Shown piece by piece: positions 1 through 64,000 of a DNA stretch of 64,000 nt (within the stretch, counting starts at the first letter, position 1; every line of letters begins with the position of its first letter). Both the position numbers and the translations under genes were made by a program. Below the pieces are notes generated by a model. That model was not told the DNA's origin. It was given only the letters and a program-made list of their open reading frames with translations, and searched no databases. The DNA is from a virus. The stretch is from the IMG/VR virus record IMGVR_UViG_3300046665_000434, positions 1 through 64,000 of that record; one strand, written 5' to 3'.

Positions 1-712
1 AGATAGACCGAAGGAACAGATCCAGCATGTCAGTAAACGTAGGCAGCTTAGTCTTGACGACGCCGGCGAGCGTGTCCAGATCTTCATGCAAAGCTTCAGG
101 TTTGCTGAGCTGCATGTTCTTGAACGTGTTCCACTTACCGGAGAGATTGTGAAACTCATTATTGAAAGCACCTTCACGGACTTTCTTGAATTCCTCAGCC
201 TGGGACGAGCCTGCGATGATGCGATCAACTTCTACCACGTACATTTGACATGCACGGAGTTTAGCAGACAGATCATCCACTGCTGCGGTCTTCTGGCCAG
301 ATTTGGTCAGGAAGTCCCACATCGAACGTAACGTATCCGCGATGTAGTCGATCACATCACGCAGGGCTTTGACTACTGCCTCGTAAGCGGTCCTGAAGAC
401 GCCTTCGGTCGACACGTCGTAGTTGATACGACTTGGCTCCTTACTGAAGCTATTGACCGGGTGTTTCTTGAGCAGCTTTTCGAGAGATGGGTACGTACCA
501 GCCAATTTCTTGACTTGCTCCATGTCGTCACGACAGACATGTTTACGTACGGTGATGTTATTCCAGATCCCGTATACCGTCTGCATATCTTCAAACGGTT
601 TGCCGAAGGTCGGGTTATCCGCTTCAGCTGTCAGCTCATCACCCGGCGCTGTATCGAAGTCGATCTCGCTGGATTCGAACGACAGGTTGCTCAAATCGAT
701 GGTAGTAGTCAT
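1..712 (-). CDS. Inner-body-like virion protein, C-terminus cut by window edge
   Basis: The reading frame is open from the ATG at 712 down to base 1, so only the N-terminal 237 residues are visible. An acidic N-terminal stretch is followed by S-T-E at about residues 101-103 and then an amphipathic segment rich in Ala, Val and Leu. This matches the layout of the other paralogs here (11296, 12778, 21196, 22309, 23620, 24864). In phiKZ the prohead protease cleaves such proteins after S/A/G-x-E, removing a propeptide. I infer a processed head or inner-body protein; sequence identity to the paralogs is low. Confidence 0.72.
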   Translation of the reverse strand, partial: MTTTIDLSNLSFESSEIDFDTAPGDELTAEADNPTFGKPFEDMQTVYGIWNNITVRKHVCRDDMEQVKKLAGTYPSLEKLLKKHPVNSFSKEPSRINYDVSTEGVFRTAYEAVVKALRDVIDYIADTLRSMWDFLTKSGQKTAAVDDLSAKLRACQMYVVEVDRIIAGSSQAEEFKKVREGAFNNEFHNLSGKWNTFKNMQLSKPEALHEDLDTLAGVVKTKLPTFTDMLDLFLRSI

Positions 713-744
713 TTCACGTCCTTCAGTTGCGCGGTGTGTTGGTC

Positions 745-1182
745 TTAATCGGTAGCGAGACATTCGCGCAGGAAGTCTACAACCTTGCTCAGATCGCCGT
801 TACCGGTGAGGTTAAGATCGATCGATTCCGGAGCTACCTTATCCAGCGCAGCTTTGAACGGATTCGTCGAGTCAATGAACCAGCCTTGCTGCGGCCGATA
901 CGCCATGTTGTAACGTTCGGCGAACAGTACGTAACCGATCTCAAGAGCCCGGTCGACGTTGAACGTGACGGCTTCATTGATTTGGAAGTACTGGTCACGT
1001 ACGCCAGCGGCGTTTTCGAAGAAGTAGCCGCGGACAGCGTCGTTCTCGACAGGAGTGCCCGGCAGCTGGATTACCGTAGCCGCTGCGATCCCGAACAGTA
1101 CGGTGAGGCGCATGCTACGTTTATCGAAAGAAATACCTTCCGGTACTTCGCCAAGCAGAGCGTTGATTTTGATTGGGTTCAC
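745..1182 (-). CDS. Hypothetical phage protein, 145 aa, possibly virion-associated
   Basis: GTG start at 1182, preceded on the minus strand by a GAGAGGA-type ribosome site that overlaps the end of the metallopeptidase-like gene; only 4 bases separate the two genes, so they are probably co-transcribed. A moderately hydrophobic stretch at residues 29-42 (LFGIAAATVIQLPG) is short for a membrane helix. No family is recognised. Its position between a metallopeptidase-like gene and an inner-body-like gene suggests a late, virion-related role, which is inference only. Confidence 0.65.
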   Translation of the reverse strand: MNPIKINALLGEVPEGISFDKRSMRLTVLFGIAAATVIQLPGTPVENDAVRGYFFENAAGVRDQYFQINEAVTFNVDRALEIGYVLFAERYNMAYRPQQGWFIDSTNPFKAALDKVAPESIDLNLTGNGDLSKVVDFLRECLATD

Positions 1183-1186
1183 GGAG

Positions 1187-2518
1187 TTATCCTCTCAGAG
1201 ATGCTGCAAGTTCGTACAAACGATTGTTCGCGAGCTCTTCTTTCTCGATCTCGCGATGGTTTTCATTCCTGACGCCGCTGAAGACATCAATCGCATAACG
1301 AGTGATAGTGCCCCAGATATCAGAGAGGTTGTGGACTTTGTCGAGCTCTTTATCGATCGTATCGATATCAGTCAGAGCCCGCTTTACTTCAGCATCGCTG
1401 AGTGACTTGTCGCGGAGCAAACCTACCAGCTCTCGGCGCTGCTGAGCGACCCGTTGAAGGGTAGTGTTGTAACCCTTCTCGCTGATACCGAAGATCAACG
1501 TATTGAGACCTAATGAAACACCAAATGACCACATCAGGTTTTTCACAGCCTCGAACACGACGATGCTAACGCCCTTACCGATGGAGCTGAACGGAAACGC
1601 CACCACGTTCAGGAAGTTGGTAGTGACGCCGATCCATACTGGATCATAACCCGCTTCAGCGAACAAGCCTTTACCGCGCTCAAGTTTACCGAGTGCTGTA
1701 GCGAGAGCTGACCCCATCATCCAACGAGAGACGTATTGGTCAGAGATCACTTCAGCCAAACGGATGTCGTACCAGCGACTACCCGCACGGTTCTGCATAC
1801 GCGTCCCCTGAGCCTTCACCAGCAACGCAAAGACTTCTGCGGTGTTGATGTCTTTAGGAACGTTGGGGTTAGCGCCAGTGATCTTCATCGCGGCCTGGAC
1901 AAACTCGAACCGCTTGTCGACGGTCTCTTGAGTATCCATTCGGCCAACGATCTCAGCCAGTACTACTGACGTCGATACAGTCTCGCCCATGAACTCACAC
2001 ATGGTCCAGAAGTGGCCAAGTTCGTGCAGATACAACGCACAGATCTCAGCACCGCTGAATGCGCCGTGCATGAACCGGTCACAGAACGTGATCTCAACAC
2101 CGATGGTGCTGAACCAGCCGCTCATCTTCCCGGTCTTACGATCAAGCTTACCATCGATCAAATCGATGAGCGTGACGTTGGCGAAGTCCATGGCCTCAAG
2201 GCGTTTAATAGCGCCACGGTTGAGAGGACTGAACGCATTAAAATCAGGCATCTTGATGCTGGCGCGATACGGTGCAGTCTTGCCCGGAGGAGCCTGAGTG
2301 ACGATGAAGGTAGACATCACGCCGGTGACATCGTACGTCAGGTCGGCGATCTTCTGAAGAGTCGGCACCATTTCGTGAACCTGCTCAGTAGCAATGAGTT
2401 CTTCGAAATAACCGGTCAACAGAGTGGGGAATTTAAGATCACGTTGGAAGGCAATCGCCTCCATGGATTCCTGTAAGGACATCATACGTTGCTGCTCCGA
2501 GTGTGGTAGCGGTCTCAT
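1187..2518 (-). CDS. Zinc-metallopeptidase-like protein with HELGH motif
   Basis: 443 aa. The motif HELGHFW (about residues 165-171) fits HExxH, where two His bind zinc and Glu is the catalytic base. A hydrophobic Gly/Val/Phe-rich region around residues 300-350 could associate with membrane. The start at 2518 is chosen because GGGGG lies 8 bases upstream; a Met at residue 12 or 13 is an alternative. It heads a three-gene minus-strand run that ends in an inner-body-like gene. I infer a virion-associated peptidase or a peptidase of host-envelope proteins. The third zinc ligand was not identified, so activity is not proven. Confidence 0.68.
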   Translation of the reverse strand: MRPLPHSEQQRMMSLQESMEAIAFQRDLKFPTLLTGYFEELIATEQVHEMVPTLQKIADLTYDVTGVMSTFIVTQAPPGKTAPYRASIKMPDFNAFSPLNRGAIKRLEAMDFANVTLIDLIDGKLDRKTGKMSGWFSTIGVEITFCDRFMHGAFSGAEICALYLHELGHFWTMCEFMGETVSTSVVLAEIVGRMDTQETVDKRFEFVQAAMKITGANPNVPKDINTAEVFALLVKAQGTRMQNRAGSRWYDIRLAEVISDQYVSRWMMGSALATALGKLERGKGLFAEAGYDPVWIGVTTNFLNVVAFPFSSIGKGVSIVVFEAVKNLMWSFGVSLGLNTLIFGISEKGYNTTLQRVAQQRRELVGLLRDKSLSDAEVKRALTDIDTIDKELDKVHNLSDIWGTITRYAIDVFSGVRNENHREIEKEELANNRLYELAASLRG

Positions 2519-2600
2519 AGCAATTCCCCCGGTATTCGGGAGTGTAGTTTTTCAGTTCACAACACTATGCTCTAGAGGATTTGATTACACGAGGTACATG

Positions 2601-4433
2601 ATGTCAACCCAGTTAAGTCCAGCCGAAATTGATACCATCCTAAGGAAAGTTCCAAAGGATAAAATCCTCGCTAAGGAATGTAAACACGCCACGTATTCGA
2701 TGCACCGTGATGGCGAAAACCACGACATGCTCACCATCAAGGAATGGGTGACTGTAGAGATTGATGGGAAGGTCGAACGGTTCCCAACCGTACGTACCAA
2801 GCAAGATTACGAACGTCCCTATTGGTTGACGAAAGAACACTTGCGTACCCATCCTGACAAGATCGAATTCGAGGACATTGAAAACCTTGAGATGATCAAG
2901 GTGACGCAGATCATGCTGAAGCGCGATCTGGTTACCCGTCTCAAGAAAGGGCGTGCTAACGACCCTATCAAGATGATCGCTCAGAGCCCGTATGTGTACG
3001 GACTCGATACCAGTTCTGAAGTCTTCATGAAGCAGGCTTATCAGAACCGCTGGCCTGGACAGTTCGAGCCAAACAAAGTCAGCGTGGTCGACGCCGAGAC
3101 TGATGTAACCTGCATGCTGGACAAATCAGCCCAGTTGCCGATTCTGTGGTCCCTGGTGTCCGATACAGAGATCGTTCTCTATGTCAACAACGATTGGGCA
3201 GGGGATGTCTATAACTACGCTGAGAAAGTCACTGAAGAGTATTACGACGCTCTGCCTCAGTGGATGCTCGGTATCAAGAAGACGCTGTCTAACAAGAAGG
3301 GTGAATATCCTGCTTGGGTAGATGAGCTGGAGAAGCTGCCACTTCGAGTGGAGATGCACTCTAACCACTTCGATAATACCAAGGCGATGGTAGATCGGCT
3401 GCATTATACACAGCCAGATATCGTCACCGGTTGGAACGCCTTCTTCGACTTCAAAGTCATGGCGCTTTCTGCTGAGTACGCTGGATACGATCCTGCTGAT
3501 GTTCTTTCTGATTCTCGTGTTCCTTACGAGTACCGCGGCGCCCTGCTGCGCGAAGGTCAGAAGGTGAAGAAGATGTCGTCTGGTCGTGAAATGCGGCTGG
3601 AACCGCAGGAGCGTTGGAACGTCTTCATGAACACCGCTTCCTGGAAGGGCCAGGACGCCATGCAAGCCTATTGGCAGCTTCGTAAAGCCAAAGGTAAGGA
3701 ATCGGGAGGGTACGGCCTAGCAGCGGTCCTAGAACGCCACATGGGAGCTAGTAAGCTCAAGTACAAGACCGAAGATACAACCATCCCTGAAGGTACGCTC
3801 CACTGGCACATGGAGATGCAGCGTAAGTATAAGGTACGGTACGGTAACTACAACATCTTCGACTCCTTGAGTGTTAAAGTTCAGGACATGAAGAACCAAG
3901 ATCTTAGCAGCCAGATCAGTGCACTGGCGGGATCTCTGGATTATTCAAGTTTCAACTCGCAGCCAAAGATCAACGTGACCGACATGTTGTTCAGTGTTGC
4001 GAAGAAGCGCAAGAAGATTATCTGCTCGACTTCAAACTCGATGCGAGATGATCACGATAATCTCCTCTCCTCAAAGGAAGGATGGATTGTCACGTTCCCA
4101 TCGCACAACGTTGTTGATTCTGGACTGTTCCTGTTTCACGATATGCCGACCATTCGTTCTGTCATCCACATGTACGGCGCGGATGCTGACGTGGAGACGA
4201 CGTATCCTCGAGCAGAGATCATCCAGAACCTCTCGAAAGAAACAACGATGTTCGAACCATGTCAGGTGTACGGTATCGATCGCGAGACATTGCGGTTGGC
4301 ATCTATCAACTTGACTGGCGGTCGAGTCAACTCGATCGAGATCATGGAATCGGTTTGCGGCTGGCCTACCCTTGACGACATGCTTGCTTTCGCCAATGAA
4401 GAAATGACCACTGTACTTGAACACGCAGCATAA
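2601..4433 (+). CDS. Family B DNA polymerase: exonuclease domain plus palm motif A only
   Basis: 610 aa. Proofreading exonuclease motifs are visible: Exo I DAE (D164, E166), Exo II NAFFD (N279, D283) and Exo III YNIFD (Y417, D421). Near the C-terminus DVETTYP (D530) followed by NLSKET closely matches palm motif A of T4-like polymerases, which have DLTSLYP then NISPET. The protein stops 74 residues after motif A, and I find no KxxxNSxYG (motif B) or YxDTD (motif C). It is therefore a 3'-5' exonuclease with part of a palm, and the rest may be encoded elsewhere. Start: ATG 2601 lies 6 bases after GAGG; ATG 2598 is also possible. Confidence 0.8.
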   Translation: MSTQLSPAEIDTILRKVPKDKILAKECKHATYSMHRDGENHDMLTIKEWVTVEIDGKVERFPTVRTKQDYERPYWLTKEHLRTHPDKIEFEDIENLEMIKVTQIMLKRDLVTRLKKGRANDPIKMIAQSPYVYGLDTSSEVFMKQAYQNRWPGQFEPNKVSVVDAETDVTCMLDKSAQLPILWSLVSDTEIVLYVNNDWAGDVYNYAEKVTEEYYDALPQWMLGIKKTLSNKKGEYPAWVDELEKLPLRVEMHSNHFDNTKAMVDRLHYTQPDIVTGWNAFFDFKVMALSAEYAGYDPADVLSDSRVPYEYRGALLREGQKVKKMSSGREMRLEPQERWNVFMNTASWKGQDAMQAYWQLRKAKGKESGGYGLAAVLERHMGASKLKYKTEDTTIPEGTLHWHMEMQRKYKVRYGNYNIFDSLSVKVQDMKNQDLSSQISALAGSLDYSSFNSQPKINVTDMLFSVAKKRKKIICSTSNSMRDDHDNLLSSKEGWIVTFPSHNVVDSGLFLFHDMPTIRSVIHMYGADADVETTYPRAEIIQNLSKETTMFEPCQVYGIDRETLRLASINLTGGRVNSIEIMESVCGWPTLDDMLAFANEEMTTVLEHAA

Positions 4434-4436
4434 GAA

Positions 4437-4469
4437 TATATCCACTCACCCGCAAGGGTGAGTGGATAT
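4437..4469. terminator. Bidirectional hairpin between convergent genes
   Basis: A near-perfect inverted repeat (atatccactcaccc / gggtgagtggatat, loop of 4) sits between the stops of the polymerase (plus) and the large virion protein (minus). It lacks a long T-run but is well placed to end both transcripts. Confidence 0.7.
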
Positions 4470-4477
4470 CTAACGCA

Positions 4478-7435
4478 TCAATCTTGGTCAGAGTGGCGCT
4501 TGAAGTTCACCTCGATACCATCTACCACTGCGTAGGTGCCGTCGGGTTGTGCCTGCATTGCTTTTGCAAGACACAGTCTCGAAGACTCATCCAGAAGTGT
4601 GATGACATCAAAGTCGTTATCACGTCCACCAAGGCCAGTCAGCTTGATACCAACCGCGTCGATACCGACGTTGTTACGTACCAGATCTACCAGACCATCC
4701 CGAGCCACGACAGTGCTGTCAAGGCCGACCAGGATCTGTTCTTTACCAGTCGCCTCAAGAGACGCACGCAGATCAGCATCCTTGTAGACCTCGGCAGTGA
4801 CGAAGAACGTCAACACGAGATCCTGAGCGGTCAGCAATACCTTCTTCTCGCTATCGTCGACCAGACACTCGACGTACTTCAGCGTGTTGCGAGGCTGGAA
4901 TAGGATGTCCGTCTCTTCAAGGCACAGCGATGCAACGCCGGCCAGGGTTTCATTGATCCACGTTGCCAAGACTTTAGGCACCGCATCAGCGTAGGTTTTA
5001 TCAGGCGCGTATGTCGCGTACCGATAGACTGCGTCAAACAGACACATGTCCCACCAGCGCATGACGCTACGGCCAGTCTCAACCGTCGCTTCACCAGTCT
5101 CCGGATTAATGATGACCTGTCCTTTGTGATAAAGGATAGTCTTGTTACCGTCCCCATCCAAGATGAACGATCCTTTCGGATATTTGATCTTGAGCGATTT
5201 GTTGCCGTTCCCGTCGTCGACGATGATCGGCTTGCCCTCAGCATCCTTGTCGTAGATGTTACGATCGTACGTAGCGTATACGTCAGCAGGATAGGTGATG
5301 TACTTCGCCTCACCCACCATTCCCCGTGCACGAGTCCATAGACCGTAATTGATATCATCATCGATACCAAGCGAGTCGCCCAGTTTGACAGTGATCAGCT
5401 CATGGTAGAGACCGATCGATCCAGCAGGCAGCAGGAAGTCGCCAATGACGTCATCCACCTCAGTACGCTCAGCACCATCGACAGTATAGTTACTCACCGA
5501 CCAGATCAGCGAGAAGTCATTCTGAAGAGGTGTTGGGTAATCGCGTTCGATAGGCTCGAACATGTTGAAGTTGGTAGTCGTCAGTTGATGGTCTTTCGAC
5601 AGGTCCCAGTTTGTGTTGATTTGGAACTGGAAGATCCGCTCGCCAGACTTTGCAACCTGTACACCGTTGACGTAGGCGTAGTTACTTTCACCAACAGGTT
5701 TGAACGCCAGCTGGACATGCACCTGATCGTCGTTCAGCGCTTGCCACGCTTGGTTAGAGCTTGACTTGATCTGGATGACATACCCGTTCTCATTTTTGAT
5801 GATGGATCGAGTAGACGACGTACTGGCGGTCAACCCCAACGTATCGTTACTGGCAACGAAGGAGGTGACATCGAACGTCGGAGACGTCAGGTAGTACGGA
5901 CGGGCCTGGAACTCGTTGTTGCTGATGTCCAGGACGTAGTGCAGCGGGGTGTACAGATAACCATTACCGCTGATGGTGTTGACAAAGCCGTCCCCAGTCA
6001 TCAACTCCAGCGCTTTGCGATCATCGTCAGACACGATCTGCAAGACACCATCGACGTTGCGGAACAACGTCTTAGGCAGCACGGTGTAATGATCGCCATT
6101 GACAATCACTGTTTCAAGACCAACCAGATCCCTGATCGCATACTTGGCAGTCAGCACAGCAGCATCAATACCGGCAGTAGAACGACCACTTGCATTGTTT
6201 GGCATTGCACGACTGGCGAGATAGGTACGTTCCGTCACCATGTCCACAACCATCTTCGAATCAAACCCAAGATCTGCAAGCGTAGTGTTCATCTGCGCCG
6301 GAGAAATAGGAATGACCGAATCGCCGACCGAGTTTGTCAGCATCCGCTGACGACGCACGTCAAAGCTTGGGCGAGTAACACCGCCGGTGATTTCGTCACC
6401 ACCGATACTGATAGTCGACATCGAAGACAGTGGGGCTGAGTAGATCAGGTTATCTGACTCATCAAGGTCGATGTACTCACCCACGAAGTTATCCGCCGGC
6501 AGAGTGCTGATATCCATTTCAATTGGACCATCGCAGGTGTAGACATCAACCCGCAAATCACCGCGCACCAGACTGGTCGCAAAGTACACGTACGGCAACT
6601 CGATAGTCAACGTATCGTCGATTACCTTGAGCAGCAGCGTTGGGTCCTGTGCATCAAACACCTGGAGAGAGTGAGTGGTCTTGATCTCAGTCCATTGACC
6701 GCCCGGAGGACGACGGAAGGCACGAGTGTAGTAATAGTCGCTGTCGAGCGCCAACACTTTCTTCAGTGTCTTGGCACCAGTTAGCGAATACTTGTACGAG
6801 GTGTTCTTCATCTGCTTGAGGAACGTTCGCACACGGATCATGCGAATCGCACCGGCGTTGTTATCTGTCACGACCCTCGTGGTGTACGTGCCCCAGTCAA
6901 CTTTGTTACCGGCCAGGACTTGCAGAGGCGATGTTTGAGTGCCGTCATAGACAACATCCACACTGCCGTGCTTCTTGACGATATAGTTGATCGGATACTG
7001 GAAGGTAAAGATCTTACCCTGTACGGTGATCCGTGTGTGACGCGGGATGGTGAGCTTCTTGGTCCCCGTAGTGCCGACTTTGACTGCGAAGGTAAGAATC
7101 TCTTCCTCACTCATCCAGATGTCAAACCAGCAGCCTGCGGGAGAGCCGAACATCCCTTCGTATTCTTTATCAGAGAGGTTGGCGTTGAGGTCTTCTTCAG
7201 ACGCGGCCATTACCGGATATTGCTGATTGTTCAGCAAACGGTTCTCATCGATTGCACCAGCTGTCAGAATGACCTGAGCTTCTAGCAACTGAACGAAGGG
7301 GTTCGACGCATCTACCAGCAAGTTCTCGCCATTGAAAGCTGATTCGAGCTGAGTGGCCATGATCGAGATAGTACGAGTTGGCTCGTATTGTACTGCGACC
7401 ATCTGAGCCTTGATGTCATCAGATGTTAATGCCAT
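4478..7435 (-). CDS. Large virion protein, baseplate-wedge-like
   Basis: 985 aa, one of the longest proteins here. Residues 40-95 hold a pattern (asparagine-rich start, NPFVQLLEAQ, then AIDEN and LSDKEYEGMFGSP) that resembles the N-terminal part of gp6/J-type baseplate wedge proteins of contractile-tailed phages. The rest looks beta-rich with many Asp/Gly turns, as expected for tail structural proteins. ATG start at 7435 with GGAG upstream; the adjacent upstream gene at 7447 is in the same operon. The baseplate role is inferred from this weak similarity and from the late-gene neighbourhood. Confidence 0.72.
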   Translation of the reverse strand: MALTSDDIKAQMVAVQYEPTRTISIMATQLESAFNGENLLVDASNPFVQLLEAQVILTAGAIDENRLLNNQQYPVMAASEEDLNANLSDKEYEGMFGSPAGCWFDIWMSEEEILTFAVKVGTTGTKKLTIPRHTRITVQGKIFTFQYPINYIVKKHGSVDVVYDGTQTSPLQVLAGNKVDWGTYTTRVVTDNNAGAIRMIRVRTFLKQMKNTSYKYSLTGAKTLKKVLALDSDYYYTRAFRRPPGGQWTEIKTTHSLQVFDAQDPTLLLKVIDDTLTIELPYVYFATSLVRGDLRVDVYTCDGPIEMDISTLPADNFVGEYIDLDESDNLIYSAPLSSMSTISIGGDEITGGVTRPSFDVRRQRMLTNSVGDSVIPISPAQMNTTLADLGFDSKMVVDMVTERTYLASRAMPNNASGRSTAGIDAAVLTAKYAIRDLVGLETVIVNGDHYTVLPKTLFRNVDGVLQIVSDDDRKALELMTGDGFVNTISGNGYLYTPLHYVLDISNNEFQARPYYLTSPTFDVTSFVASNDTLGLTASTSSTRSIIKNENGYVIQIKSSSNQAWQALNDDQVHVQLAFKPVGESNYAYVNGVQVAKSGERIFQFQINTNWDLSKDHQLTTTNFNMFEPIERDYPTPLQNDFSLIWSVSNYTVDGAERTEVDDVIGDFLLPAGSIGLYHELITVKLGDSLGIDDDINYGLWTRARGMVGEAKYITYPADVYATYDRNIYDKDAEGKPIIVDDGNGNKSLKIKYPKGSFILDGDGNKTILYHKGQVIINPETGEATVETGRSVMRWWDMCLFDAVYRYATYAPDKTYADAVPKVLATWINETLAGVASLCLEETDILFQPRNTLKYVECLVDDSEKKVLLTAQDLVLTFFVTAEVYKDADLRASLEATGKEQILVGLDSTVVARDGLVDLVRNNVGIDAVGIKLTGLGGRDNDFDVITLLDESSRLCLAKAMQAQPDGTYAVVDGIEVNFKRHSDQD

Positions 7436-7446
7436 ACATCACTCCG

Positions 7447-8520
7447 TTATAGACCTTTGGTCAGTTGGGTATAGGTGGCATCATCCAACCACCATTCGAG
7501 CTCCATGGTAGCAGGCTCGATGCGAGGATAGCCGTTGTAGTTGGTCGCGACCAGATACTGGTTTGGGATCTTCTTGTATTTCTGCGACCGTACAGCATCG
7601 GCCATGCCGGAGTTGTAACGTTGAATGCGTTCGTTGAACTCGATAATCTGGATAGGGTCGTTATAAACGGCACCGACCGAGGCGAACTGAACCGAGATTT
7701 GTTTGTTCTCGTATTCCAGAGCTTCCTCACGGTTAAAGCCAAAGCCTGCACCAATAGAAAGGTTAGTAGGAAAGCTTGCTCCGGTGTGGAACCATTGCTC
7801 TACCTTACGTCCAGTCACATCGAGTTTGTACCGTTCAATACGAGTGAAGTAATCCATCTCGTTTTGAATACGTTGCTGAGGGTGAGGAACGAGAGGACCC
7901 ACTCGCAAACCACTGATGTAGATGATCCAGGCGTGCAACATCGCAAGTACCGGATTACCTTTTGGGTTGTTGAACGTGCAGGTGATGTCGTACTTGCCGT
8001 TGTACTCAGCAATACTGTCGTTCATCATCCACGATTCTTTACGCGCTCCTTCTGGAGAGACGTACGTGTTCAACCCGATATCAGGTGGAGCACTCATCGT
8101 GGAAATGGTGTTTGTCAGCAACGTGATGTACGGGTTATAACGATCCACCAATGGCGACGGTTTCGCACCAGATCCGTAGGTAATTGGATCGAGCATCATC
8201 CTTACAGCGTATTGATATGTTGACGGGTCCTGTGTCATCAATGCCGCAAGAGTCCGCACGTTACTGATGTTGTCGTAAGAAAGATTCAAGTGAGGGCGGG
8301 TAAATAATACAAGCCCTTGTGACTCTCGATGAATAGGCAGAGGCGCCAATCCCGGCAATCTGTTGATTCCGTAGAAGATGTCACTGTAGCGACTGTACTC
8401 AGCACCAGCACCCATTGTCCTCGAGATGTTGTCCATGAGGGCATACTGGTCGTCAAGACCACCAGTGTCGGCGACATGTTTCATGATGTCGGCATAAAGA
8501 AAATCGGTTGAAGCTCCCAT
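7447..8520 (-). CDS. Virion structural protein, 357 aa
   Basis: Soluble, aromatic-rich protein without membrane segments, read from ATG 8520 with CGGAG upstream on the minus strand. It precedes the large baseplate-like gene by 11 bases and is divergent from the structural gene at 8601. Composition (many Tyr, Asn, Pro) and length are typical of phage tail or baseplate components. The specific role is not recognised. Confidence 0.68.
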   Translation of the reverse strand: MGASTDFLYADIMKHVADTGGLDDQYALMDNISRTMGAGAEYSRYSDIFYGINRLPGLAPLPIHRESQGLVLFTRPHLNLSYDNISNVRTLAALMTQDPSTYQYAVRMMLDPITYGSGAKPSPLVDRYNPYITLLTNTISTMSAPPDIGLNTYVSPEGARKESWMMNDSIAEYNGKYDITCTFNNPKGNPVLAMLHAWIIYISGLRVGPLVPHPQQRIQNEMDYFTRIERYKLDVTGRKVEQWFHTGASFPTNLSIGAGFGFNREEALEYENKQISVQFASVGAVYNDPIQIIEFNERIQRYNSGMADAVRSQKYKKIPNQYLVATNYNGYPRIEPATMELEWWLDDATYTQLTKGL

Positions 8521-8600
8521 GGCTACTCCGTAATCAAACAGTTATTAAGCCTGCGCAGATACAGCAGGCAGTATCCCTCTCGCATTACCAGGAGATCGTA

Positions 8601-9794
8601 ATGAGTATTGGTGCTATCTTCAAGGCCGCAGGCATCATCGCAGGAGGGGCTATCCTTACCAAGGTTGTCGATAAGGTCGCCGACGGTTTGGCTAACTCCT
8701 CGCTGAACAAAGTGGCGAACGCTCTCAACACGGCTTGGCAAGCAGGCGCTGGTCAGAACTACGTATCGAAAACCAAATCGGTACGTGTCGAACCCTATTG
8801 CCTGATCGACAGCCGTGCAGTTCGTCTGCCGTTCATCAAAGACGTCATGAACGTCGCCCAGCGACAATTCACCAGCCTTTATCTGCTCTCCGTGGCGAGC
8901 GACAACACCATCAGTGGTGTGAAGGTTTCGAAGTACCTCGACAAATTCGCTCCTGACCGGGATTTGAACGCGGCCACAGCTAACTTCCTTTCCACCGAAT
9001 CATATCAATTAGGCTTGCCTTTTGTCGGCGAAGCTGCTGGTCTGAAACGCTGGGGTACTTACAGTACCGAAGACAATAGCCCGCTCTCTTCTGACAGCAA
9101 GTCGGACAGTGGCAACGCCTTCGGTGGCGGTACATCGAAGTTGGTCCAAGACATCGGTAACCTGGCTATCGGTCAGATCGTCGACGTTACCATGACCGAC
9201 GGCCAGAACAAGGCAACCATCCCTGTCCTGATCAAGCTGCGCCCTCTGGGCATGGAACCGGTTACTCTGGTCGAGATGCTGTCCCTGTACGGCCCAGACA
9301 GTCGTAGCGACGTGCGGTGGCGCAAGTATCGCCTAGGCGAGATCGAGCTCCTGCGTGATCTGGTAGCAGGTCAGGATCGCATCGATGCGTATCGTCGTGC
9401 AGCCATGGCCGACAAGTCGGGTTACTTCCGCAAAGCTCACCAACGCGCTGACAAGAGCCTGTTGGCTACTCTGCTGACCGGCACTCCATCGATCGGTGAC
9501 GTATCGTCGATCTGCATCATCGGCAAGGAAACCCAGCGTGAGCTGGAAGAGAAGATGGGTGGCCGTTTCACCGACTTCAACCTGCGCCAGCGAATGTTCG
9601 AAGGCGGCATTCTGTTGCTGCTCTATGTCGTGGACTCGGATATGGAAACCGTTACCGTGTATACCCGCGATATCGAGGACTACGGTATCTACACCCTGCG
9701 TGACATCAAATCGGCAGGTCCACAAACCGGTAACGGCGATCTGACCGACGTCATGAAGAGCTACCTGGAAGGCCGTATTCCAGGTCGTCTGTAA
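8601..9794 (+). CDS. Virion structural protein, 397 aa
   Basis: ATG 8601 follows AGGAG by 6 bases; upstream starts overlapping the divergent gene are unlikely. The N-terminus is a hydrophobic, Gly/Ala-rich stretch (residues 5-20) followed by a helical Asn/Ala segment. The remainder is soluble with a Ser/Asp-rich linker near residues 155-175. Codon use is strongly biased to C-ending codons, like the other late structural genes. It heads a run with the genes at 9819 and 10724. I infer a tail or head structural protein; the family is not recognised. Confidence 0.68.
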   Translation: MSIGAIFKAAGIIAGGAILTKVVDKVADGLANSSLNKVANALNTAWQAGAGQNYVSKTKSVRVEPYCLIDSRAVRLPFIKDVMNVAQRQFTSLYLLSVASDNTISGVKVSKYLDKFAPDRDLNAATANFLSTESYQLGLPFVGEAAGLKRWGTYSTEDNSPLSSDSKSDSGNAFGGGTSKLVQDIGNLAIGQIVDVTMTDGQNKATIPVLIKLRPLGMEPVTLVEMLSLYGPDSRSDVRWRKYRLGEIELLRDLVAGQDRIDAYRRAAMADKSGYFRKAHQRADKSLLATLLTGTPSIGDVSSICIIGKETQRELEEKMGGRFTDFNLRQRMFEGGILLLLYVVDSDMETVTVYTRDIEDYGIYTLRDIKSAGPQTGNGDLTDVMKSYLEGRIPGRL

Positions 9795-9818
9795 CCCTGC
9801 CTAGAGAGTCCTCACGAC

Positions 9819-10727
9819 ATGAGTATCCTTTCCTTCATCGCCAATCTCATTCCTTCGTTTGGACGAAAGGATGTGAAAGGTAAGATCAAGATCATCGCCA
9901 AGAAACTGATGGACCACGTCCTTCCGTCTCTGAAGTTGGTCGAGCAGGACTTGAATCCTGCGGCGTTCAAAACCACGTACGCTCGTGACTTCCACAAGGA
10001 TCTCGCAAGCGTGCTACCTCCTGGCCTTCGTAACGCTCCGGGCGTGGCTTACTTCAAGCTCACAGCCATTGCTGTCGAACATGCTCGTAAGCTCTTGGAT
10101 CTGCTCGATCAATACGTTGACAAGAACGTAAACGATCAGATCCATGTGGAAGGGATTACCTATCAGAAAGCCTCCATCCTGCGGCTGATCGATCTACTGG
10201 ACTTCTTCGCGGAATACAGTAGCCGACATCTGTCGTTCTTGGTGGCGTCTGAAACCAACATCGAAGCCTTCGGCCTCGGCGACGGTAACCCGTTCACGCC
10301 AAACGATCTCAAGTATCTGACTTCGAACCGGGGATCGTATTTGAGGCTATTGAATCTGCTCAATGGTGATCCCAAGAAGGTCCTGGGCGATATCGAAAAG
10401 ATCCCCGAGATCTTGGTTGCCGAGACGGACATGTCCGCTGTGCCTGCATTGGCCGGCGCTGCCTCCGATCCTCTGCAACTGAACGCCATCCCGATCATCT
10501 CCGGCCTGTTCTACTATCAGGGCATCCGGAGCACCGATTGGGATATCGAGAAGTTCGAGTGCATGAAGAGCGATGCTCGTTTGATCGAGCTGCGTTTGGA
10601 AGCACTGCGTAACCGTCGGTCTCGTGGCGCTCCTGATGCCCAGGAAGAAACAATCATTCATGGTTACGAAGGCGAATTGACGTTGGCCCGTCAGCGCATC
10701 AAGACCATGGAGGAGAAACTACGATGA
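9819..10727 (+). CDS. Late structural or assembly protein, 302 aa
   Basis: Mostly alpha-helical by composition, with a hydrophobic but amphipathic N-terminus (FIANLIPSFG) and a charged, probable coiled-coil C-terminus (about residues 260-302, many Glu/Arg/Leu). It lies 24 bases after the 397-aa structural gene and its stop overlaps the next gene's start by 4 bases, indicating translational coupling. No known family is recognised. Confidence 0.66.
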   Translation: MSILSFIANLIPSFGRKDVKGKIKIIAKKLMDHVLPSLKLVEQDLNPAAFKTTYARDFHKDLASVLPPGLRNAPGVAYFKLTAIAVEHARKLLDLLDQYVDKNVNDQIHVEGITYQKASILRLIDLLDFFAEYSSRHLSFLVASETNIEAFGLGDGNPFTPNDLKYLTSNRGSYLRLLNLLNGDPKKVLGDIEKIPEILVAETDMSAVPALAGAASDPLQLNAIPIISGLFYYQGIRSTDWDIEKFECMKSDARLIELRLEALRNRRSRGAPDAQEETIIHGYEGELTLARQRIKTMEEKLR

Positions 10728-11236
10728 GCATCATTTACACTCACCGCGGTTTCCCAACCGAGATGGATATTCAAGCGACGCCGGGCTCAGTATATGAAGC
10801 GCCGGAAGTTAGCGATATCTATCGTGACCGCATGGACCAGTCTCGGCCAGGCTTCGCTGAAGAAACCGACCAGATTGCTATCTTGCTCCGTGAGTGGAAA
10901 GCGACACAAGGCTTCTTCATTCCGTCTCTGATGCCAAACGTGCGTCTGGGTACGAGTGTTCAAGCCTTCATCGCAGAGTCTGCTCTGTTCCTGACCAAGC
11001 GCATCACACGTCGACGTGTGTCGTTCCAGGACAGAGCACTCATCATGAAGCATGATATCCAGGTGGCTACACGTCTCCCGGTTTTCAGTGCAGAAGAACG
11101 TGAGGCGATTGTTGAACTCGCCAATCTGACTCCTGAAGCGCTTATCCAGAAATGGGTAGTCTTGCTCGGCGTAGACGACTTGTCGTGTACGATGGAGCTT
11201 TACGTGGGTGACCGTTCGGTTTCTCAGTCCATGTAA
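10724..11236 (+). CDS. Late protein, 170 aa, possible lysozyme-unrelated baseplate component
   Basis: Start ATG overlaps the preceding stop (ATGA), so translation is coupled to the 302-aa gene. Soluble protein with no Cys-rich or transmembrane region. Position within the structural block suggests a small tail or baseplate part in the size class of the T4 gp25-like wedge proteins, but I cannot see a diagnostic motif and the role remains unknown. Confidence 0.65.
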   Translation: MSIIYTHRGFPTEMDIQATPGSVYEAPEVSDIYRDRMDQSRPGFAEETDQIAILLREWKATQGFFIPSLMPNVRLGTSVQAFIAESALFLTKRITRRRVSFQDRALIMKHDIQVATRLPVFSAEEREAIVELANLTPEALIQKWVVLLGVDDLSCTMELYVGDRSVSQSM

Positions 11237-11252
11237 TAATGTGCGTATACGC

Positions 11253-11269
11253 CGTCGGTCGCACCGACG
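11253..11269 (+). terminator. Short hairpin after the three-gene structural run
   Basis: The inverted repeat cgtcggt/accgacg lies 17 bases after the stop at 11236, followed by a weak T-rich stretch (catcttta). It is probably a partial terminator before the inner-body-like gene at 11296. Confidence 0.4.
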
Positions 11270-11295
11270 TCATCTTTACTCCTTAGGAGCTACAC

Positions 11296-12681
11296 ATGTC
11301 TTTCACATCCTTGAACGATGCCCTCTTCCAGTACGGCGTCGAGTCCGGCGAGATCGAGCTGGAAGTTACCCACCCGGCCGGTGAAGAAGAAATCACCGTC
11401 ATCACCGACGCCACTCAGTCGGACCTCGAAGAAGCTGTCGAGGACATGGGTGAGAAGGTCGAGAAGCTGCAAGAACACGACGCCAACGCCGAGAAGGTTG
11501 TTGAAGTCGTTGAATCCCTGGAATCGTACGTCGGTCAAGTGCAAGCCATGTCGGCTCGTGGCGAGAAACTGGGTGCACAAGGCGCCAAGTTCCTGATCCA
11601 GGCGATGACCGCTTCGATGGAAGGCCGTGGCATGCCGGTTCAGCTGTTCGGCAGCGACATGGTCATCATGAGCGAATCCTTCGAGAGCAACCAACTCGAA
11701 GACTACTCGCAAGAAGCTGAAGAGAAAGGCGAAGGCCTGCTCTCCAAGTTCGTCAAAATGCTGCAAGCTGCTGCGTCGGCGATCAAAACCGCCATCATGG
11801 AATTCTTCGCCACCATCGGTAAATCGGCTGCTGCCATCAAGGCTGCCGGTGCGAAGCTGAAACGCGTTGGCGCCGCTGCCAAAGGCACTCCAAAAGTCAA
11901 AGAGCTGTCCGGTGGTAGCTACAAGACCCTGGTCGTCGGTGGCAAGGTTGCTCCTGCCGCTGCTCTGGACGCTTTGAAGAAAGCCTACAACAACGACGTC
12001 GTCAAAACTTCGGTCGCCATCATGCGCGCTCTGAAGCCTGTGACCGCCGCTCTGCAAAGCCCTACCGCTGCCAGCCTGAAATCGGCGGCCGGTGCTGTTG
12101 ATACCAGTTCGCTGAATGACCACTCCGGCGAACTGCCTGGTGGTTTCAAAGCTGTCTGGAAAGTCGGTCAAGGCGAAGGCCTGTCCCGTCTGTCCGGTGC
12201 ACGTTTCGGCATCACCAAACCCGAGAAGAGCCAGGCACCTGAAAAGGCTGAAATCCTGACTCCATCGGAAATCGTCGCCCTGGGCGGCAAGCTGGACGAA
12301 ATCAGCACCCTGATGACCAGCGCCAAGAAAGACGGCGACACCGTGATCAGCGCCAACGAGCAGGCTGTTGCTGCTGCTGCGAAGGCTGTTGGCGGTATTG
12401 CTGCTCGCATCAAAGCCAAAGTCACCGGCTCCAAGTCGGATGCGGACAAGGACGACGATCACGCCGCCCGTGAACTGCTGAAGACCGTGAAGGCGATCAT
12501 GTCGGCGAACAAGAATATCGTTCCTGACTTCATTCGCCACGTCGGCACTGCTGCCAAAGAAGCCTATAGCTTCGGCGCTGCATCTGCCGGCAAGTACGGC
12601 GGCAAGGTTGAAGCAGCTCCGGATGCTGATGCCAAGCCGAAAGATGACGACAAGAAAGACGATGACAAGAAAGGCGAGTAA
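11296..12681 (+). CDS. Inner-body-like virion protein with S-Q-E cleavage site
   Basis: 461 aa. The N-terminal ~140 residues are very acidic and helical (probable propeptide). S-Q-E at residues 138-140 follows a SESFES element that is shared in looser form with the paralogs (SFEG, SFES, SFED). After the site comes an amphipathic Ala/Lys/Ile segment, then a long Ala/Lys-rich soluble body and an Asp/Lys-rich tail. Codon bias is extreme (C-ending codons), implying high late expression. A ribosome site AGGAG lies upstream of the ATG. By comparison with phiKZ, I infer an abundant processed inner-body or ejected protein. Confidence 0.8.
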   Translation: MSFTSLNDALFQYGVESGEIELEVTHPAGEEEITVITDATQSDLEEAVEDMGEKVEKLQEHDANAEKVVEVVESLESYVGQVQAMSARGEKLGAQGAKFLIQAMTASMEGRGMPVQLFGSDMVIMSESFESNQLEDYSQEAEEKGEGLLSKFVKMLQAAASAIKTAIMEFFATIGKSAAAIKAAGAKLKRVGAAAKGTPKVKELSGGSYKTLVVGGKVAPAAALDALKKAYNNDVVKTSVAIMRALKPVTAALQSPTAASLKSAAGAVDTSSLNDHSGELPGGFKAVWKVGQGEGLSRLSGARFGITKPEKSQAPEKAEILTPSEIVALGGKLDEISTLMTSAKKDGDTVISANEQAVAAAAKAVGGIAARIKAKVTGSKSDADKDDDHAARELLKTVKAIMSANKNIVPDFIRHVGTAAKEAYSFGAASAGKYGGKVEAAPDADAKPKDDDKKDDDKKGE

Positions 12682-12703
12682 TCGTCCTTCCTGCGTCGGT
12701 TAA

Positions 12704-12732
12704 ATACAGCGGGGCCTCGCGCCCCGCTGTAT
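12704..12732. terminator. Palindromic terminator of the ATACAGCGGGGC family
   Basis: Perfect inverted repeat atacagcggggc / gccccgctgtat with a 5-base loop, directly after the abundant inner-body-like gene. Closely related copies lie at 21149, 30593, 42191 and 59044. Confidence 0.8.
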
Positions 12733-12777
12733 GCCGTAGATAATATAGCGTCCCCTAATTAACCTCACAGGTGTCTC

Positions 12778-14076
12778 ATGTCCCGATTCAGTGACGACCT
12801 TTCCGCTGCCCTACTCGGGACAGCCAACTTCGAATCATCGATCGTTGAAACCAACGATGTCGTGGTTGAGCAAGATGTAGTAACTCGCGAACTCGTTGAA
12901 GAAGTTCGTGAAGAACGTGCAGAGCTTTCTGATTCCTTGGATTTTGTTGATGAGATTGGTGATGACCGTAACGATATCGATGCCGCCGCCAAAGTGGCCG
13001 ACATTGTGGCCAGTGCTGCTAACGCTGTTGATACTGCTGCCCCTTCTGCGGTAGAAGGTGTTGTAGGTCTGGCTAACTGTGCTATCGCCGATGCTGAACG
13101 CATTATCGATACCGAGATCCCTCGTCTGGAAACTGACCTGCACGGCGCTGTCACCGAAGTCTCCATGGAAGGCCTGGGTGACTGGTTCAACAGCACTGTG
13201 AAAGCCTTTGGCGCAGCAATGGGTTCGTTCGGTGCTCGCGTGGCCCTGGGTCTGTCTCGTCTGAACGACAGCTCGGCTGGTCTGACCAAACGTTCGATGC
13301 GCGTTCGTGGTCTGATCATCAAGCGTGATCCTGAAGGTGGTAAGCCACTCAAGCTGTCGTCCGGCACCCAGCGTCTGCTGGTACTGAACAACACCTACGC
13401 GACTCCTGCGGCGATTGCAGAAAGTCTGACGGCGTTTGCTGCAACCAACATCGCCCTGACCAAAGCTGTCGAAGTGTACCACACTCGTCTGGCTGATCAG
13501 ATCAAGAACCGTGTGATCGACGCAGTCAGTAGCGGCAAGGCCAACCTCGATGGTCTCGTCCAGATCCAGGGTGATGATCTCATCAAACAGATCAGTGACA
13601 TCATCAAGGAACAACCTGCACAGTTCCTGGGTAACCAGCGGTACGAGTTCAAAGAGCATCGGTACAACAAAGTGCTGACCGCCCTACTGACCACGACTGA
13701 CCCTGATGCCAAAGAGCTGATCCGCCATCTCGACGCACCTACCAGTCTCAGCAATGAAGACTTGGGCAAGCTGTTGCTGGTCGTCGAAACGATCGTCTCC
13801 GAAAGCCTGAAGACGCTGGAGCGCATCTCGTCCTCCACCAAAGGGTCGTTCAAGGCTCTGGAGTCGGTTGTCTCCAAACTCAACAACACGACTGAAAGTG
13901 ATGACGAAGTCGATCTGGATGACGGCGTCAATAAGTTCGAGCTGATGCGTATCGAATCGCAACTGGTGTCTGAGCTGGGCCGTGTGGTTGACCGTCTGGT
14001 CGATTATCAGCGCGATCTGGTCACTCGTCTGGATGCGGTACTGTGCTACGCCGAGGAATCTGTGTTCCAAGGGTAA
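12778..14076 (+). CDS. Inner-body-like virion protein with S-M-E cleavage site
   Basis: 432 aa. An acidic helical N-terminus (residues 20-125) leads to S-M-E at 129-131, followed by GLGDWFNSTVKAFGAAM, an amphipathic segment comparable to those after the cleavage sites of the paralogs. The C-terminal half is helical with repeated Leu/Val/Asp heptad-like patterns. It is flanked by strong hairpin terminators on both sides, so it is probably a monocistronic late gene. Role inferred as a processed head or inner-body protein. Confidence 0.78.
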   Translation: MSRFSDDLSAALLGTANFESSIVETNDVVVEQDVVTRELVEEVREERAELSDSLDFVDEIGDDRNDIDAAAKVADIVASAANAVDTAAPSAVEGVVGLANCAIADAERIIDTEIPRLETDLHGAVTEVSMEGLGDWFNSTVKAFGAAMGSFGARVALGLSRLNDSSAGLTKRSMRVRGLIIKRDPEGGKPLKLSSGTQRLLVLNNTYATPAAIAESLTAFAATNIALTKAVEVYHTRLADQIKNRVIDAVSSGKANLDGLVQIQGDDLIKQISDIIKEQPAQFLGNQRYEFKEHRYNKVLTALLTTTDPDAKELIRHLDAPTSLSNEDLGKLLLVVETIVSESLKTLERISSSTKGSFKALESVVSKLNNTTESDDEVDLDDGVNKFELMRIESQLVSELGRVVDRLVDYQRDLVTRLDAVLCYAEESVFQG

Positions 14077-14082
14077 CGCACT

Positions 14083-14109
14083 ATGGAGAGGGGTAAGACC
14101 CCTCTCCAT
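14083..14109. terminator. Hairpin terminator
   Basis: Stem atggagagggg / cccctctccat with loop taaga, 7 bases after the stop at 14076. No long T-run follows. Confidence 0.72.
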
Positions 14110-14141
14110 GTATGCTGTGATCTATTTCGGGTATCAAAATC

Positions 14142-15800
14142 ATGCCAAGAAAAATTGTTGATCTGGTGGCTAATTATGATGCCATCAGTCGTCCAGTGGC
14201 GATGGGAATTGCACGAGACGTAGCGACGTTGTGTGGCCTTGGTCAGGTCCCGGTTTACATGACCAACGAATTCGATCGGGTGAAACAGAACAGCGGCGTG
14301 TTAGGAGATGATGACGAACCTCAATGGTCCGGCATGTCAAAACTGCGCGTAAGGGCAACTGACTCCACTCGTAATGAGGCTGTGCTCAACCAGATTACCA
14401 GACAGGCCGAAATGCCCGCTGTCTTCGATGATAGAAAGCTTGGGATTAGCCTGCGTCCGATCTACCAGTACTCTGATATCGAACTCGAGTTCAAGTACAC
14501 TTCAAAGTCTCGCCAAGACGCAACGCAGTGGCGTGACCGTCTGGTGACCAAGTTCGCTGAGAACATGACCAGTGTGCAACATGAGGTGTATTACGAGATC
14601 CCTATCAACGAAGAGATTCTCCAAACCCTCGCCTACTTTCATGAATTGAGAGAGAACATCGCTGGGTATGGGGATACGCTGTCGGAGTACATCGCCTCTA
14701 TTCAGAGACGTCAGTTGAAAGTGATCGGCACTACCAAGGACGGCGACTTCAGCAGGACCACGGTGGTTATCCCTGAGAAACAAGCCCAAGCGCAAGGATG
14801 GTTTGCATTCAGTGAAGTGCCGAAGGAAGTAAAGGAAGACGGTCTGTCCACTTGGACGATCGATTTTACTTACAAAGCGGTATACCATCGCTGCGTGCAG
14901 CTGTACTTCGTATACCCTCTGATGATCCATCAGCAGCATGTGAAGCGTCCGCTATTCGATGACCGGCCTCGTTTTGCTGTTGATGAGCTGCCTAAACATG
15001 GCGCTATCGGTATCAGAGCGCTTGATGTGATCCAGGGTAACGTCGACTACTTCCCAGCGCCGGCTGACGGCATGCGGGTTCCTGCTTACGATGAGTGGAT
15101 CCCCGGCTACCGCAATCAGCCTCAGTATTCTCTGCCTGGCATCAGCTGGATGATTCAGTTGGATCCGAACGATCCTCAGGACATCCTGAACCTGACGCAG
15201 ATCCCCACTTATCGTTTCACGAAAGAGATGGATGATTACTTCAGGGAGTATTACGCTGGACTGATCACGATTGGAGGCGCGCCGATCTTCTTCACGCTGT
15301 ACAACGAAGATACTCGGATGAGTCAAGATATGCTCTCGATCGACAAGGATCTGAACATCAGGGCTAAAGTGCCGTTGGATTTGAGAAGATCGTATCACCT
15401 ACGTCTTAACTTCCCGACGCTCTACGGCCAGTTTACGGATAAGGCTATCCGGAGCATGCAGCTTAACTGGAAAGCCACACTCCAGATCTTCACGTCGATC
15501 TTCCCACGTTTAGATGTAAGCTACGCCATCTCTATCCTGATTGATGATCTGTATGTACCTAAATCCTACATCAAGTGGTTCTACAAGATGTTGGAGGATA
15601 AGAGCATTGGATTTCAAGACGGGACGGGTGGTGTCGGCGGTCCTATCAATCGAGGCGAGGCTGGTGGGTTGCCCGGAGGCGGTAAGTCTCCTGGCGATGG
15701 AACTGGCGACTGGGGTTATCAAGACCCTTGGGCTCGCGAAGGCGATGGACACATCAAGTACCTACAGTGGCTGAGCATTATCGCGCTGAGGGTGGATTGA
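14142..15800 (+). CDS. Virion structural protein with Gly-rich C-terminal linker
   Basis: 552 aa, soluble and aromatic-rich. Around residues 500-530 is a Gly/Pro-rich low-complexity linker (GGVGGP, GGLPGGGK), followed by a short hydrophobic C-terminus. Such linkers are common in phage tail and baseplate proteins. It is transcribed alone after a terminator and precedes a small membrane-protein gene. The ATG at 14142 has no strong ribosome site. Specific role unknown. Confidence 0.7.
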   Translation: MPRKIVDLVANYDAISRPVAMGIARDVATLCGLGQVPVYMTNEFDRVKQNSGVLGDDDEPQWSGMSKLRVRATDSTRNEAVLNQITRQAEMPAVFDDRKLGISLRPIYQYSDIELEFKYTSKSRQDATQWRDRLVTKFAENMTSVQHEVYYEIPINEEILQTLAYFHELRENIAGYGDTLSEYIASIQRRQLKVIGTTKDGDFSRTTVVIPEKQAQAQGWFAFSEVPKEVKEDGLSTWTIDFTYKAVYHRCVQLYFVYPLMIHQQHVKRPLFDDRPRFAVDELPKHGAIGIRALDVIQGNVDYFPAPADGMRVPAYDEWIPGYRNQPQYSLPGISWMIQLDPNDPQDILNLTQIPTYRFTKEMDDYFREYYAGLITIGGAPIFFTLYNEDTRMSQDMLSIDKDLNIRAKVPLDLRRSYHLRLNFPTLYGQFTDKAIRSMQLNWKATLQIFTSIFPRLDVSYAISILIDDLYVPKSYIKWFYKMLEDKSIGFQDGTGGVGGPINRGEAGGLPGGGKSPGDGTGDWGYQDPWAREGDGHIKYLQWLSIIALRVD

Positions 15801-15854
15801 TCAAAATTAAGATCATACATCATCGACGTGTCATGCAAAGAAAAGGAGTTAATC

Positions 15855-16145
15855 ATGACTCATGACGCGTTCACGTTCACGTACTACGGATTGGCAGTGA
15901 CTTTCCTGGCCGTGCTCTTCAGTGTCGCATTATACGTCTTGGCGATTTGTATCCGCCTTGATAAGGAACATCCTCATTGGTACGAGCGGTACGTCTTGTA
16001 CTCGAGGTTCTGGTTGGTAATACTGGCATTGGCATCAGCGATTGCGTGGTTCGTCAGTGATACTTACGTCTGGTTAGTCATGTTGTTGGGATCATTAGTT
16101 CTGTACCTCGACACAATGTTTGCACGACGGTATGTACGCAGATAG
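15855..16145 (+). CDS. Small membrane protein, three predicted helices
   Basis: 96 aa with three hydrophobic segments at about residues 9-32, 50-67 and 71-86, and a positively charged C-terminus (RRYVRR). ATG 15855 follows AAGGAG by 8 bases. Lies in the structural block before a strong terminator. A holin-like or envelope role is possible because small multi-pass proteins serve such functions in phages, but nothing in the sequence proves it. Confidence 0.72.
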   Translation: MTHDAFTFTYYGLAVTFLAVLFSVALYVLAICIRLDKEHPHWYERYVLYSRFWLVILALASAIAWFVSDTYVWLVMLLGSLVLYLDTMFARRYVRR

Positions 16146-16154
16146 CGAGTAAGA

Positions 16155-16196
16155 GACAGCTGGGGAAACCCAGCTGTCATCTCGTTCTTTTTTTTT
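16155..16196 (+). terminator. Intrinsic terminator with T-tract
   Basis: Stem gacagctggg / cccagctgtc with a gaaa loop (16155-16178), then a run of nine T at 16188-16196. Strong Rho-independent type after the small membrane-protein gene. Confidence 0.85.
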
Positions 16197-16236
16197 GTCT
16201 GAGTCCTATGAGCGTACAATTTCAGAGGGTTTTATC

Positions 16237-17607
16237 ATGCCGGTTGCAGAAACACCAAAAGACCAAGGTCCTATCAAACCTAACGTCAGGATCAGCGATA
16301 GTCAGTATGTTTCTCAGGTCGTCGATACCAGAAAGACTGACATCAACACGCTGTCTTCTTATCTGTCTGGTCAGAAGTGGCAGGTCGATTACTACCGTCA
16401 AATATTGGGCCGTGATTCTGCGGGCGCTTCCTATCAGGATGGCTTGCCTCCGGCCTACGGTCAGTACGAACTGATCCGAAACTTCCAGTTGGTGGTGACC
16501 GATGACCTGAAGACGGTTCAGGATACTCAGGATACCAACAACTACCGCACCACCGGCGCGGGCCTGATCTACAACTGTCTGCCGGTACAGGACGGCGACA
16601 TGTTCATTGCCGACATCGGTAACGGCATGAATGGTATCTTCCAGGTCAATGAATCGACCATCGGCGGGTACTACCCGGAAGCCGCCACGGCGGTTACCTG
16701 GACACTGACCAGACAGGTCACTCGCGACTTCCTCGACCGGTTGAACAACAATCGCGTTGAAACGGAAAGCTACTTCTCGCTGGAGAACTTCCGTTCCGGC
16801 CTGAAACCTATCCTGACCCTCGATGACATGAACGTCATCAAACGCCTGGCCAACGCTCGTAGTCGTCTGCTTCACTTGTACTTCAAAGACTTCTTCGACG
16901 ATGCTCGTGAAACGTTCGTCGTTCCGGTAGTTCCGAGTCTCGGCGGTTTGTTGACCTATGATCCGTACGTAGTACGGTTTATGAAGTCGATCCTTGAAAC
17001 CCGAGATCATGTTCAGGTCAGTGCAATTACCGCGCATGGTGTTTCGGCTGACCTGTATTCGAACCAAGTGTCCTTGTTCGATGCATTGGCTCAGCGTGAT
17101 CCAGGGCTTCTGTATAGCGCCTCTCGCAAGATGGGACTCAGTCCTATTCGTGCGTTCCGCCAACGTCCCCTGTTCGCTGGTATCGCCTTCAGTGGCATCA
17201 AACAGGTGGTGACTGCTATCGATGCTGCCTTCAACGTCAATACGGGCTACCACGCACCTCACGCTGCCGGTAAATTGGCTAAAGCCGATGTGCGTCAAGA
17301 CGACATGCGTTCGCTTCTACCTCAGCTTGACCTGACAGGTGAAGAGCCTCGGGGCGGCGCAGCCGCTTGGATCAAGCGAGTAGTGGTCGATGACTACTAC
17401 GTGTTGAGTGAAGCATTCTACGAGGGCAATACTGCCCAGATGAGTCGACTCGAGTTCATGATCAATGAGCGCCTGAACAACCGACCTATCGACTTGAAGG
17501 AATTGGCAGACCTTGCCGACTACGCCCACAAGTACGACAACCTCGAACGCTTCTACTACACGCCGCTGATCTTGACATTGATCAAGCTGGCACCTGGGGT
17601 GCTGTAA
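16237..17607 (+). CDS. Virion structural protein carrying the QKWQVDYY segment
   Basis: 456 aa from ATG 16237 (AGAGGG 8 bases upstream). Residues about 42-64 contain GQKWQVDYYRQILGRD, a pattern I associate with baseplate-type structural proteins of large myoviruses. The same peptide, encoded by near-identical DNA, recurs in an unrelated small gene at 61530. The rest is soluble and mixed alpha/beta. The stop overlaps the next ATG by one base. Likely a baseplate or tail component. Confidence 0.72.
   Translation: MPVAETPKDQGPIKPNVRISDSQYVSQVVDTRKTDINTLSSYLSGQKWQVDYYRQILGRDSAGASYQDGLPPAYGQYELIRNFQLVVTDDLKTVQDTQDTNNYRTTGAGLIYNCLPVQDGDMFIADIGNGMNGIFQVNESTIGGYYPEAATAVTWTLTRQVTRDFLDRLNNNRVETESYFSLENFRSGLKPILTLDDMNVIKRLANARSRLLHLYFKDFFDDARETFVVPVVPSLGGLLTYDPYVVRFMKSILETRDHVQVSAITAHGVSADLYSNQVSLFDALAQRDPGLLYSASRKMGLSPIRAFRQRPLFAGIAFSGIKQVVTAIDAAFNVNTGYHAPHAAGKLAKADVRQDDMRSLLPQLDLTGEEPRGGAAAWIKRVVVDDYYVLSEAFYEGNTAQMSRLEFMINERLNNRPIDLKELADLADYAHKYDNLERFYYTPLILTLIKLAPGVL
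16361..16428 (+). repeat. 68-bp near-identical repeat, copy 1
   Basis: 64 of 68 bases match 61603-61670. Both copies are read in the same frame and encode the GQKWQVDYYRQILGRDSAGA peptide with one Ser/Ala difference. All four mismatches are single-base substitutions. Confidence 0.9.
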
Positions 17608-18218
17608 TGAGATCATCCACTGCTGCCGAATCTGGCTTCAAGATCCCTAAACGTAAGTACATCGAACGTGATACGGCTGATTACATCTTCAGTAAAGATG
17701 AACAGCTGAACTTCAACGTCGACACTGCTCACTTCAGGGCAAAGAACCGATCGCTCCACCGCCCTACAGTGACAAGTAATCCCGTCGAAGAAGAAATGAA
17801 CTGGATCGCCAACCAGCCGGTTAACACGTACGGTTGTGTCTGGGACATGGTCGAGTACTTCATCGACGGCGCAACACTTGGCTTCAATGACAAGTCCATC
17901 GCGGAGATCGCCTACAAACGAATCCTCGATCACTTCAATGCGCACATCAAAGCGCAACGCAGTGACAAGATGTACATGCCGCCGGATATCGAAGACTTCC
18001 GGATGATGGGTGAATTCGCCACGGCTATCCGTACGATCGTGGTCGACATCAACCCATTGATCGACAAGCCGATCTTCGCCAACCCTCTCGATGGTCTGCG
18101 TGTACGTCCTACGTTCAGCAAATCTATCATGGAAGAGAAGAAGGAAGAAGGCGTCGTCGCCAAGTCGATCGAGCAGATGGACATCATCGAGCAATACATG
18201 GAGATGTACCATGGCTAG
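17607..18218 (+). CDS. Structural-operon protein, 203 aa
   Basis: Translationally coupled on both sides: the ATG overlaps the preceding TAA (TAATG) and its end overlaps the next gene by 8 bases. Soluble protein with a basic N-terminus and a Lys/Glu-rich C-terminus (residues 170-190). No family is recognised; tight coupling to two likely baseplate proteins suggests an assembly partner. Confidence 0.7.
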   Translation: MRSSTAAESGFKIPKRKYIERDTADYIFSKDEQLNFNVDTAHFRAKNRSLHRPTVTSNPVEEEMNWIANQPVNTYGCVWDMVEYFIDGATLGFNDKSIAEIAYKRILDHFNAHIKAQRSDKMYMPPDIEDFRMMGEFATAIRTIVVDINPLIDKPIFANPLDGLRVRPTFSKSIMEEKKEEGVVAKSIEQMDIIEQYMEMYHG

Positions 18219-19626
18219 TGAACTACAGTCATCGGCACTGTTGTTGGAGTTACAGCGAATCATTGCTGGTGACGGTAGTCCTTACTTCAACTTCGATGTC
18301 ATCATCCACAGCGCTGGGAAAGAGATCTCCCCCCTGCAAGTGATCCGATATGACATTGGGCGGGATTACCGGACAGCGTATACTGATGCGCTGTCGCTGG
18401 TACTCAGTCTTGGGGTCGGCACGGTGATGAACGATATCGGTCCTTTTCAGGACGATCTCAGAATCACTGTTAATATCAGCAACGCCGATGGTCGAGGCAA
18501 TCAACGTACAGCAGAAGCTGTTCTGTCCTCGACCTACGTCGCGTACCTTGCTGATGAGATCCCGCGCCCTACCGACTCCGGTTACGATCCGTCCCTTCAA
18601 GATACTGAAACGGCTAACCGTAATGGCATTCGTCATGTGGCGTTTGTTCTGGAAGAGGTAGCGGTGTCCCAGCTGCGCAAATCGTATCTGGGATTCATTG
18701 GCAGATCGTCGCCACCGTTTGAAGTCATGCGTGCTCTGTTGGTTCGTTACTCACAGGCCATCAAGTTGGCTGCTGATGAAGCTATCCGTGGGTTCGATCT
18801 GGTAGCACCGAACAACACAACGCCTCGCAACCACGTCATGATCCCTGACGGAACTAACTTCTTCTCGATCCCTGATCTGATCCAGAACAAGCAGGGTGGT
18901 ATCTATTCGACAGGTCTTGGCTTCTACATCCAGGACAGGATGGTCTACACCTGGCCGATGTACGACACCGCTCGTCAGGACTCTGCTAGCCGGATGCTGC
19001 AAGTGATCATGGCTCCTAACCGGCAATCGGTTGCGGTGGACAAGACGTGGATCAATGAAGACAGAATGCTGAGTGTCTATTCCGCCGGGATCTCAAAGAT
19101 CGAAGACGATACCTTAGGTAAGCTGAACCAACAAGGTAACGCCGTACGTTTTAACCGCGCAAGCAAATTAGTTGATGGAGTCGTGTCTGTTGGTAACAAC
19201 AAGATGGTGGCTTCAAGGTCAGCTAACAACAGTGAGTTCTCGACTACTGTGGTCGGTAACGCCCAGAACGTTGCTCCAGTAAGTTCTGCTCCCGTGACGG
19301 ATAATATCTATCTGGAAGCCAGTAAGCTTGCCATGCGTTCTGGCGCTATCTTGTACCTGCCCTGGTTGCGCAGTAACCCCGCACTCATCACTCCTGGGAT
19401 GGCTGTAGAGATCCTGTACGACTATGGCGGCATTATTCGGACAATCAAGGGATCTCTTTTGATGGCTCCGAGTTCTTACGAGATGGAAGGCTCGGGGATG
19501 ATGTCAGAGAGGATCTTTGCCAAGACGACTCTGGTGGTGTTCGTCGACCGTAACGATCCTGATTACCTTGCTTACATGCAGGGTGGCGGTACAGTGAGCC
19601 CGACTCCACAGATCGATACTCTATGA
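18211..19626 (+). CDS. Virion structural protein, probable tail or baseplate component
   Basis: 471 aa from ATG 18211, which overlaps the preceding gene by 8 bases. Beta-rich composition, with repeated Asn/Ser/Gly turns and a hydrophobic patch near residues 390-400 (GAILYLPWLRSNP). It ends the three-gene unit 16237-19626 and is followed by a hairpin. I infer a tail or baseplate component; a hub-type role is possible but not shown. Confidence 0.7.
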   Translation: MASELQSSALLLELQRIIAGDGSPYFNFDVIIHSAGKEISPLQVIRYDIGRDYRTAYTDALSLVLSLGVGTVMNDIGPFQDDLRITVNISNADGRGNQRTAEAVLSSTYVAYLADEIPRPTDSGYDPSLQDTETANRNGIRHVAFVLEEVAVSQLRKSYLGFIGRSSPPFEVMRALLVRYSQAIKLAADEAIRGFDLVAPNNTTPRNHVMIPDGTNFFSIPDLIQNKQGGIYSTGLGFYIQDRMVYTWPMYDTARQDSASRMLQVIMAPNRQSVAVDKTWINEDRMLSVYSAGISKIEDDTLGKLNQQGNAVRFNRASKLVDGVVSVGNNKMVASRSANNSEFSTTVVGNAQNVAPVSSAPVTDNIYLEASKLAMRSGAILYLPWLRSNPALITPGMAVEILYDYGGIIRTIKGSLLMAPSSYEMEGSGMMSERIFAKTTLVVFVDRNDPDYLAYMQGGGTVSPTPQIDTL

Positions 19627-19637
19627 TTCTTTGGTAA

Positions 19638-19645
19638 TACATTAC
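19638..19645 (+). promoter_or_regulatory. Early-type promoter motif TACATTAC
   Basis: Exact match to the recurring TACATTA(C/T) motif, located between the end of the late structural operon and the three unknown genes from 19736. It resembles the phiKZ early consensus TATATTAC used by the virion RNA polymerase. Confidence 0.6.
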
Positions 19646-19657
19646 TACCATGACCGA

Positions 19658-19675
19658 CTGGGGCGACGGCCCCAG
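19658..19675 (+). terminator. Hairpin just downstream of an early-type promoter
   Basis: Stem ctggggc / ggccccag-type pairing with a 4-base loop followed by ttattt. It may end the upstream structural operon, or act as an attenuator for transcripts from the motif at 19638, because it lies downstream of it. Confidence 0.5.
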
Positions 19676-19735
19676 TTATTTCTGCAATCGGTGTAAGGGA
19701 ACACCAGATGAATCAATTCAACAAGGCGGTGCTTT

Positions 19736-20452
19736 ATGAATGTAATGCTGACCCCAGAAAAGTCCCTGGTTGATCCAGGCCTACTTTTAAATCTGATCGT
19801 CCGCAAACAACACGGCGTCGAAGCAAAGCCGTTTGTTGTGTCCAAACAGTTCAACATTTCCACTTATCTGTCTCTCATTCGAAGCGAAGGCTACTACAAG
19901 TCCGAGGATGTGCTCTTAAAGCTCGCAGAAGCTCTTGAGAGAGACGGAATCATTGTTCCTGTTGAATCGTATACCTTAGACGTCGGAGAGCAAGGGCGGC
20001 CCTCTGAAGCGCTCGAAGAACACTACCGATATTCTCTGAACACCAGCGCGTGGACAGGGCGATCGATGGTAGCGTCACTGGAACAACTGTACATGCAGTT
20101 CATGGGCGAGCAAGGCGATCTCCATCTGTTGAAAACAGAAGAAGGTCGAGTACTAGCCCACGCCATGATCCTCATCGATATCTTCGATGGCGATCAGTAC
20201 CAATGCGAATTGGACATTGTAGGTCCTGACGAATCTACACTGCCCAAAGACCTGTCCTCACAGATTGAAGTTGAGCTGATCGACTGGTTAAAGAATAATC
20301 ACCCTGATACCGCTTTTGATCTCAAGGTGATGTTGCGACGTTCTGACCTGTTGGTCGCAATGGAGTCGCTTCATGAACAGCCTCACCAACCGTATATCGA
20401 AACTTGGGCCTTCGGCAACAAACGTTATCGAGGACATCCAGACACTCATTAA
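19736..20452 (+). CDS. Hypothetical early protein, 238 aa
   Basis: ATG 19736 follows AAGGCGGT. Soluble, acidic protein with no recognised motif. It overlaps the next gene by 80 bases in another frame. It is the first gene after an early-type promoter motif, in the middle of late structural clusters, so it is probably expressed at a different time from its neighbours. Confidence 0.68.
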   Translation: MNVMLTPEKSLVDPGLLLNLIVRKQHGVEAKPFVVSKQFNISTYLSLIRSEGYYKSEDVLLKLAEALERDGIIVPVESYTLDVGEQGRPSEALEEHYRYSLNTSAWTGRSMVASLEQLYMQFMGEQGDLHLLKTEEGRVLAHAMILIDIFDGDQYQCELDIVGPDESTLPKDLSSQIEVELIDWLKNNHPDTAFDLKVMLRRSDLLVAMESLHEQPHQPYIETWAFGNKRYRGHPDTH

Positions 20453-20636
20453 CAGGAACGATTCAGAAGCTGCATTATTGATTTCACTCGTTATCCAGTT
20501 TTACCTACAGACAGGCCCGCTAGACGATCTCACGTCTGCGCTCCAACAAGAGAACTTCAGCTTTACCGTAAGTCAGGACAGACTGATCCTCTCAGTCAGT
20601 GACACAAACCTCAACATCCCGATACCAAACTTTTAA
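20373..20636 (+). CDS. Hypothetical protein, 87 aa, long overlap with preceding gene
   Basis: Begins 80 bases inside the preceding gene in a different frame. Helical N-terminal half and beta-like C-terminal half; no family recognised. Its reality is supported by the tight placement between 20452 and the next gene (20 bases apart) and by the absence of any other frame covering 20453-20636. A later in-frame start would remove most of the overlap. Confidence 0.6.
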   Translation: MNSLTNRISKLGPSATNVIEDIQTLINRNDSEAALLISLVIQFYLQTGPLDDLTSALQQENFSFTVSQDRLILSVSDTNLNIPIPNF

Positions 20637-20656
20637 GGAGCCACGATTTATGTCGT

Positions 20657-21142
20657 GTGTCAGCTATGAAAACATCTTCCTCCACTCAGTCGATGCCTCC
20701 TGATGTAAAGAAGGACATCTTCACCGTCCTGGCAATCGCTGCACTGCTCCATGGCACCAGTCGAGCCGTACAGCAAACGGCCAAGAAATTGGCAGAGACA
20801 GCGCCCCGTGCGTTCTGCCGTAATACACTCCTCCCGCTGTCGAAGGCAGCTGATGCTTACGACATCATCATGGAACTTGCCGTCTTCCCCGTTGAAGAAC
20901 ACCTGATGGGGATTGCACACATCGGCGAGTCTGAGTATGACGTGGTGCTGAAGATCACGGACCACACTCTGTACAACAATGAAACAGCTGTTACCATGAT
21001 GGCTGGAGAGTTCCTGCGTAAAGGTATCATTCAGGGGCGACTGTACTTTGACCTCACTCATCCATTCCTGCGTCGTCGATTCAAATCCAGTATCGACATG
21101 GCGCGGTTTGCTAATGAGGCCGCCTTTGGCGTGGCAGCATAA
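20657..21142 (+). CDS. Hypothetical protein, 161 aa
   Basis: GTG 20657 is the longest start; ATG 20666 is an alternative. The AAGGAG at about 20636-20641 is better spaced for an out-of-frame ATG at 20650 whose frame closes after 17 codons, so the true start is uncertain. A short hydrophobic stretch lies near residues 22-32. No family recognised. The gene ends before a strong terminator. Confidence 0.62.
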   Translation: MSAMKTSSSTQSMPPDVKKDIFTVLAIAALLHGTSRAVQQTAKKLAETAPRAFCRNTLLPLSKAADAYDIIMELAVFPVEEHLMGIAHIGESEYDVVLKITDHTLYNNETAVTMMAGEFLRKGIIQGRLYFDLTHPFLRRRFKSSIDMARFANEAAFGVAA

Positions 21143-21148
21143 GCGGCA

Positions 21149-21192
21149 TACAGCGGGGCTCACGCCCCGCTGTAGCTTCTTTCTTTTTTTTT
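21149..21192 (+). terminator. Intrinsic terminator between convergent operons
   Basis: Stem tacagcggggc / gccccgctgta (21149-21174) with T-tract at 21178-21192. It ends the plus-strand unit, and its symmetrical stem faces the end of the minus-strand inner-body cluster. Confidence 0.85.
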
Positions 21193-21195
21193 GCA

Positions 21196-22305
21196 TCAGT
21201 GCTGCAAGCTGGCATTTGCATGCCGGAATGCGTTCTGGCAAATACTACCGGTAATCGGCAGTAGAGTGCGAGGACCAGCAGCGATTTGACGCACAGCCTT
21301 TGACAAGACCTGAGGTCCTACCATAGCCGTTTTACTGTTGATCCTTTTGCGCAGTGACTTGAGTTCAGCCACACCGCGCCTGAGCGCCAACTCCACGTCA
21401 CCCATGCTGTCAGCTACATCATCAAGCGCATTAGCCACTACGATGATATCGCTAGCACTCAGGAGAGGTGGACGATCGACAAGCACTGGCGTCCGGGTCA
21501 CGACAATCGATTGCTCAAGTGCCGTAGCTCCATCAGACAAGGTGATATCGTATCCTCCTGGCCACGGAGAAGTTCCTTTAGGGAAAAATACCCGATGGTT
21601 TTGCAGCCAAGCCTGATCGACAATCTCACCATGGTCTACACTGTAAGCGATTTCTCGGCCGAGTTTGTCGAACACATCTACCCAGTCTGTACCCAACGTC
21701 TTAATCAGATCGCCAGTGACCTTGAGAGCTCGCTGAGCAGACAATGTCACGCCATCTTGACGAAGGTAAGACGACCACGATGGAGAGCCTTGCATGTTGG
21801 ACTGGTAGCTTGTAGGAGGATTCGCCTTAACTCGCTCACGAAGCGTTACCGCCATCCTCATAACCGTCGCTCGAGTTTTACCCCAGCTGTTGATCAGATT
21901 GATGACGATATCAACCAACTTACCAAGCCCTTCCTTGAAAGCGTCCCACAGACGAACCAACAGATCCCGCCCTCGTTGTACCAGGGTAGGTCCGTTACTT
22001 TCCGCAGAGTAGTCTAGCGTAGACTTACTCAAGGTAAACCCATTCGCAGAGAAGATGGCATTGACACCACTCTCGTACTGACGGCGTGCTTCCACACTCC
22101 ACTCAGCATCCCCGATGGTATCGACGAATCGAGCATTCAGGGACTCGAGAGATTCTACAACATTGCCAATACTGACTACGGACTCAGAGACCTTATCGAA
22201 CTCATTATAGTCCACAGCCTCAGTCAGACCGACCTCATCTTCGAATGGAGTGACCTCCTCGATCTCGCCCGCATCGATTGCGTACTGTTCGAGAATGTCA
22301 CCCAT
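21196..22305 (-). CDS. Inner-body-like virion protein with S-A-E cleavage site
   Basis: 369 aa. Last of four tandem minus-strand paralogs. Acidic N-terminus; S-A-E at residues 100-102 followed by an amphipathic Leu/Val/Trp segment (LVRLWDAFKEGLGKLVDIV). The first 4 bases of spacing to the neighbour and a GAGTAACT-type leader show co-transcription. I infer a head protein processed by a phiKZ-type prohead protease. Confidence 0.77.
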   Translation of the reverse strand: MGDILEQYAIDAGEIEEVTPFEDEVGLTEAVDYNEFDKVSESVVSIGNVVESLESLNARFVDTIGDAEWSVEARRQYESGVNAIFSANGFTLSKSTLDYSAESNGPTLVQRGRDLLVRLWDAFKEGLGKLVDIVINLINSWGKTRATVMRMAVTLRERVKANPPTSYQSNMQGSPSWSSYLRQDGVTLSAQRALKVTGDLIKTLGTDWVDVFDKLGREIAYSVDHGEIVDQAWLQNHRVFFPKGTSPWPGGYDITLSDGATALEQSIVVTRTPVLVDRPPLLSASDIIVVANALDDVADSMGDVELALRRGVAELKSLRKRINSKTAMVGPQVLSKAVRQIAAGPRTLLPITGSICQNAFRHANASLQH

Positions 22306-22308
22306 GAG

Positions 22309-23601
22309 TTACTCCTTACCGTCTTCTACGGTAGACTCGACGTCAGGGATGTGTTCGGCATGCTCTTTGGCGTCCTTGTCGTGAGCGCCACCACCAGCCT
22401 TGTGAGCTGCAACGCAGGCTTTGCCGTGAGCGAACGCCATCTTACCGGCGGAGCCCATGATACCTGCCAACTTCTGCGGATACAGGTTGGTGTTGGTGAT
22501 GATCGAAGTCATCCCCTTCAGGTCGCCTTTGTTCAACTTGCCGGCACTTGGCTCTTTCGATTTGGACTTCTCGGCAACGACCTTGACCAAGTCTTCGATC
22601 TTGGTGACACTCTTACTCACCAGATCCTCGATGTGCTTCATCGATTCGGCTACTTTACCGAGAGCAGTCGCCACGGACTTGATTTCGGCTACCGACATAA
22701 CGGCGATATCTTTAACCTTCTCGCCGCCGTCGTTCTTGACCTCGACCTTGACGCTGCTGAGCTTATCGACAGTACCAGCAAGACCAGCTGTACCGATACT
22801 GGAACTGACGACAGTTTCAACGCCACCCGCCCACTTCTTCTCGAACTTTTCCCAGTCGGTAGAAATGTGAAGTGTTTCGCCCAGAGGCTTGCCTTGCTGA
22901 ACCGTAGTCTTCACGGCAGTGGCAGCGTCCTCGAACAGTTTCAGCCATTCGCCGACAGAGACGAGTGCTGTAGCACCCAGGGTGTTCAGAGCTGATGCGC
23001 CATTGGTGGTGCCATTCAGATAAGCGAGATAACTCCCACCGACCTTACCTGGGGTCTTGGCATCACTCAGACCGGCGCATTGAGCCGACAGGTTCTTACC
23101 GGCCAGGGAGATGGCATCAGCCGACTTACCAAGCATGGTGAACCAGTTACGCGCTGATTTGATCCAGCTCTTGATGGCCTCGACGAATGCCTGATAAATA
23201 CGAGTCAGGAAGTTACCGGACTTCTCTTTCGATTCAGCGCGGTTTTCTTCGTTGGTCTGAGTCGTACTGGCGTCTTCGAACGAGGCGCAGTACATGCCGC
23301 GAGGAACACCGAGGCCAGCGGCGCCCAAGATGTTACTCATACCGACTTCGAATTGACGAGCAACGCGAGGGTTCCAGCTTTCAGCCGACACGGTATCGAA
23401 TACCGTACTGACGTAGGACTCGAGCGACTCGGTGATACCAGCCACCTGGTTAGCATTGCGAGACAAGCCATTGCATTCCACTTCAGCCGCAGTCAGATCC
23501 TCGTCGGTATCGGACAGTTGTTGCACCACTTCTTCAGTGGGTGATTCGTCGAGGATGACGGCAGATGCCGCCACCTGTAGCAGATCGTCATGAACGTTCA
23601 T
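22309..23601 (-). CDS. Inner-body-like virion protein with S-K-E site
   Basis: 430 aa. The N-terminus contains the family pattern: acidic helices, an ESLESYV element (residues 58-64), then CASFED at about 105-110 and S-K-E at 124-126 followed by KSGNFLTRIYQAFVEAI. The C-terminus is His/Lys/Asp-rich. Highly biased codons suggest an abundant product. The ESLESYV element also occurs in the paralog at 11296, which supports common ancestry. Confidence 0.78.
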   Translation of the reverse strand: MNVHDDLLQVAASAVILDESPTEEVVQQLSDTDEDLTAAEVECNGLSRNANQVAGITESLESYVSTVFDTVSAESWNPRVARQFEVGMSNILGAAGLGVPRGMYCASFEDASTTQTNEENRAESKEKSGNFLTRIYQAFVEAIKSWIKSARNWFTMLGKSADAISLAGKNLSAQCAGLSDAKTPGKVGGSYLAYLNGTTNGASALNTLGATALVSVGEWLKLFEDAATAVKTTVQQGKPLGETLHISTDWEKFEKKWAGGVETVVSSSIGTAGLAGTVDKLSSVKVEVKNDGGEKVKDIAVMSVAEIKSVATALGKVAESMKHIEDLVSKSVTKIEDLVKVVAEKSKSKEPSAGKLNKGDLKGMTSIITNTNLYPQKLAGIMGSAGKMAFAHGKACVAAHKAGGGAHDKDAKEHAEHIPDVESTVEDGKE

Positions 23602-23619
23602 GATCTGTCCTTGTTGGGA

Positions 23620-24849
23620 TCAGGAATACCGACCAGCGGAGATATCGATATATCGAATACCTGCTCTGACCGTCTTCAGGAAATACGGAATAGTGGTGGT
23701 CCAACCCCAGGCGCTAATGGAACAGGCCTTGCTGAGGGACTGCATGGCTTTGCGCAACTCTGCCGCATCGGTGGTCTTGTCATTGGAGACATTGACACTC
23801 TTGGACAGTTTGCTGACTTTATCAGTCATGTTGGTGATGACGTCGATTTTCGTCTTGAGCTCTTTCATGACATTCATGGCAGAGACAGCCGTATCGATAC
23901 CGTGTTTCATCTCGTCTTTGGTCAAGATAGGAGCCATGTGGCTTTTGCTATCATTACCGCTGACGATATTCGTAGTCGCCGACAACAAAGGAATATCTCC
24001 CTTACCGCCTTTGAATTCGAGATAGTGATTCACGATGAACTCGATTCGGTTGTCAGAGGAATTCAGCACTGTTTTAGCAGCAGCCTCTTTCAACTTACCG
24101 ATGATGTCTTCGATTTGAGCCGTGCTACTCATTGACCAGCGCAGAGGAAACTCGACGACAGCTTTCCACTTGTTGCCCCATTCGGTAACGAAGTCCTCGT
24201 ACCGAGCAACCGTGTCGACCAGATGGCGATCCGGCGCCACCACTTGGTCATTCTTGCCGAGCATCCACTGAGTCTGACCACCGAGGTTCAATACGGCTTT
24301 AGGGTCTTTCAATTCACCCTTGACCGCACCTACCTTAGCCTTGACTTTGGTAGCGTACTCTTCGATAGCTTCAGCACTGACAGTGAGTTTGTTCCAGAAC
24401 GCTGTCAGCGATTCGACGATGGATTTCAGCGCATTGGCCAGCCACGTCATGATGCGCTTGATGAAACTCTCGGAGTTATCCTTGAGCTCAGTACTGTAAT
24501 TAGCACCAGACTCGAAAGACGGCACAACAAGAGATGCAGGGACCGGGATACCGGCCGCACGAAACAAGTTCTCGGTAGATACCTGAATGATTCTGGCAGC
24601 ATCTTCCGTGACGCCGTCCTCACCGAACGTTGCGATCGTCTTATCGACGATGTTTGACAGGGACTCAGATACACGGACACCTTTGGACACGTCATGTACT
24701 TGCTGATTGATGTTGTAAGCCACCCCATCAAGATCGATGAGGTGGTCACTGACGTCATCAGCCGACACAAGCTGTCCTTCGAAACTCAAGGCTTCGACAG
24801 GGCCAGGTAAATGAGCGTGTCCTGCCGGCTTTAGCAATACACTGCTCAT
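23620..24849 (-). CDS. Inner-body-like virion protein with S-T-E site
   Basis: 409 aa. The pattern VVPSFES then S-T-E (residues 119-121) and FIKRIMTWLANALKSIV is strikingly similar to the upstream paralog at 24864 (VVPSFEG, S-T-E, FIQRIVDWIVKAF), so these two are the closest pair and probably arose by tandem duplication. Same operon as its neighbours (15-19 base gaps). Confidence 0.8.
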   Translation of the reverse strand: MSSVLLKPAGHAHLPGPVEALSFEGQLVSADDVSDHLIDLDGVAYNINQQVHDVSKGVRVSESLSNIVDKTIATFGEDGVTEDAARIIQVSTENLFRAAGIPVPASLVVPSFESGANYSTELKDNSESFIKRIMTWLANALKSIVESLTAFWNKLTVSAEAIEEYATKVKAKVGAVKGELKDPKAVLNLGGQTQWMLGKNDQVVAPDRHLVDTVARYEDFVTEWGNKWKAVVEFPLRWSMSSTAQIEDIIGKLKEAAAKTVLNSSDNRIEFIVNHYLEFKGGKGDIPLLSATTNIVSGNDSKSHMAPILTKDEMKHGIDTAVSAMNVMKELKTKIDVITNMTDKVSKLSKSVNVSNDKTTDAAELRKAMQSLSKACSISAWGWTTTIPYFLKTVRAGIRYIDISAGRYS

Positions 24850-24863
24850 TTAGAGATCTCCTG

Positions 24864-26237
24864 TTAGGCGGCGTTCTTGTCGTTACCCAGCTTTTGCTGA
24901 TCGTCTTTCGACCCAGCAACGACGGTTTTCAGCTCACTTGGCTTGCCTTTGTACTGCGCAGCCGAAGCCGAGATGTAACGGATGTTGTTCTTCAGAACGT
25001 CGTTGTACGAGCTGATAACACTCGACCAGCCAGCCGAAACGATCGATGCGCTCGACACCATGGTCTGCGCGAAGCCACGGAGCTTCTTGGTGCCTTCAGG
25101 CGTGAAGCCTTGAGCGAAGCGGATGCTCGAACCGAAGTTGCGGACGCGGACAACAACTTTGTCCCACTCTTTGGTCTTCGTCTCGATGGTGTCAGACAGT
25201 CCCAGTCCGCGGATCACGTCATCGATACCCTCATCCATGTCTTTCAGGGACAGGGTAGGACCTTCTTTAGGGCCCTCGCCTTCGTTCTTGACCAGACGAT
25301 ACTTGGCGCCCGCCATTGGGTACTGGCCGTCGCTGCCGGTTTTGAATTCGACAGTGTGGGTCACGGTTGGCTTCAGGCCATTCAGGTGCTGGACACCGTT
25401 CTTGAACGCCGAGCTTCCGACAGCTTCGTTGAGGAAGCTATTCATGGCTTCAGGCGAAGCGAACGAGCTAGGAGCATTCAGATCACGAATAGCACCGAAC
25501 GCGCCGTCCCATGCCTTGGTGAAGGCTTGCAGCATGGTGGTGTTCTGCTTGATGTTCTCGCGAGGAGTGTGGACCGATTTGCCGTCGGTGGTGCAAGCAG
25601 CGCCCCAGATGGTCATCTTGACCTTGGCTTCCGTCGGATGACCTTCCAGACCATCGACCTTGGCCTTGACGCGTTCAGCGTAGGCTTTGAGCAGTTTGTT
25701 ACTGGCAACGATACGCGCCCAGAAGTTCTTCAGAGCTTCAACCATGGAGTTGAACGCTTTGACGATCCAGTCGACGATGCGTTGAATGAAGCCTTGTTTC
25801 TTTTCTTCGGCTTCAGTGCTGTACTCGATGCGAGTCTTGCCTTCGAACGACGGGACGACCATGCTTGCTGGGATGTTGATACCGGCAGCGATCAGGATCG
25901 ATTCAACCGACACGGTCAGCAGCGCAGCGCCTTGCTCGTCGATGCCGTTGTCGCCGTAGGCAGCGATGGTTTGGTCAACCACGTTCTCGACCGCACCGGC
26001 GACGTCAGCACCCTTGGCGATGTCGGCTGCGTGATCTTCGATCTCGTTGGAGATACTGGCGATGATCTCGGCATCGTTACTGACAGCTTCAGCCAGCTCT
26101 TCGGTTTGTTCGTGAAGTTCCTGGGCCGAAGTCGGCAGCGGCATTTCTTCGGTTTCAGTGATCGACGCAGGTGGAGTGTAGGTAACTTCGGCAGACTCTT
26201 TGCTGAGCCCGGCAAGCTGTTTCAGGACGGATGTCAT
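24864..26237 (-). CDS. Inner-body-like virion protein with S-T-E site, first of the minus-strand cluster
   Basis: 457 aa from ATG 26237, chosen because AGGA lies 9 bases upstream and the resulting start (MTSVLKQLAG) matches the paralog's MSSVLLKPAG; an ATG 30 bases further upstream is possible. S-T-E falls at residues 140-142. The region after it is amphipathic, then a soluble Ala/Lys body. Strong codon bias indicates high expression. Promoter presumably lies in 26238-26373, shared with the divergent SLOG operon. Confidence 0.8.
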   Translation of the reverse strand: MTSVLKQLAGLSKESAEVTYTPPASITETEEMPLPTSAQELHEQTEELAEAVSNDAEIIASISNEIEDHAADIAKGADVAGAVENVVDQTIAAYGDNGIDEQGAALLTVSVESILIAAGINIPASMVVPSFEGKTRIEYSTEAEEKKQGFIQRIVDWIVKAFNSMVEALKNFWARIVASNKLLKAYAERVKAKVDGLEGHPTEAKVKMTIWGAACTTDGKSVHTPRENIKQNTTMLQAFTKAWDGAFGAIRDLNAPSSFASPEAMNSFLNEAVGSSAFKNGVQHLNGLKPTVTHTVEFKTGSDGQYPMAGAKYRLVKNEGEGPKEGPTLSLKDMDEGIDDVIRGLGLSDTIETKTKEWDKVVVRVRNFGSSIRFAQGFTPEGTKKLRGFAQTMVSSASIVSAGWSSVISSYNDVLKNNIRYISASAAQYKGKPSELKTVVAGSKDDQQKLGNDKNAA

Positions 26238-26373
26238 GGGTGTTTTCCTATGCTGGGGTACGGTCAAAATATACGTCGATCGTCAGTTATATGAAAACTA
26301 AAAATAACCGACCTTATAAACGTTCGGACTACGCCATTAAAATTGCTGAAACGCCGTCCACATAGGATCGATC

Positions 26374-26985
26374 ATGATTACCAAACGGGTAGCGGTCATC
26401 GGGTCAAGAGAGACCCCAGATTTCGAATTGAAGCTAACAAAAGCCTTCGTCAACATCCTGGTAGAATGTGGATACGCCATCTATTCAGGAGGATGTCCCA
26501 AGGGAATGGATAAAGCTGCCCTAGAAGGCGCCTACAAACACAAGACCTCCGACAAGTCGAAGAACCGTATCTATATTCCTTGGCAAGGCTCGGCAGGCCT
26601 CAAACACAATCCTGCGATGGGTATCTACGATGCTACCGCGTTTGATAACCATGACGTAGCAGTCATCATGGCGACTCTGGCCCGCGGATCGTTTGAAGGC
26701 TTGAATGAATGGGGACAGAAACTCCACGCACGAAATCCCTACCAGGTCATGGGCGATGATCTGGCTACTGCCGTAGACTTCGTTCTGTGTTACGCCAAAC
26801 CAACCGGTAAGGGCGGTCATGTGAAAGGCGGTACTGGCACCGCTGTTCGGATCGCCATTGAGCATGGTATCAAAGTCTACAATCTGTACTATCAAGATGT
26901 GCGTGAGCGCGTCGAAGAGATAGTTCTCAACGTAAGGCTGCATCAGAGAGACAAGGCTAAGAAGGAAACGCGTAATGTTGCGTGA
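26374..26985 (+). CDS. SLOG-superfamily nucleotide-binding protein
   Basis: 203 aa. The Rossmann-like start VAVIGSRETPD and the loop SGGCPKGMDKAALEGA (about residues 35-50) are hallmarks of the SLOG superfamily (DprA/LOG/YpsA/TIR-linked), whose members bind nucleotides and NAD-derived ligands. It overlaps the following macro-domain gene by 11 bases, so the two are coupled. I infer binding or hydrolysis of a nucleotide or ADP-ribose-like ligand. A DprA-type single-strand DNA role is less likely because no extra domain is present. Confidence 0.78.
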   Translation: MITKRVAVIGSRETPDFELKLTKAFVNILVECGYAIYSGGCPKGMDKAALEGAYKHKTSDKSKNRIYIPWQGSAGLKHNPAMGIYDATAFDNHDVAVIMATLARGSFEGLNEWGQKLHARNPYQVMGDDLATAVDFVLCYAKPTGKGGHVKGGTGTAVRIAIEHGIKVYNLYYQDVRERVEEIVLNVRLHQRDKAKKETRNVA

Positions 26986-27427
26986 AGTCAATGGCGACTT
27001 GTTGAAGTCAACGCCACATGGCAGTCTGTTAGGCATCCCTGTCAATACGGTAGGAGTTGCCGGCAAGGGCTTGGCATGCTACATGAAGATCGCTTGGCCT
27101 GAACAGTATAAACGGTACTGCAAAGACTGTAAACGCGGCCGTATAGCGACTGGAGAGCTCTGTGTCTACGATCATCCCAAGTTCCAGCTGGCGATGCTAC
27201 CAACCAAGTTCTACTGGGGTAATCCGTCAGACCTGGACCTGATCAAGGTGACGCTTACCAGATTGCTCAAGCACATGAAAGATCATTCCATCTCGGTCTG
27301 TTATCTACCACAGATCGGATGCGGTGAAAGAACGGGAGGGTTGGATTACCTGACCGAAGTCAAGCCCGTCATCGAAGAGGTCTTTGGTAGCGAAGAGAAA
27401 TTCGATGTCGTGGTCTATTCCTGGTAG
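26975..27427 (+). CDS. Macro-domain protein (ADP-ribose binding/hydrolysis type)
   Basis: 150 aa, a single macro domain. Motifs: VNGDLLKS near the N-terminus, IPVNTVGVAGKGLA (about residues 21-34, ligand-binding loop) and LPQIGCGERTGGL (about 108-120, second loop). These fit the ALC1/DarG-like branch that binds or removes ADP-ribose. Overlaps the SLOG gene by 11 bases. I infer action on ADP-ribosylated targets or ADP-ribose derivatives. Confidence 0.85.
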   Translation: MLREVNGDLLKSTPHGSLLGIPVNTVGVAGKGLACYMKIAWPEQYKRYCKDCKRGRIATGELCVYDHPKFQLAMLPTKFYWGNPSDLDLIKVTLTRLLKHMKDHSISVCYLPQIGCGERTGGLDYLTEVKPVIEEVFGSEEKFDVVVYSW

Positions 27428-27454
27428 ACTTTACCAACACTGAGGTAAGTATAA

Positions 27455-27961
27455 ATGTCAAACAAGGTCGAGACACTCTACCGTTATGGAGAGGTTGTGC
27501 GGACATTGACAGAAGCTATGGTTAGGGCCAAATCCAACGGCATTAACTTTAAAGAGAACTACCCGCCGATCCACTGGCTCCAGGACTACTGTACGATTGG
27601 GTTTACCGCCGTGAGACAGAGCGGTAAGTCGCGAACAGGGCTACATCTGCTCGAAGAAAACCCAACCGCTATCTTAGTGGTTAGAGACCAGATCACTAAA
27701 CAATGGATGTTGGACAAGTTCTTCCGAGAAGAGCACAACGGAAAAGTCAACAAATCCTTGGCAGACAGGGTCCGAATTGTTTATCAGTTACAGCGAGAAA
27801 TAAATCGTACTGTAGATGATGTGAAAACGCCATGGCCATTCTTCGATTACATCATCGTCGAGGACAGCTATATAGCTTTCGAGAAAGTAAGGCGTAACAA
27901 ATTCTACGGATGGTTAGTAAACAGGAACATACCTGACCCGACCATCCTTCTGATTAGTTGA
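27455..27961 (+). CDS. Small P-loop NTPase-like protein
   Basis: 168 aa. AVRQSGKS at residues 52-59 fits Walker A (AxxxxGKS) and FDYIIVEDSY at about 128-137 fits Walker B. No helicase or other motifs follow, and the protein stops soon after Walker B, so it is either a minimal NTPase or a truncated relative of a larger ATPase such as a terminase or helicase domain. Third gene after the SLOG-macro pair. Confidence 0.68.
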   Translation: MSNKVETLYRYGEVVRTLTEAMVRAKSNGINFKENYPPIHWLQDYCTIGFTAVRQSGKSRTGLHLLEENPTAILVVRDQITKQWMLDKFFREEHNGKVNKSLADRVRIVYQLQREINRTVDDVKTPWPFFDYIIVEDSYIAFEKVRRNKFYGWLVNRNIPDPTILLIS

Positions 27962-27975
27962 GGGAGCGAACGTTC

Positions 27976-28320
27976 ATGTCTTCTGTCAGTAGCACTATTC
28001 CGCTGGTCAGCCACACTGCTATCCCGTTTCCATCGAAGTACTCTTCATTGCGAGGCGATCGGTCTAACCTACCATCCCCTAGCCAACAGTACCTGTCTGG
28101 CCCTGATGCTGAGAAGTATCGAGTCGAATACAAACAACCGGGTCCTGGAAAGAACGTCAGTGTAGAACGGTTCGTAGTGTTCGGTGCAGAGGAAGATACT
28201 CTGTACGCAGAAGTGCTACTGTCTAGAAGCCGCTCCAACTTCTACATCAATCTCGGACTATTCGAGCCTGATGTTAAGCGGAAGATCAGCGAGCTCAGCC
28301 TCAACCTCGTCTTCGAGTGA
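27976..28320 (+). CDS. Hypothetical protein, 114 aa
   Basis: ATG 27976 follows GAGGGA; a TTG further upstream is less likely. The N-terminal third is Ser/Pro-rich and probably unstructured; the rest is beta-like. Last gene of the SLOG-macro unit, ahead of a hairpin terminator. No family recognised. Confidence 0.62.
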   Translation: MSSVSSTIPLVSHTAIPFPSKYSSLRGDRSNLPSPSQQYLSGPDAEKYRVEYKQPGPGKNVSVERFVVFGAEEDTLYAEVLLSRSRSNFYINLGLFEPDVKRKISELSLNLVFE

Positions 28321-28325
28321 TAGAG

Positions 28326-28355
28326 CATAGACGGCGGGTAATCCCGCCGTCTATG
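28326..28355 (+). terminator. Hairpin terminator after the SLOG-macro unit
   Basis: Perfect stem catagacggcggg / cccgccgtctatg with loop taat, 6 bases after the stop at 28320. No long T-run. Confidence 0.75.
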
Positions 28356-28384
28356 TCGTCGTATAATCAAAAATTCTACAGTCA

Positions 28385-28392
28385 TACATTGT
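28385..28392 (+). promoter_or_regulatory. Variant early-type promoter motif (TACATTGT)
   Basis: Seven-base match TACATT followed by G instead of A, placed right after a terminator and 5 bases before the ATG at 28397. This ATG spacing recurs at other copies (CATG a few bases after the motif). Confidence 0.45.
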
Positions 28393-28396
28393 CGCC

Positions 28397-28708
28397 ATGA
28401 ACCAACATCAACCACCGACTGAGTCAGTCATGAATAAGTTCAAACATGAGCTCCCTTACGTAGAAGCTATCGTGAATGCGGTAATGCGTAAGGGCGTACA
28501 ACACGCCCGCATTATCAAGAACGGTAAGCTGGGTATCTACAAACTCGATCGACTGACAGTTGTCGGTTATATCGACCGCGAAGACGTTGTCTACGAGATT
28601 GTCATGCGCAACGGTTCCCCGATCACTACCGATCTTCTGATCAAACAATTTCAAGCGCTGGTAGAAGAAGTAAAGTTCTCGGTGAACAACACTAACTACC
28701 TTAGCTAA
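28397..28708 (+). CDS. Hypothetical early protein, 103 aa
   Basis: ATG 28397 lies almost directly after an early-type promoter motif, so an initiation at the downstream ATG 28430 is also possible. Basic, mixed alpha/beta protein. No recognised family. It starts a unit of small genes that includes two tiny membrane proteins. Confidence 0.6.
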   Translation: MNQHQPPTESVMNKFKHELPYVEAIVNAVMRKGVQHARIIKNGKLGIYKLDRLTVVGYIDREDVVYEIVMRNGSPITTDLLIKQFQALVEEVKFSVNNTNYLS

Positions 28709-28731
28709 CCTTATTTCTGGAGTATCGAAAT

Positions 28732-28875
28732 ATGAACATCAAACAATTTCGTCTGTTGTTGATTGGCATGGTCATCGGCATTGCACTGACCTGCGGTTTG
28801 ACTTCCGGTATTTTCAATGAAGCCGGTCAATACAAAGAATCCCTCACCGCGTGGTGTGGTATCAGCTGTAAGTAA
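28732..28875 (+). CDS. Tiny membrane protein, 47 aa
   Basis: ATG at 28732 preceded by TGGAG at the usual distance. One hydrophobic helix at residues 7-26 (LLLIGMVIGIALTCGL). Two cysteines near the C-terminus (WCGISCK). The frame is closed by TAA at 28875. Function unknown; one of several very small membrane proteins in the accessory region. Confidence 0.65.
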   Translation: MNIKQFRLLLIGMVIGIALTCGLTSGIFNEAGQYKESLTAWCGISCK

Positions 28876-28919
28876 AAACGTGGTGCGCTGTAGAAACGTA
28901 ATCAAATAAACTATGCCGA

Positions 28920-28927
28920 TACATTAT
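28920..28927 (+). promoter_or_regulatory. Early-type promoter motif TACATTAT
   Basis: Match to the recurring motif, located 48 bases ahead of the small membrane-protein gene at 28975 and after an A/T-rich gap. Confidence 0.55.
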
Positions 28928-28974
28928 TAGCATAGATGTGCGCCATCTTTTATATCCCAATTCGGAGAAACGCC

Positions 28975-29070
28975 ATGAAAGGTTTCCTGATTCAATGCGC
29001 TGTAGGTATTGTGGTAGTTGTAGCTTCCTCCCTGATCATGGATGAGATCAATCGGCGCCGTAGCCGCTGA
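28975..29070 (+). CDS. Tiny membrane protein, 31 aa
   Basis: ATG 28975 follows GGAGAAA. One helix (residues 4-21, Leu/Ile/Val-rich) and a basic C-terminus (NRRRSR). Stop TGA at 29070. Very short, so support comes from the ribosome site, the clear one-helix composition and the neighbouring small membrane genes. Confidence 0.55.
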   Translation: MKGFLIQCAVGIVVVVASSLIMDEINRRRSR

Positions 29071-29112
29071 TCCTCCACTGTAAAACAAATCCCCCACGCA
29101 AGGAATATTGAA

Positions 29113-29457
29113 ATGAAAACTCTCGGTAAAGTAGTTCTCGCTATACTCGTCGTTGCTGCAAGCATCCGCTTCCTGTCGTTCATCACCAGCTTCGACTGGG
29201 CCGTCGCGATCTTCATCGCCGTCTGCGCTGTGGCTAGCTACGGCTGCCTTTACTACATCGTCGGTGATTACCAGCAGTCGCTCACTGTCCTCGCTGAAAG
29301 CCTGACGGGCGACTGGATCAAAGACTGGGGTAGCACTATTCTGGTCGTTGGTATCTTCCTCGGCCTCGGCATGTACTGGTCGGTGGTCACTATGCTCATC
29401 GGCTCGGCCGTGTTCTGCTACATGATCAGCACTCGCCGTATAGCGGCGTTCGGGTAA
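29113..29457 (+). CDS. Membrane protein, 114 aa, four predicted helices
   Basis: Hydrophobic segments at about residues 5-22, 29-49, 73-86 and 88-104, positively charged between segments. AAGGA precedes the ATG. Codon bias toward C-ending codons suggests decent expression. Followed by a strong terminator. Unknown role in the host envelope. Confidence 0.72.
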   Translation: MKTLGKVVLAILVVAASIRFLSFITSFDWAVAIFIAVCAVASYGCLYYIVGDYQQSLTVLAESLTGDWIKDWGSTILVVGIFLGLGMYWSVVTMLIGSAVFCYMISTRRIAAFG

Positions 29458-29466
29458 AGATATGTA

Positions 29467-29507
29467 GAGGGGTCAAACGACCCCTCGTCACTCTTTCTTT
29501 TTTTTTG
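29467..29507 (+). terminator. Intrinsic terminator with T-tract
   Basis: Stem gaggggtc / gacccctc-type pairing (29467-29486) followed by a T-rich tract to 29507. Confidence 0.82.
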
Positions 29508-29524
29508 TTCTGGGGAACGAGAAG

Positions 29525-30586
29525 ATGCCTAGCAAAAGTAAGGCTCAATACAAATTGATGCAGATCGCATCCTACAACAAAGACTTTGCTGAGAACCGCG
29601 GCATCGACATGGACGCTGCTAAAGAATGGCACGCTGAAGATAAAAAGAAAGAAAAAGAAGATCCGGCGTGGTTCAATAAACTGCCCGAAAAGGCTGAGTC
29701 TGAAACTGCTAAAAAGAAGAAAAAGAAGAAGCGTAAGAAACGCACTGCGGCGCTGTCTACCGAAAGCCGCAAGATCTACGATCTCCTGGGCTGGGGACAA
29801 GCTACTCCGTCGATGGAAGGCGGCCTGATCAGTAAGCTGGTCGGTATCTTCAAATCGGTGGAGGATCAGGACAAAGATCCTGAAGAGCTCGGTAAGCTCA
29901 GCCGTGACCCTAAACTGTTCACTGGCGATGATCTCAAAGCCGGCAAGATCAATATCGGTAAGGCGGCAAGTCATCTGTGCATGCCTAACTTCAGTGGCAG
30001 TTGGCTTAACGATCTGGAAGCCGGGGTTAAGGAAGTCAACGACTACTTCCAGAAGTTCACCAAGGCTCGTGGAGCTTACTCGGTCGCTCTGGAACGCATC
30101 TACAACAAGTGCAAGACCATGGAGCCTAAAGCTGCCTTAGAGTACGCCAAAGGCGCTGTGGAAGCCGAGAAGACCAAACTCGACAAGGTTGCCCCTCCGG
30201 TATTCAAACATACCAACCTGACTTCGAATCTGGCCGGTGAACACGGTTATAAGTTCGAGAAGAAGGGCGAGGGAGTTGGACCATCTGAGATCGATGCTCT
30301 CACTGAACCAGAACTGCGTAAGGCTATCGCGTTACTCGATCAGTTGTTTGAGATCGATGTCTGGAGTTTCGATGCTGATGAAGACTACTGGACACTCGAC
30401 GATACCGACGACTATCGTTGGTGGGATCACAATCATCCTGATGATGAAGCTGTTTGGGGCAAGCTGTTGAACCTGTTCCCGGCCGCCGGCGAGTACTTCG
30501 AGTACGATTACGAGAAGTGGATCAATCCAATGATCGAATCTCGTCGTAATGGTTTGTTGTCTATCATTCGTTCCAGTGTGAAGTGA
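29525..30586 (+). CDS. Lys-rich-N-terminus protein with S-M-E site, possible processed head protein
   Basis: 353 aa. The N-terminus MPSKSKAQYKLM resembles DUF3008-type small phage/plasmid proteins. Residues 62-74 are almost only Lys/Arg. Then S-T-E (78-80) and P-S-M-E (95-98) occur, followed by an amphipathic segment (GGLISKLVGIFKSV) like those after the cleavage sites of the inner-body paralogs. The C-terminus is rich in Asp, Trp and Tyr. It is transcribed alone between two terminators. I infer a virion protein whose basic N-terminus is removed, but this rests on motif position. Confidence 0.62.
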   Translation: MPSKSKAQYKLMQIASYNKDFAENRGIDMDAAKEWHAEDKKKEKEDPAWFNKLPEKAESETAKKKKKKKRKKRTAALSTESRKIYDLLGWGQATPSMEGGLISKLVGIFKSVEDQDKDPEELGKLSRDPKLFTGDDLKAGKINIGKAASHLCMPNFSGSWLNDLEAGVKEVNDYFQKFTKARGAYSVALERIYNKCKTMEPKAALEYAKGAVEAEKTKLDKVAPPVFKHTNLTSNLAGEHGYKFEKKGEGVGPSEIDALTEPELRKAIALLDQLFEIDVWSFDADEDYWTLDDTDDYRWWDHNHPDDEAVWGKLLNLFPAAGEYFEYDYEKWINPMIESRRNGLLSIIRSSVK

Positions 30587-30592
30587 TATAAG

Positions 30593-30610
30593 GCGGGGCG
30601 TGAGTCCCGC
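30593..30610 (+). terminator. Hairpin terminator of the GCGGGGC family
   Basis: Short stem gcggg / cccgc with an 8-base loop, followed by the same ctgtatgccgtagataat sequence that follows the terminator at 12704, so the two are dispersed copies. Confidence 0.6.
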
Positions 30611-30635
30611 TGTATGCCGTAGATAATTTAAATGA

Positions 30636-30643
30636 TACATTAC
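30636..30643 (+). promoter_or_regulatory. Early-type promoter motif TACATTAC
   Basis: Exact motif between a terminator and the first ribbon-helix-helix-like gene (start 30688). Confidence 0.6.
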
Positions 30644-30687
30644 AGTACTGCATTATGAAACATTCATCCAACCAAGAGAGATCAACC

Positions 30688-31110
30688 ATGACTATCGCCA
30701 CCACAGCTAGTGTCAACCTCCCAACTACCCTACTTGACAAAATCAAAAGCTCCCGTACCACGTTGGGCGACCAGCTCACGTTGGAAGCTGAAATCGCCGG
30801 TCGCCTCGAAGCCTCTCTGAAACACGACGAGTCGTTGAAGATCATTCGCGATTCGATCCCCGGTGAGGTCATGACGTTCGTTCCTAAATGGACACCGCAG
30901 ACCGGTATGTTCGTACTGGTCAAGGAAGAACTTCACACCGCAGTTTACGCGACCCTTACCAGCGCTGACATCGACCTGACAGTTCCATTGCAGATCGTTG
31001 GCATCGGGTATAACCTGGACGAAGTCGTGTTTAATCTTCGGACTATGTCCGGGGGTAACCTCTACATTGATTACACCGCCGTTGTTCCATGGCAGCTTGA
31101 CGCCGAATAA
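30688..31110 (+). CDS. Ribbon-helix-helix-like protein, paralog of the next gene
   Basis: 140 aa from ATG 30688 (AGAGAGATC upstream). The N-terminal ~50 residues (NLPTTLLDKI then AEIAGRLEASLKHDE) align with the clearer Arc-type helix pair of the next gene. Residues 65-140 also match the next protein: a WTPQTGMFVLVKE element corresponds to its WIPREGMWIQLKE. I infer a DNA-binding regulator with a C-terminal beta domain, directly behind an early-type promoter. Confidence 0.62.
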   Translation: MTIATTASVNLPTTLLDKIKSSRTTLGDQLTLEAEIAGRLEASLKHDESLKIIRDSIPGEVMTFVPKWTPQTGMFVLVKEELHTAVYATLTSADIDLTVPLQIVGIGYNLDEVVFNLRTMSGGNLYIDYTAVVPWQLDAE

Positions 31111-31132
31111 CCGATTGGCATAGGACGGATTT

Positions 31133-31525
31133 ATGGCTTCCGATAACTTTGCTAAGATCCCGTTAGAACTCCCGGCGGATATATGCAGGCAGGTGTCACT
31201 CCAGGCGCAAGCCAGAGGACGGTCCATGAATGGCGAGATTGTTGTTCGTTTGGAACGTAGCCTCGAACACGATAAACTTCGAGAAGCGGCAGCTGATCGG
31301 CCTGTGCCTTCAGTGGAACGCACCTGGATTCCTCGGGAAGGCATGTGGATTCAACTAAAAGAGTCAGAGAACGAGTCTGCGGCAGATGTGTTGAAAGATC
31401 GCATCTTTCAAATCGAGGCACTTCACCGCGAACACGGCGAGATGGTGTTTTACGCCCGAAATAACTTCGGCACTACCATGGTCGTCAAAGCCGCTGCGTT
31501 CCAGCCCGTCGTTCTGACCTATTAG
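31133..31525 (+). CDS. Arc-type ribbon-helix-helix regulator
   Basis: 130 aa. The N-terminus IPLELPADICRQVSLQA then GRSMNGEIVVRLERSLE is a textbook Arc/MetJ-like ribbon-helix-helix pattern: a beta strand, helix, GRSxNxEI turn and second helix. Such proteins bind DNA as dimers. The C-terminal ~70 residues form an extra domain shared with the preceding gene. Likely an early transcription regulator of phage or host genes. Confidence 0.8.
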   Translation: MASDNFAKIPLELPADICRQVSLQAQARGRSMNGEIVVRLERSLEHDKLREAAADRPVPSVERTWIPREGMWIQLKESENESAADVLKDRIFQIEALHREHGEMVFYARNNFGTTMVVKAAAFQPVVLTY

Positions 31526-31575
31526 TAAATAATCACCATCATGACTTATCGTGTAGTTAACTAACTAGGTAAGTC

Positions 31576-32226
31576 ATGATGCGTGGTGTATTCATTGCTT
31601 TAGAAGGTATCGACGGTTCTGGTAAGACTACGGTCCGAGAGACTATCGCTGCTTATATCCGACTCAAGAACCTGACGCCCGTACTGACTCGCGAGCCTGG
31701 CGGCACGCCGTTTGCTGAACGTGTCCGTGATCTGATTCTCAAGGATCGTGACGAGCCCGTCAGCGATAAGGCAGAAGTGCTGCTGTTTTTCACATCCCGT
31801 GAGATCCATCTGAATAACGTGATCCGTCCCCATCTTGAGGAAGGTTCTGTCGTTATCTCAGATCGGTTCGTTGATTCGACCTACGCCTATCAGGCGGCTG
31901 GCGGGAGTGTTGATCAGGGTTTCATCGACGCACTCACTGCAAGCGTGGTGGGCGACAACCATCCGGATATCACGTTTTTATTTACCGTCGATCCGCAAGT
32001 CGGCTTTGACCGGGCCTTGAAACGCGGCGTTGTCAACGTGATGGACAGTAAAGGTATTGCGTATTACGAACGTGCTCAAGCTGAGTATCTTCGTCGTGCC
32101 GCACTGGCCCCTGCGCGATATCGAGTCATCGATGCCAACCGTCCGTTGCAAGACGTCCAGAACGAGGTCATCGACCAGCTGGAAGTCTTCATCAATGACC
32201 GCTGGAAAAACACCTACCTGAAATAA
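31576..32226 (+). CDS. tmk: Thymidylate kinase (dTMP kinase)
   Basis: 216 aa, normal length. Phosphorylates dTMP to dTDP with ATP. Visible motifs: P-loop EGIDGSGKTT (residues 10-19), the TREPGGTP substrate loop (about 39-46), and the DRFVDSTYAYQ region (about 95-105) used for dTMP binding. With thymidylate synthase (33736) and DHFR (45466) it completes a dTTP supply route for replication. ATG at 31576; the next codon is also ATG. Confidence 0.95.
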   Translation: MMRGVFIALEGIDGSGKTTVRETIAAYIRLKNLTPVLTREPGGTPFAERVRDLILKDRDEPVSDKAEVLLFFTSREIHLNNVIRPHLEEGSVVISDRFVDSTYAYQAAGGSVDQGFIDALTASVVGDNHPDITFLFTVDPQVGFDRALKRGVVNVMDSKGIAYYERAQAEYLRRAALAPARYRVIDANRPLQDVQNEVIDQLEVFINDRWKNTYLK

Positions 32227-32235
32227 GGAGTTACC

Positions 32236-33675
32236 GTGACTGACCCAATTGATCAAGACGTGTACGAAGCGTATCCTTACGAGAAGCAGCTCGAGACCAT
32301 TTTCTGTGTCGACAAAGCTTCCGTGTTTTACAACCTCCCGGCCCAGGCCAACGGCGTCATCCCGATCGAGCTGAACGCAGTTTGCACTGCTCTGCGCTGG
32401 GCTGTGAGCTGGATGCCTCGCAAGATGGCCGAGATGTCTCAGTCGGTCCTGCATTGGATTCCGTACGGCCCTATCCTCAAGATGTCCGCCACTGGTGACT
32501 TCGATCTGGCCGTGTATCAGCGCCCCACCAAGAACAATGGTGAAGCACGCCTAGCTGGCAAGTACTCGTGCGGCTGGGCAGGACATGTCGATGTTGCTGA
32601 CCAAGTGATTGACCATCGCTCCGTGGTCAATGTACAACACACGCTGACCAAATCGTTCCTGCGCGAGATCAGCGAAGAAGCGGTCTTCACTCTGAATGGT
32701 GAAGTGATCACGGTGGAATCCCGCCCTGATATCTTCCGCATCGTGGTGATGGGCCTGATCTACGACAACACCGACAACGTCGGTCTGACTCACCTGGGTG
32801 TCGCCTACGCGATCATCATCAATAATCCTGACGTGCAGATCTCGAGCGTCCGGCCTGATGAGATCGTCAACCCTCACTTCATCGACCTGAGCCTCGTCGA
32901 AAGCAAAGGCTACGACTTCGAAAACTGGTCGAAGTTCCTGGTGGCGGAGCTTAGTAAAGACTATCTGTCGAAGCCGCAGACAAGTGTGTTTACGGCGACC
33001 TCTCTGGGTGAAATGGCGGGTGAAACTGACCTGGCGATGGACGACTTCATCGCCAAGTATCGTTCCACCGAACCTCAGACCTTCTGGACTCAGGTTGAGC
33101 GTGACGGCAAAACGGTCTGGGAACATCCGGCGCTCAAAGCACTGATCGACGGCGATAAACCGCTGACCGATGCTTACGACTTCGACACAGAAGAAGGTCG
33201 GGTCGAGTTCACTAAGCTGGTAAAAAACACGACTGCCGCAGCTGATGTCGCCGCCGCATTGACCAGCGCCAATAACACCGTTCGCGGTCGGAAAGGACCT
33301 ATCACTCCGGTTGATGGCTCACCTTATCTCTCTGGCGCCGCTGCTTACAAGACCACCGCTGTCGATGAGTCTCCGGAAATCGACAAACGGATGTTCGAAA
33401 TCGAACTGGCGGCTGAAGATGAGCAGAAGGTTCAGACAGCGCTCTGGCTGAAGAACCAATACTTTACTCAACTCGAGCAGAAGTATCCTGAGGTCGCCGA
33501 ATCTATTCGCGAGGCCTCTTCCCTCATGGAAGATATCATCAAAGTTGACCCTCGCCTGGCGAAGCAACCTGATGATCAGCCTCGTGCGACGGTTTCCGTT
33601 TCTTACGAATTTCGTATTAACGGCATTCCTCTCGATGCTACCAGCGCCATCCTCAGAGTCCGTCCGCCACAATAA
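32236..33675 (+). CDS. Nudix-fold-like phage protein, 479 aa
   Basis: GTG start, 9 bases after AAGGAG. Residues 113-120 (GWAGHVDV) and REISEE (143-148) match the core of the Nudix box, where the REUxEE glutamates bind metal. The upstream Glu expected 8 residues before the Arg is a His, so the box is degenerate. GLTHLGVAYAI (about residues 173-183) is typical of a phage subfamily of Nudix-like proteins. The ~250-residue C-terminal part is of unknown function. Located between tmk and thymidylate synthase, suggesting a nucleotide-related role. Confidence 0.68.
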   Translation: MTDPIDQDVYEAYPYEKQLETIFCVDKASVFYNLPAQANGVIPIELNAVCTALRWAVSWMPRKMAEMSQSVLHWIPYGPILKMSATGDFDLAVYQRPTKNNGEARLAGKYSCGWAGHVDVADQVIDHRSVVNVQHTLTKSFLREISEEAVFTLNGEVITVESRPDIFRIVVMGLIYDNTDNVGLTHLGVAYAIIINNPDVQISSVRPDEIVNPHFIDLSLVESKGYDFENWSKFLVAELSKDYLSKPQTSVFTATSLGEMAGETDLAMDDFIAKYRSTEPQTFWTQVERDGKTVWEHPALKALIDGDKPLTDAYDFDTEEGRVEFTKLVKNTTAAADVAAALTSANNTVRGRKGPITPVDGSPYLSGAAAYKTTAVDESPEIDKRMFEIELAAEDEQKVQTALWLKNQYFTQLEQKYPEVAESIREASSLMEDIIKVDPRLAKQPDDQPRATVSVSYEFRINGIPLDATSAILRVRPPQ

Positions 33676-33690
33676 CGCGTAAGCCTAGGT

Positions 33691-33712
33691 GACCCTACCG
33701 AAAGGTGGGGTC
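33691..33712 (+). terminator. Hairpin between Nudix-like and thymidylate synthase genes
   Basis: Stem gaccccta-type pairing (gaccctacc / ggtggggtc with one mismatch) around a gaaa loop, 15 bases after the stop. Weak because no T-run follows. Confidence 0.5.
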
Positions 33713-33735
33713 TCTATGTCCCTTGGAGACTATGT

Positions 33736-35268
33736 ATGTTAAACGCTGTTGATCAAACGTTCCATGACCTCTATTCCAACATCCTTGAAAATGGCCACTT
33801 CAAAGGTGACCGTACGGCAGTCGGTACGTTGATGCTGCCGGCACAGATGATGCGATTCGATACCAGTAATGGGCAGATTCCGATCCTGTCGACTCGCTAC
33901 GTGCCTACCAAAGCGTTCCGTCGTGAAATGCTCGATCTCTTCGTTGCCGGTACGTCGAGTATCAAGGAACTGCGCGCCAACAAAGTCGGTATCTGGGACA
34001 GCTGGTTTATCAAAGGTACTGATCGGTACGAAGAAGCCGTATTGCACACGGTAACTGAAATGATGGATCTTGCCAAAGAAAAGGTAGGGTGGGCGGAAGT
34101 AACTAAATTGGTCGACCCGCTGGCAGGTAACGGCGAACAGTCCATCAATCGGCCATACCGAGCAATGAAGATCCGTGAAGCTTTGGCCAAAGAATTCGGC
34201 ATCCCTCTTTATAAATCAACCCCAACACCAATCTCGATCCAGCGCCGCCTGGCCCGTGTATCGAAGAATAACCTAGTAGCGTGGGGAGCTATTGCCGCCA
34301 CAATCGACGGCCTGGGCACTCCTGACGTTGAACACACGGTCATCAAACTGGTGGTGTTCAGCCCTACTGAGAAAGTCTTCGGGGAACTTGACTTCCCTGA
34401 GCGCTGGTTGCCGCAGCTGGAGGCAGTGCTCGATCTGCTGAAGATCCCCAAATACGAACTGGTCGATGCCGACATCGGCAAAGGGTCGTACGGTATCCAG
34501 TGGCGGAAGTGGAAGGACACTCAGGTTGTCCGTGCTGACGAGAACCTGATCGACTGGACCGACCGGGGCTACAAGGTTCTCGGCGTGGTCAACAGCCCTG
34601 ATTTGCCGCGTGGTACTGTGGTCGTTGAACGGGAGATCGATCAGCTGCAAAATATGATCGATCAGCTGAGATACGAGCCCGATGACCGCCGCATCATCGT
34701 CAGTGCGTGGAACCCCGGCCGTATCTGGCAAGCTGCACTGCCTCCTTGCCATCTGTACTTCCAGTGCGTCAGCTGGGAACTCAGTACTCGTGCTGAATTC
34801 GAAGAACAAATCAACAAGGCCAATCTGGGTAAAGACTACCTAGTGGCGTTGATGGAGACGGATTACGATCCAGACTCTGACGAAGAATCGGTAGAGTTTG
34901 CGCGCAAGTTCTGCGTAGAACATCAGCTGCCTATCCGCACGATGACCATGTTCGTTGTCCTGCGTTCCAGCGATACTCCCCTCGGCGCCGTCTTCAATGC
35001 AGCCCAGTACGCGTACCTGCAACACATGATCGCTCATGTTACCAACCATGCTACTTCTGAATTGGTAACGGTAGGTGTAGACTCCCACATCTACACGAAC
35101 CAGATCGAGAAGGTCAAGGAACTCCTTACCCGGGAAACCCCAGAAGGTAGCAATCCTCGAGTCGTCTTCAACCGCAAGGTTACTGACATCGATGATTTCA
35201 AACTGGAGGATATCGACATCGTCGATTACTTCCCTGGTCCGAAGCTGGATATTCCGGTAGCCGTGTGA
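33736..35268 (+). CDS. thyA: Thymidylate synthase, enlarged form
   Basis: 510 aa, about twice the usual ~265. Methylates dUMP to dTMP with methylene-tetrahydrofolate. Core motifs are kept: N-terminal DRTAVGT (about 25-31), YGIQWRKW (252-259), and the catalytic loop LPPCHLYFQ with Cys338, then RSSDTPLG and a C-terminal DSHIYTNQ element. The extra length sits in a ~150-residue insertion (about 95-245), a ~45-residue insertion after QWRKW, and a third after the catalytic loop. ATG 33736 follows TTGGAG. Function is confident; the roles of the insertions are unknown. Confidence 0.93.
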   Translation: MLNAVDQTFHDLYSNILENGHFKGDRTAVGTLMLPAQMMRFDTSNGQIPILSTRYVPTKAFRREMLDLFVAGTSSIKELRANKVGIWDSWFIKGTDRYEEAVLHTVTEMMDLAKEKVGWAEVTKLVDPLAGNGEQSINRPYRAMKIREALAKEFGIPLYKSTPTPISIQRRLARVSKNNLVAWGAIAATIDGLGTPDVEHTVIKLVVFSPTEKVFGELDFPERWLPQLEAVLDLLKIPKYELVDADIGKGSYGIQWRKWKDTQVVRADENLIDWTDRGYKVLGVVNSPDLPRGTVVVEREIDQLQNMIDQLRYEPDDRRIIVSAWNPGRIWQAALPPCHLYFQCVSWELSTRAEFEEQINKANLGKDYLVALMETDYDPDSDEESVEFARKFCVEHQLPIRTMTMFVVLRSSDTPLGAVFNAAQYAYLQHMIAHVTNHATSELVTVGVDSHIYTNQIEKVKELLTRETPEGSNPRVVFNRKVTDIDDFKLEDIDIVDYFPGPKLDIPVAV

Positions 35269-35275
35269 ATAAATA

Positions 35276-35291
35276 GCCTCAAGGATGAGGC
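35276..35291 (+). terminator. Short hairpin after thymidylate synthase
   Basis: gcctc / gaggc stem with a 6-base loop, 7 bases after the stop; no T-run. Possibly partial termination. Confidence 0.4.
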
Positions 35292-35309
35292 GTTTACGGA
35301 GATTAGATC

Positions 35310-35480
35310 ATGGAGCGAGTATTCCTCGTCGCCGATAAACGCGATGGTCAGCAATTGAAAGTGGCTGGCGTTGATCGGCTTGCAGATCTGTTGCAGATAA
35401 AGGTGGAAGAGATCCCGGAACTCCGACTGTATAAATGGAGTGTTGATCCTTACGTCGTCGTCGAACTCAATCAGGAATAG
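35310..35480 (+). CDS. Hypothetical small protein, 56 aa
   Basis: ATG 35310 with CGGAG 11 bases upstream; stop TAG at 35480. Soluble, alternating charged and hydrophobic residues; likely a small mixed alpha/beta domain. Five bases precede the next gene, so the two are co-transcribed. No family recognised. Confidence 0.6.
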   Translation: MERVFLVADKRDGQQLKVAGVDRLADLLQIKVEEIPELRLYKWSVDPYVVVELNQE

Positions 35481-35485
35481 AATTA

Positions 35486-35887
35486 ATGGCAACTCCAGAA
35501 ATTACACTGACCAACCCAACTATCGGCAAATGGGTAATGGAAGACGGGATACCGGTAGCTAAGGACCTCATCACGTTCACTGGACCGATGGTTCTGGTTT
35601 GTCATCGCGATGATGGTAATCTGTTTAATGGACGGTATTCCTACGTGGACCAACACGTAACCATCGAGGTCCAGCTGTTTCACAAAATCCGTTCAGGTGA
35701 ACTTGAACTCAGTTTGGTAAAACTGGAATTCGCTCCCGGATACCAGAGCCAGGAAGAAAGTGGGTACTCGCTAGTCTCAGTCACCCCTGTGGCGCAGACC
35801 GGCGATGCGGCTAATGTATTACCTCAATTGCAAATTACGCCATTAGCTTCTTGGGCTGTAGGGTCTGTTAAGATCGAAGCTGTCTGA
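35486..35887 (+). CDS. Hypothetical protein, 133 aa
   Basis: Beta-rich, soluble protein, second of a pair of small genes after thymidylate synthase. ATG 35486 lies 5 bases after the preceding stop. No recognised motif. Confidence 0.63.
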   Translation: MATPEITLTNPTIGKWVMEDGIPVAKDLITFTGPMVLVCHRDDGNLFNGRYSYVDQHVTIEVQLFHKIRSGELELSLVKLEFAPGYQSQEESGYSLVSVTPVAQTGDAANVLPQLQITPLASWAVGSVKIEAV

Positions 35888-35950
35888 CAGTAAATCCTCA
35901 CAAACAATCCTTTTAGTGTGAACAAGATCAATTAAACCAGGAGAAGTACA

Positions 35951-37588
35951 ATGACTGACGTCCAAGACCCTAACGCAGCTTCTGCTGCTAGCCCTTACGC
36001 CAAAGAAGCCGTTAACGACCGCTTCACCCACGTCGGTGCGTTCGTGCGTCAGACGTTCGATGAGCGCCTCAAGGAACACAAGGGCCAACTGTTCCACACC
36101 AAGACCAAAGGTCTGTCCACCGCTTACCTGGATAGCTTCGAAGATCCGGCGTTCAAGCAGTCGGTCAACTGTGTGTGCTGTCAGCAGTTCATCCGCAACT
36201 TCGGTGGCTTGTGCTTCATCACCGACACCGGCGAGGTCGTCTCGGCTATCTGGGATGCCACCAACGTCTCTGACGAGTACAAGGTAGCCTTCGGTGCACT
36301 CGAGAAAGAAGTCTCCTCTCGGCGCCCAGTAGGTCGTTTCTGGGGCCCTCTGGAACCTTGGGGTCGTAGCGAAGTCAACGGCTGGAAACACTTCAGCCTG
36401 CCGATGATGGAAGAGTTCTCGCACGCCGCTCCTTCTGGCCGTAACGGCGCTTCGCGTACCGCAGCCACAACGCTCAACCTGGCTCTGAACGACTTCTCGC
36501 TGGAAGACTGCAATCGTGCCATGCACGTCCTGTCCTCCGGTGCGCTGAACAACCAGAAGAAGTTCGTCCCGATGATGCAGTTCCTCATCGACCTGCATCA
36601 AGACATCGTCAAGTACGGCAACCGTTCTGAACTGGTAGTGAAAGCTGCCGGCTACTGCCCGGACGGCTGGTCGACTCCTCGTGACTCGATGATCGGTAAC
36701 CTGATCGGTTGGGTACGTGAAGGCAAGAACGGTACGTGGATCACCCGTAACTGGAACGACCGTGTCCGTCCTGAAGTGTTCAAACGTCCAACCGAAGCGC
36801 CAGCGGCTGGTCAGATCCGTTCTGCTGAGAAGCTGATCGAAGAACTGGGTCTCAAGGAATCGTTGAAGCGTCGTCTGGCGACCTTCGACGAAATCAAACC
36901 GTTCGCTCTCTGGGTCAAACCTGAAGCGGTTCCTGAAGAACCAGCAGCTGACGGCGGCGTATTTGGCCATCTGACGCCTAAGGGTAAGGCTGAGGCCACC
37001 AAGCAAGAGATCGAACTGCCTCCAGTCGGTGTGTCGCTCAATGAGTTCATCTCGGACATCTTGCCGAAAGCCAAGTCGATCGAGGTCAGCTTGCTGCGCC
37101 ACCAGAAGTTCCGCTTCTCTGGCTTCATGACGGCTGTCGATCCTGAGGCACCGCCAATCCTGAAGTGGGACAGCGAGACTGACCGTAACCCGTTCAGCGG
37201 CTGGGCGATTCGTGGTACTGACGATGCCGGTATCCATCCGTATCACCGTGGACTGCCTAACCAGCAGTGGCACGAGATCAGCGGGTTCTTCGCTCCATGC
37301 TCCGACTGGTCAGACTACGGCCGTTCTATCAACCAGGGCGGTGCAATGATCGTTACTGTACCGGGCCAAATCCCGTACACCGATCTGGGTCAGGCGTTGT
37401 TCCCTGACTGCGTCACCAGTAAGTTGCATGCGGTTCGTGCCACCATCGAATCGTACAGCAACAACACTCCATGCCCTAACCCGGATGAAGTGTCTGGCCT
37501 CGGTTTGGTATTGGGCGTTAACTCGGTCCTGCGCGTCAAGACGGAGTCTGGTTCTGTCACCTACCACATCGCTTACGTAAACCGCTAA
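35951..37588 (+). CDS. Abundant unknown protein with CxCC motif, 545 aa
   Basis: ATG 35951 follows AGGAGAAG. Strong C-ending codon bias implies high expression, unlike its immediate neighbours. Residues about 72-100 contain NCVCCQQFIRNFGG followed by a beta hairpin and SAIWD; I have seen a similar Cys-x-x-C/W-D arrangement in unknown phage proteins but cannot name a family. The Cys cluster could bind zinc. A Pro/Ala/Glu linker at about 325-350 separates two domains; the C-terminal domain is beta-rich. Own terminator downstream. Confidence 0.7.
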   Translation: MTDVQDPNAASAASPYAKEAVNDRFTHVGAFVRQTFDERLKEHKGQLFHTKTKGLSTAYLDSFEDPAFKQSVNCVCCQQFIRNFGGLCFITDTGEVVSAIWDATNVSDEYKVAFGALEKEVSSRRPVGRFWGPLEPWGRSEVNGWKHFSLPMMEEFSHAAPSGRNGASRTAATTLNLALNDFSLEDCNRAMHVLSSGALNNQKKFVPMMQFLIDLHQDIVKYGNRSELVVKAAGYCPDGWSTPRDSMIGNLIGWVREGKNGTWITRNWNDRVRPEVFKRPTEAPAAGQIRSAEKLIEELGLKESLKRRLATFDEIKPFALWVKPEAVPEEPAADGGVFGHLTPKGKAEATKQEIELPPVGVSLNEFISDILPKAKSIEVSLLRHQKFRFSGFMTAVDPEAPPILKWDSETDRNPFSGWAIRGTDDAGIHPYHRGLPNQQWHEISGFFAPCSDWSDYGRSINQGGAMIVTVPGQIPYTDLGQALFPDCVTSKLHAVRATIESYSNNTPCPNPDEVSGLGLVLGVNSVLRVKTESGSVTYHIAYVNR

Positions 37589-37599
37589 ACCGCATATAG

Positions 37600-37625
37600 C
37601 CACAGGTGGGATGTCCCACCTGTGG
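37600..37625 (+). terminator. Hairpin terminator
   Basis: Perfect stem ccacaggtggg / cccacctgtgg with loop atgt, then tctattctttt, 12 bases after the stop at 37588. Confidence 0.78.
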
Positions 37626-37655
37626 TCTATTCTTTTATAGAAGGATGATCTACCG

Positions 37656-37898
37656 ATGGCCAAGAAGAACCATGTACCGAACTCCCTGCAATTCGGTATG
37701 AGTAACCGCGAACTCAAACGCCGCCAAGCCGAAGAGTTCAACCGTAACTACAACACCAGCAAAGCCCTCGACGCCGCAGTGAAGATGCAGCACAACATGC
37801 GTTTCGTTAATGGCGAAGCATCGCATCCACAACTGACCCCTCCGCCGGTCCCTATCGATGAAACTCCGATCCCTATCGGCGAAGTAGTCCTGGAGTAA
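37656..37898 (+). CDS. Small basic hypothetical protein, 80 aa
   Basis: Basic N-terminal half (KKNH, NRELKRRQ) and a Pro-rich C-terminus, probably partly disordered. ATG 37656 follows AGAAGGA. Four bases before the HD-hydrolase gene, so co-transcribed. No family recognised. Confidence 0.62.
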   Translation: MAKKNHVPNSLQFGMSNRELKRRQAEEFNRNYNTSKALDAAVKMQHNMRFVNGEASHPQLTPPPVPIDETPIPIGEVVLE

Positions 37899-37902
37899 CG
37901 CC

Positions 37903-38751
37903 ATGTTCCACGATATCATCAAAGCTGGCCCCATCGTGGAACGCGCTCTGCTCTTTGCTGCCGCAGCTCATGCGGCAGTTGAACAGAAGCGTAAGTACAG
38001 TGGCGAAGACTACATCAATCATCCGATGGAAGTATGCCGCATCCTCATGCACCACGGCGTTCACAACCAGACGATTTTGGCAGCTGCTTTACTCCACGAT
38101 GTCATCGAAGATACGGGCGTTACAGAAAAGCAACTGCGGATGTATTTCAGTAAAGACGTGGCCGATGTGGTCATGGACCTTACCGATGTGTCGAAACCTG
38201 AAGACGGTAACCGAAAGACCCGTAAAGACCTCGATCGCCAACATTCGGCAAACGGTTCCTGGGAAGCTCAGACGGCCAAGTACGCCGACTGTATCAGTAA
38301 CGCCAGGTCAATTCGAAAAGACGATCCTGATTTCTGGAAAGTCTATCGTCACGAAATGCTGGCGCTGCTTGACATCATGACTGATGGCGACCATGTATTA
38401 CGTCATTTCGCGCTCCTTGAACTCGGGGCTGCACCACCTATCAGTGTATCGTACCGCGAACACCGTTGGGGTTGGGAAGGTCGCGAGGGTGAGGAACCAT
38501 TGGTCGAAGGGACTGTCAGTTCTCTGGAAGAGTTGATGAAAGTGCCCTTCATCAAGCGCCGGCGGGAAGGAAAGGGTTTTCATCAGTTTAGCGTCGCAGT
38601 CCCCGGGGACTCGAAGCTTATCGACACCGCCGTCTCTCACTTGATGGTGGAGTCCGGTAGCCCACGGGAGAGTAAGGTCATCGGGATCTTGGTAGGTGAC
38701 TTTAAGCTACTGGGTCTCCCGTACTGGGATGATTGGCAGATTCAGGCGTGA
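37903..38751 (+). CDS. MESH1/SpoT-type HD hydrolase with extra C-terminal domain
   Basis: 282 aa. The first ~150 residues carry the RelA/SpoT hydrolase pattern: H23 in the first helix, INHPMEV (38-44), LLHDVIEDTGV (63-73, the metal-binding HD plus ED) and KYADCISN (126-133, comparable with KLADKLYN). Small enzymes of this kind (MESH1) remove pyrophosphate from (p)ppGpp or NADPH phosphate. Residues ~155-282 are not part of that family. I infer destruction of alarmones made by the host or by toxic small alarmone synthetases. Confidence 0.83.
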   Translation: MFHDIIKAGPIVERALLFAAAAHAAVEQKRKYSGEDYINHPMEVCRILMHHGVHNQTILAAALLHDVIEDTGVTEKQLRMYFSKDVADVVMDLTDVSKPEDGNRKTRKDLDRQHSANGSWEAQTAKYADCISNARSIRKDDPDFWKVYRHEMLALLDIMTDGDHVLRHFALLELGAAPPISVSYREHRWGWEGREGEEPLVEGTVSSLEELMKVPFIKRRREGKGFHQFSVAVPGDSKLIDTAVSHLMVESGSPRESKVIGILVGDFKLLGLPYWDDWQIQA

Positions 38752-39023
38752 CAGCCGCGACCGATAAATGGACAAAGCCCGAAGATCTCACTGAGGAACA
38801 GGAGGCTTTGTCCATCGTGGCGCAGTGGAAGTACATCGAAGTGCCAGACGTCGGAGATGGTAAAGCCGTCAATCTCAAGACCGGTACACTTGCGCCGATT
38901 ACTGGCACTGTACTCAAACTTCAAGAGATACAGGTAGGTGATGTCTCTGAAGTGCGAGAAGGAGATACTCGGGACAAGGATGTTGTCGTCCATTATAGAA
39001 ACGGAACCCCAGAATGTCCTTGA
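38748..39023 (+). CDS. Hypothetical acidic protein, 91 aa
   Basis: GTG start overlapping the stop of the HD-hydrolase gene by 4 bases (GTGA); a TTG 15 bases upstream is an alternative. Soluble, acidic. It also overlaps the next gene by 10 bases. No recognised family. Confidence 0.6.
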   Translation: MTAATDKWTKPEDLTEEQEALSIVAQWKYIEVPDVGDGKAVNLKTGTLAPITGTVLKLQEIQVGDVSEVREGDTRDKDVVVHYRNGTPECP

Positions 39024-39238
39024 TGCGAAAGTTTACATGGGTGTTGGTGATCACCATCGCCACGCTTTTCTTTTCTGTCGTTCTGCCAGAATGGCGCAAG
39101 CATGAAAACAAGGCGGCAAATGTTGTCAAACGGATGGATGATTGCGTATCGTCCGAGAAACAGAAGGGGGTAGGACAAGACCATTTGGATTCGGTCTATC
39201 GAATTTGTTGGATGCGGGCACAACGCAACACTAACTAA
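39014..39238 (+). CDS. Small membrane-anchored protein, 74 aa
   Basis: One N-terminal hydrophobic helix (about residues 8-22, VLVITIATLFFSVVLP) and a hydrophilic tail with two Cys (residues 43 and 65). Probably anchored in the inner membrane with the tail in the periplasm, or exported. Overlaps its upstream neighbour by 10 bases. Function unknown. Confidence 0.66.
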   Translation: MSLMRKFTWVLVITIATLFFSVVLPEWRKHENKAANVVKRMDDCVSSEKQKGVGQDHLDSVYRICWMRAQRNTN

Positions 39239-39259
39239 AATACTGGAGAACTAACTAAC

Positions 39260-40075
39260 ATGACTACAGTCGTATTTGATGGGAAGATTCTGGCAGCCGA
39301 TTCGCGGTGTACTGTTTTTCACAACACTACCGAAGAGGTCTGCACAAACTGTGCGACATCAGCTAACCGTACTATCAAGTCCTACGTGAAACTCCGCGTA
39401 CCGAAGAAGCCGGTGAAGTTCAAAGGCCAGACAGTGGCGGCAGTTACCGGCGCCGGTGCGACTGACTGGACGCACGGTATTCTCCACTGTATCGAGAATG
39501 AACTCGATATCGCAGCAACCCTCACGGCCATGTCGATGTTCGTCGCCAATACGTCCAGACCGCGACTGGTCTTTTCGGGGCGGGTGATGGTGGTTACTGT
39601 AGACGGCGCTTGCTGGCTGCTGGAAACCGAGGGTAATAAACTCAAAGAGACTGAAATCAAGGAGTTCCCGATCTCCATCGGCAGTGGTAGCAAAGCCGCA
39701 ATGACTGCCATCAAGTTCATGGGCCTTTCTCCTGTCGAAGCGGTCATGGTGGCCTCAGACATTGATGAAAGCACCGGCGGCGATGTGTCGTGGATATCGC
39801 TTGACGCTCCTGAGAAATTGGAGACCGTGAAGTTCAAACCTGGTTTCGCTGATAAGTTCAAGAAGGCCAGCAAAACTCCCACTGCCGCCAAGACACCTGC
39901 GGCTACACAGTCATCGGCCCCCAAGCGCTCAAACCCAGCGGCTGCTACCACCGCCAAAGCCCTCGACGCTGTTATCAAACACACCAAGGAGAATGTGAAA
40001 CCGAAGCAACTCGCTAAGAAACCACTTCGCCGCGGTGAAGCTGGACTCAAATCAACGCAGGAGACTAAGAAATAA
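39260..40075 (+). CDS. Proteasome-beta/HslV-like Ntn protein (paralog A)
   Basis: 271 aa. After removal of Met1 the chain would start TTVVFDGKILAADSR, matching the beta-subunit pattern with Thr1 nucleophile and the AAD of Asp17. A Lys-rich KLRVPKK segment sits where the K33 region is expected, then GQTVAAVTGAG (second strand pair) and ISIGSGSKAAMTAI (about 138-151, cf. the GSG of beta subunits), and D-x-STGGDVS near 167-176. Residues ~200-271 form a Lys/Ala/Pro-rich tail absent from HslV. I infer an Ntn-fold peptidase-like subunit; activity is unproven. Confidence 0.72.
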   Translation: MTTVVFDGKILAADSRCTVFHNTTEEVCTNCATSANRTIKSYVKLRVPKKPVKFKGQTVAAVTGAGATDWTHGILHCIENELDIAATLTAMSMFVANTSRPRLVFSGRVMVVTVDGACWLLETEGNKLKETEIKEFPISIGSGSKAAMTAIKFMGLSPVEAVMVASDIDESTGGDVSWISLDAPEKLETVKFKPGFADKFKKASKTPTAAKTPAATQSSAPKRSNPAAATTAKALDAVIKHTKENVKPKQLAKKPLRRGEAGLKSTQETKK

Positions 40076-40776
40076 TGCGCCCATCGCCATTAACGATTCG
40101 TTTCTTGGCCCATGATGACTACGCTTACGAGGTGGTCAGATCGGAAGTCAGTAAGGTCACCTTTGATCCGGAGTTTGCTGAGCGATTCACTATCCAGATT
40201 TATTCTGGCGAGTTGGATCGTTCGATGGTAACTTCTGTCGATGCGGTAGCTTGTCCAGGCAATACGTTCGGCGTTATGTCTGGCGGTTTGGATCTGGCGA
40301 TTGCTGATCTGCTGCCTGGCCTGAGTGAGGGTGTCGCCAAGTCGGTAAGGCTTACGGCTGTCGGCGAACTCAATATCGGCGACTGTCGAGTCATTCCTCC
40401 GGTAGTGTGGGCGAATGAAGAATCCGTCGAGTTTGGTGTCTGTCTACCGATAGTTATCTACGCACCTACTATGCGATACCCTGGGCCGCTGCCGCAGCCT
40501 AACGATACCGCATACGCCGCGATGACGGCCGTACTGAATGCGATTTGGGATTATAACTACCCAACTCGACCTCTGCGCTATCGAGCAACTGGTAAGGACA
40601 TCACCAGTGTACTGATCCCACTGTTCGGCGCAGGTACTGGAATGGTCCCTGTCCGTACTGCCATCAGGCAACAGTTGCTGGCACTCACCAACACAGTGAA
40701 GAAGCCGATCGTTCGAGATGTCCACGAATACGCCAAAGCGCGTAATGACGAAATCGCTGCTACTTGGAGAATCTGA
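40075..40776 (+). CDS. Second macro-domain protein
   Basis: 233 aa. ATG overlaps the preceding stop by one base. The loop VDAVACPGNTFGVMSGGLD (about residues 53-71) and LIPLFGAGTGMVPVRTAIRQ (about 182-201) fit the two ligand loops of macro domains, of the type that binds ADP-ribose. It is longer than a minimal macro domain, with additional strands between the loops. Coupled to the proteasome-like gene. Probably binds or processes ADP-ribose or a related nucleotide. Confidence 0.78.
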   Translation: MRPSPLTIRFLAHDDYAYEVVRSEVSKVTFDPEFAERFTIQIYSGELDRSMVTSVDAVACPGNTFGVMSGGLDLAIADLLPGLSEGVAKSVRLTAVGELNIGDCRVIPPVVWANEESVEFGVCLPIVIYAPTMRYPGPLPQPNDTAYAAMTAVLNAIWDYNYPTRPLRYRATGKDITSVLIPLFGAGTGMVPVRTAIRQQLLALTNTVKKPIVRDVHEYAKARNDEIAATWRI

Positions 40777-40777
40777 C

Positions 40778-41047
40778 ATGCATCACGGTGTTCTCTTCTA
40801 TAATGGAAAGCTTCCCGAATACGGACGCCTGTTAGAGCTCGGAGAAGTTGAGTTCGAAGCATTGAAATCGACGGGGATCTTTTCGTTACCGACCTGTAAC
40901 GCCGATGATGGTCAGCGAGTGATTGATCTCAAGATCTTCTGCGTCCGAGTGACTCAGATGACCCAGTGGCACCATCTCGCGAATCAGTTCTCTGAGCTAA
41001 GTAAGAAATACAAATACTTGGCGATTGACTGGGAGAGCCTCGGCTAA
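40778..41047 (+). CDS. Hypothetical protein, 89 aa
   Basis: ATG 40778 one base after the macro-gene stop (TGACATG); an earlier in-frame start lies within the macro gene and is unlikely. The N-terminus MHHGVLFYNGKL loosely resembles the strand-turn-strand start of the proteasome-like protein at 48998 (MSLVLYHNGQLAG), but the chain is too short for that fold and lacks its later motifs. Function unknown. Confidence 0.6.
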   Translation: MHHGVLFYNGKLPEYGRLLELGEVEFEALKSTGIFSLPTCNADDGQRVIDLKIFCVRVTQMTQWHHLANQFSELSKKYKYLAIDWESLG

Positions 41048-41060
41048 GGCTGAGGTTTTT
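41038..41060 (+). terminator. Weak hairpin with T-run overlapping the gene end
   Basis: cctc / gagg stem across the stop codon of the 89-aa gene, followed by TTTTT at 41056-41060. Probable terminator of the unit 37656-41047. Confidence 0.5.
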
Positions 41061-41136
41061 CCTCCGTAACTTTTTATGCCCTATCGGAATGGTAGGGATT
41101 CACAATGCAAGTCCATTAAAGGAACGGGGAATCAAC

Positions 41137-42177
41137 ATGCATACTGGTTTTGAAGAATATCTCAACGAACGTCAAAACAACCAACTGAAAGGCATTCTGC
41201 GTTGCCGCTCGATAACGAGTTTTACTGCTGAAGAAGAGATTGCCTTCGATCTCCTCAAGCATGATTTCTTCTACAGTTTCTCCGACTCCGGTAACACACT
41301 GCGTACCGGCGCCATCAACGAGAAACGTCTGCTCGACTACATCCACATCTCTACCGCTATTAGCGAAGAGGCGCGGGCCAACATGGCTGCCTTGTTTGAA
41401 GTCTCTCCTGAGCAGGCTCTGCAATGGCTGGACCTCAACTACGGCTACTTGAACGGTCGTCACTATCTCGAGAAGAACCCGACTGGCATCGTCGGCGCTA
41501 TCCTCGACGGCCTGACAATTGAAGAGTACAAATCGTTTCGTATCGTTAACGAGCGTCTGCTCGAGATCCACGATGCGCTCGATAAGGCCGGCCTGTTTGG
41601 CCGTATCCTGGATACTACTGACCTGCCAGACTTTGGCAAACTGCGCACGCTTGCGGCTAACCGGTTTATCGAAACCAAGAGCCGTTACTATTTCGGCATC
41701 CTACTGCCGCTCAGTATCCAGGCTATGGTCGATGACCTGGTTCGCTTCTACAAGCAGGACCTGCTGACTCTCTCGAAGAAATGGGGCGATGTACTCTTCC
41801 CTGAATTCGAGACCGTCAAGTGGGAACATGACGAACGCATCATCGAGTTGCGTATTGCGGTGACTGGTGACTTCTCGAAACACTTCGGGATCTTCCTGAA
41901 CGTCAACGAGTCTCGTCCTCGCCGTAACTCCCAGCCCGCAGCCTACAAGCCAAAACCTCACGTACCGGCCGTAACGCCTGCACCTGAACCAACACCAGTC
42001 GCCGCTGCTCCAAAGCCTCCTGTGGGCAAACCACGGCCCCTGGCACCTTCTAAACCGAAGCCTCTGGTAACGGAAACGGCTGCCAAGAAGCCTACTCCTA
42101 AAGTAGCTCCCAAGAAGCGCGAAGGTCGCGTGGTACTGGGCAGCGGGTTCGAAGCGCTGAAAGCCCTTCAAGCCTAA
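41137..42177 (+). CDS. Unknown protein with Pro/Ala/Lys-rich C-terminal tail, 346 aa
   Basis: ATG 41137 follows GGAACGGGG. Residues 1-265 form a helical soluble domain; residues ~266-335 are a low-complexity tail of Pro, Ala, Lys and Val, then a short conserved-looking end (RVVLGSGFEALKAL). C-ending codon bias suggests strong expression. Flanked by terminators, so it is probably its own unit. Function unknown; such tails often tether proteins to nucleic acid or a partner. Confidence 0.7.
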   Translation: MHTGFEEYLNERQNNQLKGILRCRSITSFTAEEEIAFDLLKHDFFYSFSDSGNTLRTGAINEKRLLDYIHISTAISEEARANMAALFEVSPEQALQWLDLNYGYLNGRHYLEKNPTGIVGAILDGLTIEEYKSFRIVNERLLEIHDALDKAGLFGRILDTTDLPDFGKLRTLAANRFIETKSRYYFGILLPLSIQAMVDDLVRFYKQDLLTLSKKWGDVLFPEFETVKWEHDERIIELRIAVTGDFSKHFGIFLNVNESRPRRNSQPAAYKPKPHVPAVTPAPEPTPVAAAPKPPVGKPRPLAPSKPKPLVTETAAKKPTPKVAPKKREGRVVLGSGFEALKALQA

Positions 42178-42190
42178 GCCGCACGAACAG

Positions 42191-42237
42191 CATACAGCGG
42201 GGCGTTGAGCCCCGCTGTATGTCTCATCTTTTTTTTT
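42191..42237 (+). terminator. Intrinsic terminator of the ATACAGCGGGGC family
   Basis: Perfect stem catacagcgggg / ccccgctgtatg with a short loop (42191-42221) and T-tract 42229-42237. Confidence 0.88.
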
Positions 42238-42257
42238 GACGTAAATTAACACAGATA

Positions 42258-42265
42258 TACATTAT
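42258..42265 (+). promoter_or_regulatory. Early-type promoter motif TACATTAT
   Basis: Exact motif 21 bases after the preceding terminator and 56 bases before the gene at 42322; CATGG follows the motif as at other copies. Confidence 0.62.
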
Positions 42266-42321
42266 CATCATGGGACTGGACGCAAGTCCTAATAACTAGA
42301 ACTCAATTAGGGGTGCAGCAA

Positions 42322-42807
42322 ATGTCGTATCACAATCCAAAGACGGGGAAACCAGTTTCACAAGAAGTCGCATTGCTTAACATCGGTGTACCTAACGCCT
42401 CCGGCACGGTATACAAGCTCAACAATGAGCTGCGCCGCCAAGTACGCGAGATGGCATTGAAGGAGGTGTTGGTCGAATACACCACCGGCAAGCGACTCGA
42501 AGGGGCCGCTCTCTCACCTAATCCCGATCGGATCTGTGGGAAGATCAATGACCTTCGTTTGGTCGAATCGATCATGGATAAGGATCTTGCGTCCATCGTA
42601 GGCACCATCCATCCGTACGGTCCGTACGCAGTATATTTGCGCGACACGCTACTCGGCATCAATTCAAGTCCGGCGAAGTTCACGGTCAGGGCTCGGATTA
42701 CCCACATGGACCCTGAGAACCCAGGCCATCTGGTTGAACAGTCTGGTAAGAAACAGGTGTCTTTGGCCAAGATCATCTGCTGGGAGTTGACCTATGGCGA
42801 ACAGTAA
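42322..42807 (+). CDS. Hypothetical early protein, 161 aa
   Basis: ATG 42322 lies 8 bases after AGGGG; the GTG upstream at 42313 is inside the ribosome site and rejected. Soluble and basic. First gene after an early-type promoter; overlaps the next gene by 14 bases. No recognised family. Confidence 0.66.
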   Translation: MSYHNPKTGKPVSQEVALLNIGVPNASGTVYKLNNELRRQVREMALKEVLVEYTTGKRLEGAALSPNPDRICGKINDLRLVESIMDKDLASIVGTIHPYGPYAVYLRDTLLGINSSPAKFTVRARITHMDPENPGHLVEQSGKKQVSLAKIICWELTYGEQ

Positions 42808-43582
42808 GCGTGAGCTACCGCACTACATCCACAAGATCACCCATTCCAGCGGGTACTACCATCTGGCGGTCAGCAAAGACTCATCCTACAATCTGAGTGC
42901 GTTCATTGCACGGCTGAAGGTCTTGCGTAACCAGAGCCCCGCAACGCGGGTCAGTAACTTCCCGTTGAAACTGTTTGTGCACAAGTATCCTGACTTGACC
43001 CACTCAGACTTCAAGGTGGACGTGCTCAACAAAGGCGTACCATTTGACAGTTACGCTACGGCCAGTACGAACGCCGTTATCATCCTCACGGTGTTAGGGA
43101 CAGATATGCTGTTGACCACGGGGTATATTCCGCCCCTGAAGTGGCCTGCGTATCAGAAGGCTCGGTATGATTACGAAAACTGTACAGAACTAACGCCTGC
43201 GAAGCCTGAGCGTGAACACACGTTACATGAGATTCTCACTTCATGGGGCGGTACTGATACGTTTCGAGTCGATATCGCGATGTGTCCCATCGCTGATGTG
43301 ATCAGTTATCAACAACTCGAGATGTCGTATATCGACACCCCGACTGTGGATCTTACCCTGGACCGGGATCAGGTGTTAGTTGACATCATCCGCGCTCGAA
43401 CGCTGGTTGTTTGTAAGATCACTGCGGAACTGCCTCGCAGGCGTCGCACATCGGATGTCGGTGAGATCGACTTCATCGTCTTTGGCTCGATGATCTACGA
43501 GACCGTCCGTCAGATGGATCAAGAGTTGCGGAAGAAGATCTCCGAACATACTCCAACTACCCAGTACAAGTATACCCAATAG
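42794..43582 (+). CDS. Hypothetical protein, 262 aa
   Basis: Overlaps the preceding gene by 14 bases, so translation is coupled. Mixed alpha/beta soluble protein with a basic patch near residues 210-216 (PRRRRTSD). No recognised motif. Confidence 0.66.
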   Translation: MANSKRELPHYIHKITHSSGYYHLAVSKDSSYNLSAFIARLKVLRNQSPATRVSNFPLKLFVHKYPDLTHSDFKVDVLNKGVPFDSYATASTNAVIILTVLGTDMLLTTGYIPPLKWPAYQKARYDYENCTELTPAKPEREHTLHEILTSWGGTDTFRVDIAMCPIADVISYQQLEMSYIDTPTVDLTLDRDQVLVDIIRARTLVVCKITAELPRRRRTSDVGEIDFIVFGSMIYETVRQMDQELRKKISEHTPTTQYKYTQ

Positions 43583-43590
43583 GTGAGCGC

Positions 43591-43833
43591 GTGAGCCTTA
43601 GTCCTAAGATGGCGTTGATCAGGCTTGACATCTATTCGAAGACCTACGGGATATTCAGAGATGTCAAGCCGCTCGATAACCGATTGACAATCCTTGAGTT
43701 GAGGTTACATCAGATCAGCCCGTATAGCGCTGAGGCCCGAAAGCTGAATAAGGAATTCATCGATCTTACGAGGTATCGTGAGGCCGTCTGTTCGTTGTAC
43801 GAACTAAACAATCAAACCTTACCGCAATGGTAA
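43591..43833 (+). CDS. Hypothetical small protein, 80 aa
   Basis: GTG start 8 bases after the preceding stop, with AGGTGAG upstream. Helical composition with regular Leu/Ile spacing; may form a helical hairpin. No family recognised. Confidence 0.58.
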   Translation: MSLSPKMALIRLDIYSKTYGIFRDVKPLDNRLTILELRLHQISPYSAEARKLNKEFIDLTRYREAVCSLYELNNQTLPQW

Positions 43834-43845
43834 ATAGGAGTTATC

Positions 43846-44103
43846 GTGAGCAGAGCAGGTCAGCGCCAGCGCGCTCATCACCAGCAGAACCAAAAGTTCT
43901 ACGAGCTCGGTGTCAAGTTCGGCAAAAATGAAATCCCTTACGAGAGTATCGAGGGGATGAAAGCCACGAAATACGCTTGGAGTCGTTTCTATCTGGGCAT
44001 CAAGCACGGCATGAAGGAGGCCGGGGACATTGATCCTACCCGCCAGACCCATACGCCTGTACCTCATCACGGCTTCCAATCCAAGACTGATCCGCACATT
44101 TAA
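43846..44103 (+). CDS. Hypothetical basic protein, 85 aa
   Basis: GTG start after AGGAG. Arg/Gln/His-rich N-terminus, then a short helical domain, and a His/Pro-rich C-terminus that is probably disordered. Same operon as the phosphatase that follows. Confidence 0.6.
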   Translation: MSRAGQRQRAHHQQNQKFYELGVKFGKNEIPYESIEGMKATKYAWSRFYLGIKHGMKEAGDIDPTRQTHTPVPHHGFQSKTDPHI

Positions 44104-44117
44104 CTAAGGGGAATACC

Positions 44118-44780
44118 GTGGGTAAAGCAAGCCGTCTCAAGAAAGAACGTAAACAACCAGGTTACGTAGAACCGACCAAACCCGTTCAGCGGTTGGGCAA
44201 CTCGCGGCAGTCCGTGACGACTCAGTGCATGACTCCCCAAAAACAAACCACCGCCACATTCGAAACCGATCCTGAAGCCTTCGGCCCCGGTACTATCGGC
44301 TGGTGTTCTCGGGAAACGATCCAGGGCCTGATGGTCTCTACCAACGTGATCAGTATCGGGTTTGACTATCAGGTAACTCCCGCATTCCCGGTCACCCACA
44401 AACGGGTCCTGCGCGTATCGCTCCCGGTGTTGGAACGCGGTGACATTCTTGATCAAGGAGTGGCCAAAGCGATCTATGACTTCGTTATCGCCTGTGGTCA
44501 AGAGAACATCGTTGTCCACTGTGGCGAGGGTCGGATACGCTCCCCGGCGGTAGTCAACGCGATTGCCGCAGAGTTTGACCGTGTGCCTACACCTCGTCGG
44601 ATGTTTGGTGGCGGCTCTCTCAGCGATACCAACATGGACCGCGAACTGTTCTGTCAGTTGTCTGAGTATTTCGAGACCATGATCGCGATGGATGCTGACG
44701 GCATCGGCGTTGCTTCGGCCGAAACCCATGCTGCAATCGAGACCGCTCTGGACGCCGGCCAGATCATCGATAACCGTTAA
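44118..44780 (+). CDS. CX5R tyrosine/dual-specificity phosphatase-like protein
   Basis: 220 aa, GTG start after AAGGGG. The active-site loop VHCGEGRIRSPAV (about residues 133-145) gives Cys135-x5-Arg141-Ser, the signature of the protein tyrosine/dual-specificity phosphatase superfamily. The general-acid Asp expected upstream may be D112 in the segment DQGVAKAIYD or a residue in the loop before it, but I cannot fix it. The N-terminal 50 residues are basic and probably disordered. Likely removes phosphate from a host or phage protein or small molecule. Confidence 0.75.
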   Translation: MGKASRLKKERKQPGYVEPTKPVQRLGNSRQSVTTQCMTPQKQTTATFETDPEAFGPGTIGWCSRETIQGLMVSTNVISIGFDYQVTPAFPVTHKRVLRVSLPVLERGDILDQGVAKAIYDFVIACGQENIVVHCGEGRIRSPAVVNAIAAEFDRVPTPRRMFGGGSLSDTNMDRELFCQLSEYFETMIAMDADGIGVASAETHAAIETALDAGQIIDNR

Positions 44781-44789
44781 ACGGCAAAT

Positions 44790-44815
44790 ACTCTGTCCCG
44801 ATAGTGGGACAGAGT
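44790..44815 (+). terminator. Hairpin terminator
   Basis: Stem actctgtccc / gggacagagt with loop gatagt, 10 bases after the phosphatase stop; no T-run. Confidence 0.68.
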
Positions 44816-44839
44816 AGCTAACTAACAAGAGCCTACAAC

Positions 44840-45469
44840 ATGATAATTCGTAGTCGTGCTAAACCTGTCGGCATTATCCCTCTCTGGCCAGAGTTCACAG
44901 GTATTCAAGTACAGATGATGGAGTTCAGCCCGCGCAGGCAGCAGCTGGGTAAGGACCTCTTGCCTTATAAGGACATCATCGCTGGACTGTGTAAGTACTT
45001 CGTTAGCCTCGATCAGAAATTGTTTCTGACGATCGATGAACGTGAACTGGTCCCAGGCGAAACCCATCGCCGCGCTGGCGCGCACATCGACGGTTGGTAT
45101 TTGAAGGACCCTAAAGCCGGTGAACTGACTGAAGGTTGGAGGCCAGGAGGTTATTGGGGAACTGATCGTAATCCAGGCATTACCTACGATTCGAAGTTCC
45201 CAGATGCTGGAATGTTGATCGCCAGTAACTATCCGGCCTGTGATGTCTGGACAGGTGATGTCGAAGGCGAGGTTGGTAAAGGTGGTGATTGCGAGCACCT
45301 GCGTGACCAGTTTGGTGGCATGGAGAAATTCACCATGCCCTCTGATATTGTCTACGCCACAAACGCGATGTGTATTCATGAATCGCGGCCAGTTACAAAA
45401 CCCGTGCGGCGTCAGCTTATCCGCATCACCACTTCAAACCTCCCCCATGTGAGGAATCTGTTTCTATGA
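44840..45469 (+). CDS. Possible 2OG-Fe(II) oxygenase-like protein
   Basis: 209 aa. AHIDGWYL places His82-x-Asp84, and CIHES places His180, followed about 10 residues later by Arg in KPVRRQLIRIT; this order (HxD...H...R/K) is that of double-stranded beta-helix 2-oxoglutarate/Fe(II) dioxygenases. Length is typical. No other diagnostic residues can be checked by eye, so this is a moderate call. It overlaps the DHFR gene by 4 bases, so they share an operon. Confidence 0.52.
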   Translation: MIIRSRAKPVGIIPLWPEFTGIQVQMMEFSPRRQQLGKDLLPYKDIIAGLCKYFVSLDQKLFLTIDERELVPGETHRRAGAHIDGWYLKDPKAGELTEGWRPGGYWGTDRNPGITYDSKFPDAGMLIASNYPACDVWTGDVEGEVGKGGDCEHLRDQFGGMEKFTMPSDIVYATNAMCIHESRPVTKPVRRQLIRITTSNLPHVRNLFL

Positions 45470-46032
45470 AATCCAAACCAATCCTTGCTTTGCTCGTCGC
45501 TGCCACACCTGCTGGCGAGATCGGCTACCGTAACACCATCCCTTGGCGCCTCAAAGGCGATCTGCCGCGTTTCAAGCAGTTGACTGAGGGTAACGTGATC
45601 GTCAGTGGCCGTAGCACTCACGAGACACTCCCGGCGGTAATGGGAGGTCGTATCCGTATCGTGATGTCCAGATCTCCCGAGTATGTTTCTCAGGTCCATG
45701 ACCCGGAGAACAACATCTACGGCGTGGCAAATTTCGACGAAGCGCTGGAATTGGCCCGTACGTTCAAGACGGAGGCCATCTTCTTTATCGGAGGTGCCTC
45801 CGTCTACGAGGACGCTATGAAGTTTGTTGACAAGGCGTTCGTTACGCTGGTCCACAAGACCGCACCGAAGTACGACACCGTCATCAAAGGTTTTACGTTC
45901 GCCCCTGAAGACTGGGTAGTGGTGTCTGAGCGCCACATCACCGAGCCTGATTCACTCCACCCCCAAATCAACCTGCCTTCTCACACGTACTACGTGTTTG
46001 AGCGCATCGAGAATAAGGTAACGAAATCGTGA
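45466..46032 (+). CDS. folA: Dihydrofolate reductase
   Basis: 188 aa, a normal length. Reduces dihydrofolate to tetrahydrofolate with NADPH, regenerating the cofactor used up by thymidylate synthase. Motifs: the IGYRNTIPWRLKGDLPRFK active-site region (about residues 18-36), the NVIVSGRSTHETLP cofactor segment (about 43-56) and the FFIGGASVYEDAM loop (about 105-117). ATG overlaps the preceding stop by 4 bases. The product of the next gene also overlaps by 4 bases. Confidence 0.93.
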   Translation: MKSKPILALLVAATPAGEIGYRNTIPWRLKGDLPRFKQLTEGNVIVSGRSTHETLPAVMGGRIRIVMSRSPEYVSQVHDPENNIYGVANFDEALELARTFKTEAIFFIGGASVYEDAMKFVDKAFVTLVHKTAPKYDTVIKGFTFAPEDWVVVSERHITEPDSLHPQINLPSHTYYVFERIENKVTKS

Positions 46033-46946
46033 TCACGCTCACCAAGAAACTGAAAGACGACTATTCGACGGTCTACGAGTTCCTCGATGACCTGTTCCCG
46101 GCTACCGGACAGATCCCCGTTGCTCTTTTCAGCGCCGGTAGTAGTAATGGCGTCCTCATGTACGACGCCGTGTTCACTTATCCGGCAGCTCCAATGGAAC
46201 GGGAAGTGCCTCCACCAGCGCCTAGCACCGGGCGTAAAATCGCCCAGTTCTTAGGTATGATCAAACCCCGTCCATCTACATTCACACCTGTCGAAAGGAC
46301 TGATAAATCCAACTGTCATCAGTTCAAGAACTTTACCGTAACTCTCCTCGAGCTGTCAGCCGTCGTAACTCTTCTGCTGGATAACGTCTGGTCAGCCCAT
46401 TACGCCGTCGCTGGGATCAACCTGGCCTCGGACTGGTGGTCAGAATCTGTCCACAACGATGACGAGCAGTTTGCAGCGCTCTACGATTACGCAACTCGCG
46501 GCTTGCAAGAACTGTCGCGCGAATGGGCAGATCACCTGGTTATCGAGAAGCAATTGCTCGAAGATCTGGCAGATTGCAAACGACGACTCACCAACGCCAT
46601 CGGCGGTAGCTTAGCGACAGTAGGCCCAACGATCGAGTACGTAAGCACGGCCTACCTTGCCCGCAGCTGGCGATTCGGTAATAGCCTGTACGCCGACTTC
46701 GACAATCTGGCTACGACCTACCATCCGCCTGAGATCATTGCTGAGATCAGTGCGTATCTGTCGCAGACGAAAGAAGCTACCATACCGCCGTCCCAGGCGT
46801 TCAACAGCTTCATCGATAACGTCCTCGAGATCGGCCCTGATTTCGATAACGTCAAGCCGCCTGTACCGAAGACGATTCGCCCTGAGAAGAAGCTTGAAAA
46901 CTTCCTCGGTGCAATCAACGATCAGGTCAACCAGATGTACAAGTAG
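46029..46946 (+). CDS. Hypothetical protein, 305 aa
   Basis: GTG start overlapping the DHFR stop by 4 bases (GTGA). Mostly helical, soluble, with a Pro-rich loop near residues 55-70. No recognised family; coupled to DHFR only by position. Confidence 0.66.
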   Translation: MITLTKKLKDDYSTVYEFLDDLFPATGQIPVALFSAGSSNGVLMYDAVFTYPAAPMEREVPPPAPSTGRKIAQFLGMIKPRPSTFTPVERTDKSNCHQFKNFTVTLLELSAVVTLLLDNVWSAHYAVAGINLASDWWSESVHNDDEQFAALYDYATRGLQELSREWADHLVIEKQLLEDLADCKRRLTNAIGGSLATVGPTIEYVSTAYLARSWRFGNSLYADFDNLATTYHPPEIIAEISAYLSQTKEATIPPSQAFNSFIDNVLEIGPDFDNVKPPVPKTIRPEKKLENFLGAINDQVNQMYK

Positions 46947-46955
46947 GGACACTGC

Positions 46956-47063
46956 ATGAACTTGAAGAAAGCAGCCATTGAATTTGCAGTGGCTGCGCTG
47001 GCAACTCTCGTAGCGTACGTTATCGTAAACGTGGTCCTCACTGTGATCTCTGAATACTTCTAA
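46956..47063 (+). CDS. Tiny membrane protein, 35 aa
   Basis: ATG 46956 follows AGGGACACT. One hydrophobic helix spans most of the protein (residues 8-30, Ala/Leu/Val-rich). Stop TAA at 47063. Supported by ribosome site, composition and close spacing to both neighbours. Confidence 0.58.
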   Translation: MNLKKAAIEFAVAALATLVAYVIVNVVLTVISEYF

Positions 47064-47074
47064 GGATATCTGCA

Positions 47075-47281
47075 ATGGTAGAAACTCTGTCGATCAACAA
47101 ACCAACCACCCTCCCCGAAAAAGGCCAGACTTGGTATCGCAACAAGAACAAACGCAATGAAGTCGTTTATGTCGACGAAGTCAAGAAGTCGACAGTGAAA
47201 GTCAAGCGTGATGTTGACGCTAAAGACTCTCGCACCATCGCTCTGCCGGCCTTCCTTAAAGAATTCAAGTTGAGGTCGTAA
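47075..47281 (+). CDS. Small basic protein, 68 aa, possible KOW/SH3-like fold
   Basis: Residues 13-45 (EKGQTWYRNKNKRNEVVYVDEVKKSTVKVK) have the alternating hydrophobic/basic strand pattern of small five-strand barrels such as SH3-like or KOW domains, in two parts around residue 28. This is a composition-based guess. Stop overlaps the next ATG (TAATG). Confidence 0.58.
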   Translation: MVETLSINKPTTLPEKGQTWYRNKNKRNEVVYVDEVKKSTVKVKRDVDAKDSRTIALPAFLKEFKLRS

Positions 47282-47556
47282 TGGAGTATCTAACGGTATT
47301 CCTTATTGTATTCGGCGTAATCGGTCTGCGCGCCTTCCAACAGAAAGTGGTCAATGCCAACAAGTACCCTCTCATGGGGATTATTGGCATGTGTATCTAC
47401 GCTGGGGAAGGTTCTGCAATCTTGCTCATCGCCAAAGGAACTATCGTCCACGTCTTGTTCGGCGCCTTAGGTGCCGGGCTTGGCGTGATGACTTTCGTTT
47501 ATGTCTATAACCGCATCTTCATCCCCGCACAAATGCGAAAGGATCATTACCGATGA
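47281..47556 (+). CDS. Small membrane protein, 91 aa, three predicted helices
   Basis: Hydrophobic segments at about residues 4-18, 31-51 and 57-76; C-terminus basic. Overlaps both neighbours by 1-4 bases, so it is translationally coupled. Function unknown. Confidence 0.7.
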   Translation: MEYLTVFLIVFGVIGLRAFQQKVVNANKYPLMGIIGMCIYAGEGSAILLIAKGTIVHVLFGALGAGLGVMTFVYVYNRIFIPAQMRKDHYR

Positions 47557-48311
47557 ACATTGATCTCCGCCAAGTTTTCAAAGACTCCCCGTTTGACCAC
47601 ATTGTCGTCGAGATTAACAACTCGCGTAATCATGGCAGTATGATGAATAGTCGTACAGCAATCGTATCGGCCATGGCTGATCAGGGTTACACCTGTGTCT
47701 CGGTTTCTGTTCACGACACAATGGTCCAGCTCGGTTTCCTGACCAATGCCGATGCAGAAACCTATCGTGAGAGCATCGTGGCCTCGTGCCGCAACTCGCT
47801 TGGCGGATCTACTGTCCCCGAAGATCCAGACCGTATGACCACCAGTCAGCACACTCAGTATTTATTGGAGTTGATGGGCAAAGATCACGTTGATCTGGAA
47901 GACGTCCCCATGGGCTTGTTCTTCGAGAACTTAGAGCACTTGCTGACATACCCGCAACCTGTACTCCTCGATACTCTCGCGGCAAAGACGGCATGGTTCT
48001 ACCGAGTATTGGAAGCTATTGAAGACAAGCCACAATGGCAGGTCCGGGCCAAAGAAGGGCTTGCTAAAATCGAGGAGATCATTGGCGCTAACCGCCTCGA
48101 AAGCTTCAGAAATAGTGCGCTTTACAAAGCCACTAAACCTTTCGGTAAATTTGACTGGGCGACATTACGTAGCCGCGTTATAGCACCTCGATCGATTGCC
48201 GAATACATGGAGCAGCAAGATCGCCCACCATCCCCAACTGCTGTAAAGCGGAACGAGGATGATGACGAAGATATTCATTACCGCCTTCGTCGTGCCGCTG
48301 AAGAAGAGTAA
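47553..48311 (+). CDS. Hypothetical protein, 252 aa
   Basis: ATG overlaps the preceding stop by 4 bases. Soluble, with a helical middle region and a charged, probably disordered C-terminus (Asp/Glu/Arg-rich, residues 225-252). No recognised motif. Confidence 0.66.
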   Translation: MNIDLRQVFKDSPFDHIVVEINNSRNHGSMMNSRTAIVSAMADQGYTCVSVSVHDTMVQLGFLTNADAETYRESIVASCRNSLGGSTVPEDPDRMTTSQHTQYLLELMGKDHVDLEDVPMGLFFENLEHLLTYPQPVLLDTLAAKTAWFYRVLEAIEDKPQWQVRAKEGLAKIEEIIGANRLESFRNSALYKATKPFGKFDWATLRSRVIAPRSIAEYMEQQDRPPSPTAVKRNEDDDEDIHYRLRRAAEEE

Positions 48312-48317
48312 TTTCCC

Positions 48318-48545
48318 ATGTCTCAAATCGACTATATGGTCATGTATCGAGCCAATAGAAATCAGCCAGCTGATGGGAAAGTGATGGTGGAATCGACTGA
48401 TTCTTCATACCGCCTCTATGAACTCGGATTAGAGAAACTGGAAGCTCGGATCAAAGAAATGAATAGCCTGCCTGATCCTCCCCGGTCTCTTCTCGATGGT
48501 CTGTTGTTCCTTGGCGTAAATGTAACTTCCAACAAACCTTCCTAA
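48318..48545 (+). CDS. Hypothetical protein, 75 aa
   Basis: ATG 48318, 6 bases after the preceding stop. Short soluble helical protein. Last gene before an early-type promoter variant. No family recognised. Confidence 0.58.
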   Translation: MSQIDYMVMYRANRNQPADGKVMVESTDSSYRLYELGLEKLEARIKEMNSLPDPPRSLLDGLLFLGVNVTSNKPS

Positions 48546-48573
48546 TTAGATGCATTGAAACTGGTGATGGTCA

Positions 48574-48581
48574 CACATTAC
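48574..48581 (+). promoter_or_regulatory. Variant early-type promoter motif (CACATTAC)
   Basis: One mismatch (C for T at the first base) from TACATTAC; sits in an 79-base gap ahead of the strongly biased small gene at 48625. Confidence 0.42.
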
Positions 48582-48624
48582 CCAACTAGCAACACCTCCC
48601 ATTAATGCGAAAAGGTAAGTCAAC

Positions 48625-48915
48625 ATGCAAATCTCCACCGCTGATCTGACCAAACTGAAATCTGACGACGTAGGCACCTTTGCCATCATGGCGCTGCAAA
48701 GCGAAACCACCGCCGTCCTGCTGGGCGAAGGCGATGTGCAAGTTACCGCGACCCTGGATGCTGTGAAAGAAGGCGAAACCCCGGTTATCACCGCTCCTGG
48801 CACCAAGGTCTACTTCAGCGCCGACGGCGTCGTCTTCCAGACCCATGCTCCAAAGTACTCGGCTCCTAAGGCCAAAGCTGCCCAGGGCTCCGTGACGATG
48901 CGTCAACAAGGCTAA
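48625..48915 (+). CDS. Highly biased small protein, 96 aa
   Basis: ATG 48625 after AAAAGGTAAG. The C-ending codon bias matches the abundant late proteins, suggesting strong expression. Beta-rich soluble domain with an Ala/Lys/Pro tail (residues 75-96). Flanked by a promoter-like motif and a strong terminator, so it forms its own unit. No family recognised. Confidence 0.66.
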   Translation: MQISTADLTKLKSDDVGTFAIMALQSETTAVLLGEGDVQVTATLDAVKEGETPVITAPGTKVYFSADGVVFQTHAPKYSAPKAKAAQGSVTMRQQG

Positions 48916-48940
48916 ACCCTATCCGGCCGTAAGCGCCTAA

Positions 48941-48971
48941 ATATAGAGCGGGTCGATGACCCGCTCTATAT
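48941..48971 (+). terminator. Hairpin terminator
   Basis: Perfect stem atatagagcgggtc / gacccgctctatat around a 3-base loop, followed by tgtccttttatttt. Confidence 0.82.
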
Positions 48972-48997
48972 GTCCTTTTATTTTGCGGAGACGTGCA

Positions 48998-49567
48998 ATG
49001 TCGTTGGTTCTCTACCATAATGGCCAATTGGCTGGTGACCGTTTAGGTCGGTTGTTTGCTCACAGTCATCTTGAAACTTGCGAAGACATGCAGAAGATCT
49101 TCGTCAATGATGCCAAGACGATCGCGATCGGTTACTGTGGTAACGCGGTGGATAGCGCATCTATCTTTGCCGTCATGGAAATCCTCAAGATTCGGATGAT
49201 GAGCCGAGAGGCCGAGTTATCAGAAGAAGGGTTCCTAAACGATGCTGAGGTTGATTGGGGGCCGATCAACAAACTGCCGACTTCGATGATTGCCATGACG
49301 CATACCCAGGCCTGGCATTTCGATAATGTCAAGGATAAACAGTTCACCGACATCACCGATGCTCGGGTAGCCATGGGGAATGGGTCGTACATGGGCTACG
49401 TCTGTCTTGCCCATGGCCTTACTCCTCACGATGCGGTGATCGAAGTGAGTAAGCTGTCTACTGACGTAGGTTACGGTGTTGACTCGGTCAAGATGTCAGA
49501 CCTCAAGCCTCTGAACCCTGCGGTCAAGAGAAAGCCTACCCCGCGCCGTAAAGGAACTCAAAAATGA
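48998..49567 (+). CDS. Proteasome-beta/HslV-like Ntn protein (paralog B, Ser1 type)
   Basis: 189 aa from ATG 48998. After Met removal the N-terminus reads SLVLYHNGQLAGDRLG, matching the beta-subunit start with Ser in place of Thr1 and Asp at the D17 position. MQKIFVNDAKTIAIGYCGN (about residues 31-49) aligns with the conserved QKIF(K33)...AGxG segment of proteasome beta subunits, and VAMGNGSYMGYVCLA (124-138) with the GSGSxYA element. Serine can serve as an Ntn nucleophile. First gene of a three-gene overlapping operon with an AAA+ ATPase. Confidence 0.75.
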   Translation: MSLVLYHNGQLAGDRLGRLFAHSHLETCEDMQKIFVNDAKTIAIGYCGNAVDSASIFAVMEILKIRMMSREAELSEEGFLNDAEVDWGPINKLPTSMIAMTHTQAWHFDNVKDKQFTDITDARVAMGNGSYMGYVCLAHGLTPHDAVIEVSKLSTDVGYGVDSVKMSDLKPLNPAVKRKPTPRRKGTQK

Positions 49568-50109
49568 GTAATCTCGTACTGATGCAGGATGATCGAATCT
49601 CAATCCCCACTACCCTCATGAAGACCAACGAACTACCAACCCGGATTGCGGTCGATACGTTGATGCTTCCGGCCGGGTTGGTCATTCCGTTGGAGTGGAA
49701 CTACGGCAGTGTTGTGGACTATCTCGAAGGTAACTACAATACCGAATGGCAGGCACGGTCTGTTCCGGCGTTACTTGTTACGCCAAGTGGTAAGCTTTAT
49801 GAGTTCTTCATTGCCGAATCAAGGGAGCCGTTAGGCAACGAGGATTGTATCTATCCGATCACTGCCAGACGGTTGCTGCATGGTAAGGGTACGCGTTACG
49901 CTCGTGCTCAAGATATTAAACATGAAGAGATCGGCACCATGGCTCTTCACCTAACCGGAGACATTGACAAAGCGTTTGCGTTGGCAAAGAAGGTTGAGAC
50001 AAGACTTCAGTGGAGTTACGAAGTCTGGTCCATCGAAGAGATTACGAAGGCCCTGCATGCTAAGGGCTATACCGAAGACAAACCCTGGGGAAGGATGTTT
50101 AAACAATGA
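49564..50109 (+). CDS. Operon partner of the proteasome-like gene, 181 aa
   Basis: Overlaps both neighbours by 4 bases. Hypothetical. A segment near residues 100-145 (ARRLLHGKGTRYARAQ ... DIDKAFALAKKVE) vaguely resembles the helix after the GSG element of proteasome-like proteins, and the N-terminus lacks a Thr/Ser/Cys-2 catalytic start in the right context. It could be a degenerate third Ntn relative or an unrelated adaptor; I cannot decide. Confidence 0.62.
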   Translation: MSNLVLMQDDRISIPTTLMKTNELPTRIAVDTLMLPAGLVIPLEWNYGSVVDYLEGNYNTEWQARSVPALLVTPSGKLYEFFIAESREPLGNEDCIYPITARRLLHGKGTRYARAQDIKHEEIGTMALHLTGDIDKAFALAKKVETRLQWSYEVWSIEEITKALHAKGYTEDKPWGRMFKQ

Positions 50110-51257
50110 GTATCGATACGCTGATCATTGATGAAGGGCGCCACATCACCATCGACTTACTCGACCTGTCCAAACGGATCGATAAAGTTCCTGCCATGGT
50201 CTATCACATTCGGATGACCGCCGATGGTCGCTCGGTTCTGGCGAAGTCTCGTGATAAGTTTGTCGTCCCGAAGAAACGGTTCGGTAAACACGAGCTCTAC
50301 AAGAAAGAGATCCTCGCTCGTTATCTCGAGTGTAAGGACTCCATGGGCGCTCTGTTCAACGGCCTGAAAGGTGCCGGTAAGTCGATGCTTGCAGAAGATC
50401 TCTGCAACGAAGTGATCAAGATGGGTTATCCGATCATCCACATCGACAGCGAACTCCCGCCGAGTTTGATCCGCAAGTACATGAAGTTCATCGGGCCGTG
50501 CGCATTGTACTTCGACGAGTTCGGCAAGTACTACAAAGAAGAGCAGCGTAACGGCATGCTGACCTTCTTCAGCGACACTTCGCACGAGAAGGTTCTGTTC
50601 CTGGTGACCTCGAACACCACCATGGAGTTGAATGACTTCATGATTGATCGACCTAGTCGGTTCCTGTTCCGTATCAACTTCGATGGCGTGGACGCCGAGC
50701 TGATGACTGAGATCATCGAGGACTGGAAGCTTGAGCCAACTATCAGCGAGTATTTGATCGAGTACTGTAAAGTACATCGGGTCTCGTTTGATGTGATCAA
50801 TGCTATCTCCAGGCCAGCAATGGACAGCCGTACGGTCAAGGAGTTCGCCGATAAACTCAAGGTACTCAACGTCCCTCAGGCGATCTTTCCTCGCATCCGT
50901 GTTCGCAGTGTGATTTACAATGGCGAACCTTGGAAGGGCGATTACAAGGTCGATGAAGAGAACGGGAAGCTGTCTATCCAGCTCTTCAAACTGGGTGAAG
51001 TTGAGGCTGAGTATTCCGGCGAAGTCGAATGGCTGACCGCCAAGAAGATCATGCTCTCCACCGGCGTGTACAACGTCGAGTTTGATGCGGCGTTGACTGT
51101 CAAGCTGAACCGGTCATTCGCACCGTACAAGTTTGCCGCGGAACGCGAGTCGCCGGATTATGATTCTGAAGAAAAGGGTCCGCGGCGCCGTGGCGGATAC
51201 CTGGGTGACGGACACATGCCACCACCGATGATTTCGCCATTCACTAACGGGGGTTAA
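50106..51257 (+). CDS. AAA+ ATPase
   Basis: 383 aa. Walker A GLKGAGKS (residues 86-93), Walker B ALYFDEFG (133-140), a sensor-1-like LFLVTSNT (164-171) and a DRPSRF element with a candidate Arg finger (181-186). An N-terminal domain of ~80 residues precedes the ATPase core and a C-terminal domain (~280-383) ends in a Gly/Pro-rich tail without an HbYX docking motif. Overlaps the previous gene by 4 bases and thus shares an operon with a proteasome-like protein. It may be the unfoldase of that system or a separate motor. Confidence 0.82.
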   Translation: MSIDTLIIDEGRHITIDLLDLSKRIDKVPAMVYHIRMTADGRSVLAKSRDKFVVPKKRFGKHELYKKEILARYLECKDSMGALFNGLKGAGKSMLAEDLCNEVIKMGYPIIHIDSELPPSLIRKYMKFIGPCALYFDEFGKYYKEEQRNGMLTFFSDTSHEKVLFLVTSNTTMELNDFMIDRPSRFLFRINFDGVDAELMTEIIEDWKLEPTISEYLIEYCKVHRVSFDVINAISRPAMDSRTVKEFADKLKVLNVPQAIFPRIRVRSVIYNGEPWKGDYKVDEENGKLSIQLFKLGEVEAEYSGEVEWLTAKKIMLSTGVYNVEFDAALTVKLNRSFAPYKFAAERESPDYDSEEKGPRRRGGYLGDGHMPPPMISPFTNGG

Positions 51258-51263
51258 TTGACC

Positions 51264-51656
51264 ATGACCAAATACGTCAAAGGTGACATCATAGTTCACC
51301 GTAAAGGTGGGCGGTACGTCGTCGCCTACACGCCAGACGACGGGTTTCGTCTGGAACACAATAATGAGCCAGCGTATGCCTATCGTCGAGTGACTTCGGC
51401 GGGGGTTGTAAACGATACCTGGTTGCGTGGACAATCGGAAATTGAAGACGAAGCTCGTTTTCGTCATCTGTTCCTTAAAATCAATATCCCGGTGACCAAG
51501 AGTCCTCCCGGCCAGTTCGTTTTCATGACCCTCGATATCCTCGGAGCGTTGAAGCAGGTTCTCGATCCGATCCATATCGGCACTCTGATGGGCGATTTCG
51601 TACCAGCCGACGACGGAGCGAATCTCTCGTTCATGGAGGCTCCTGCTCCGGTGTAA
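51264..51656 (+). CDS. Hypothetical protein, 130 aa
   Basis: ATG 51264 lies 11 bases after GGGGG; the TTG at 51258 is a possible start. Basic beta-rich N-terminus (KGDIIVHRKGGRYVV). Fourth gene of the AAA+ unit by spacing (7 bases), ending before a terminator. No recognised family. Confidence 0.62.
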   Translation: MTKYVKGDIIVHRKGGRYVVAYTPDDGFRLEHNNEPAYAYRRVTSAGVVNDTWLRGQSEIEDEARFRHLFLKINIPVTKSPPGQFVFMTLDILGALKQVLDPIHIGTLMGDFVPADDGANLSFMEAPAPV

Positions 51657-51667
51657 CATAGACGATA

Positions 51668-51711
51668 CCATGGAGGGGCTTGCGCCCCTCCATGGATCTA
51701 CTTTCTTTTTG
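51668..51711 (+). terminator. Intrinsic terminator with T-tract
   Basis: Stem ccatggagggg / cccctccatgg (51668-51695), then T-rich tract to 51711. Ends the proteasome-like/AAA+ unit. Confidence 0.84.
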
Positions 51712-51735
51712 TTTCAATGAACTTTATTTCAGTCA

Positions 51736-51743
51736 TACATAAC
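51736..51743 (+). promoter_or_regulatory. Variant early-type promoter motif (TACATAAC)
   Basis: One mismatch from TACATTAC, shortly after a terminator and followed by CACATG, as at the other copies; 33 bases before ATG 51777. Confidence 0.45.
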
Positions 51744-51776
51744 GCACATGAATACACATATCCCCTGGAGATAGTC

Positions 51777-52163
51777 ATGTCGTACCTGAAGATCGCTCTT
51801 GCTGCCGTTGGCGTTGTAGTTGTAAGCGCCGCCGCTATCAAGGCGGTCAAGGTTTACAACGAAGAACTCTCTGAGAGTAAGGTCAAAACTAAAACAACTG
51901 CCGAACAAGCAGAACAGGATATTGCTGACGCTAAAGCTGAGACTGAAAAAGTCAGAGAAGAATGCGAACGCAAGATGAAAGAAACTGCCAAGAACATGGC
52001 GGAAGATAGACGCCAACATGAAATGAAAATGGAGGAGTTGGCTAAGCAAGCAGAAGAGCAAGCCCGTAAGACGGCTATCCGCAAACAAGCACTCACCGAT
52101 TGGGAGGACAGTAAACTCAGTACAGCCGAACTCAATAAAATTCTCATGGACACAACACTCTAA
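51777..52163 (+). CDS. Membrane-anchored coiled-coil protein, 128 aa
   Basis: ATG 51777 with CTGGAG upstream. One N-terminal hydrophobic helix (about residues 5-22) followed by a long highly charged Lys/Glu/Ala segment (residues ~30-105) with coiled-coil character. The topology resembles inner-membrane spanin subunits, but that is a shape comparison only. Confidence 0.7.
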   Translation: MSYLKIALAAVGVVVVSAAAIKAVKVYNEELSESKVKTKTTAEQAEQDIADAKAETEKVREECERKMKETAKNMAEDRRQHEMKMEELAKQAEEQARKTAIRKQALTDWEDSKLSTAELNKILMDTTL

Positions 52164-52181
52164 TACGTACAGGACATTATC

Positions 52182-52499
52182 ATGTCAGCCATCAAAGTCG
52201 TTTGCCATATCCTCGGGTATGGTGCTGTAGCCGCAGGTTCCTACTACCTCGGACGTTATCAATCCACTGTCCAGCATGATCGGGATGCTGAGAAGTATCT
52301 CAAGTCGAAGTTGGACAAGTTGGCTACCGAGTATGCCGATCTACTGGTGCTGGTCGAGAAGGCCAGTGACAAGAAGCGCGAAGCTCTCAAAGATCGGATG
52401 GAAGCGCTGAAAACAAAGATGGCCGGTCGTCGCGATACGCTGCGTACCGTAACTGAACTTCGCGACGAAATCGTCGCCATCCTCATGGAGTTGACTTGA
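52182..52499 (+). CDS. Membrane-anchored coiled-coil protein, 105 aa
   Basis: N-terminal hydrophobic stretch (residues 6-22) followed by a charged Lys/Glu/Leu-rich coiled-coil segment. Same layout as the preceding protein, though sequence similarity is limited, so they may be paralogs or partners. One base separates its stop from the next ATG. Confidence 0.68.
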   Translation: MSAIKVVCHILGYGAVAAGSYYLGRYQSTVQHDRDAEKYLKSKLDKLATEYADLLVLVEKASDKKREALKDRMEALKTKMAGRRDTLRTVTELRDEIVAILMELT

Positions 52500-52898
52500 A
52501 TGAAATACGTACTGGGCTTCCTCGCAGTTATCGCACTGTCGTTCTCGTCGATGGTCAGTGCCAAGATCATCGAACCTGATCGATTGTCGGCAAAGAACAT
52601 GGGCGTCGACATCAAGATGCATACCGTCAATACCAGCGATTGTGAAAAGTACGCTGATCTGATGCGCGCCTCTGCCGGTCTGCGTGACCAGGGCGATAGC
52701 AAGGACTTCGTAGTCCAGGCTCTGCTCTCCAACGCAGACATCTCCCGCTCTGCCTACCGCGCCCTGCTGCCAATGCTGCTGGTCGATATCGGCGACATCT
52801 TTCGTACATCGGCCATCAAGCCAAATGAAGTACGCGAGATTTACAGCCGTTCCTGCAAAGCGCATATCGGCCAGGAGCTGATGTACGTCGAAGAGTAA
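52500..52898 (+). CDS. Exported protein with signal peptide, 132 aa
   Basis: Starts with a typical signal peptide (MKYVLGFLAVIALSFSSMVSA, likely cleaved after SA near residue 21); no lipobox Cys. The mature part is soluble with two Cys residues (about 48 and 122) that could form a disulfide. Directly coupled to two membrane-anchored coiled-coil genes, so an envelope role is plausible. Confidence 0.72.
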   Translation: MKYVLGFLAVIALSFSSMVSAKIIEPDRLSAKNMGVDIKMHTVNTSDCEKYADLMRASAGLRDQGDSKDFVVQALLSNADISRSAYRALLPMLLVDIGDIFRTSAIKPNEVREIYSRSCKAHIGQELMYVEE

Positions 52899-52904
52899 CA
52901 AACG

Positions 52905-52947
52905 CCAGGTGGGGATTCGTCCTCATCTGGTACTTTCTTTTTTTTTG
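52905..52947 (+). terminator. Intrinsic terminator with T-tract
   Basis: Stem ccaggtgggg / cctcatctgg with G-T pairs (52905-52930) and a T-tract to 52947. Confidence 0.8.
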
Positions 52948-52989
52948 TTACGATGGCCCGATAGTGTATGGACAACTGAAATACAGTCC

Positions 52990-52997
52990 TACATTAC
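52990..52997 (+). promoter_or_regulatory. Early-type promoter motif TACATTAC
   Basis: Exact motif ahead of the unit that contains the TAXI-type protein; GTGATG follows the motif. Confidence 0.62.
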
Positions 52998-53046
52998 AGT
53001 GATGAATCTATCCATCATGAATGTACCAATGACCGAGGAGGTCGAC

Positions 53047-53949
53047 GTGGGTGATCGAGAATCTGAAGCCCCCAACCTTACCCCCGCTGAACTTAGCGAG
53101 TCGATGCAGGCCGTCCGAGCACTCATCCGTCCAGAGGTAATTGGGTCCACCTCGGAATACACCAATAGGAAGCTAATTCTGATGGGAGTGAATGGCGATT
53201 TCGATGGTAACTACCTGTCTGATTTCACTGATGAAGAGGATGGTAGTAACCGTAACTGGAGCGACCAGACTTACGAAGGCACAGCGTACCCGGTTGCTAA
53301 GTTGGTTAATCTTCCGCGATTCATCATGGAAGATACCAAACCGTTCGAGTTCGCACTCTCGTCACAATCTGTACCGGACAACCTAAGGGTTCCTTACGAC
53401 AAGATGTTGTTTGAACTGGGACCTGAGGACGATCGTCATCTGATCGTAATCCACCAGATCGATGAACGCGCAATCGTTCTTTATTACCTACAAACTGACC
53501 AACCTAATCCATTCACGATCGGCATGCGCGCGAATACTTACTTACAGGCAGACGGCTCGCTTGTCATCAAGCTGGCAAAGAAGGTGTTTGATCGAGCGAT
53601 CTCTGAACGTTGTGTCAATACGATCATTGGTTTCATTGCAGAGTTCAGCGTAGGCAATACCATCATTGGTACGCAACCTCGGCCAAAGCCTGAGAACGTA
53701 CCTAACGCTCGTGACGGTCATGCGTATCGAATCGTGCGAGTAGTGATGGGTGTGAAGACTATCGCTCAGCCTTGGCAAGGCGGCACTCACGCAAGTCCTC
53801 GAGAACACGAACGTCAAGGTCACTGGCGGCGCGTCAAAGGCGAGCGGCGTTGGTTCGATGCCGTAACTGTAAACAAAGGCGTACCTGGGCGAGTCGATAA
53901 AGCCTACTACGTCAGCAAAAACAACCCCTCTCCAACTGAGACCCTGTGA
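53047..53949 (+). CDS. Unknown protein with PREHERxGHWRR motif, 300 aa
   Basis: GTG 53047 is chosen because GAGGAGG lies 6 bases upstream; an upstream ATG in the same frame would add 14 residues. The C-terminus contains the segment SPREHERQGHWRR (about residues 256-268) followed by an aromatic basic stretch (WFDAVTV), a combination I recognise as recurring in uncharacterised phage proteins. Function unknown. Its stop overlaps the next ATG. Confidence 0.68.
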   Translation: MGDRESEAPNLTPAELSESMQAVRALIRPEVIGSTSEYTNRKLILMGVNGDFDGNYLSDFTDEEDGSNRNWSDQTYEGTAYPVAKLVNLPRFIMEDTKPFEFALSSQSVPDNLRVPYDKMLFELGPEDDRHLIVIHQIDERAIVLYYLQTDQPNPFTIGMRANTYLQADGSLVIKLAKKVFDRAISERCVNTIIGFIAEFSVGNTIIGTQPRPKPENVPNARDGHAYRIVRVVMGVKTIAQPWQGGTHASPREHERQGHWRRVKGERRWFDAVTVNKGVPGRVDKAYYVSKNNPSPTETL

Positions 53950-54215
53950 TGACGCAAGACACTGAAACAGCCAGCCGTGAAGATCTCGAAGACCGATTCT
54001 TTGAAATCGGCGATACGTTCGGATATCAGCCAGTTGATGACAGCATCCCCGAAGCGACAGTCATTGTCCTCAAAGAGTTCTACGTGTCGGAAACGATGGA
54101 AGCGGCAGACGTAGAACTCAACGATGACGGAACCATCCTCGGCGGAGACCTCAATCGCTGGATCGAATACCTGCTCGAAAAAGGCTTTATCGAAAACGCA
54201 ACTTCTGTCCATTAA
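53949..54215 (+). CDS. Hypothetical acidic protein, 88 aa
   Basis: ATG 53949 overlaps the preceding stop (TGATG). Strongly acidic helical protein with a predicted C-terminal helix containing WIEYLLEKG. Translationally coupled. No family recognised. Confidence 0.62.
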   Translation: MTQDTETASREDLEDRFFEIGDTFGYQPVDDSIPEATVIVLKEFYVSETMEAADVELNDDGTILGGDLNRWIEYLLEKGFIENATSVH

Positions 54216-54249
54216 CTGAAACACCACTACCCACCAAAAGGAAGTACCC

Positions 54250-55149
54250 ATGAAACGAATGCTCCTCTCCCTGTGTCTTCTGCTCACGGCATCGTTTGCC
54301 TTCGCAGATACCGCTCCCCTGAAAACCATGTCGTTCTGCGGCGGCGCTACCGGCGGCTTCTACGACGCCGTTGCCAACCAGATCGGCTACACGCTGAACA
54401 AGACCAACAAAGTCAAAGTCAACGTGGTCAGCACCAACGGCAGCCTCGACAGTGCCAACAAACTGAAAGACGGCGATTGCGATATGGCCATCCTCCAGTC
54501 TGACGCCGTCATCAGTCGTCCGATGCCGATCAACATCACCGTCATCGACGGTCATGAAGAAATGATCTTCTGGCTGCACAGCAAGAAGGGCGTCAAAGAC
54601 TTTGCTGATCTGACCGACAAGGACAACATCAACAAAGGCGTAGCCGTGATTGAGAAGGGCGGCACCGAGATTACCATCCGTAACTTCGGCCGTTCGGACA
54701 AGGCTCTGGAAAACCTGAACGTCATTCCGTTCGATTCGTGGTGGGATGCGGCGCGGGCCGTGGTCGAAGGCACTGCTCGTAACTCCGGCAAACAGATCCC
54801 TATCGCAGGCATGCTGTATATCGGTCGTCCAGGCACCATCCCTCAGGAAATCCTGGCTGACTACAAGGCTGATCTGATCGTCGGTTCGACGTCCGTTGAT
54901 TCTCTGAAGTCGCTCAAGGACGCTAACGGCCAACCTCTGTATACGAACTGTTCGGTTGACGATAAGGCTTCCAACGGCATCACAGTGCCTGGCATGTTCA
55001 CCAACCCGTCGACGTTCTGCCTGAAGGCTCAGGTGGTCTACAATAATGACTTCTTCGCAGGCATGCCTGACAAAGATGCACGGGAGTTGCGTAAAACCGT
55101 TGATCAAACGGTGGTCCGTACATTTCGCATCCAGCAAGGCGCGAAGTGA
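54250..55149 (+). CDS. Exported TAXI-family solute-binding protein
   Basis: 299 aa, close to the usual ~310-330. Signal peptide with a Leu/Ala-rich core and AFA before the cleavage site near residue 19. The mature protein starts with FCGGATGGFYDAVANQIG, matching the TGGxYY start of TRAP-transporter TAXI-type periplasmic binding proteins, followed by VNVVSTNGSLDSANKLKDGDCDMAILQSDA (about 58-87), the STGGS and GExDxAxVQxD elements. Strong C-ending codon bias. I infer an exported solute binder, with ligand unknown, made by the phage. Confidence 0.82.
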   Translation: MKRMLLSLCLLLTASFAFADTAPLKTMSFCGGATGGFYDAVANQIGYTLNKTNKVKVNVVSTNGSLDSANKLKDGDCDMAILQSDAVISRPMPINITVIDGHEEMIFWLHSKKGVKDFADLTDKDNINKGVAVIEKGGTEITIRNFGRSDKALENLNVIPFDSWWDAARAVVEGTARNSGKQIPIAGMLYIGRPGTIPQEILADYKADLIVGSTSVDSLKSLKDANGQPLYTNCSVDDKASNGITVPGMFTNPSTFCLKAQVVYNNDFFAGMPDKDARELRKTVDQTVVRTFRIQQGAK

Positions 55150-55382
55150 GCGATTCCGCGGAAGATGTAATTCCCCAATATGTCGCCGGTTTGAGACGAC
55201 TACTTCTGTCATATCGCCGACTCACCAACTGCGACATGCCAACCTGGATTAAGTTATCCCAAGTTGGCATGCAGACACTGGCTGACGGTGGGGAAGTAAA
55301 GATGGTGGTGGATTCTAACGGTCCCCGTATAGAGTTCATCATCAAACCTGCCCCCAAGAAACGGGTCAGGAAGAAACCGTAA
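55146..55382 (+). CDS. Hypothetical basic-tailed protein, 78 aa
   Basis: GTG start overlapping the stop of the TAXI-like gene by 4 bases (GTGA). Helical N-terminal half and a Lys/Arg-rich C-terminus (KKRVRKKP) that could contact nucleic acid. No family recognised. Confidence 0.6.
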   Translation: MSDSAEDVIPQYVAGLRRLLLSYRRLTNCDMPTWIKLSQVGMQTLADGGEVKMVVDSNGPRIEFIIKPAPKKRVRKKP

Positions 55383-55384
55383 CA

Positions 55385-55420
55385 TCTCGGGGTGGGGAAA
55401 CTCACCTCGAGCTTTATTTT
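55385..55420 (+). terminator. Weak hairpin terminator
   Basis: Imperfect stem ctcggggtgg / tcacctcgag followed by ctttatttt, just after the stop at 55382. Confidence 0.45.
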
Positions 55421-55454
55421 CAGTATGCTGCACTTTTATAACGGAGTATAAAAC

Positions 55455-55613
55455 ATGGCTAAGAAAAGCAAGCAGGCTATCGCAATTTTGATCATCCAGT
55501 TACTGCCGGTGGTCTTGCTCATCGCTGCATTTATTTATCAAGCCGCTACACGAGAAGCCTCTCTCGGCGATAAGATCGGCGAACAAATCCAACTAAGAAT
55601 CAGCAACCGCTAA
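55455..55613 (+). CDS. Tiny membrane protein, 52 aa
   Basis: ATG 55455 with GGAG 10 bases upstream. One hydrophobic helix (residues 8-30, Ile/Leu/Val/Ala) after a basic N-terminus (AKKSKQ), then a polar tail. Stop TAA at 55613. Function unknown. Confidence 0.65.
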   Translation: MAKKSKQAIAILIIQLLPVVLLIAAFIYQAATREASLGDKIGEQIQLRISNR

Positions 55614-55622
55614 GGAGTAGTT

Positions 55623-56138
55623 ATGATTACCTACAGTACAATTCGAGACGACGGTATACCTGGCATCAATCTCTGGACCATTGAGAAATCACTCAAAGTC
55701 TTACTCGAGTGTGAGATCGCCTTTGGCGGTACGATAACTCGTCTTGATGAGACTGTGGTCTGTATCGAGACCAATGTAATGGGCTGTGTCGACAAGTCTC
55801 AATTCTCAGGCAGTCCTGAAGACATGAAACTACTGGTAACTGCTGCGATATATGCAGCCGAAGTGCGCCACCACTTTGTTCACGGCGAAGGCCGCGCCGA
55901 GGTTGTAAAAGAAGCCATGGAATTTACCGAAGGTAATCCGCGACTGCTGGATCTCAGCGCTGAGATGATACTCGGCGGTAAGCTCATCAACATCGTCGTC
56001 GTTGCTGTCCTGGCCGATGGGGAGATGGACCGCGTTGCAGAGCTGAGGAATATTCCTCTGGGTACTCTGTACGCCATGTTGTATCTGCGTGCCAGCGAAG
56101 GCTGTTCCTACGAGGAGCTGATGGAGCTGGCTGCATGA
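55623..56138 (+). CDS. Hypothetical protein, 171 aa
   Basis: ATG after AAGGAG. Soluble, with a helix-turn-helix-like stretch at the C-terminus (VAELRNIPLGTLYAMLYL, about residues 145-163) reminiscent of HTH recognition helices. It overlaps the next gene by 4 bases, whose product has two DNA-binding-like repeats, so a regulatory pair is possible. The HTH reading is weak. Confidence 0.62.
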   Translation: MITYSTIRDDGIPGINLWTIEKSLKVLLECEIAFGGTITRLDETVVCIETNVMGCVDKSQFSGSPEDMKLLVTAAIYAAEVRHHFVHGEGRAEVVKEAMEFTEGNPRLLDLSAEMILGGKLINIVVVAVLADGEMDRVAELRNIPLGTLYAMLYLRASEGCSYEELMELAA

Positions 56139-56581
56139 ATAACCCAGTACGGAAGTATCGTGAGGTGACGGTAATCGCTAAGCGTAATGTCAGTATTTGG
56201 GGGAAAGTGTATCCGACCGTACGCCAGGCTGCGAGGGAAACTCGTATCAGTCCCAACTCTATCTATCGCTACATAGCGGACCCTAATAAACCGGCGTTCT
56301 TCTTTGTTGATCTCGGCATGCCAGTTACTCACCGGGTCGCCAACAACGAAGGAAGGGAGCATTCGCCGGAAATAAGGGAGAAGTATCGTAAAGCAGCTCT
56401 GATGCGAGAAGCCCGCAAACGGAACGAGGCTATACCGATCAGTGTCAGGGGCGGGATCTATCAAACTACTCAGCTTGCAGCAGATGCTACAGGCTTGAGC
56501 CCTAGGACGATCAATCGGTATCTTCGAGATCCGAGTAAAATAGACTTCTTTTACGTGGGCGGCTACACCCCAGTTGTCTAA
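56135..56581 (+). CDS. Tandem NUMOD1-like DNA-binding repeat protein
   Basis: 148 aa made of two similar ~45-residue repeats: residues ~18-60 (WGKVYPTVRQAARETRISPNSIYRY then FFFV) and ~103-146 (RGGIYQTTQLAADATGLSPRTINRY then FFYV). This is the beta-strand plus helix-turn-helix layout of NUMOD1, a DNA-binding module usually fused to homing endonuclease domains. No nuclease domain is present. Overlaps the preceding gene by 4 bases. I infer sequence-specific DNA binding, either as a regulator or the remnant of a homing endonuclease. Confidence 0.72.
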   Translation: MNNPVRKYREVTVIAKRNVSIWGKVYPTVRQAARETRISPNSIYRYIADPNKPAFFFVDLGMPVTHRVANNEGREHSPEIREKYRKAALMREARKRNEAIPISVRGGIYQTTQLAADATGLSPRTINRYLRDPSKIDFFYVGGYTPVV

Positions 56582-56638
56582 GTTGATGATTGATGTGTAC
56601 CAATGCCGTTTTTATTATTCACTAGCGGAGCAATATTC

Positions 56639-57139
56639 ATGGACACTTTCAGCATGTACGCCAACTATTGCGCCTATCTGTTAATCGGTAAGCCAGTACT
56701 GACCGTCTACGAGTTCCTGAAGTCCCTCAGCCTGAAATGGCGGATGAACTACCTGATGAAGAAGTACGGCGGTATCGAGAGTACGCCCGATTCGAAGTTC
56801 CCAACCATCAGCACCTCAGGCCTTGGCGATATCGTGTTCCACCACGCCATGAAAGAGATGGCTAAGCTCACCGGAATCAACCTTGAGACCCATCCGGTAG
56901 GTTACGTGATCTGGCGCTGCCTGAGCTATAACTTCGCAACACCTCTAGCGCTCAAGGAAGCGATGGATCTGCTGCGCGCCAAGAACATCAATAGGGCCGT
57001 GTACGACCACTTCTACCGGTACGAAGCTATCCCGCCTCACGTACTGGTCGATATCTCTGCTGAACAAAAGCAAGAGTTCGACGACTGGTTCGCCGGCAAG
57101 ACCACCGTTATGTTTACCCCAACCCAAAAGGATGCATGA
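56639..57139 (+). CDS. Hypothetical protein, 166 aa
   Basis: ATG 56639 after GCGGAG. Helical; a hydrophobic N-terminal stretch (residues 5-25) is weak for a membrane anchor. Overlaps the next gene by 4 bases. No recognised family. Confidence 0.66.
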   Translation: MDTFSMYANYCAYLLIGKPVLTVYEFLKSLSLKWRMNYLMKKYGGIESTPDSKFPTISTSGLGDIVFHHAMKEMAKLTGINLETHPVGYVIWRCLSYNFATPLALKEAMDLLRAKNINRAVYDHFYRYEAIPPHVLVDISAEQKQEFDDWFAGKTTVMFTPTQKDA

Positions 57140-57732
57140 GTATGTTGAACCGCCTGTATTTTCCAATCTCCAAGGATGATGATGTCGCGCTGAACGTCCT
57201 CGAACTCGAACGCATGGGACGCAATTCAATGCCTACCATGGCCGCCGATGGTTACAGCGCAACGGCCTTGGGTAATGGCTGGCATGTCTTCCAGCAAGAT
57301 CCTGAGCTGTACAAGAAAGATATCACCGAGCATCTGACCCTGGTGAACGGCCGCACCGGCCAGCAGATCCAGATCAAGCTGGATATCAAGGCACCCAAGC
57401 CTCGGACGATGATCGATATCATGCCGGACTTCGATACCTTCAGCTCAGAGCTGGAACAGATCTTCACTTGCGATGAAGACGGTTACGCCCTGAGCTGGCA
57501 GGGCCTGACCAAGGAGGCTATCGCTAAAGGTCAGCAATTCCACTACATGCGTATCGAGAACAAGATGTTCTCGGTTGACGCCATCCGGCGCCTGTCCGAA
57601 AGCCACGATATCAAGATCGGGGCCGGTACAGGTGGCGCTGATTACACCCGGTTCCCTGAAATGGCGGAGGAGTGTAAGAAACTTATCTCGGCCTACGACG
57701 CGATGGTCTCTACGCTGAAGGGGGTGGAATAA
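57136..57732 (+). CDS. Hypothetical protein, 198 aa
   Basis: ATG overlaps the preceding stop by 4 bases and its stop overlaps the next ATG. Soluble, well-folded composition with C-ending codons. No recognised motif. Confidence 0.66.
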   Translation: MSMLNRLYFPISKDDDVALNVLELERMGRNSMPTMAADGYSATALGNGWHVFQQDPELYKKDITEHLTLVNGRTGQQIQIKLDIKAPKPRTMIDIMPDFDTFSSELEQIFTCDEDGYALSWQGLTKEAIAKGQQFHYMRIENKMFSVDAIRRLSESHDIKIGAGTGGADYTRFPEMAEECKKLISAYDAMVSTLKGVE

Positions 57733-58286
57733 TGACAATGATTGACGGTTCCATCTCCATCGAGAAATGGAGCGACGCTCACCCGGAGTTGGATGTAGGC
57801 TCTGTTGTCAGTAGCCCGACGGATGCAGGAGCAGCAGCCCGTGAACGGCTCGCTGCTCGCGCTCTGCGTAAAACCAAATGGTTCCTGAAATGGACCTTCC
57901 TGACTACTATGTTACTGGCAATTGCGGTAGTAACAGGGTCAGGTTGGTGGGTGTATGAGCACCGTCATCAAGGCTACGACATCGTCTACCGCAACTGCAA
58001 ATGGAAACTGGGCGATTCGGAACTCACCGGCACGCGCACCTACAGTTATCCTTACCAAGAGTATCTAGGCTACCGACTCATACAGCGCGATGGCGTTGAA
58101 GAGAAGACAGTCGTTACAGTCAATGGCGGCGGACTTACCGTCATCGGACTCAAAGATACTGACTTCTGGGTCAACAACGTGAAGGAAGGCGAGCGGGGTC
58201 CTGTCACCCTGAAGGACGCCAACAACTACGTCTTCCAACAAGGTAAGAACTGGGCAGCGGCGAAGTATTCCGAATTCTGTAAATAG
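57732..58286 (+). CDS. Single-pass membrane protein, 184 aa
   Basis: Basic-helical cytoplasmic N-terminus, one transmembrane helix at about residues 52-74 (FLTTMLLAIAVVTGSGWWV) and a beta-rich C-terminal domain with two Cys that likely faces the periplasm. Last gene of an overlapping three-gene run. Function unknown. Confidence 0.7.
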   Translation: MTMIDGSISIEKWSDAHPELDVGSVVSSPTDAGAAARERLAARALRKTKWFLKWTFLTTMLLAIAVVTGSGWWVYEHRHQGYDIVYRNCKWKLGDSELTGTRTYSYPYQEYLGYRLIQRDGVEEKTVVTVNGGGLTVIGLKDTDFWVNNVKEGERGPVTLKDANNYVFQQGKNWAAAKYSEFCK

Positions 58287-58311
58287 AACAACTTATAACG
58301 ATAGGTTAGCA

Positions 58312-58536
58312 ATGGAACGTTTTGTTGGAGCGGGTGTAGTCTCTGCGCAAATCATCGCAATGCACGTCACCCATCAACTCACTTGGGAGATCACGCAATT
58401 TCTGCTGGATTGTATTAACACTAGCCTCAAGTACCCTACGCTTGAGATCATCAATTGCAACAGTCGCGAAGAACTCTGCCTGACCTACGGGAAAGGTAAA
58501 GCTGTCTTCGTCCCTATAGAGGTCAGTAATGCCTAG
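58312..58536 (+). CDS. Hypothetical protein, 74 aa
   Basis: ATG 58312 preceded by GATAGGTTAGC, a weak ribosome site. Small alpha/beta protein. Overlaps the next gene by 8 bases. No family recognised. Confidence 0.58.
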   Translation: MERFVGAGVVSAQIIAMHVTHQLTWEITQFLLDCINTSLKYPTLEIINCNSREELCLTYGKGKAVFVPIEVSNA

Positions 58537-58930
58537 CGATATCAAGACATTCATTGGCGACAAGTTTGACAGAGAACTCCGTCAGCGGTTTGAAGTTCTG
58601 GTTGAAGAGAATCAGATCCCTCTCGACCTGTTCCGTAATGAGCCTAACCAGCAAGTATTGGCGCGGTTCATTACCGGACAAATGGCTGAGGTACTCACTG
58701 ACATCGGCCGCCCCAATGCCCACATCGATGGTGCCATCTACATGTTCATTCTCCATGTACTGGGGTCTGAAAGCATCGGTGACATGCTTGATGGTGGTCG
58801 CACTGCCGAAGTGAAGGCTACCGGTCTTGCAGAGGCCTATGCCTTTGACATCGGTGAAGAAAACGAACCTCCCCGTAATGAAGCACCTAAGGTGCTCTTC
58901 GGCGGAATCAAAGATGAGACTAAACCATGA
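58529..58930 (+). CDS. Hypothetical protein, 133 aa
   Basis: Overlaps the preceding gene by 8 bases and the next by 4 (ATGA). Helical acidic protein without recognised motif; the last ~20 residues are polar and probably flexible. Confidence 0.64.
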   Translation: MPSDIKTFIGDKFDRELRQRFEVLVEENQIPLDLFRNEPNQQVLARFITGQMAEVLTDIGRPNAHIDGAIYMFILHVLGSESIGDMLDGGRTAEVKATGLAEAYAFDIGEENEPPRNEAPKVLFGGIKDETKP

Positions 58931-59037
58931 TCGCCACATTCATCGGTACAATCTTTATCGCACTACTGGCTATTCGCGGCCTGTTCGCCTTTGGTGGCGA
59001 CATCCTGCGGATCATCACTCGTAAGAACACGAAGTGA
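58927..59037 (+). CDS. Tiny membrane protein, 36 aa
   Basis: ATG 58927 overlaps the preceding stop by 4 bases. One hydrophobic helix (residues 3-24) with a basic tail (RIITRKNTK). Coupling and composition support it despite the length. Function unknown. Confidence 0.58.
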   Translation: MIATFIGTIFIALLAIRGLFAFGGDILRIITRKNTK

Positions 59038-59043
59038 CATAGG

Positions 59044-59061
59044 GCGGGGCGAAAGCCCCGC
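59044..59061 (+). terminator. Hairpin terminator of the GCGGGGC family
   Basis: Stem gcggggc / gccccgc with a gaaa loop, then ctgtatgccttcttatttt; close copy of the other family members. Confidence 0.78.
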
Positions 59062-59089
59062 TGTATGCCTTCTTATTTTGTTACAAACA

Positions 59090-59097
59090 TACATTAT
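59090..59097 (+). promoter_or_regulatory. Early-type promoter motif TACATTAT
   Basis: Exact motif 29 bases after the terminator and 36 bases before the ATG at 59133. It starts the last large unit of the window. Confidence 0.6.
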
Positions 59098-59132
59098 CGT
59101 ACGGATACCACACACTTACTAGGGCACGCAAT

Positions 59133-59786
59133 ATGGGATTCGACGCACAGCACGCACTACTGGTGCTCGCACTGATCGCCACTAATGTCACTGACAAGAA
59201 GGAGTTCAAGAAGCGGGCTATTAAGGTATCGAAGAAATGCGATCCGCTCGTAGCTGCCGGAATAATGAATGACATCATCAATTCACCTACTCCTCGTCAG
59301 GCAGTGTTTGACCATCTTGATGGCCGCGACAACCTCGCTGAAGTGACAGCTCAGCTACGGGCCGAAAGGTTCCCAGGTATGGTTGTCTATAAAGGAGAGG
59401 CTTACGGCGTCCAGATTGAAGTACCGAACGCTGAGACGCGCTTTGAGCTAGACCCATCCAAGACTATTGCTGAGCATAAGCTCGCAATCGCAACGGACGG
59501 CAAATGGGCCATGGCTAACGAAGATGAAATGACTGTGGCGTTCGCGCATGCTGTCATGAACCATCTCAATCTCAACCGACTTAAAGCTAAAGTGCTGCTC
59601 TTCAAGGAGGCTGGCTTTTCAGGCGTGATCGTCGAGCGAGAAATAGAACGAGGGGCGATGAGACACTTTGATGTTAAGGTGAACAAAAGCTCCAACTATC
59701 ATGTCACTCCTATCACCATCCCGGTACTGACCGATTCGTCTGAAGGTCTGTCGGTAAAAGAAACTGTTTTCGTCTCAAAACGTTAA
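59133..59786 (+). CDS. Hypothetical early protein, 217 aa
   Basis: First gene after an early-type promoter. Soluble, with a short hydrophobic N-terminus (residues 8-17, HALLVLALIA) that is too short to be a clear membrane helix. No recognised motif. Confidence 0.66.
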   Translation: MGFDAQHALLVLALIATNVTDKKEFKKRAIKVSKKCDPLVAAGIMNDIINSPTPRQAVFDHLDGRDNLAEVTAQLRAERFPGMVVYKGEAYGVQIEVPNAETRFELDPSKTIAEHKLAIATDGKWAMANEDEMTVAFAHAVMNHLNLNRLKAKVLLFKEAGFSGVIVEREIERGAMRHFDVKVNKSSNYHVTPITIPVLTDSSEGLSVKETVFVSKR

Positions 59787-59795
59787 GGAACCAAC

Positions 59796-60314
59796 ATGTC
59801 CCGCAAGAAGAAAAAGTTTTACATGTCTCTGTCCCGTAAGAACAACGATCAAGCCTGGGCATACTTCGAATGTCAGAACTACAACCTGCTCGAACGTTCC
59901 CTGACTCGTAACGCCAAAGCTCTCCTCGGTGCCTGTGAGTTCCGTCTGGTGCGTATTCTGGTCGATGATCCACAGACCTGGTATCTCGACATCAACACCG
60001 GCGATAACCAGTGGCGCACCATCATGCTGAACGACCCAGCGGCTGATGAGAAAGCCAAACAGTTCTACATCGAACCTCCTGAGTGGGAAGGGATGTCTGA
60101 TGAACAACTGTTGGAGCAGATCGCTCCGATGCGTCTGGGTGCTAGCGATGCCGAGCTGCGCGAACATCTGAATAAACATGCCGCAGGTATGGATATCGAC
60201 AAGTTCAAGGAAGCTTTCGGTATCACAGATGTAGTCAGTCAGCCCCTGCAACCACACATCTCCGATTGGACTGTCAATGTTCCGACAGACGGTACTTCAC
60301 TGAGGAATACCTGA
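59796..60314 (+). CDS. Hypothetical protein, 172 aa
   Basis: ATG 59796 after AAGGA. Basic N-terminus (SRKKKKFYMSL) and a soluble domain. C-ending codon bias. Its stop overlaps the next ATG by one base (ATGA-type coupling). No family recognised. Confidence 0.65.
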   Translation: MSRKKKKFYMSLSRKNNDQAWAYFECQNYNLLERSLTRNAKALLGACEFRLVRILVDDPQTWYLDINTGDNQWRTIMLNDPAADEKAKQFYIEPPEWEGMSDEQLLEQIAPMRLGASDAELREHLNKHAAGMDIDKFKEAFGITDVVSQPLQPHISDWTVNVPTDGTSLRNT

Positions 60315-60817
60315 TGAAGAAGAAATTCCAGATCGATAACGACATGCCTACTGTCACTGAAAAACTCGTAGCCGTCTCGCAAGAACTGGCGGACGAGTTC
60401 GAAACATTGGTGCGGGGTATCTTGGGGCGTCTCGTAGCCAACGGGCTTAACCTCAACTATCTCACCAGTATGTTGTCGAATAACGTCGTATTGATCAACG
60501 GGGTGCACCGAGGAGCGAAGCCCCTTAACGGGAAAGAGACTTACGTCTTTCAGCTCCTCACCCTCAACGCTCGCCGTAAGCCGGTAAAGTTGCATGCTCA
60601 GATACTCATCAATGTAGATGAGAAGAAGATCTGGCACGTTACCGACAATACCACCGCGTTACCTGACCCTTGGTCCGAAGATCTAACTGAGGAACAGAAG
60701 AAGTCGATCACGACGTTGTGTCAAAATGATCCAGAGTACTTCTTCAATGAAGTCGCCAGAATCACTGCTGGTCAGGATAGCCTTCAGCCACCAGATACCA
60801 AACCTACGGTGCATTAA
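60314..60817 (+). CDS. Hypothetical protein, 167 aa
   Basis: ATG 60314 overlaps the preceding TGA. Basic N-terminus followed by a mixed alpha/beta domain. Its stop directly abuts the next ATG. No family recognised; an upstream in-frame start is rejected because it lies inside the previous gene. Confidence 0.64.
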   Translation: MKKKFQIDNDMPTVTEKLVAVSQELADEFETLVRGILGRLVANGLNLNYLTSMLSNNVVLINGVHRGAKPLNGKETYVFQLLTLNARRKPVKLHAQILINVDEKKIWHVTDNTTALPDPWSEDLTEEQKKSITTLCQNDPEYFFNEVARITAGQDSLQPPDTKPTVH

Positions 60818-61522
60818 ATGACCAGGCGTCTGATCATGGATACGGTAGAACTTATCTCGCACAAGAGCCTTGACAAAGAAGGCTTATCTGCTTTGGAAGA
60901 TCTGGTCGGTATCCATCGATCAGATATTCTCTGCGCGGCGCTACTGTGGGTGCTGTATCGTAAAGGCGGCCCTCTCTGCCGGCTGGACACGTATCGTGAA
61001 CTAGGCGAGACTGGGAGGTCCGCTAAGACGGGTCCAATCATCGAGAAGTGGGTGACCAAGAATGCGGCTGAGTTAGCTGAGGCATTCAGCCCACTGCTCG
61101 AGCACGAAGGATTGATCCTGGATTACGTGACGTTCGATAGTATCTTCGTCATGTGTTCGCTGAAGCCTGAACCGATAACGTATCCCCCGATCGTCATCAT
61201 CCGCAATAGCATGTCGGTCAATGACATGACCGTCAGAGCGAGGAACGCGATCAAGGGTAGCATTAACCTTGCCGTGCCGTGGTACTTGTCAGCGAGTTTC
61301 GCTTATTACAAGGAAGATGTTTCGCTAATGACCGACACGTATTACGATGACATCTGTATCTTACTCAATGAGCGTTGGGACGATATAACACATCGTCATA
61401 AATCGCTCATTGAACGAGATGCACTTTCAGCAGGGACTGGTTATAATCTCAAGTACGATAAATGGCCACTCATTCTCCAATCAGCTACCAGGCAGTTGAT
61501 GTCTGAACTCAACACACTGTAG
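60818..61522 (+). CDS. Hypothetical protein, 234 aa
   Basis: ATG 60818 directly after the preceding TAA; ATG at residue 7 (60836) is an alternative. Helical, soluble. Fourth gene of the 59133 unit. No recognised motif. Confidence 0.64.
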   Translation: MTRRLIMDTVELISHKSLDKEGLSALEDLVGIHRSDILCAALLWVLYRKGGPLCRLDTYRELGETGRSAKTGPIIEKWVTKNAAELAEAFSPLLEHEGLILDYVTFDSIFVMCSLKPEPITYPPIVIIRNSMSVNDMTVRARNAIKGSINLAVPWYLSASFAYYKEDVSLMTDTYYDDICILLNERWDDITHRHKSLIERDALSAGTGYNLKYDKWPLILQSATRQLMSELNTL

Positions 61523-61529
61523 GTGACCT

Positions 61530-62027
61530 ATGAATAACCGAGGTAATATATTGCAGCCGCCAGTGGTCGTTACCACTGGCAGCATTCTTGATATCGCTGG
61601 ACATCTGGCTGGCCAGAAGTGGCAGGTCGATTACTACCGTCAAATACTGGGCCGTGATTCTGCGGGTGCTGATCCTCAGGTGATATCTCTGTCGATCTAC
61701 GATACCGTCGGGGATGACGACAAAACTAAACTACTGGCGGAGTGGGCTAACCGTCACGTAGTTACGGAGAACAGTGACTTCTACAAGAACTTCATGCAGG
61801 TCCTGGTCGATGTTGAGGCCAGGATTGACGCCATTAAAGATCCGGCCAGGTTCAAACAGTTCAGTGAAGGATTGATGGTGTTTGACTCAATATCGAACAT
61901 GGAGCCTGATCTCCGGTTCTCGAAGAAAGGTCAGCGTTGTTACGACCGCCCTATCTTCGCTTCTCGATCTGAGCGTATACCGCACATGCAGCGCTCTGGC
62001 CAGCGTCTTCGTAAAGGTCCTAAATAG
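61530..62027 (+). CDS. Small protein built around the QKWQVDYY segment, with basic C-terminal tail
   Basis: 165 aa. Residues 29-50 hold the GQKWQVDYYRQILGRDSAG peptide that also occurs in the structural protein at 16237, encoded by near-identical DNA. The middle is an acidic helical domain. The C-terminus (about 142-165) is basic and ends SRSERIPHMQRSG then RKGP, closely matching the tail of the next protein (SRSERVPHRLRSG, RKGP). I infer a composite protein that borrowed a structural-protein element and carries a shared C-terminal signal; its function is unknown. Confidence 0.68.
   Translation: MNNRGNILQPPVVVTTGSILDIAGHLAGQKWQVDYYRQILGRDSAGADPQVISLSIYDTVGDDDKTKLLAEWANRHVVTENSDFYKNFMQVLVDVEARIDAIKDPARFKQFSEGLMVFDSISNMEPDLRFSKKGQRCYDRPIFASRSERIPHMQRSGQRLRKGPK
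61603..61670 (+). repeat. 68-bp near-identical repeat, copy 2
   Basis: 64 of 68 bases match 16361-16428, in the same reading frame of a non-homologous host gene. The match falls off abruptly on both sides, which suggests a copied segment or strong selection on the peptide. Confidence 0.9.
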
Positions 62028-62058
62028 TCAGTATTGAACAAAATAAGGAGTATTAGCT

Positions 62059-62487
62059 ATGCATTTAGTCAATGTTGACCAACAACACCTTGCTGTCGAC
62101 GCTATGAAGCACCTCAGAAATCGTGTGGTGATTCGTAGTAACCCAGGTCAGCCGGTGACGTTACAGCTCCTGACGAGTCTGAAAGAAGCTGGCTGGACCG
62201 TGATCTCTGGCGATTACGACAGCCTGTTAGTTGTCGACGAGTCCGGTAATCCGATGACGCCTGATCAACTTGAGGGGCTCGTCGTAATTGACAAGTCGGT
62301 AAAAGTCATGACAAGCGGTATCATCGAGTACCAGTATCAGGACACCGATTTGTTCTCGGCAGTAATGGCCAGCAAACATCGTCACTACTACAGTTCTCGA
62401 ACAGTACTCAGTAGCAAATCTCGTAGTGAGCGGGTCCCTCACAGACTCCGATCGGGCGAGGGTAATCGTAAGGGACCTATGGGATAA
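62059..62487 (+). CDS. Small protein sharing the basic C-terminal tail, 142 aa
   Basis: ATG 62059 after AAGGAG. The first ~110 residues are a soluble mixed domain unlike the preceding protein. The last ~25 residues (SRSERVPHRLRSG then RKGP) match the end of the preceding protein. Two adjacent genes with unrelated bodies but a common tail suggest a shared localisation or binding signal. Confidence 0.68.
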   Translation: MHLVNVDQQHLAVDAMKHLRNRVVIRSNPGQPVTLQLLTSLKEAGWTVISGDYDSLLVVDESGNPMTPDQLEGLVVIDKSVKVMTSGIIEYQYQDTDLFSAVMASKHRHYYSSRTVLSSKSRSERVPHRLRSGEGNRKGPMG

Positions 62488-62492
62488 TCGCC

Positions 62493-62768
62493 ATGCCGCA
62501 ATACGAAGTTGGTGATGTGGTCTATGCGATTAAGGAACTCAGAGATCCGCCTTCTGGAGATAGTCCGGGCGGGTATCTGTGTGACTTTGCAGATAAGCTG
62601 ATCATCCGTGATGTATTCCTCCCCAAGAATGGAATGCACTCGTATCTGGTGTCTCATGAGCCTAGGGTAAAACCGCCTTGGTTTCAGATATACGGTAACG
62701 AGATCAGCACCATGAAACATTTCTCCCACAACAAACCTTTTCACTGGACAAGGCCCAATGGATATTGA
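62493..62768 (+). CDS. Hypothetical protein, 91 aa
   Basis: ATG 62493 after a GGGATAATC leader. Beta-rich, aromatic residues and Pro common in the second half. Overlaps the tiny membrane-protein gene by 11 bases. No family recognised. Confidence 0.62.
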   Translation: MPQYEVGDVVYAIKELRDPPSGDSPGGYLCDFADKLIIRDVFLPKNGMHSYLVSHEPRVKPPWFQIYGNEISTMKHFSHNKPFHWTRPNGY

Positions 62769-62889
62769 AGAACAATGCGGTTGTAATGACGAACGTATGT
62801 GTCGCGGCCACACTCAGGAAGGTCTGATCGGACTGAGTTTCCTGCTGGTCGGTTTGCTCGCCGGACTTTACCTGACCTTCTGGAAGTAA
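62758..62889 (+). CDS. Tiny membrane protein with Cys cluster, 43 aa
   Basis: ATG 62758 inside the end of the preceding gene. N-terminal CGCNDERMC cluster (Cys 7, 9, 15) and a C-terminal hydrophobic helix (residues 23-41). Overlap and the strong helix support it. Function unknown; the Cys could bind metal. Confidence 0.55.
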   Translation: MDIEEQCGCNDERMCRGHTQEGLIGLSFLLVGLLAGLYLTFWK

Positions 62890-62891
62890 TA

Positions 62892-62919
62892 ACACACCAG
62901 CCCTTACAGGCTGGTGTGT
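62892..62919 (+). terminator. Hairpin terminator
   Basis: Perfect stem acacaccagcc / ggctggtgtgt with loop cttaca, then atttcattt, right after the tiny gene. Confidence 0.78.
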
Positions 62920-62954
62920 ATTTCATTTGTGCCGTAAAATATATAGGAAAGGTA

Positions 62955-63533
62955 ATGAACGATATTCGTAAAGCTAAGGCAAAACGTCATGAACAACAAT
63001 GGCACACCGCTGTAGAGTCCCTGCTACCAATATTGCCTACTTTGGAGAATGCTGGCGATACGGTAGCAAAATATCTGCTACTGTTTATTCGAAACGCCAA
63101 GGAGGTTGGTATCCAAGAGATGCGAAAGCATTGTAACTTTGACTGGAAAGTTTCTGATGTAGGTATGGACCGAATGTCGGTCTTCCATCAGTCCCGGACA
63201 ATGAAGACACCGTACTTCTCTATCGAACGTATCTACGTCGAGAAGGGTACTTACGATGGCACTAACAATGTGTCAGCTGACGAGAAATTCAGAAAGGTTA
63301 TCCTCGACAGAGTGCGCGGCTACGATGTGGTGAAAGATTCGGCTATGGCGCTCACGATGCTGATACTTGGCCCTATGCTGAAACAGCTAGCGCCAGACAC
63401 AGATAGTCGAATCGTTGAATTCAAAGAAGACGCTGGATTACATTTAGTGTTCCAGGAAAGTGATAACCCTAACCTGTTCCTCAAGGTGTTTATTGGCGTA
63501 GCTTTCGAACACCCAAATTCGACCGGTAATTAA
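62955..63533 (+). CDS. Hypothetical protein, 192 aa
   Basis: ATG 62955 after AGGAAAGG, the best ribosome site in this interval. Basic N-terminus (KAKAKRHEQQ), helical soluble body. It starts a new unit after a terminator; an AT-rich stretch (aaaatatata) precedes it. No recognised family. Confidence 0.64.
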   Translation: MNDIRKAKAKRHEQQWHTAVESLLPILPTLENAGDTVAKYLLLFIRNAKEVGIQEMRKHCNFDWKVSDVGMDRMSVFHQSRTMKTPYFSIERIYVEKGTYDGTNNVSADEKFRKVILDRVRGYDVVKDSAMALTMLILGPMLKQLAPDTDSRIVEFKEDAGLHLVFQESDNPNLFLKVFIGVAFEHPNSTGN

Positions 63534-63594
63534 TTACCGCCGATCAATGTGTTATGCAACAGAGCCCCACATCTACCAACAGTAAGGAAACGAC

Positions 63595-63858
63595 ATGGGA
63601 AGCTTTGAGCTACTCTTGTTTGTTCTAACATTGGTTTGGGTGGAAGTCCTCATCGCACTGGTCAACCTCATCGTCTACAAGAGCTTAACGTTCGAAGTGG
63701 GCGGCAAGTCTGAGTTCTGGCTGGCAAGTAAGGTGCGTAGCCGCACGGTAGGTTTCCAGGACCTACACGACGGCGTTGGCCCTTTGATGAGAACTAACTT
63801 CATTCGACCACATCTGGCCACGTCCGACTACAGCGCAGGGCATTGGCCCCTGGTCTAG
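63595..63858 (+). CDS. Small membrane-anchored protein, 87 aa
   Basis: ATG 63595 after AAGGAAACG. One N-terminal transmembrane helix (about residues 5-27) then a soluble tail. Stop TAG at 63858. Function unknown. Confidence 0.66.
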   Translation: MGSFELLLFVLTLVWVEVLIALVNLIVYKSLTFEVGGKSEFWLASKVRSRTVGFQDLHDGVGPLMRTNFIRPHLATSDYSAGHWPLV

Positions 63859-64000
63859 CCATAGTCGCTTGGGGATAATCATCGTCTGACGTGCCACTAT
63901 GGGTACGCCACCCCAACCACAACCGATGCTCCCAACACGGGATAACCGTGACGATCGTACGGAAGAATTGTCCGTACACACTCCAGCCGGTTCTTACTCG
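63859..64000. other. Non-coding end of window
   Basis: 142 bases without a supported gene. One short hairpin (gtacgga / tccgtac, 63957-63977) is visible. No promoter motif, tRNA or longer repeat is recognised. The next gene probably starts beyond the window. Confidence 0.5.

Follow-up and report, generated by a model that had tools for sequence, protein, structure and literature searches.

A possible proteasome-like module of jumbo phages: predicted active and inactive subunits encoded beside a Bcs1-like AAA ATPase

Introduction

Overlapping genes in the virus DNA studied here may encode a proteasome-like module of jumbo phages, consisting of an active N-terminal-nucleophile (Ntn) hydrolase and a subunit that shares its fold but is catalytically dead, with a Bcs1-like AAA ATPase as neighbour. 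On sequence comparisons and structure models, the chances of this reading are put at about even. Phage HslV-like proteins are already known, both as the phage proteasome homologues PPH and as the 'peptidase HslV family'; what looks new is the pairing of subunits and their linkage to an AAA gene. Viral proteasome homologues are described as known from sequence only, and their survey found neither co-occurring AAA+ interactors nor a functional context for them (Fuchs et al. 2021, PMC8665760). A conserved active and dead pair beside AAA genes would be a compact, testable system for the origin of two-subunit proteasomes, and a possible means for large phages to alter the host proteome during infection. 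Other large phages have gene sets of a similar kind, which suggests that a proteasome-like machine is carried by some phages themselves.

Gene organization of the cassette

The window (the whole stretch of DNA analysed, 64 kb) lies within a virus record of 154,261 bases. A DNA search of the region against the phage collection gave no match and no close DNA relative. The features discussed are listed below with their short names.

48625..48915, plus strand: SMALL, 96 aa, low-complexity basic tail (homologues directly upstream of NTN at other cassette loci)
48941..48971, plus strand: terminator-like hairpin between SMALL and NTN, at the same place in 14 of 14 loci folded
48998..49567, plus strand: NTN, 189 aa, proteasome/HslV-type Ntn hydrolase, predicted active (phrog_1040, catalytic residues, weak PDB profile matches)
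49564..50109, plus strand: PART, 181 aa, probable catalytically dead proteasome-fold subunit (AlphaFold2, Foldseek against PDB and BFVD, position after NTN)
50106..51257, plus strand: ATP, 383 aa, Bcs1-like AAA ATPase without pore loops, with C-terminal beta domain and disordered tail (Pfam AAA, phrog_2376, model and Foldseek, spacing)
51258..51656, plus strand: ORF after the ATPase, no family match, probably in the same transcription unit as the ATPase
51668..51695, plus strand: terminator-like hairpin closing the putative unit
39260..40075, plus strand: second Ntn paralogue, Thr1, 271 aa, CxxC insert, outside the cassette (phrog_1040, 1.8e-20)

The open reading frames, their coordinates and the four-base overlaps through 49564 had been described correctly in the initial annotation: ATGA at 49564-49567 joins the NTN gene to the PART gene, and ATGA at 50106-50109 joins the PART gene to the AAA gene. 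The feature is real and conserved and no product of chance, but has been little described. Three points are additional to that annotation: what the 49564 product is, a conserved gene upstream at 48625, and the hairpin at 48941-48971. The sequence of this hairpin varies among loci and usually has a T-rich tail; the order of SMALL and NTN is thus kept across an apparent transcription stop. Together, the hairpins at 48941-48971 and 51668-51695 suggest that NTN, PART, the ATPase and the 51258 ORF form one transcription unit. Sigma-70-type promoters were not found in the cassette region.

The Ntn hydrolase

The mechanical ORF of NTN opens at 48956; the start at 48998 has GGAG just upstream and is the position at which the homologues begin (M[ST]xxx). 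In profile searches NTN matched phrog_1040 ('peptidase HslV family', E 8.7e-13) and phrog_11389 (E 4.5e-13). The phrog_1040 model also matches control genomes, including E. coli and several archaea, and PDB profile matches of NTN were weak (best E 0.0066), nearly all of them being proteasome or HslV and most of them proteasome subunits. The Ntn type assigned earlier was borne out by the residues, with Ser1 following Met1 and the equivalents of Asp17 and Lys33 at residues 14 and 33. In all NTN relatives Met1 is followed by Ser or Thr, and the Asp (in GDR/ADR/ADS-like motifs) and the Lys (in an xxKxF-like segment) are retained. The QKIF...GYCGN and GNGS segments pointed out before are indeed present, both GNG glycines being invariant in the family, and a propeptide is absent. 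From its sequence, NTN is assigned to the proteasome/HslV family of Ntn hydrolases.

Relatives of NTN occur in Erwinia phages (Agricanvirus, EaH1), in Pseudomonas phage DT01, in Serratia phages Moabite and PCH45 and in Cronobacter phage CR5. Family-level scans found them on many IMG/VR jumbo contigs, while a scan of IMG/VR for close relatives gave none. NTN resembles the phage homologues PPH and AAH in being a phrog_1040-type phage hydrolase of the proteasome/HslV superfamily with Thr1/Ser1, Asp17 and Lys33 and no propeptide; PPH, however, is described as being about 140 residues long and lacking helix H2, against 189 aa for NTN (Fuchs et al. 2021, PMC8665760).

The middle gene

The strictest and most constant partner of NTN is the PART gene, not the ATPase gene. 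PART lies directly after NTN at every cassette locus examined, across a dozen lineages or more; for PCH45 and Huxley the place is taken by a gene of PART size, with profile detection absent or weak. It belongs to phrog_8172, which has no assigned function, and comparison with Pfam and PDB profiles gave no known family. Homology of NTN and PART from sequence alone was considered and rejected as too weak and alignment-dependent, the profile comparison giving E 0.001 with one alignment and 0.009-0.06 with others, near the values of unrelated pairs. The claim on PART therefore rests on predicted structure.

The AlphaFold2 model of PART (pLDDT 84.7, pTM 0.83) was compared with the PDB by Foldseek, and the top eleven matches were all of the proteasome family (BPH 5ovu, S. 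acidocaldarius 20S, Anbu and other 20S chains). The best match, BPH 5ovu, had a probability of 0.96 but a marginal E of 0.012 and a TM of about 0.43. Against BFVD, close relatives and unnamed phage proteins were followed by 'Proteasome subunit beta' of phage CcrBL9 and by HslV-like phage proteins. Judged from the model, PART has a high probability of adopting the alpha-beta-beta-alpha Ntn fold. Its aligned relatives vary in the residue that follows Met1 and share no Asp17-like residue, and PART is probably a dead subunit of the same predicted fold as NTN. With its proteasome-like model and no conserved nucleophile, PART is probably an alpha-like, dead subunit that the phage makes together with an active beta-like one. 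A second, dead subunit is not described in the consulted sections of the PPH/AAH study, where BPH is proposed to be an ATPase-independent particle (Fuchs et al. 2021, PMC8665760), and a literature search with partial journal coverage yielded no paper describing such a paired subunit.

The AAA ATPase

By sequence, the 50106 product is classed as a classic AAA protein. It matched Pfam AAA (6.8e-7) and phrog_2376 (ATPase, 1.6e-50), and a PDB profile search gave p97/Cdc48 as best match with Rpt subunits next. The Walker A, Walker B, sensor-1 and Arg-finger-like residues, recognized in the initial annotation, proved invariant in 22 relatives. The lack of an HbYX docking tail was likewise confirmed, the tail (348-383) being disordered and free of the motif.

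The further proposal that this ATPase is an unfoldase feeding the peptidase was not supported. The ATPase profile runs nearly gapless onto 6g2v, a p97 chain in whose deposited sequence the two pore-loop stretches are missing, whereas gaps are needed at the pore loops against normal p97. Walker A and Walker B are 40-47 residues apart in 31 family members, 51 in p97 D2 and 46 in 6g2v. Between beta2 and Walker B the family has no pore-loop-1 segment and no aromatic-hydrophobic-Gly motif, and in the model of the ATPase (pLDDT 85.8) strand 110-113 is followed by helix 119-129, which leaves no space for a pore loop. An insert corresponding to the HslU I-domain is absent between Walker A and B. The 50106 ATPase is not a canonical unfoldase. 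Foldseek ranked Bcs1 and YjoB first for the model (TM about 0.41). Structure prediction and fold search, which had been proposed as a check, came out proteasome-like for PART and Bcs1-like for the ATPase. Since Pfam BCS1_N gave no match although Bcs1 ranks first in the fold search, the ATPase 'works like' Bcs1 at most; an extra C-terminal beta domain also sets it apart from Bcs1 and YjoB. Bcs1 translocates the folded Rieske protein (PMC12219900, PMC11143374).

The ATPase family was found in 320 phage records. In five of these, sampled outside the jumbo set, no annotated Ntn gene lies beside the ATPase; in four of them the entire record lacks an Ntn match, and in the fifth a match lies about 100 kb away. 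The family is widespread and, as far as sampled, mostly occurs without the cassette.

Conservation of the cassette among phages

The pairing of NTN with an AAA gene, suggested earlier from this locus, stands in part: the linkage recurs in jumbo phages in two gene orders, but several phages keep the NTN-PART pair without the ATPase. Among the IMG/VR relatives of the ATPase, the order of the window, with NTN near the ATPase on the same strand, is found at loci L011-L019 and also at L049, where a second ATPase copy lies beside the cassette. The order ATP-SMALL-NTN-PART is found at L024, L027, L029, L030 and L036 and in DT01. Few other neighbours are common to the two classes; within each class synteny is broad, and the ATPase linkage there is thus partly due to common descent. 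The ATPase lies 8-10 kb away from the Ntn gene in G012 and G014, and L028 and L037 keep the ATPase and SMALL with NTN absent. The NTN-PART pair without a homologue of this ATPase is present in AH06, EaH1, G002, Moabite, PCH45 and CR5.

The order ATP-SMALL-NTN-PART recalls mpa-pup-prcB-prcA, and for this reason SMALL was considered as a Pup-like tag. This idea was set aside, the C-termini of SMALL proteins not resembling Pup.

Other AAA genes accompany the pair in some phages. In Derbicusvirus (CR5, Phobos) a BCS1-type AAA gene (BCS1_N 4.9e-10) lies upstream of NTN-PART and an HslU homologue (PDB HslU 2e-52, GYHGK motif) about 2-2.3 kb downstream. Many jumbo phages have BCS1-type AAA genes, so the former neighbour may be a coincidence. 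A specific homology of the window ATPase to this BCS1-type AAA was rejected (E 0.003, like any AAA). The HslU homologue of CR5 (L062:3343-5406, Cronobacter phage CR5 109742-111805) carries an insert of roughly 390 residues. In Huxley an NTN homologue is followed, after about 2 kb, by an HslU-like gene, and an HslU-like match was found in record MT710307 of Salmonella phage pSal-SNUABM-04, the phage of a paper that reported HslV and no HslU (PMC7823757). A CR5-type HslU-like gene was not found in G000, DT01, G010, G011, G016, G019 and G021, nor an HslU-like gene in the virus record of the window, and EaH1, Moabite and PCH45 have NTN-PART with neither this ATPase nor a CR5-type HslU homologue. 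The HslU-like gene and this ATPase may exclude each other, a suggestive pattern with too few lineages to claim it.

Proposed function and alternative explanations

In the proposed module NTN would lose Met1, and its exposed Ser1 would act with the Asp and Lys present as an N-terminal-nucleophile peptidase. The ATGA overlap would couple the production of PART to that of NTN, and PART would have, by structure prediction, the same fold with the catalytic residues gone. The two probably build a mixed ring or antechamber, like the alpha and beta subunits of the 20S proteasome; the existence of a mixed NTN-PART particle is slightly favoured. The ATPase would be a Bcs1-like ring ATPase without threading loops and, if it works with the particle, which is the weaker part of the proposal, it may remodel, release or deliver folded or bound proteins rather than thread them. 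The module would likely serve the selective turnover or the processing of proteins, from phage or host, in the infected cell. A more general version, in which jumbo phages possess a two-subunit proteasome of alpha/beta-like type, is rather unlikely. In it, a threading-deficient Bcs1-like AAA partner would present proteins that are folded or in complexes in some lineages, and an HslU-type partner would serve the proteasome in others.

The gene order prcB-prcA is that of the actinobacterial 20S proteasome. The likeness of the cassette to 20S proteasomes lies in active and inactive subunits of one fold, predicted here for adjacent overlapping genes; it differs in the very low sequence similarity and in a SMALL protein that is not Pup-like, and the module is known here from genes and models. 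The likeness to HslUV lies in NTN, which resembles HslV, and in the Derbicusvirus trio with its nearby true HslU homologue. However, a classical HslUV-like machine, with the 50106 ATPase threading substrates into a homomeric NTN ring, is improbable. Its gene linkage is conserved in several jumbo-phage lineages and the AAA motifs are intact, but the ATPase is not HslU-like, belonging to a family without pore-loop-1 or aromatic pore motif and closest to Bcs1, and its disordered tail has no HbYX. Moreover, the pair without the ATPase and the ATPase without the pair both occur, and PART, which has no counterpart in HslUV, is ignored in such a machine.

A stronger competitor, although it falls well short of even chances, is that NTN-PART works independently of an ATPase or with a host or phage unfoldase of HslU/ClpX type, the 50106 ATPase being a mere neighbour with another function. 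The pairs of EaH1, Moabite and PCH45, the true HslU homologue of Derbicusvirus and the wide spread of the ATPase family in phages agree with this, but the recurrence of close linkage to NTN-PART in two gene orders does not. Very improbable is a specific processing enzyme or protein ligase, acting for instance on SMALL, instead of a degradative protease. SMALL is a conserved upstream neighbour with a low-complexity tail, and connectase, a proteasome homologue acting as protein ligase, is described (Fuchs et al. 2021, PMC8665760), but the SMALL tails are not strictly conserved and the terminator-like hairpin parts SMALL from NTN.

Other genes in the window and near related cassettes

In the Ntn paralogue at 39260-40075 the CxxC insert sits between the Asp17 and Lys33 equivalents. 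Noxifer, L004 (two tandem copies) and L052 have this insert as well, and its cysteine pair may serve in metal binding or bond formation. The adjacent gene at 40075-40776 has weak macro-domain similarity (Pfam Macro_2 0.013) and matches phrog_2613 and a 'tail protein' PHROG. On one jumbo contig the Bcs1-like ATPase gene is present in two tandem copies (L026:6538-9200). A gene for a DHH/DHHA1-like phosphoesterase lies between PART and the ATPase at L011:4624-5466, L014:7143-7985 and L018:6456-7295. Near the cassettes of the same three loci there is also an NMT1-like gene, as at 54250-55149 of the window, where it encodes a secreted-looking (solute-binding) protein that is unusual for a phage (Pfam NMT1_3 4.4e-7).
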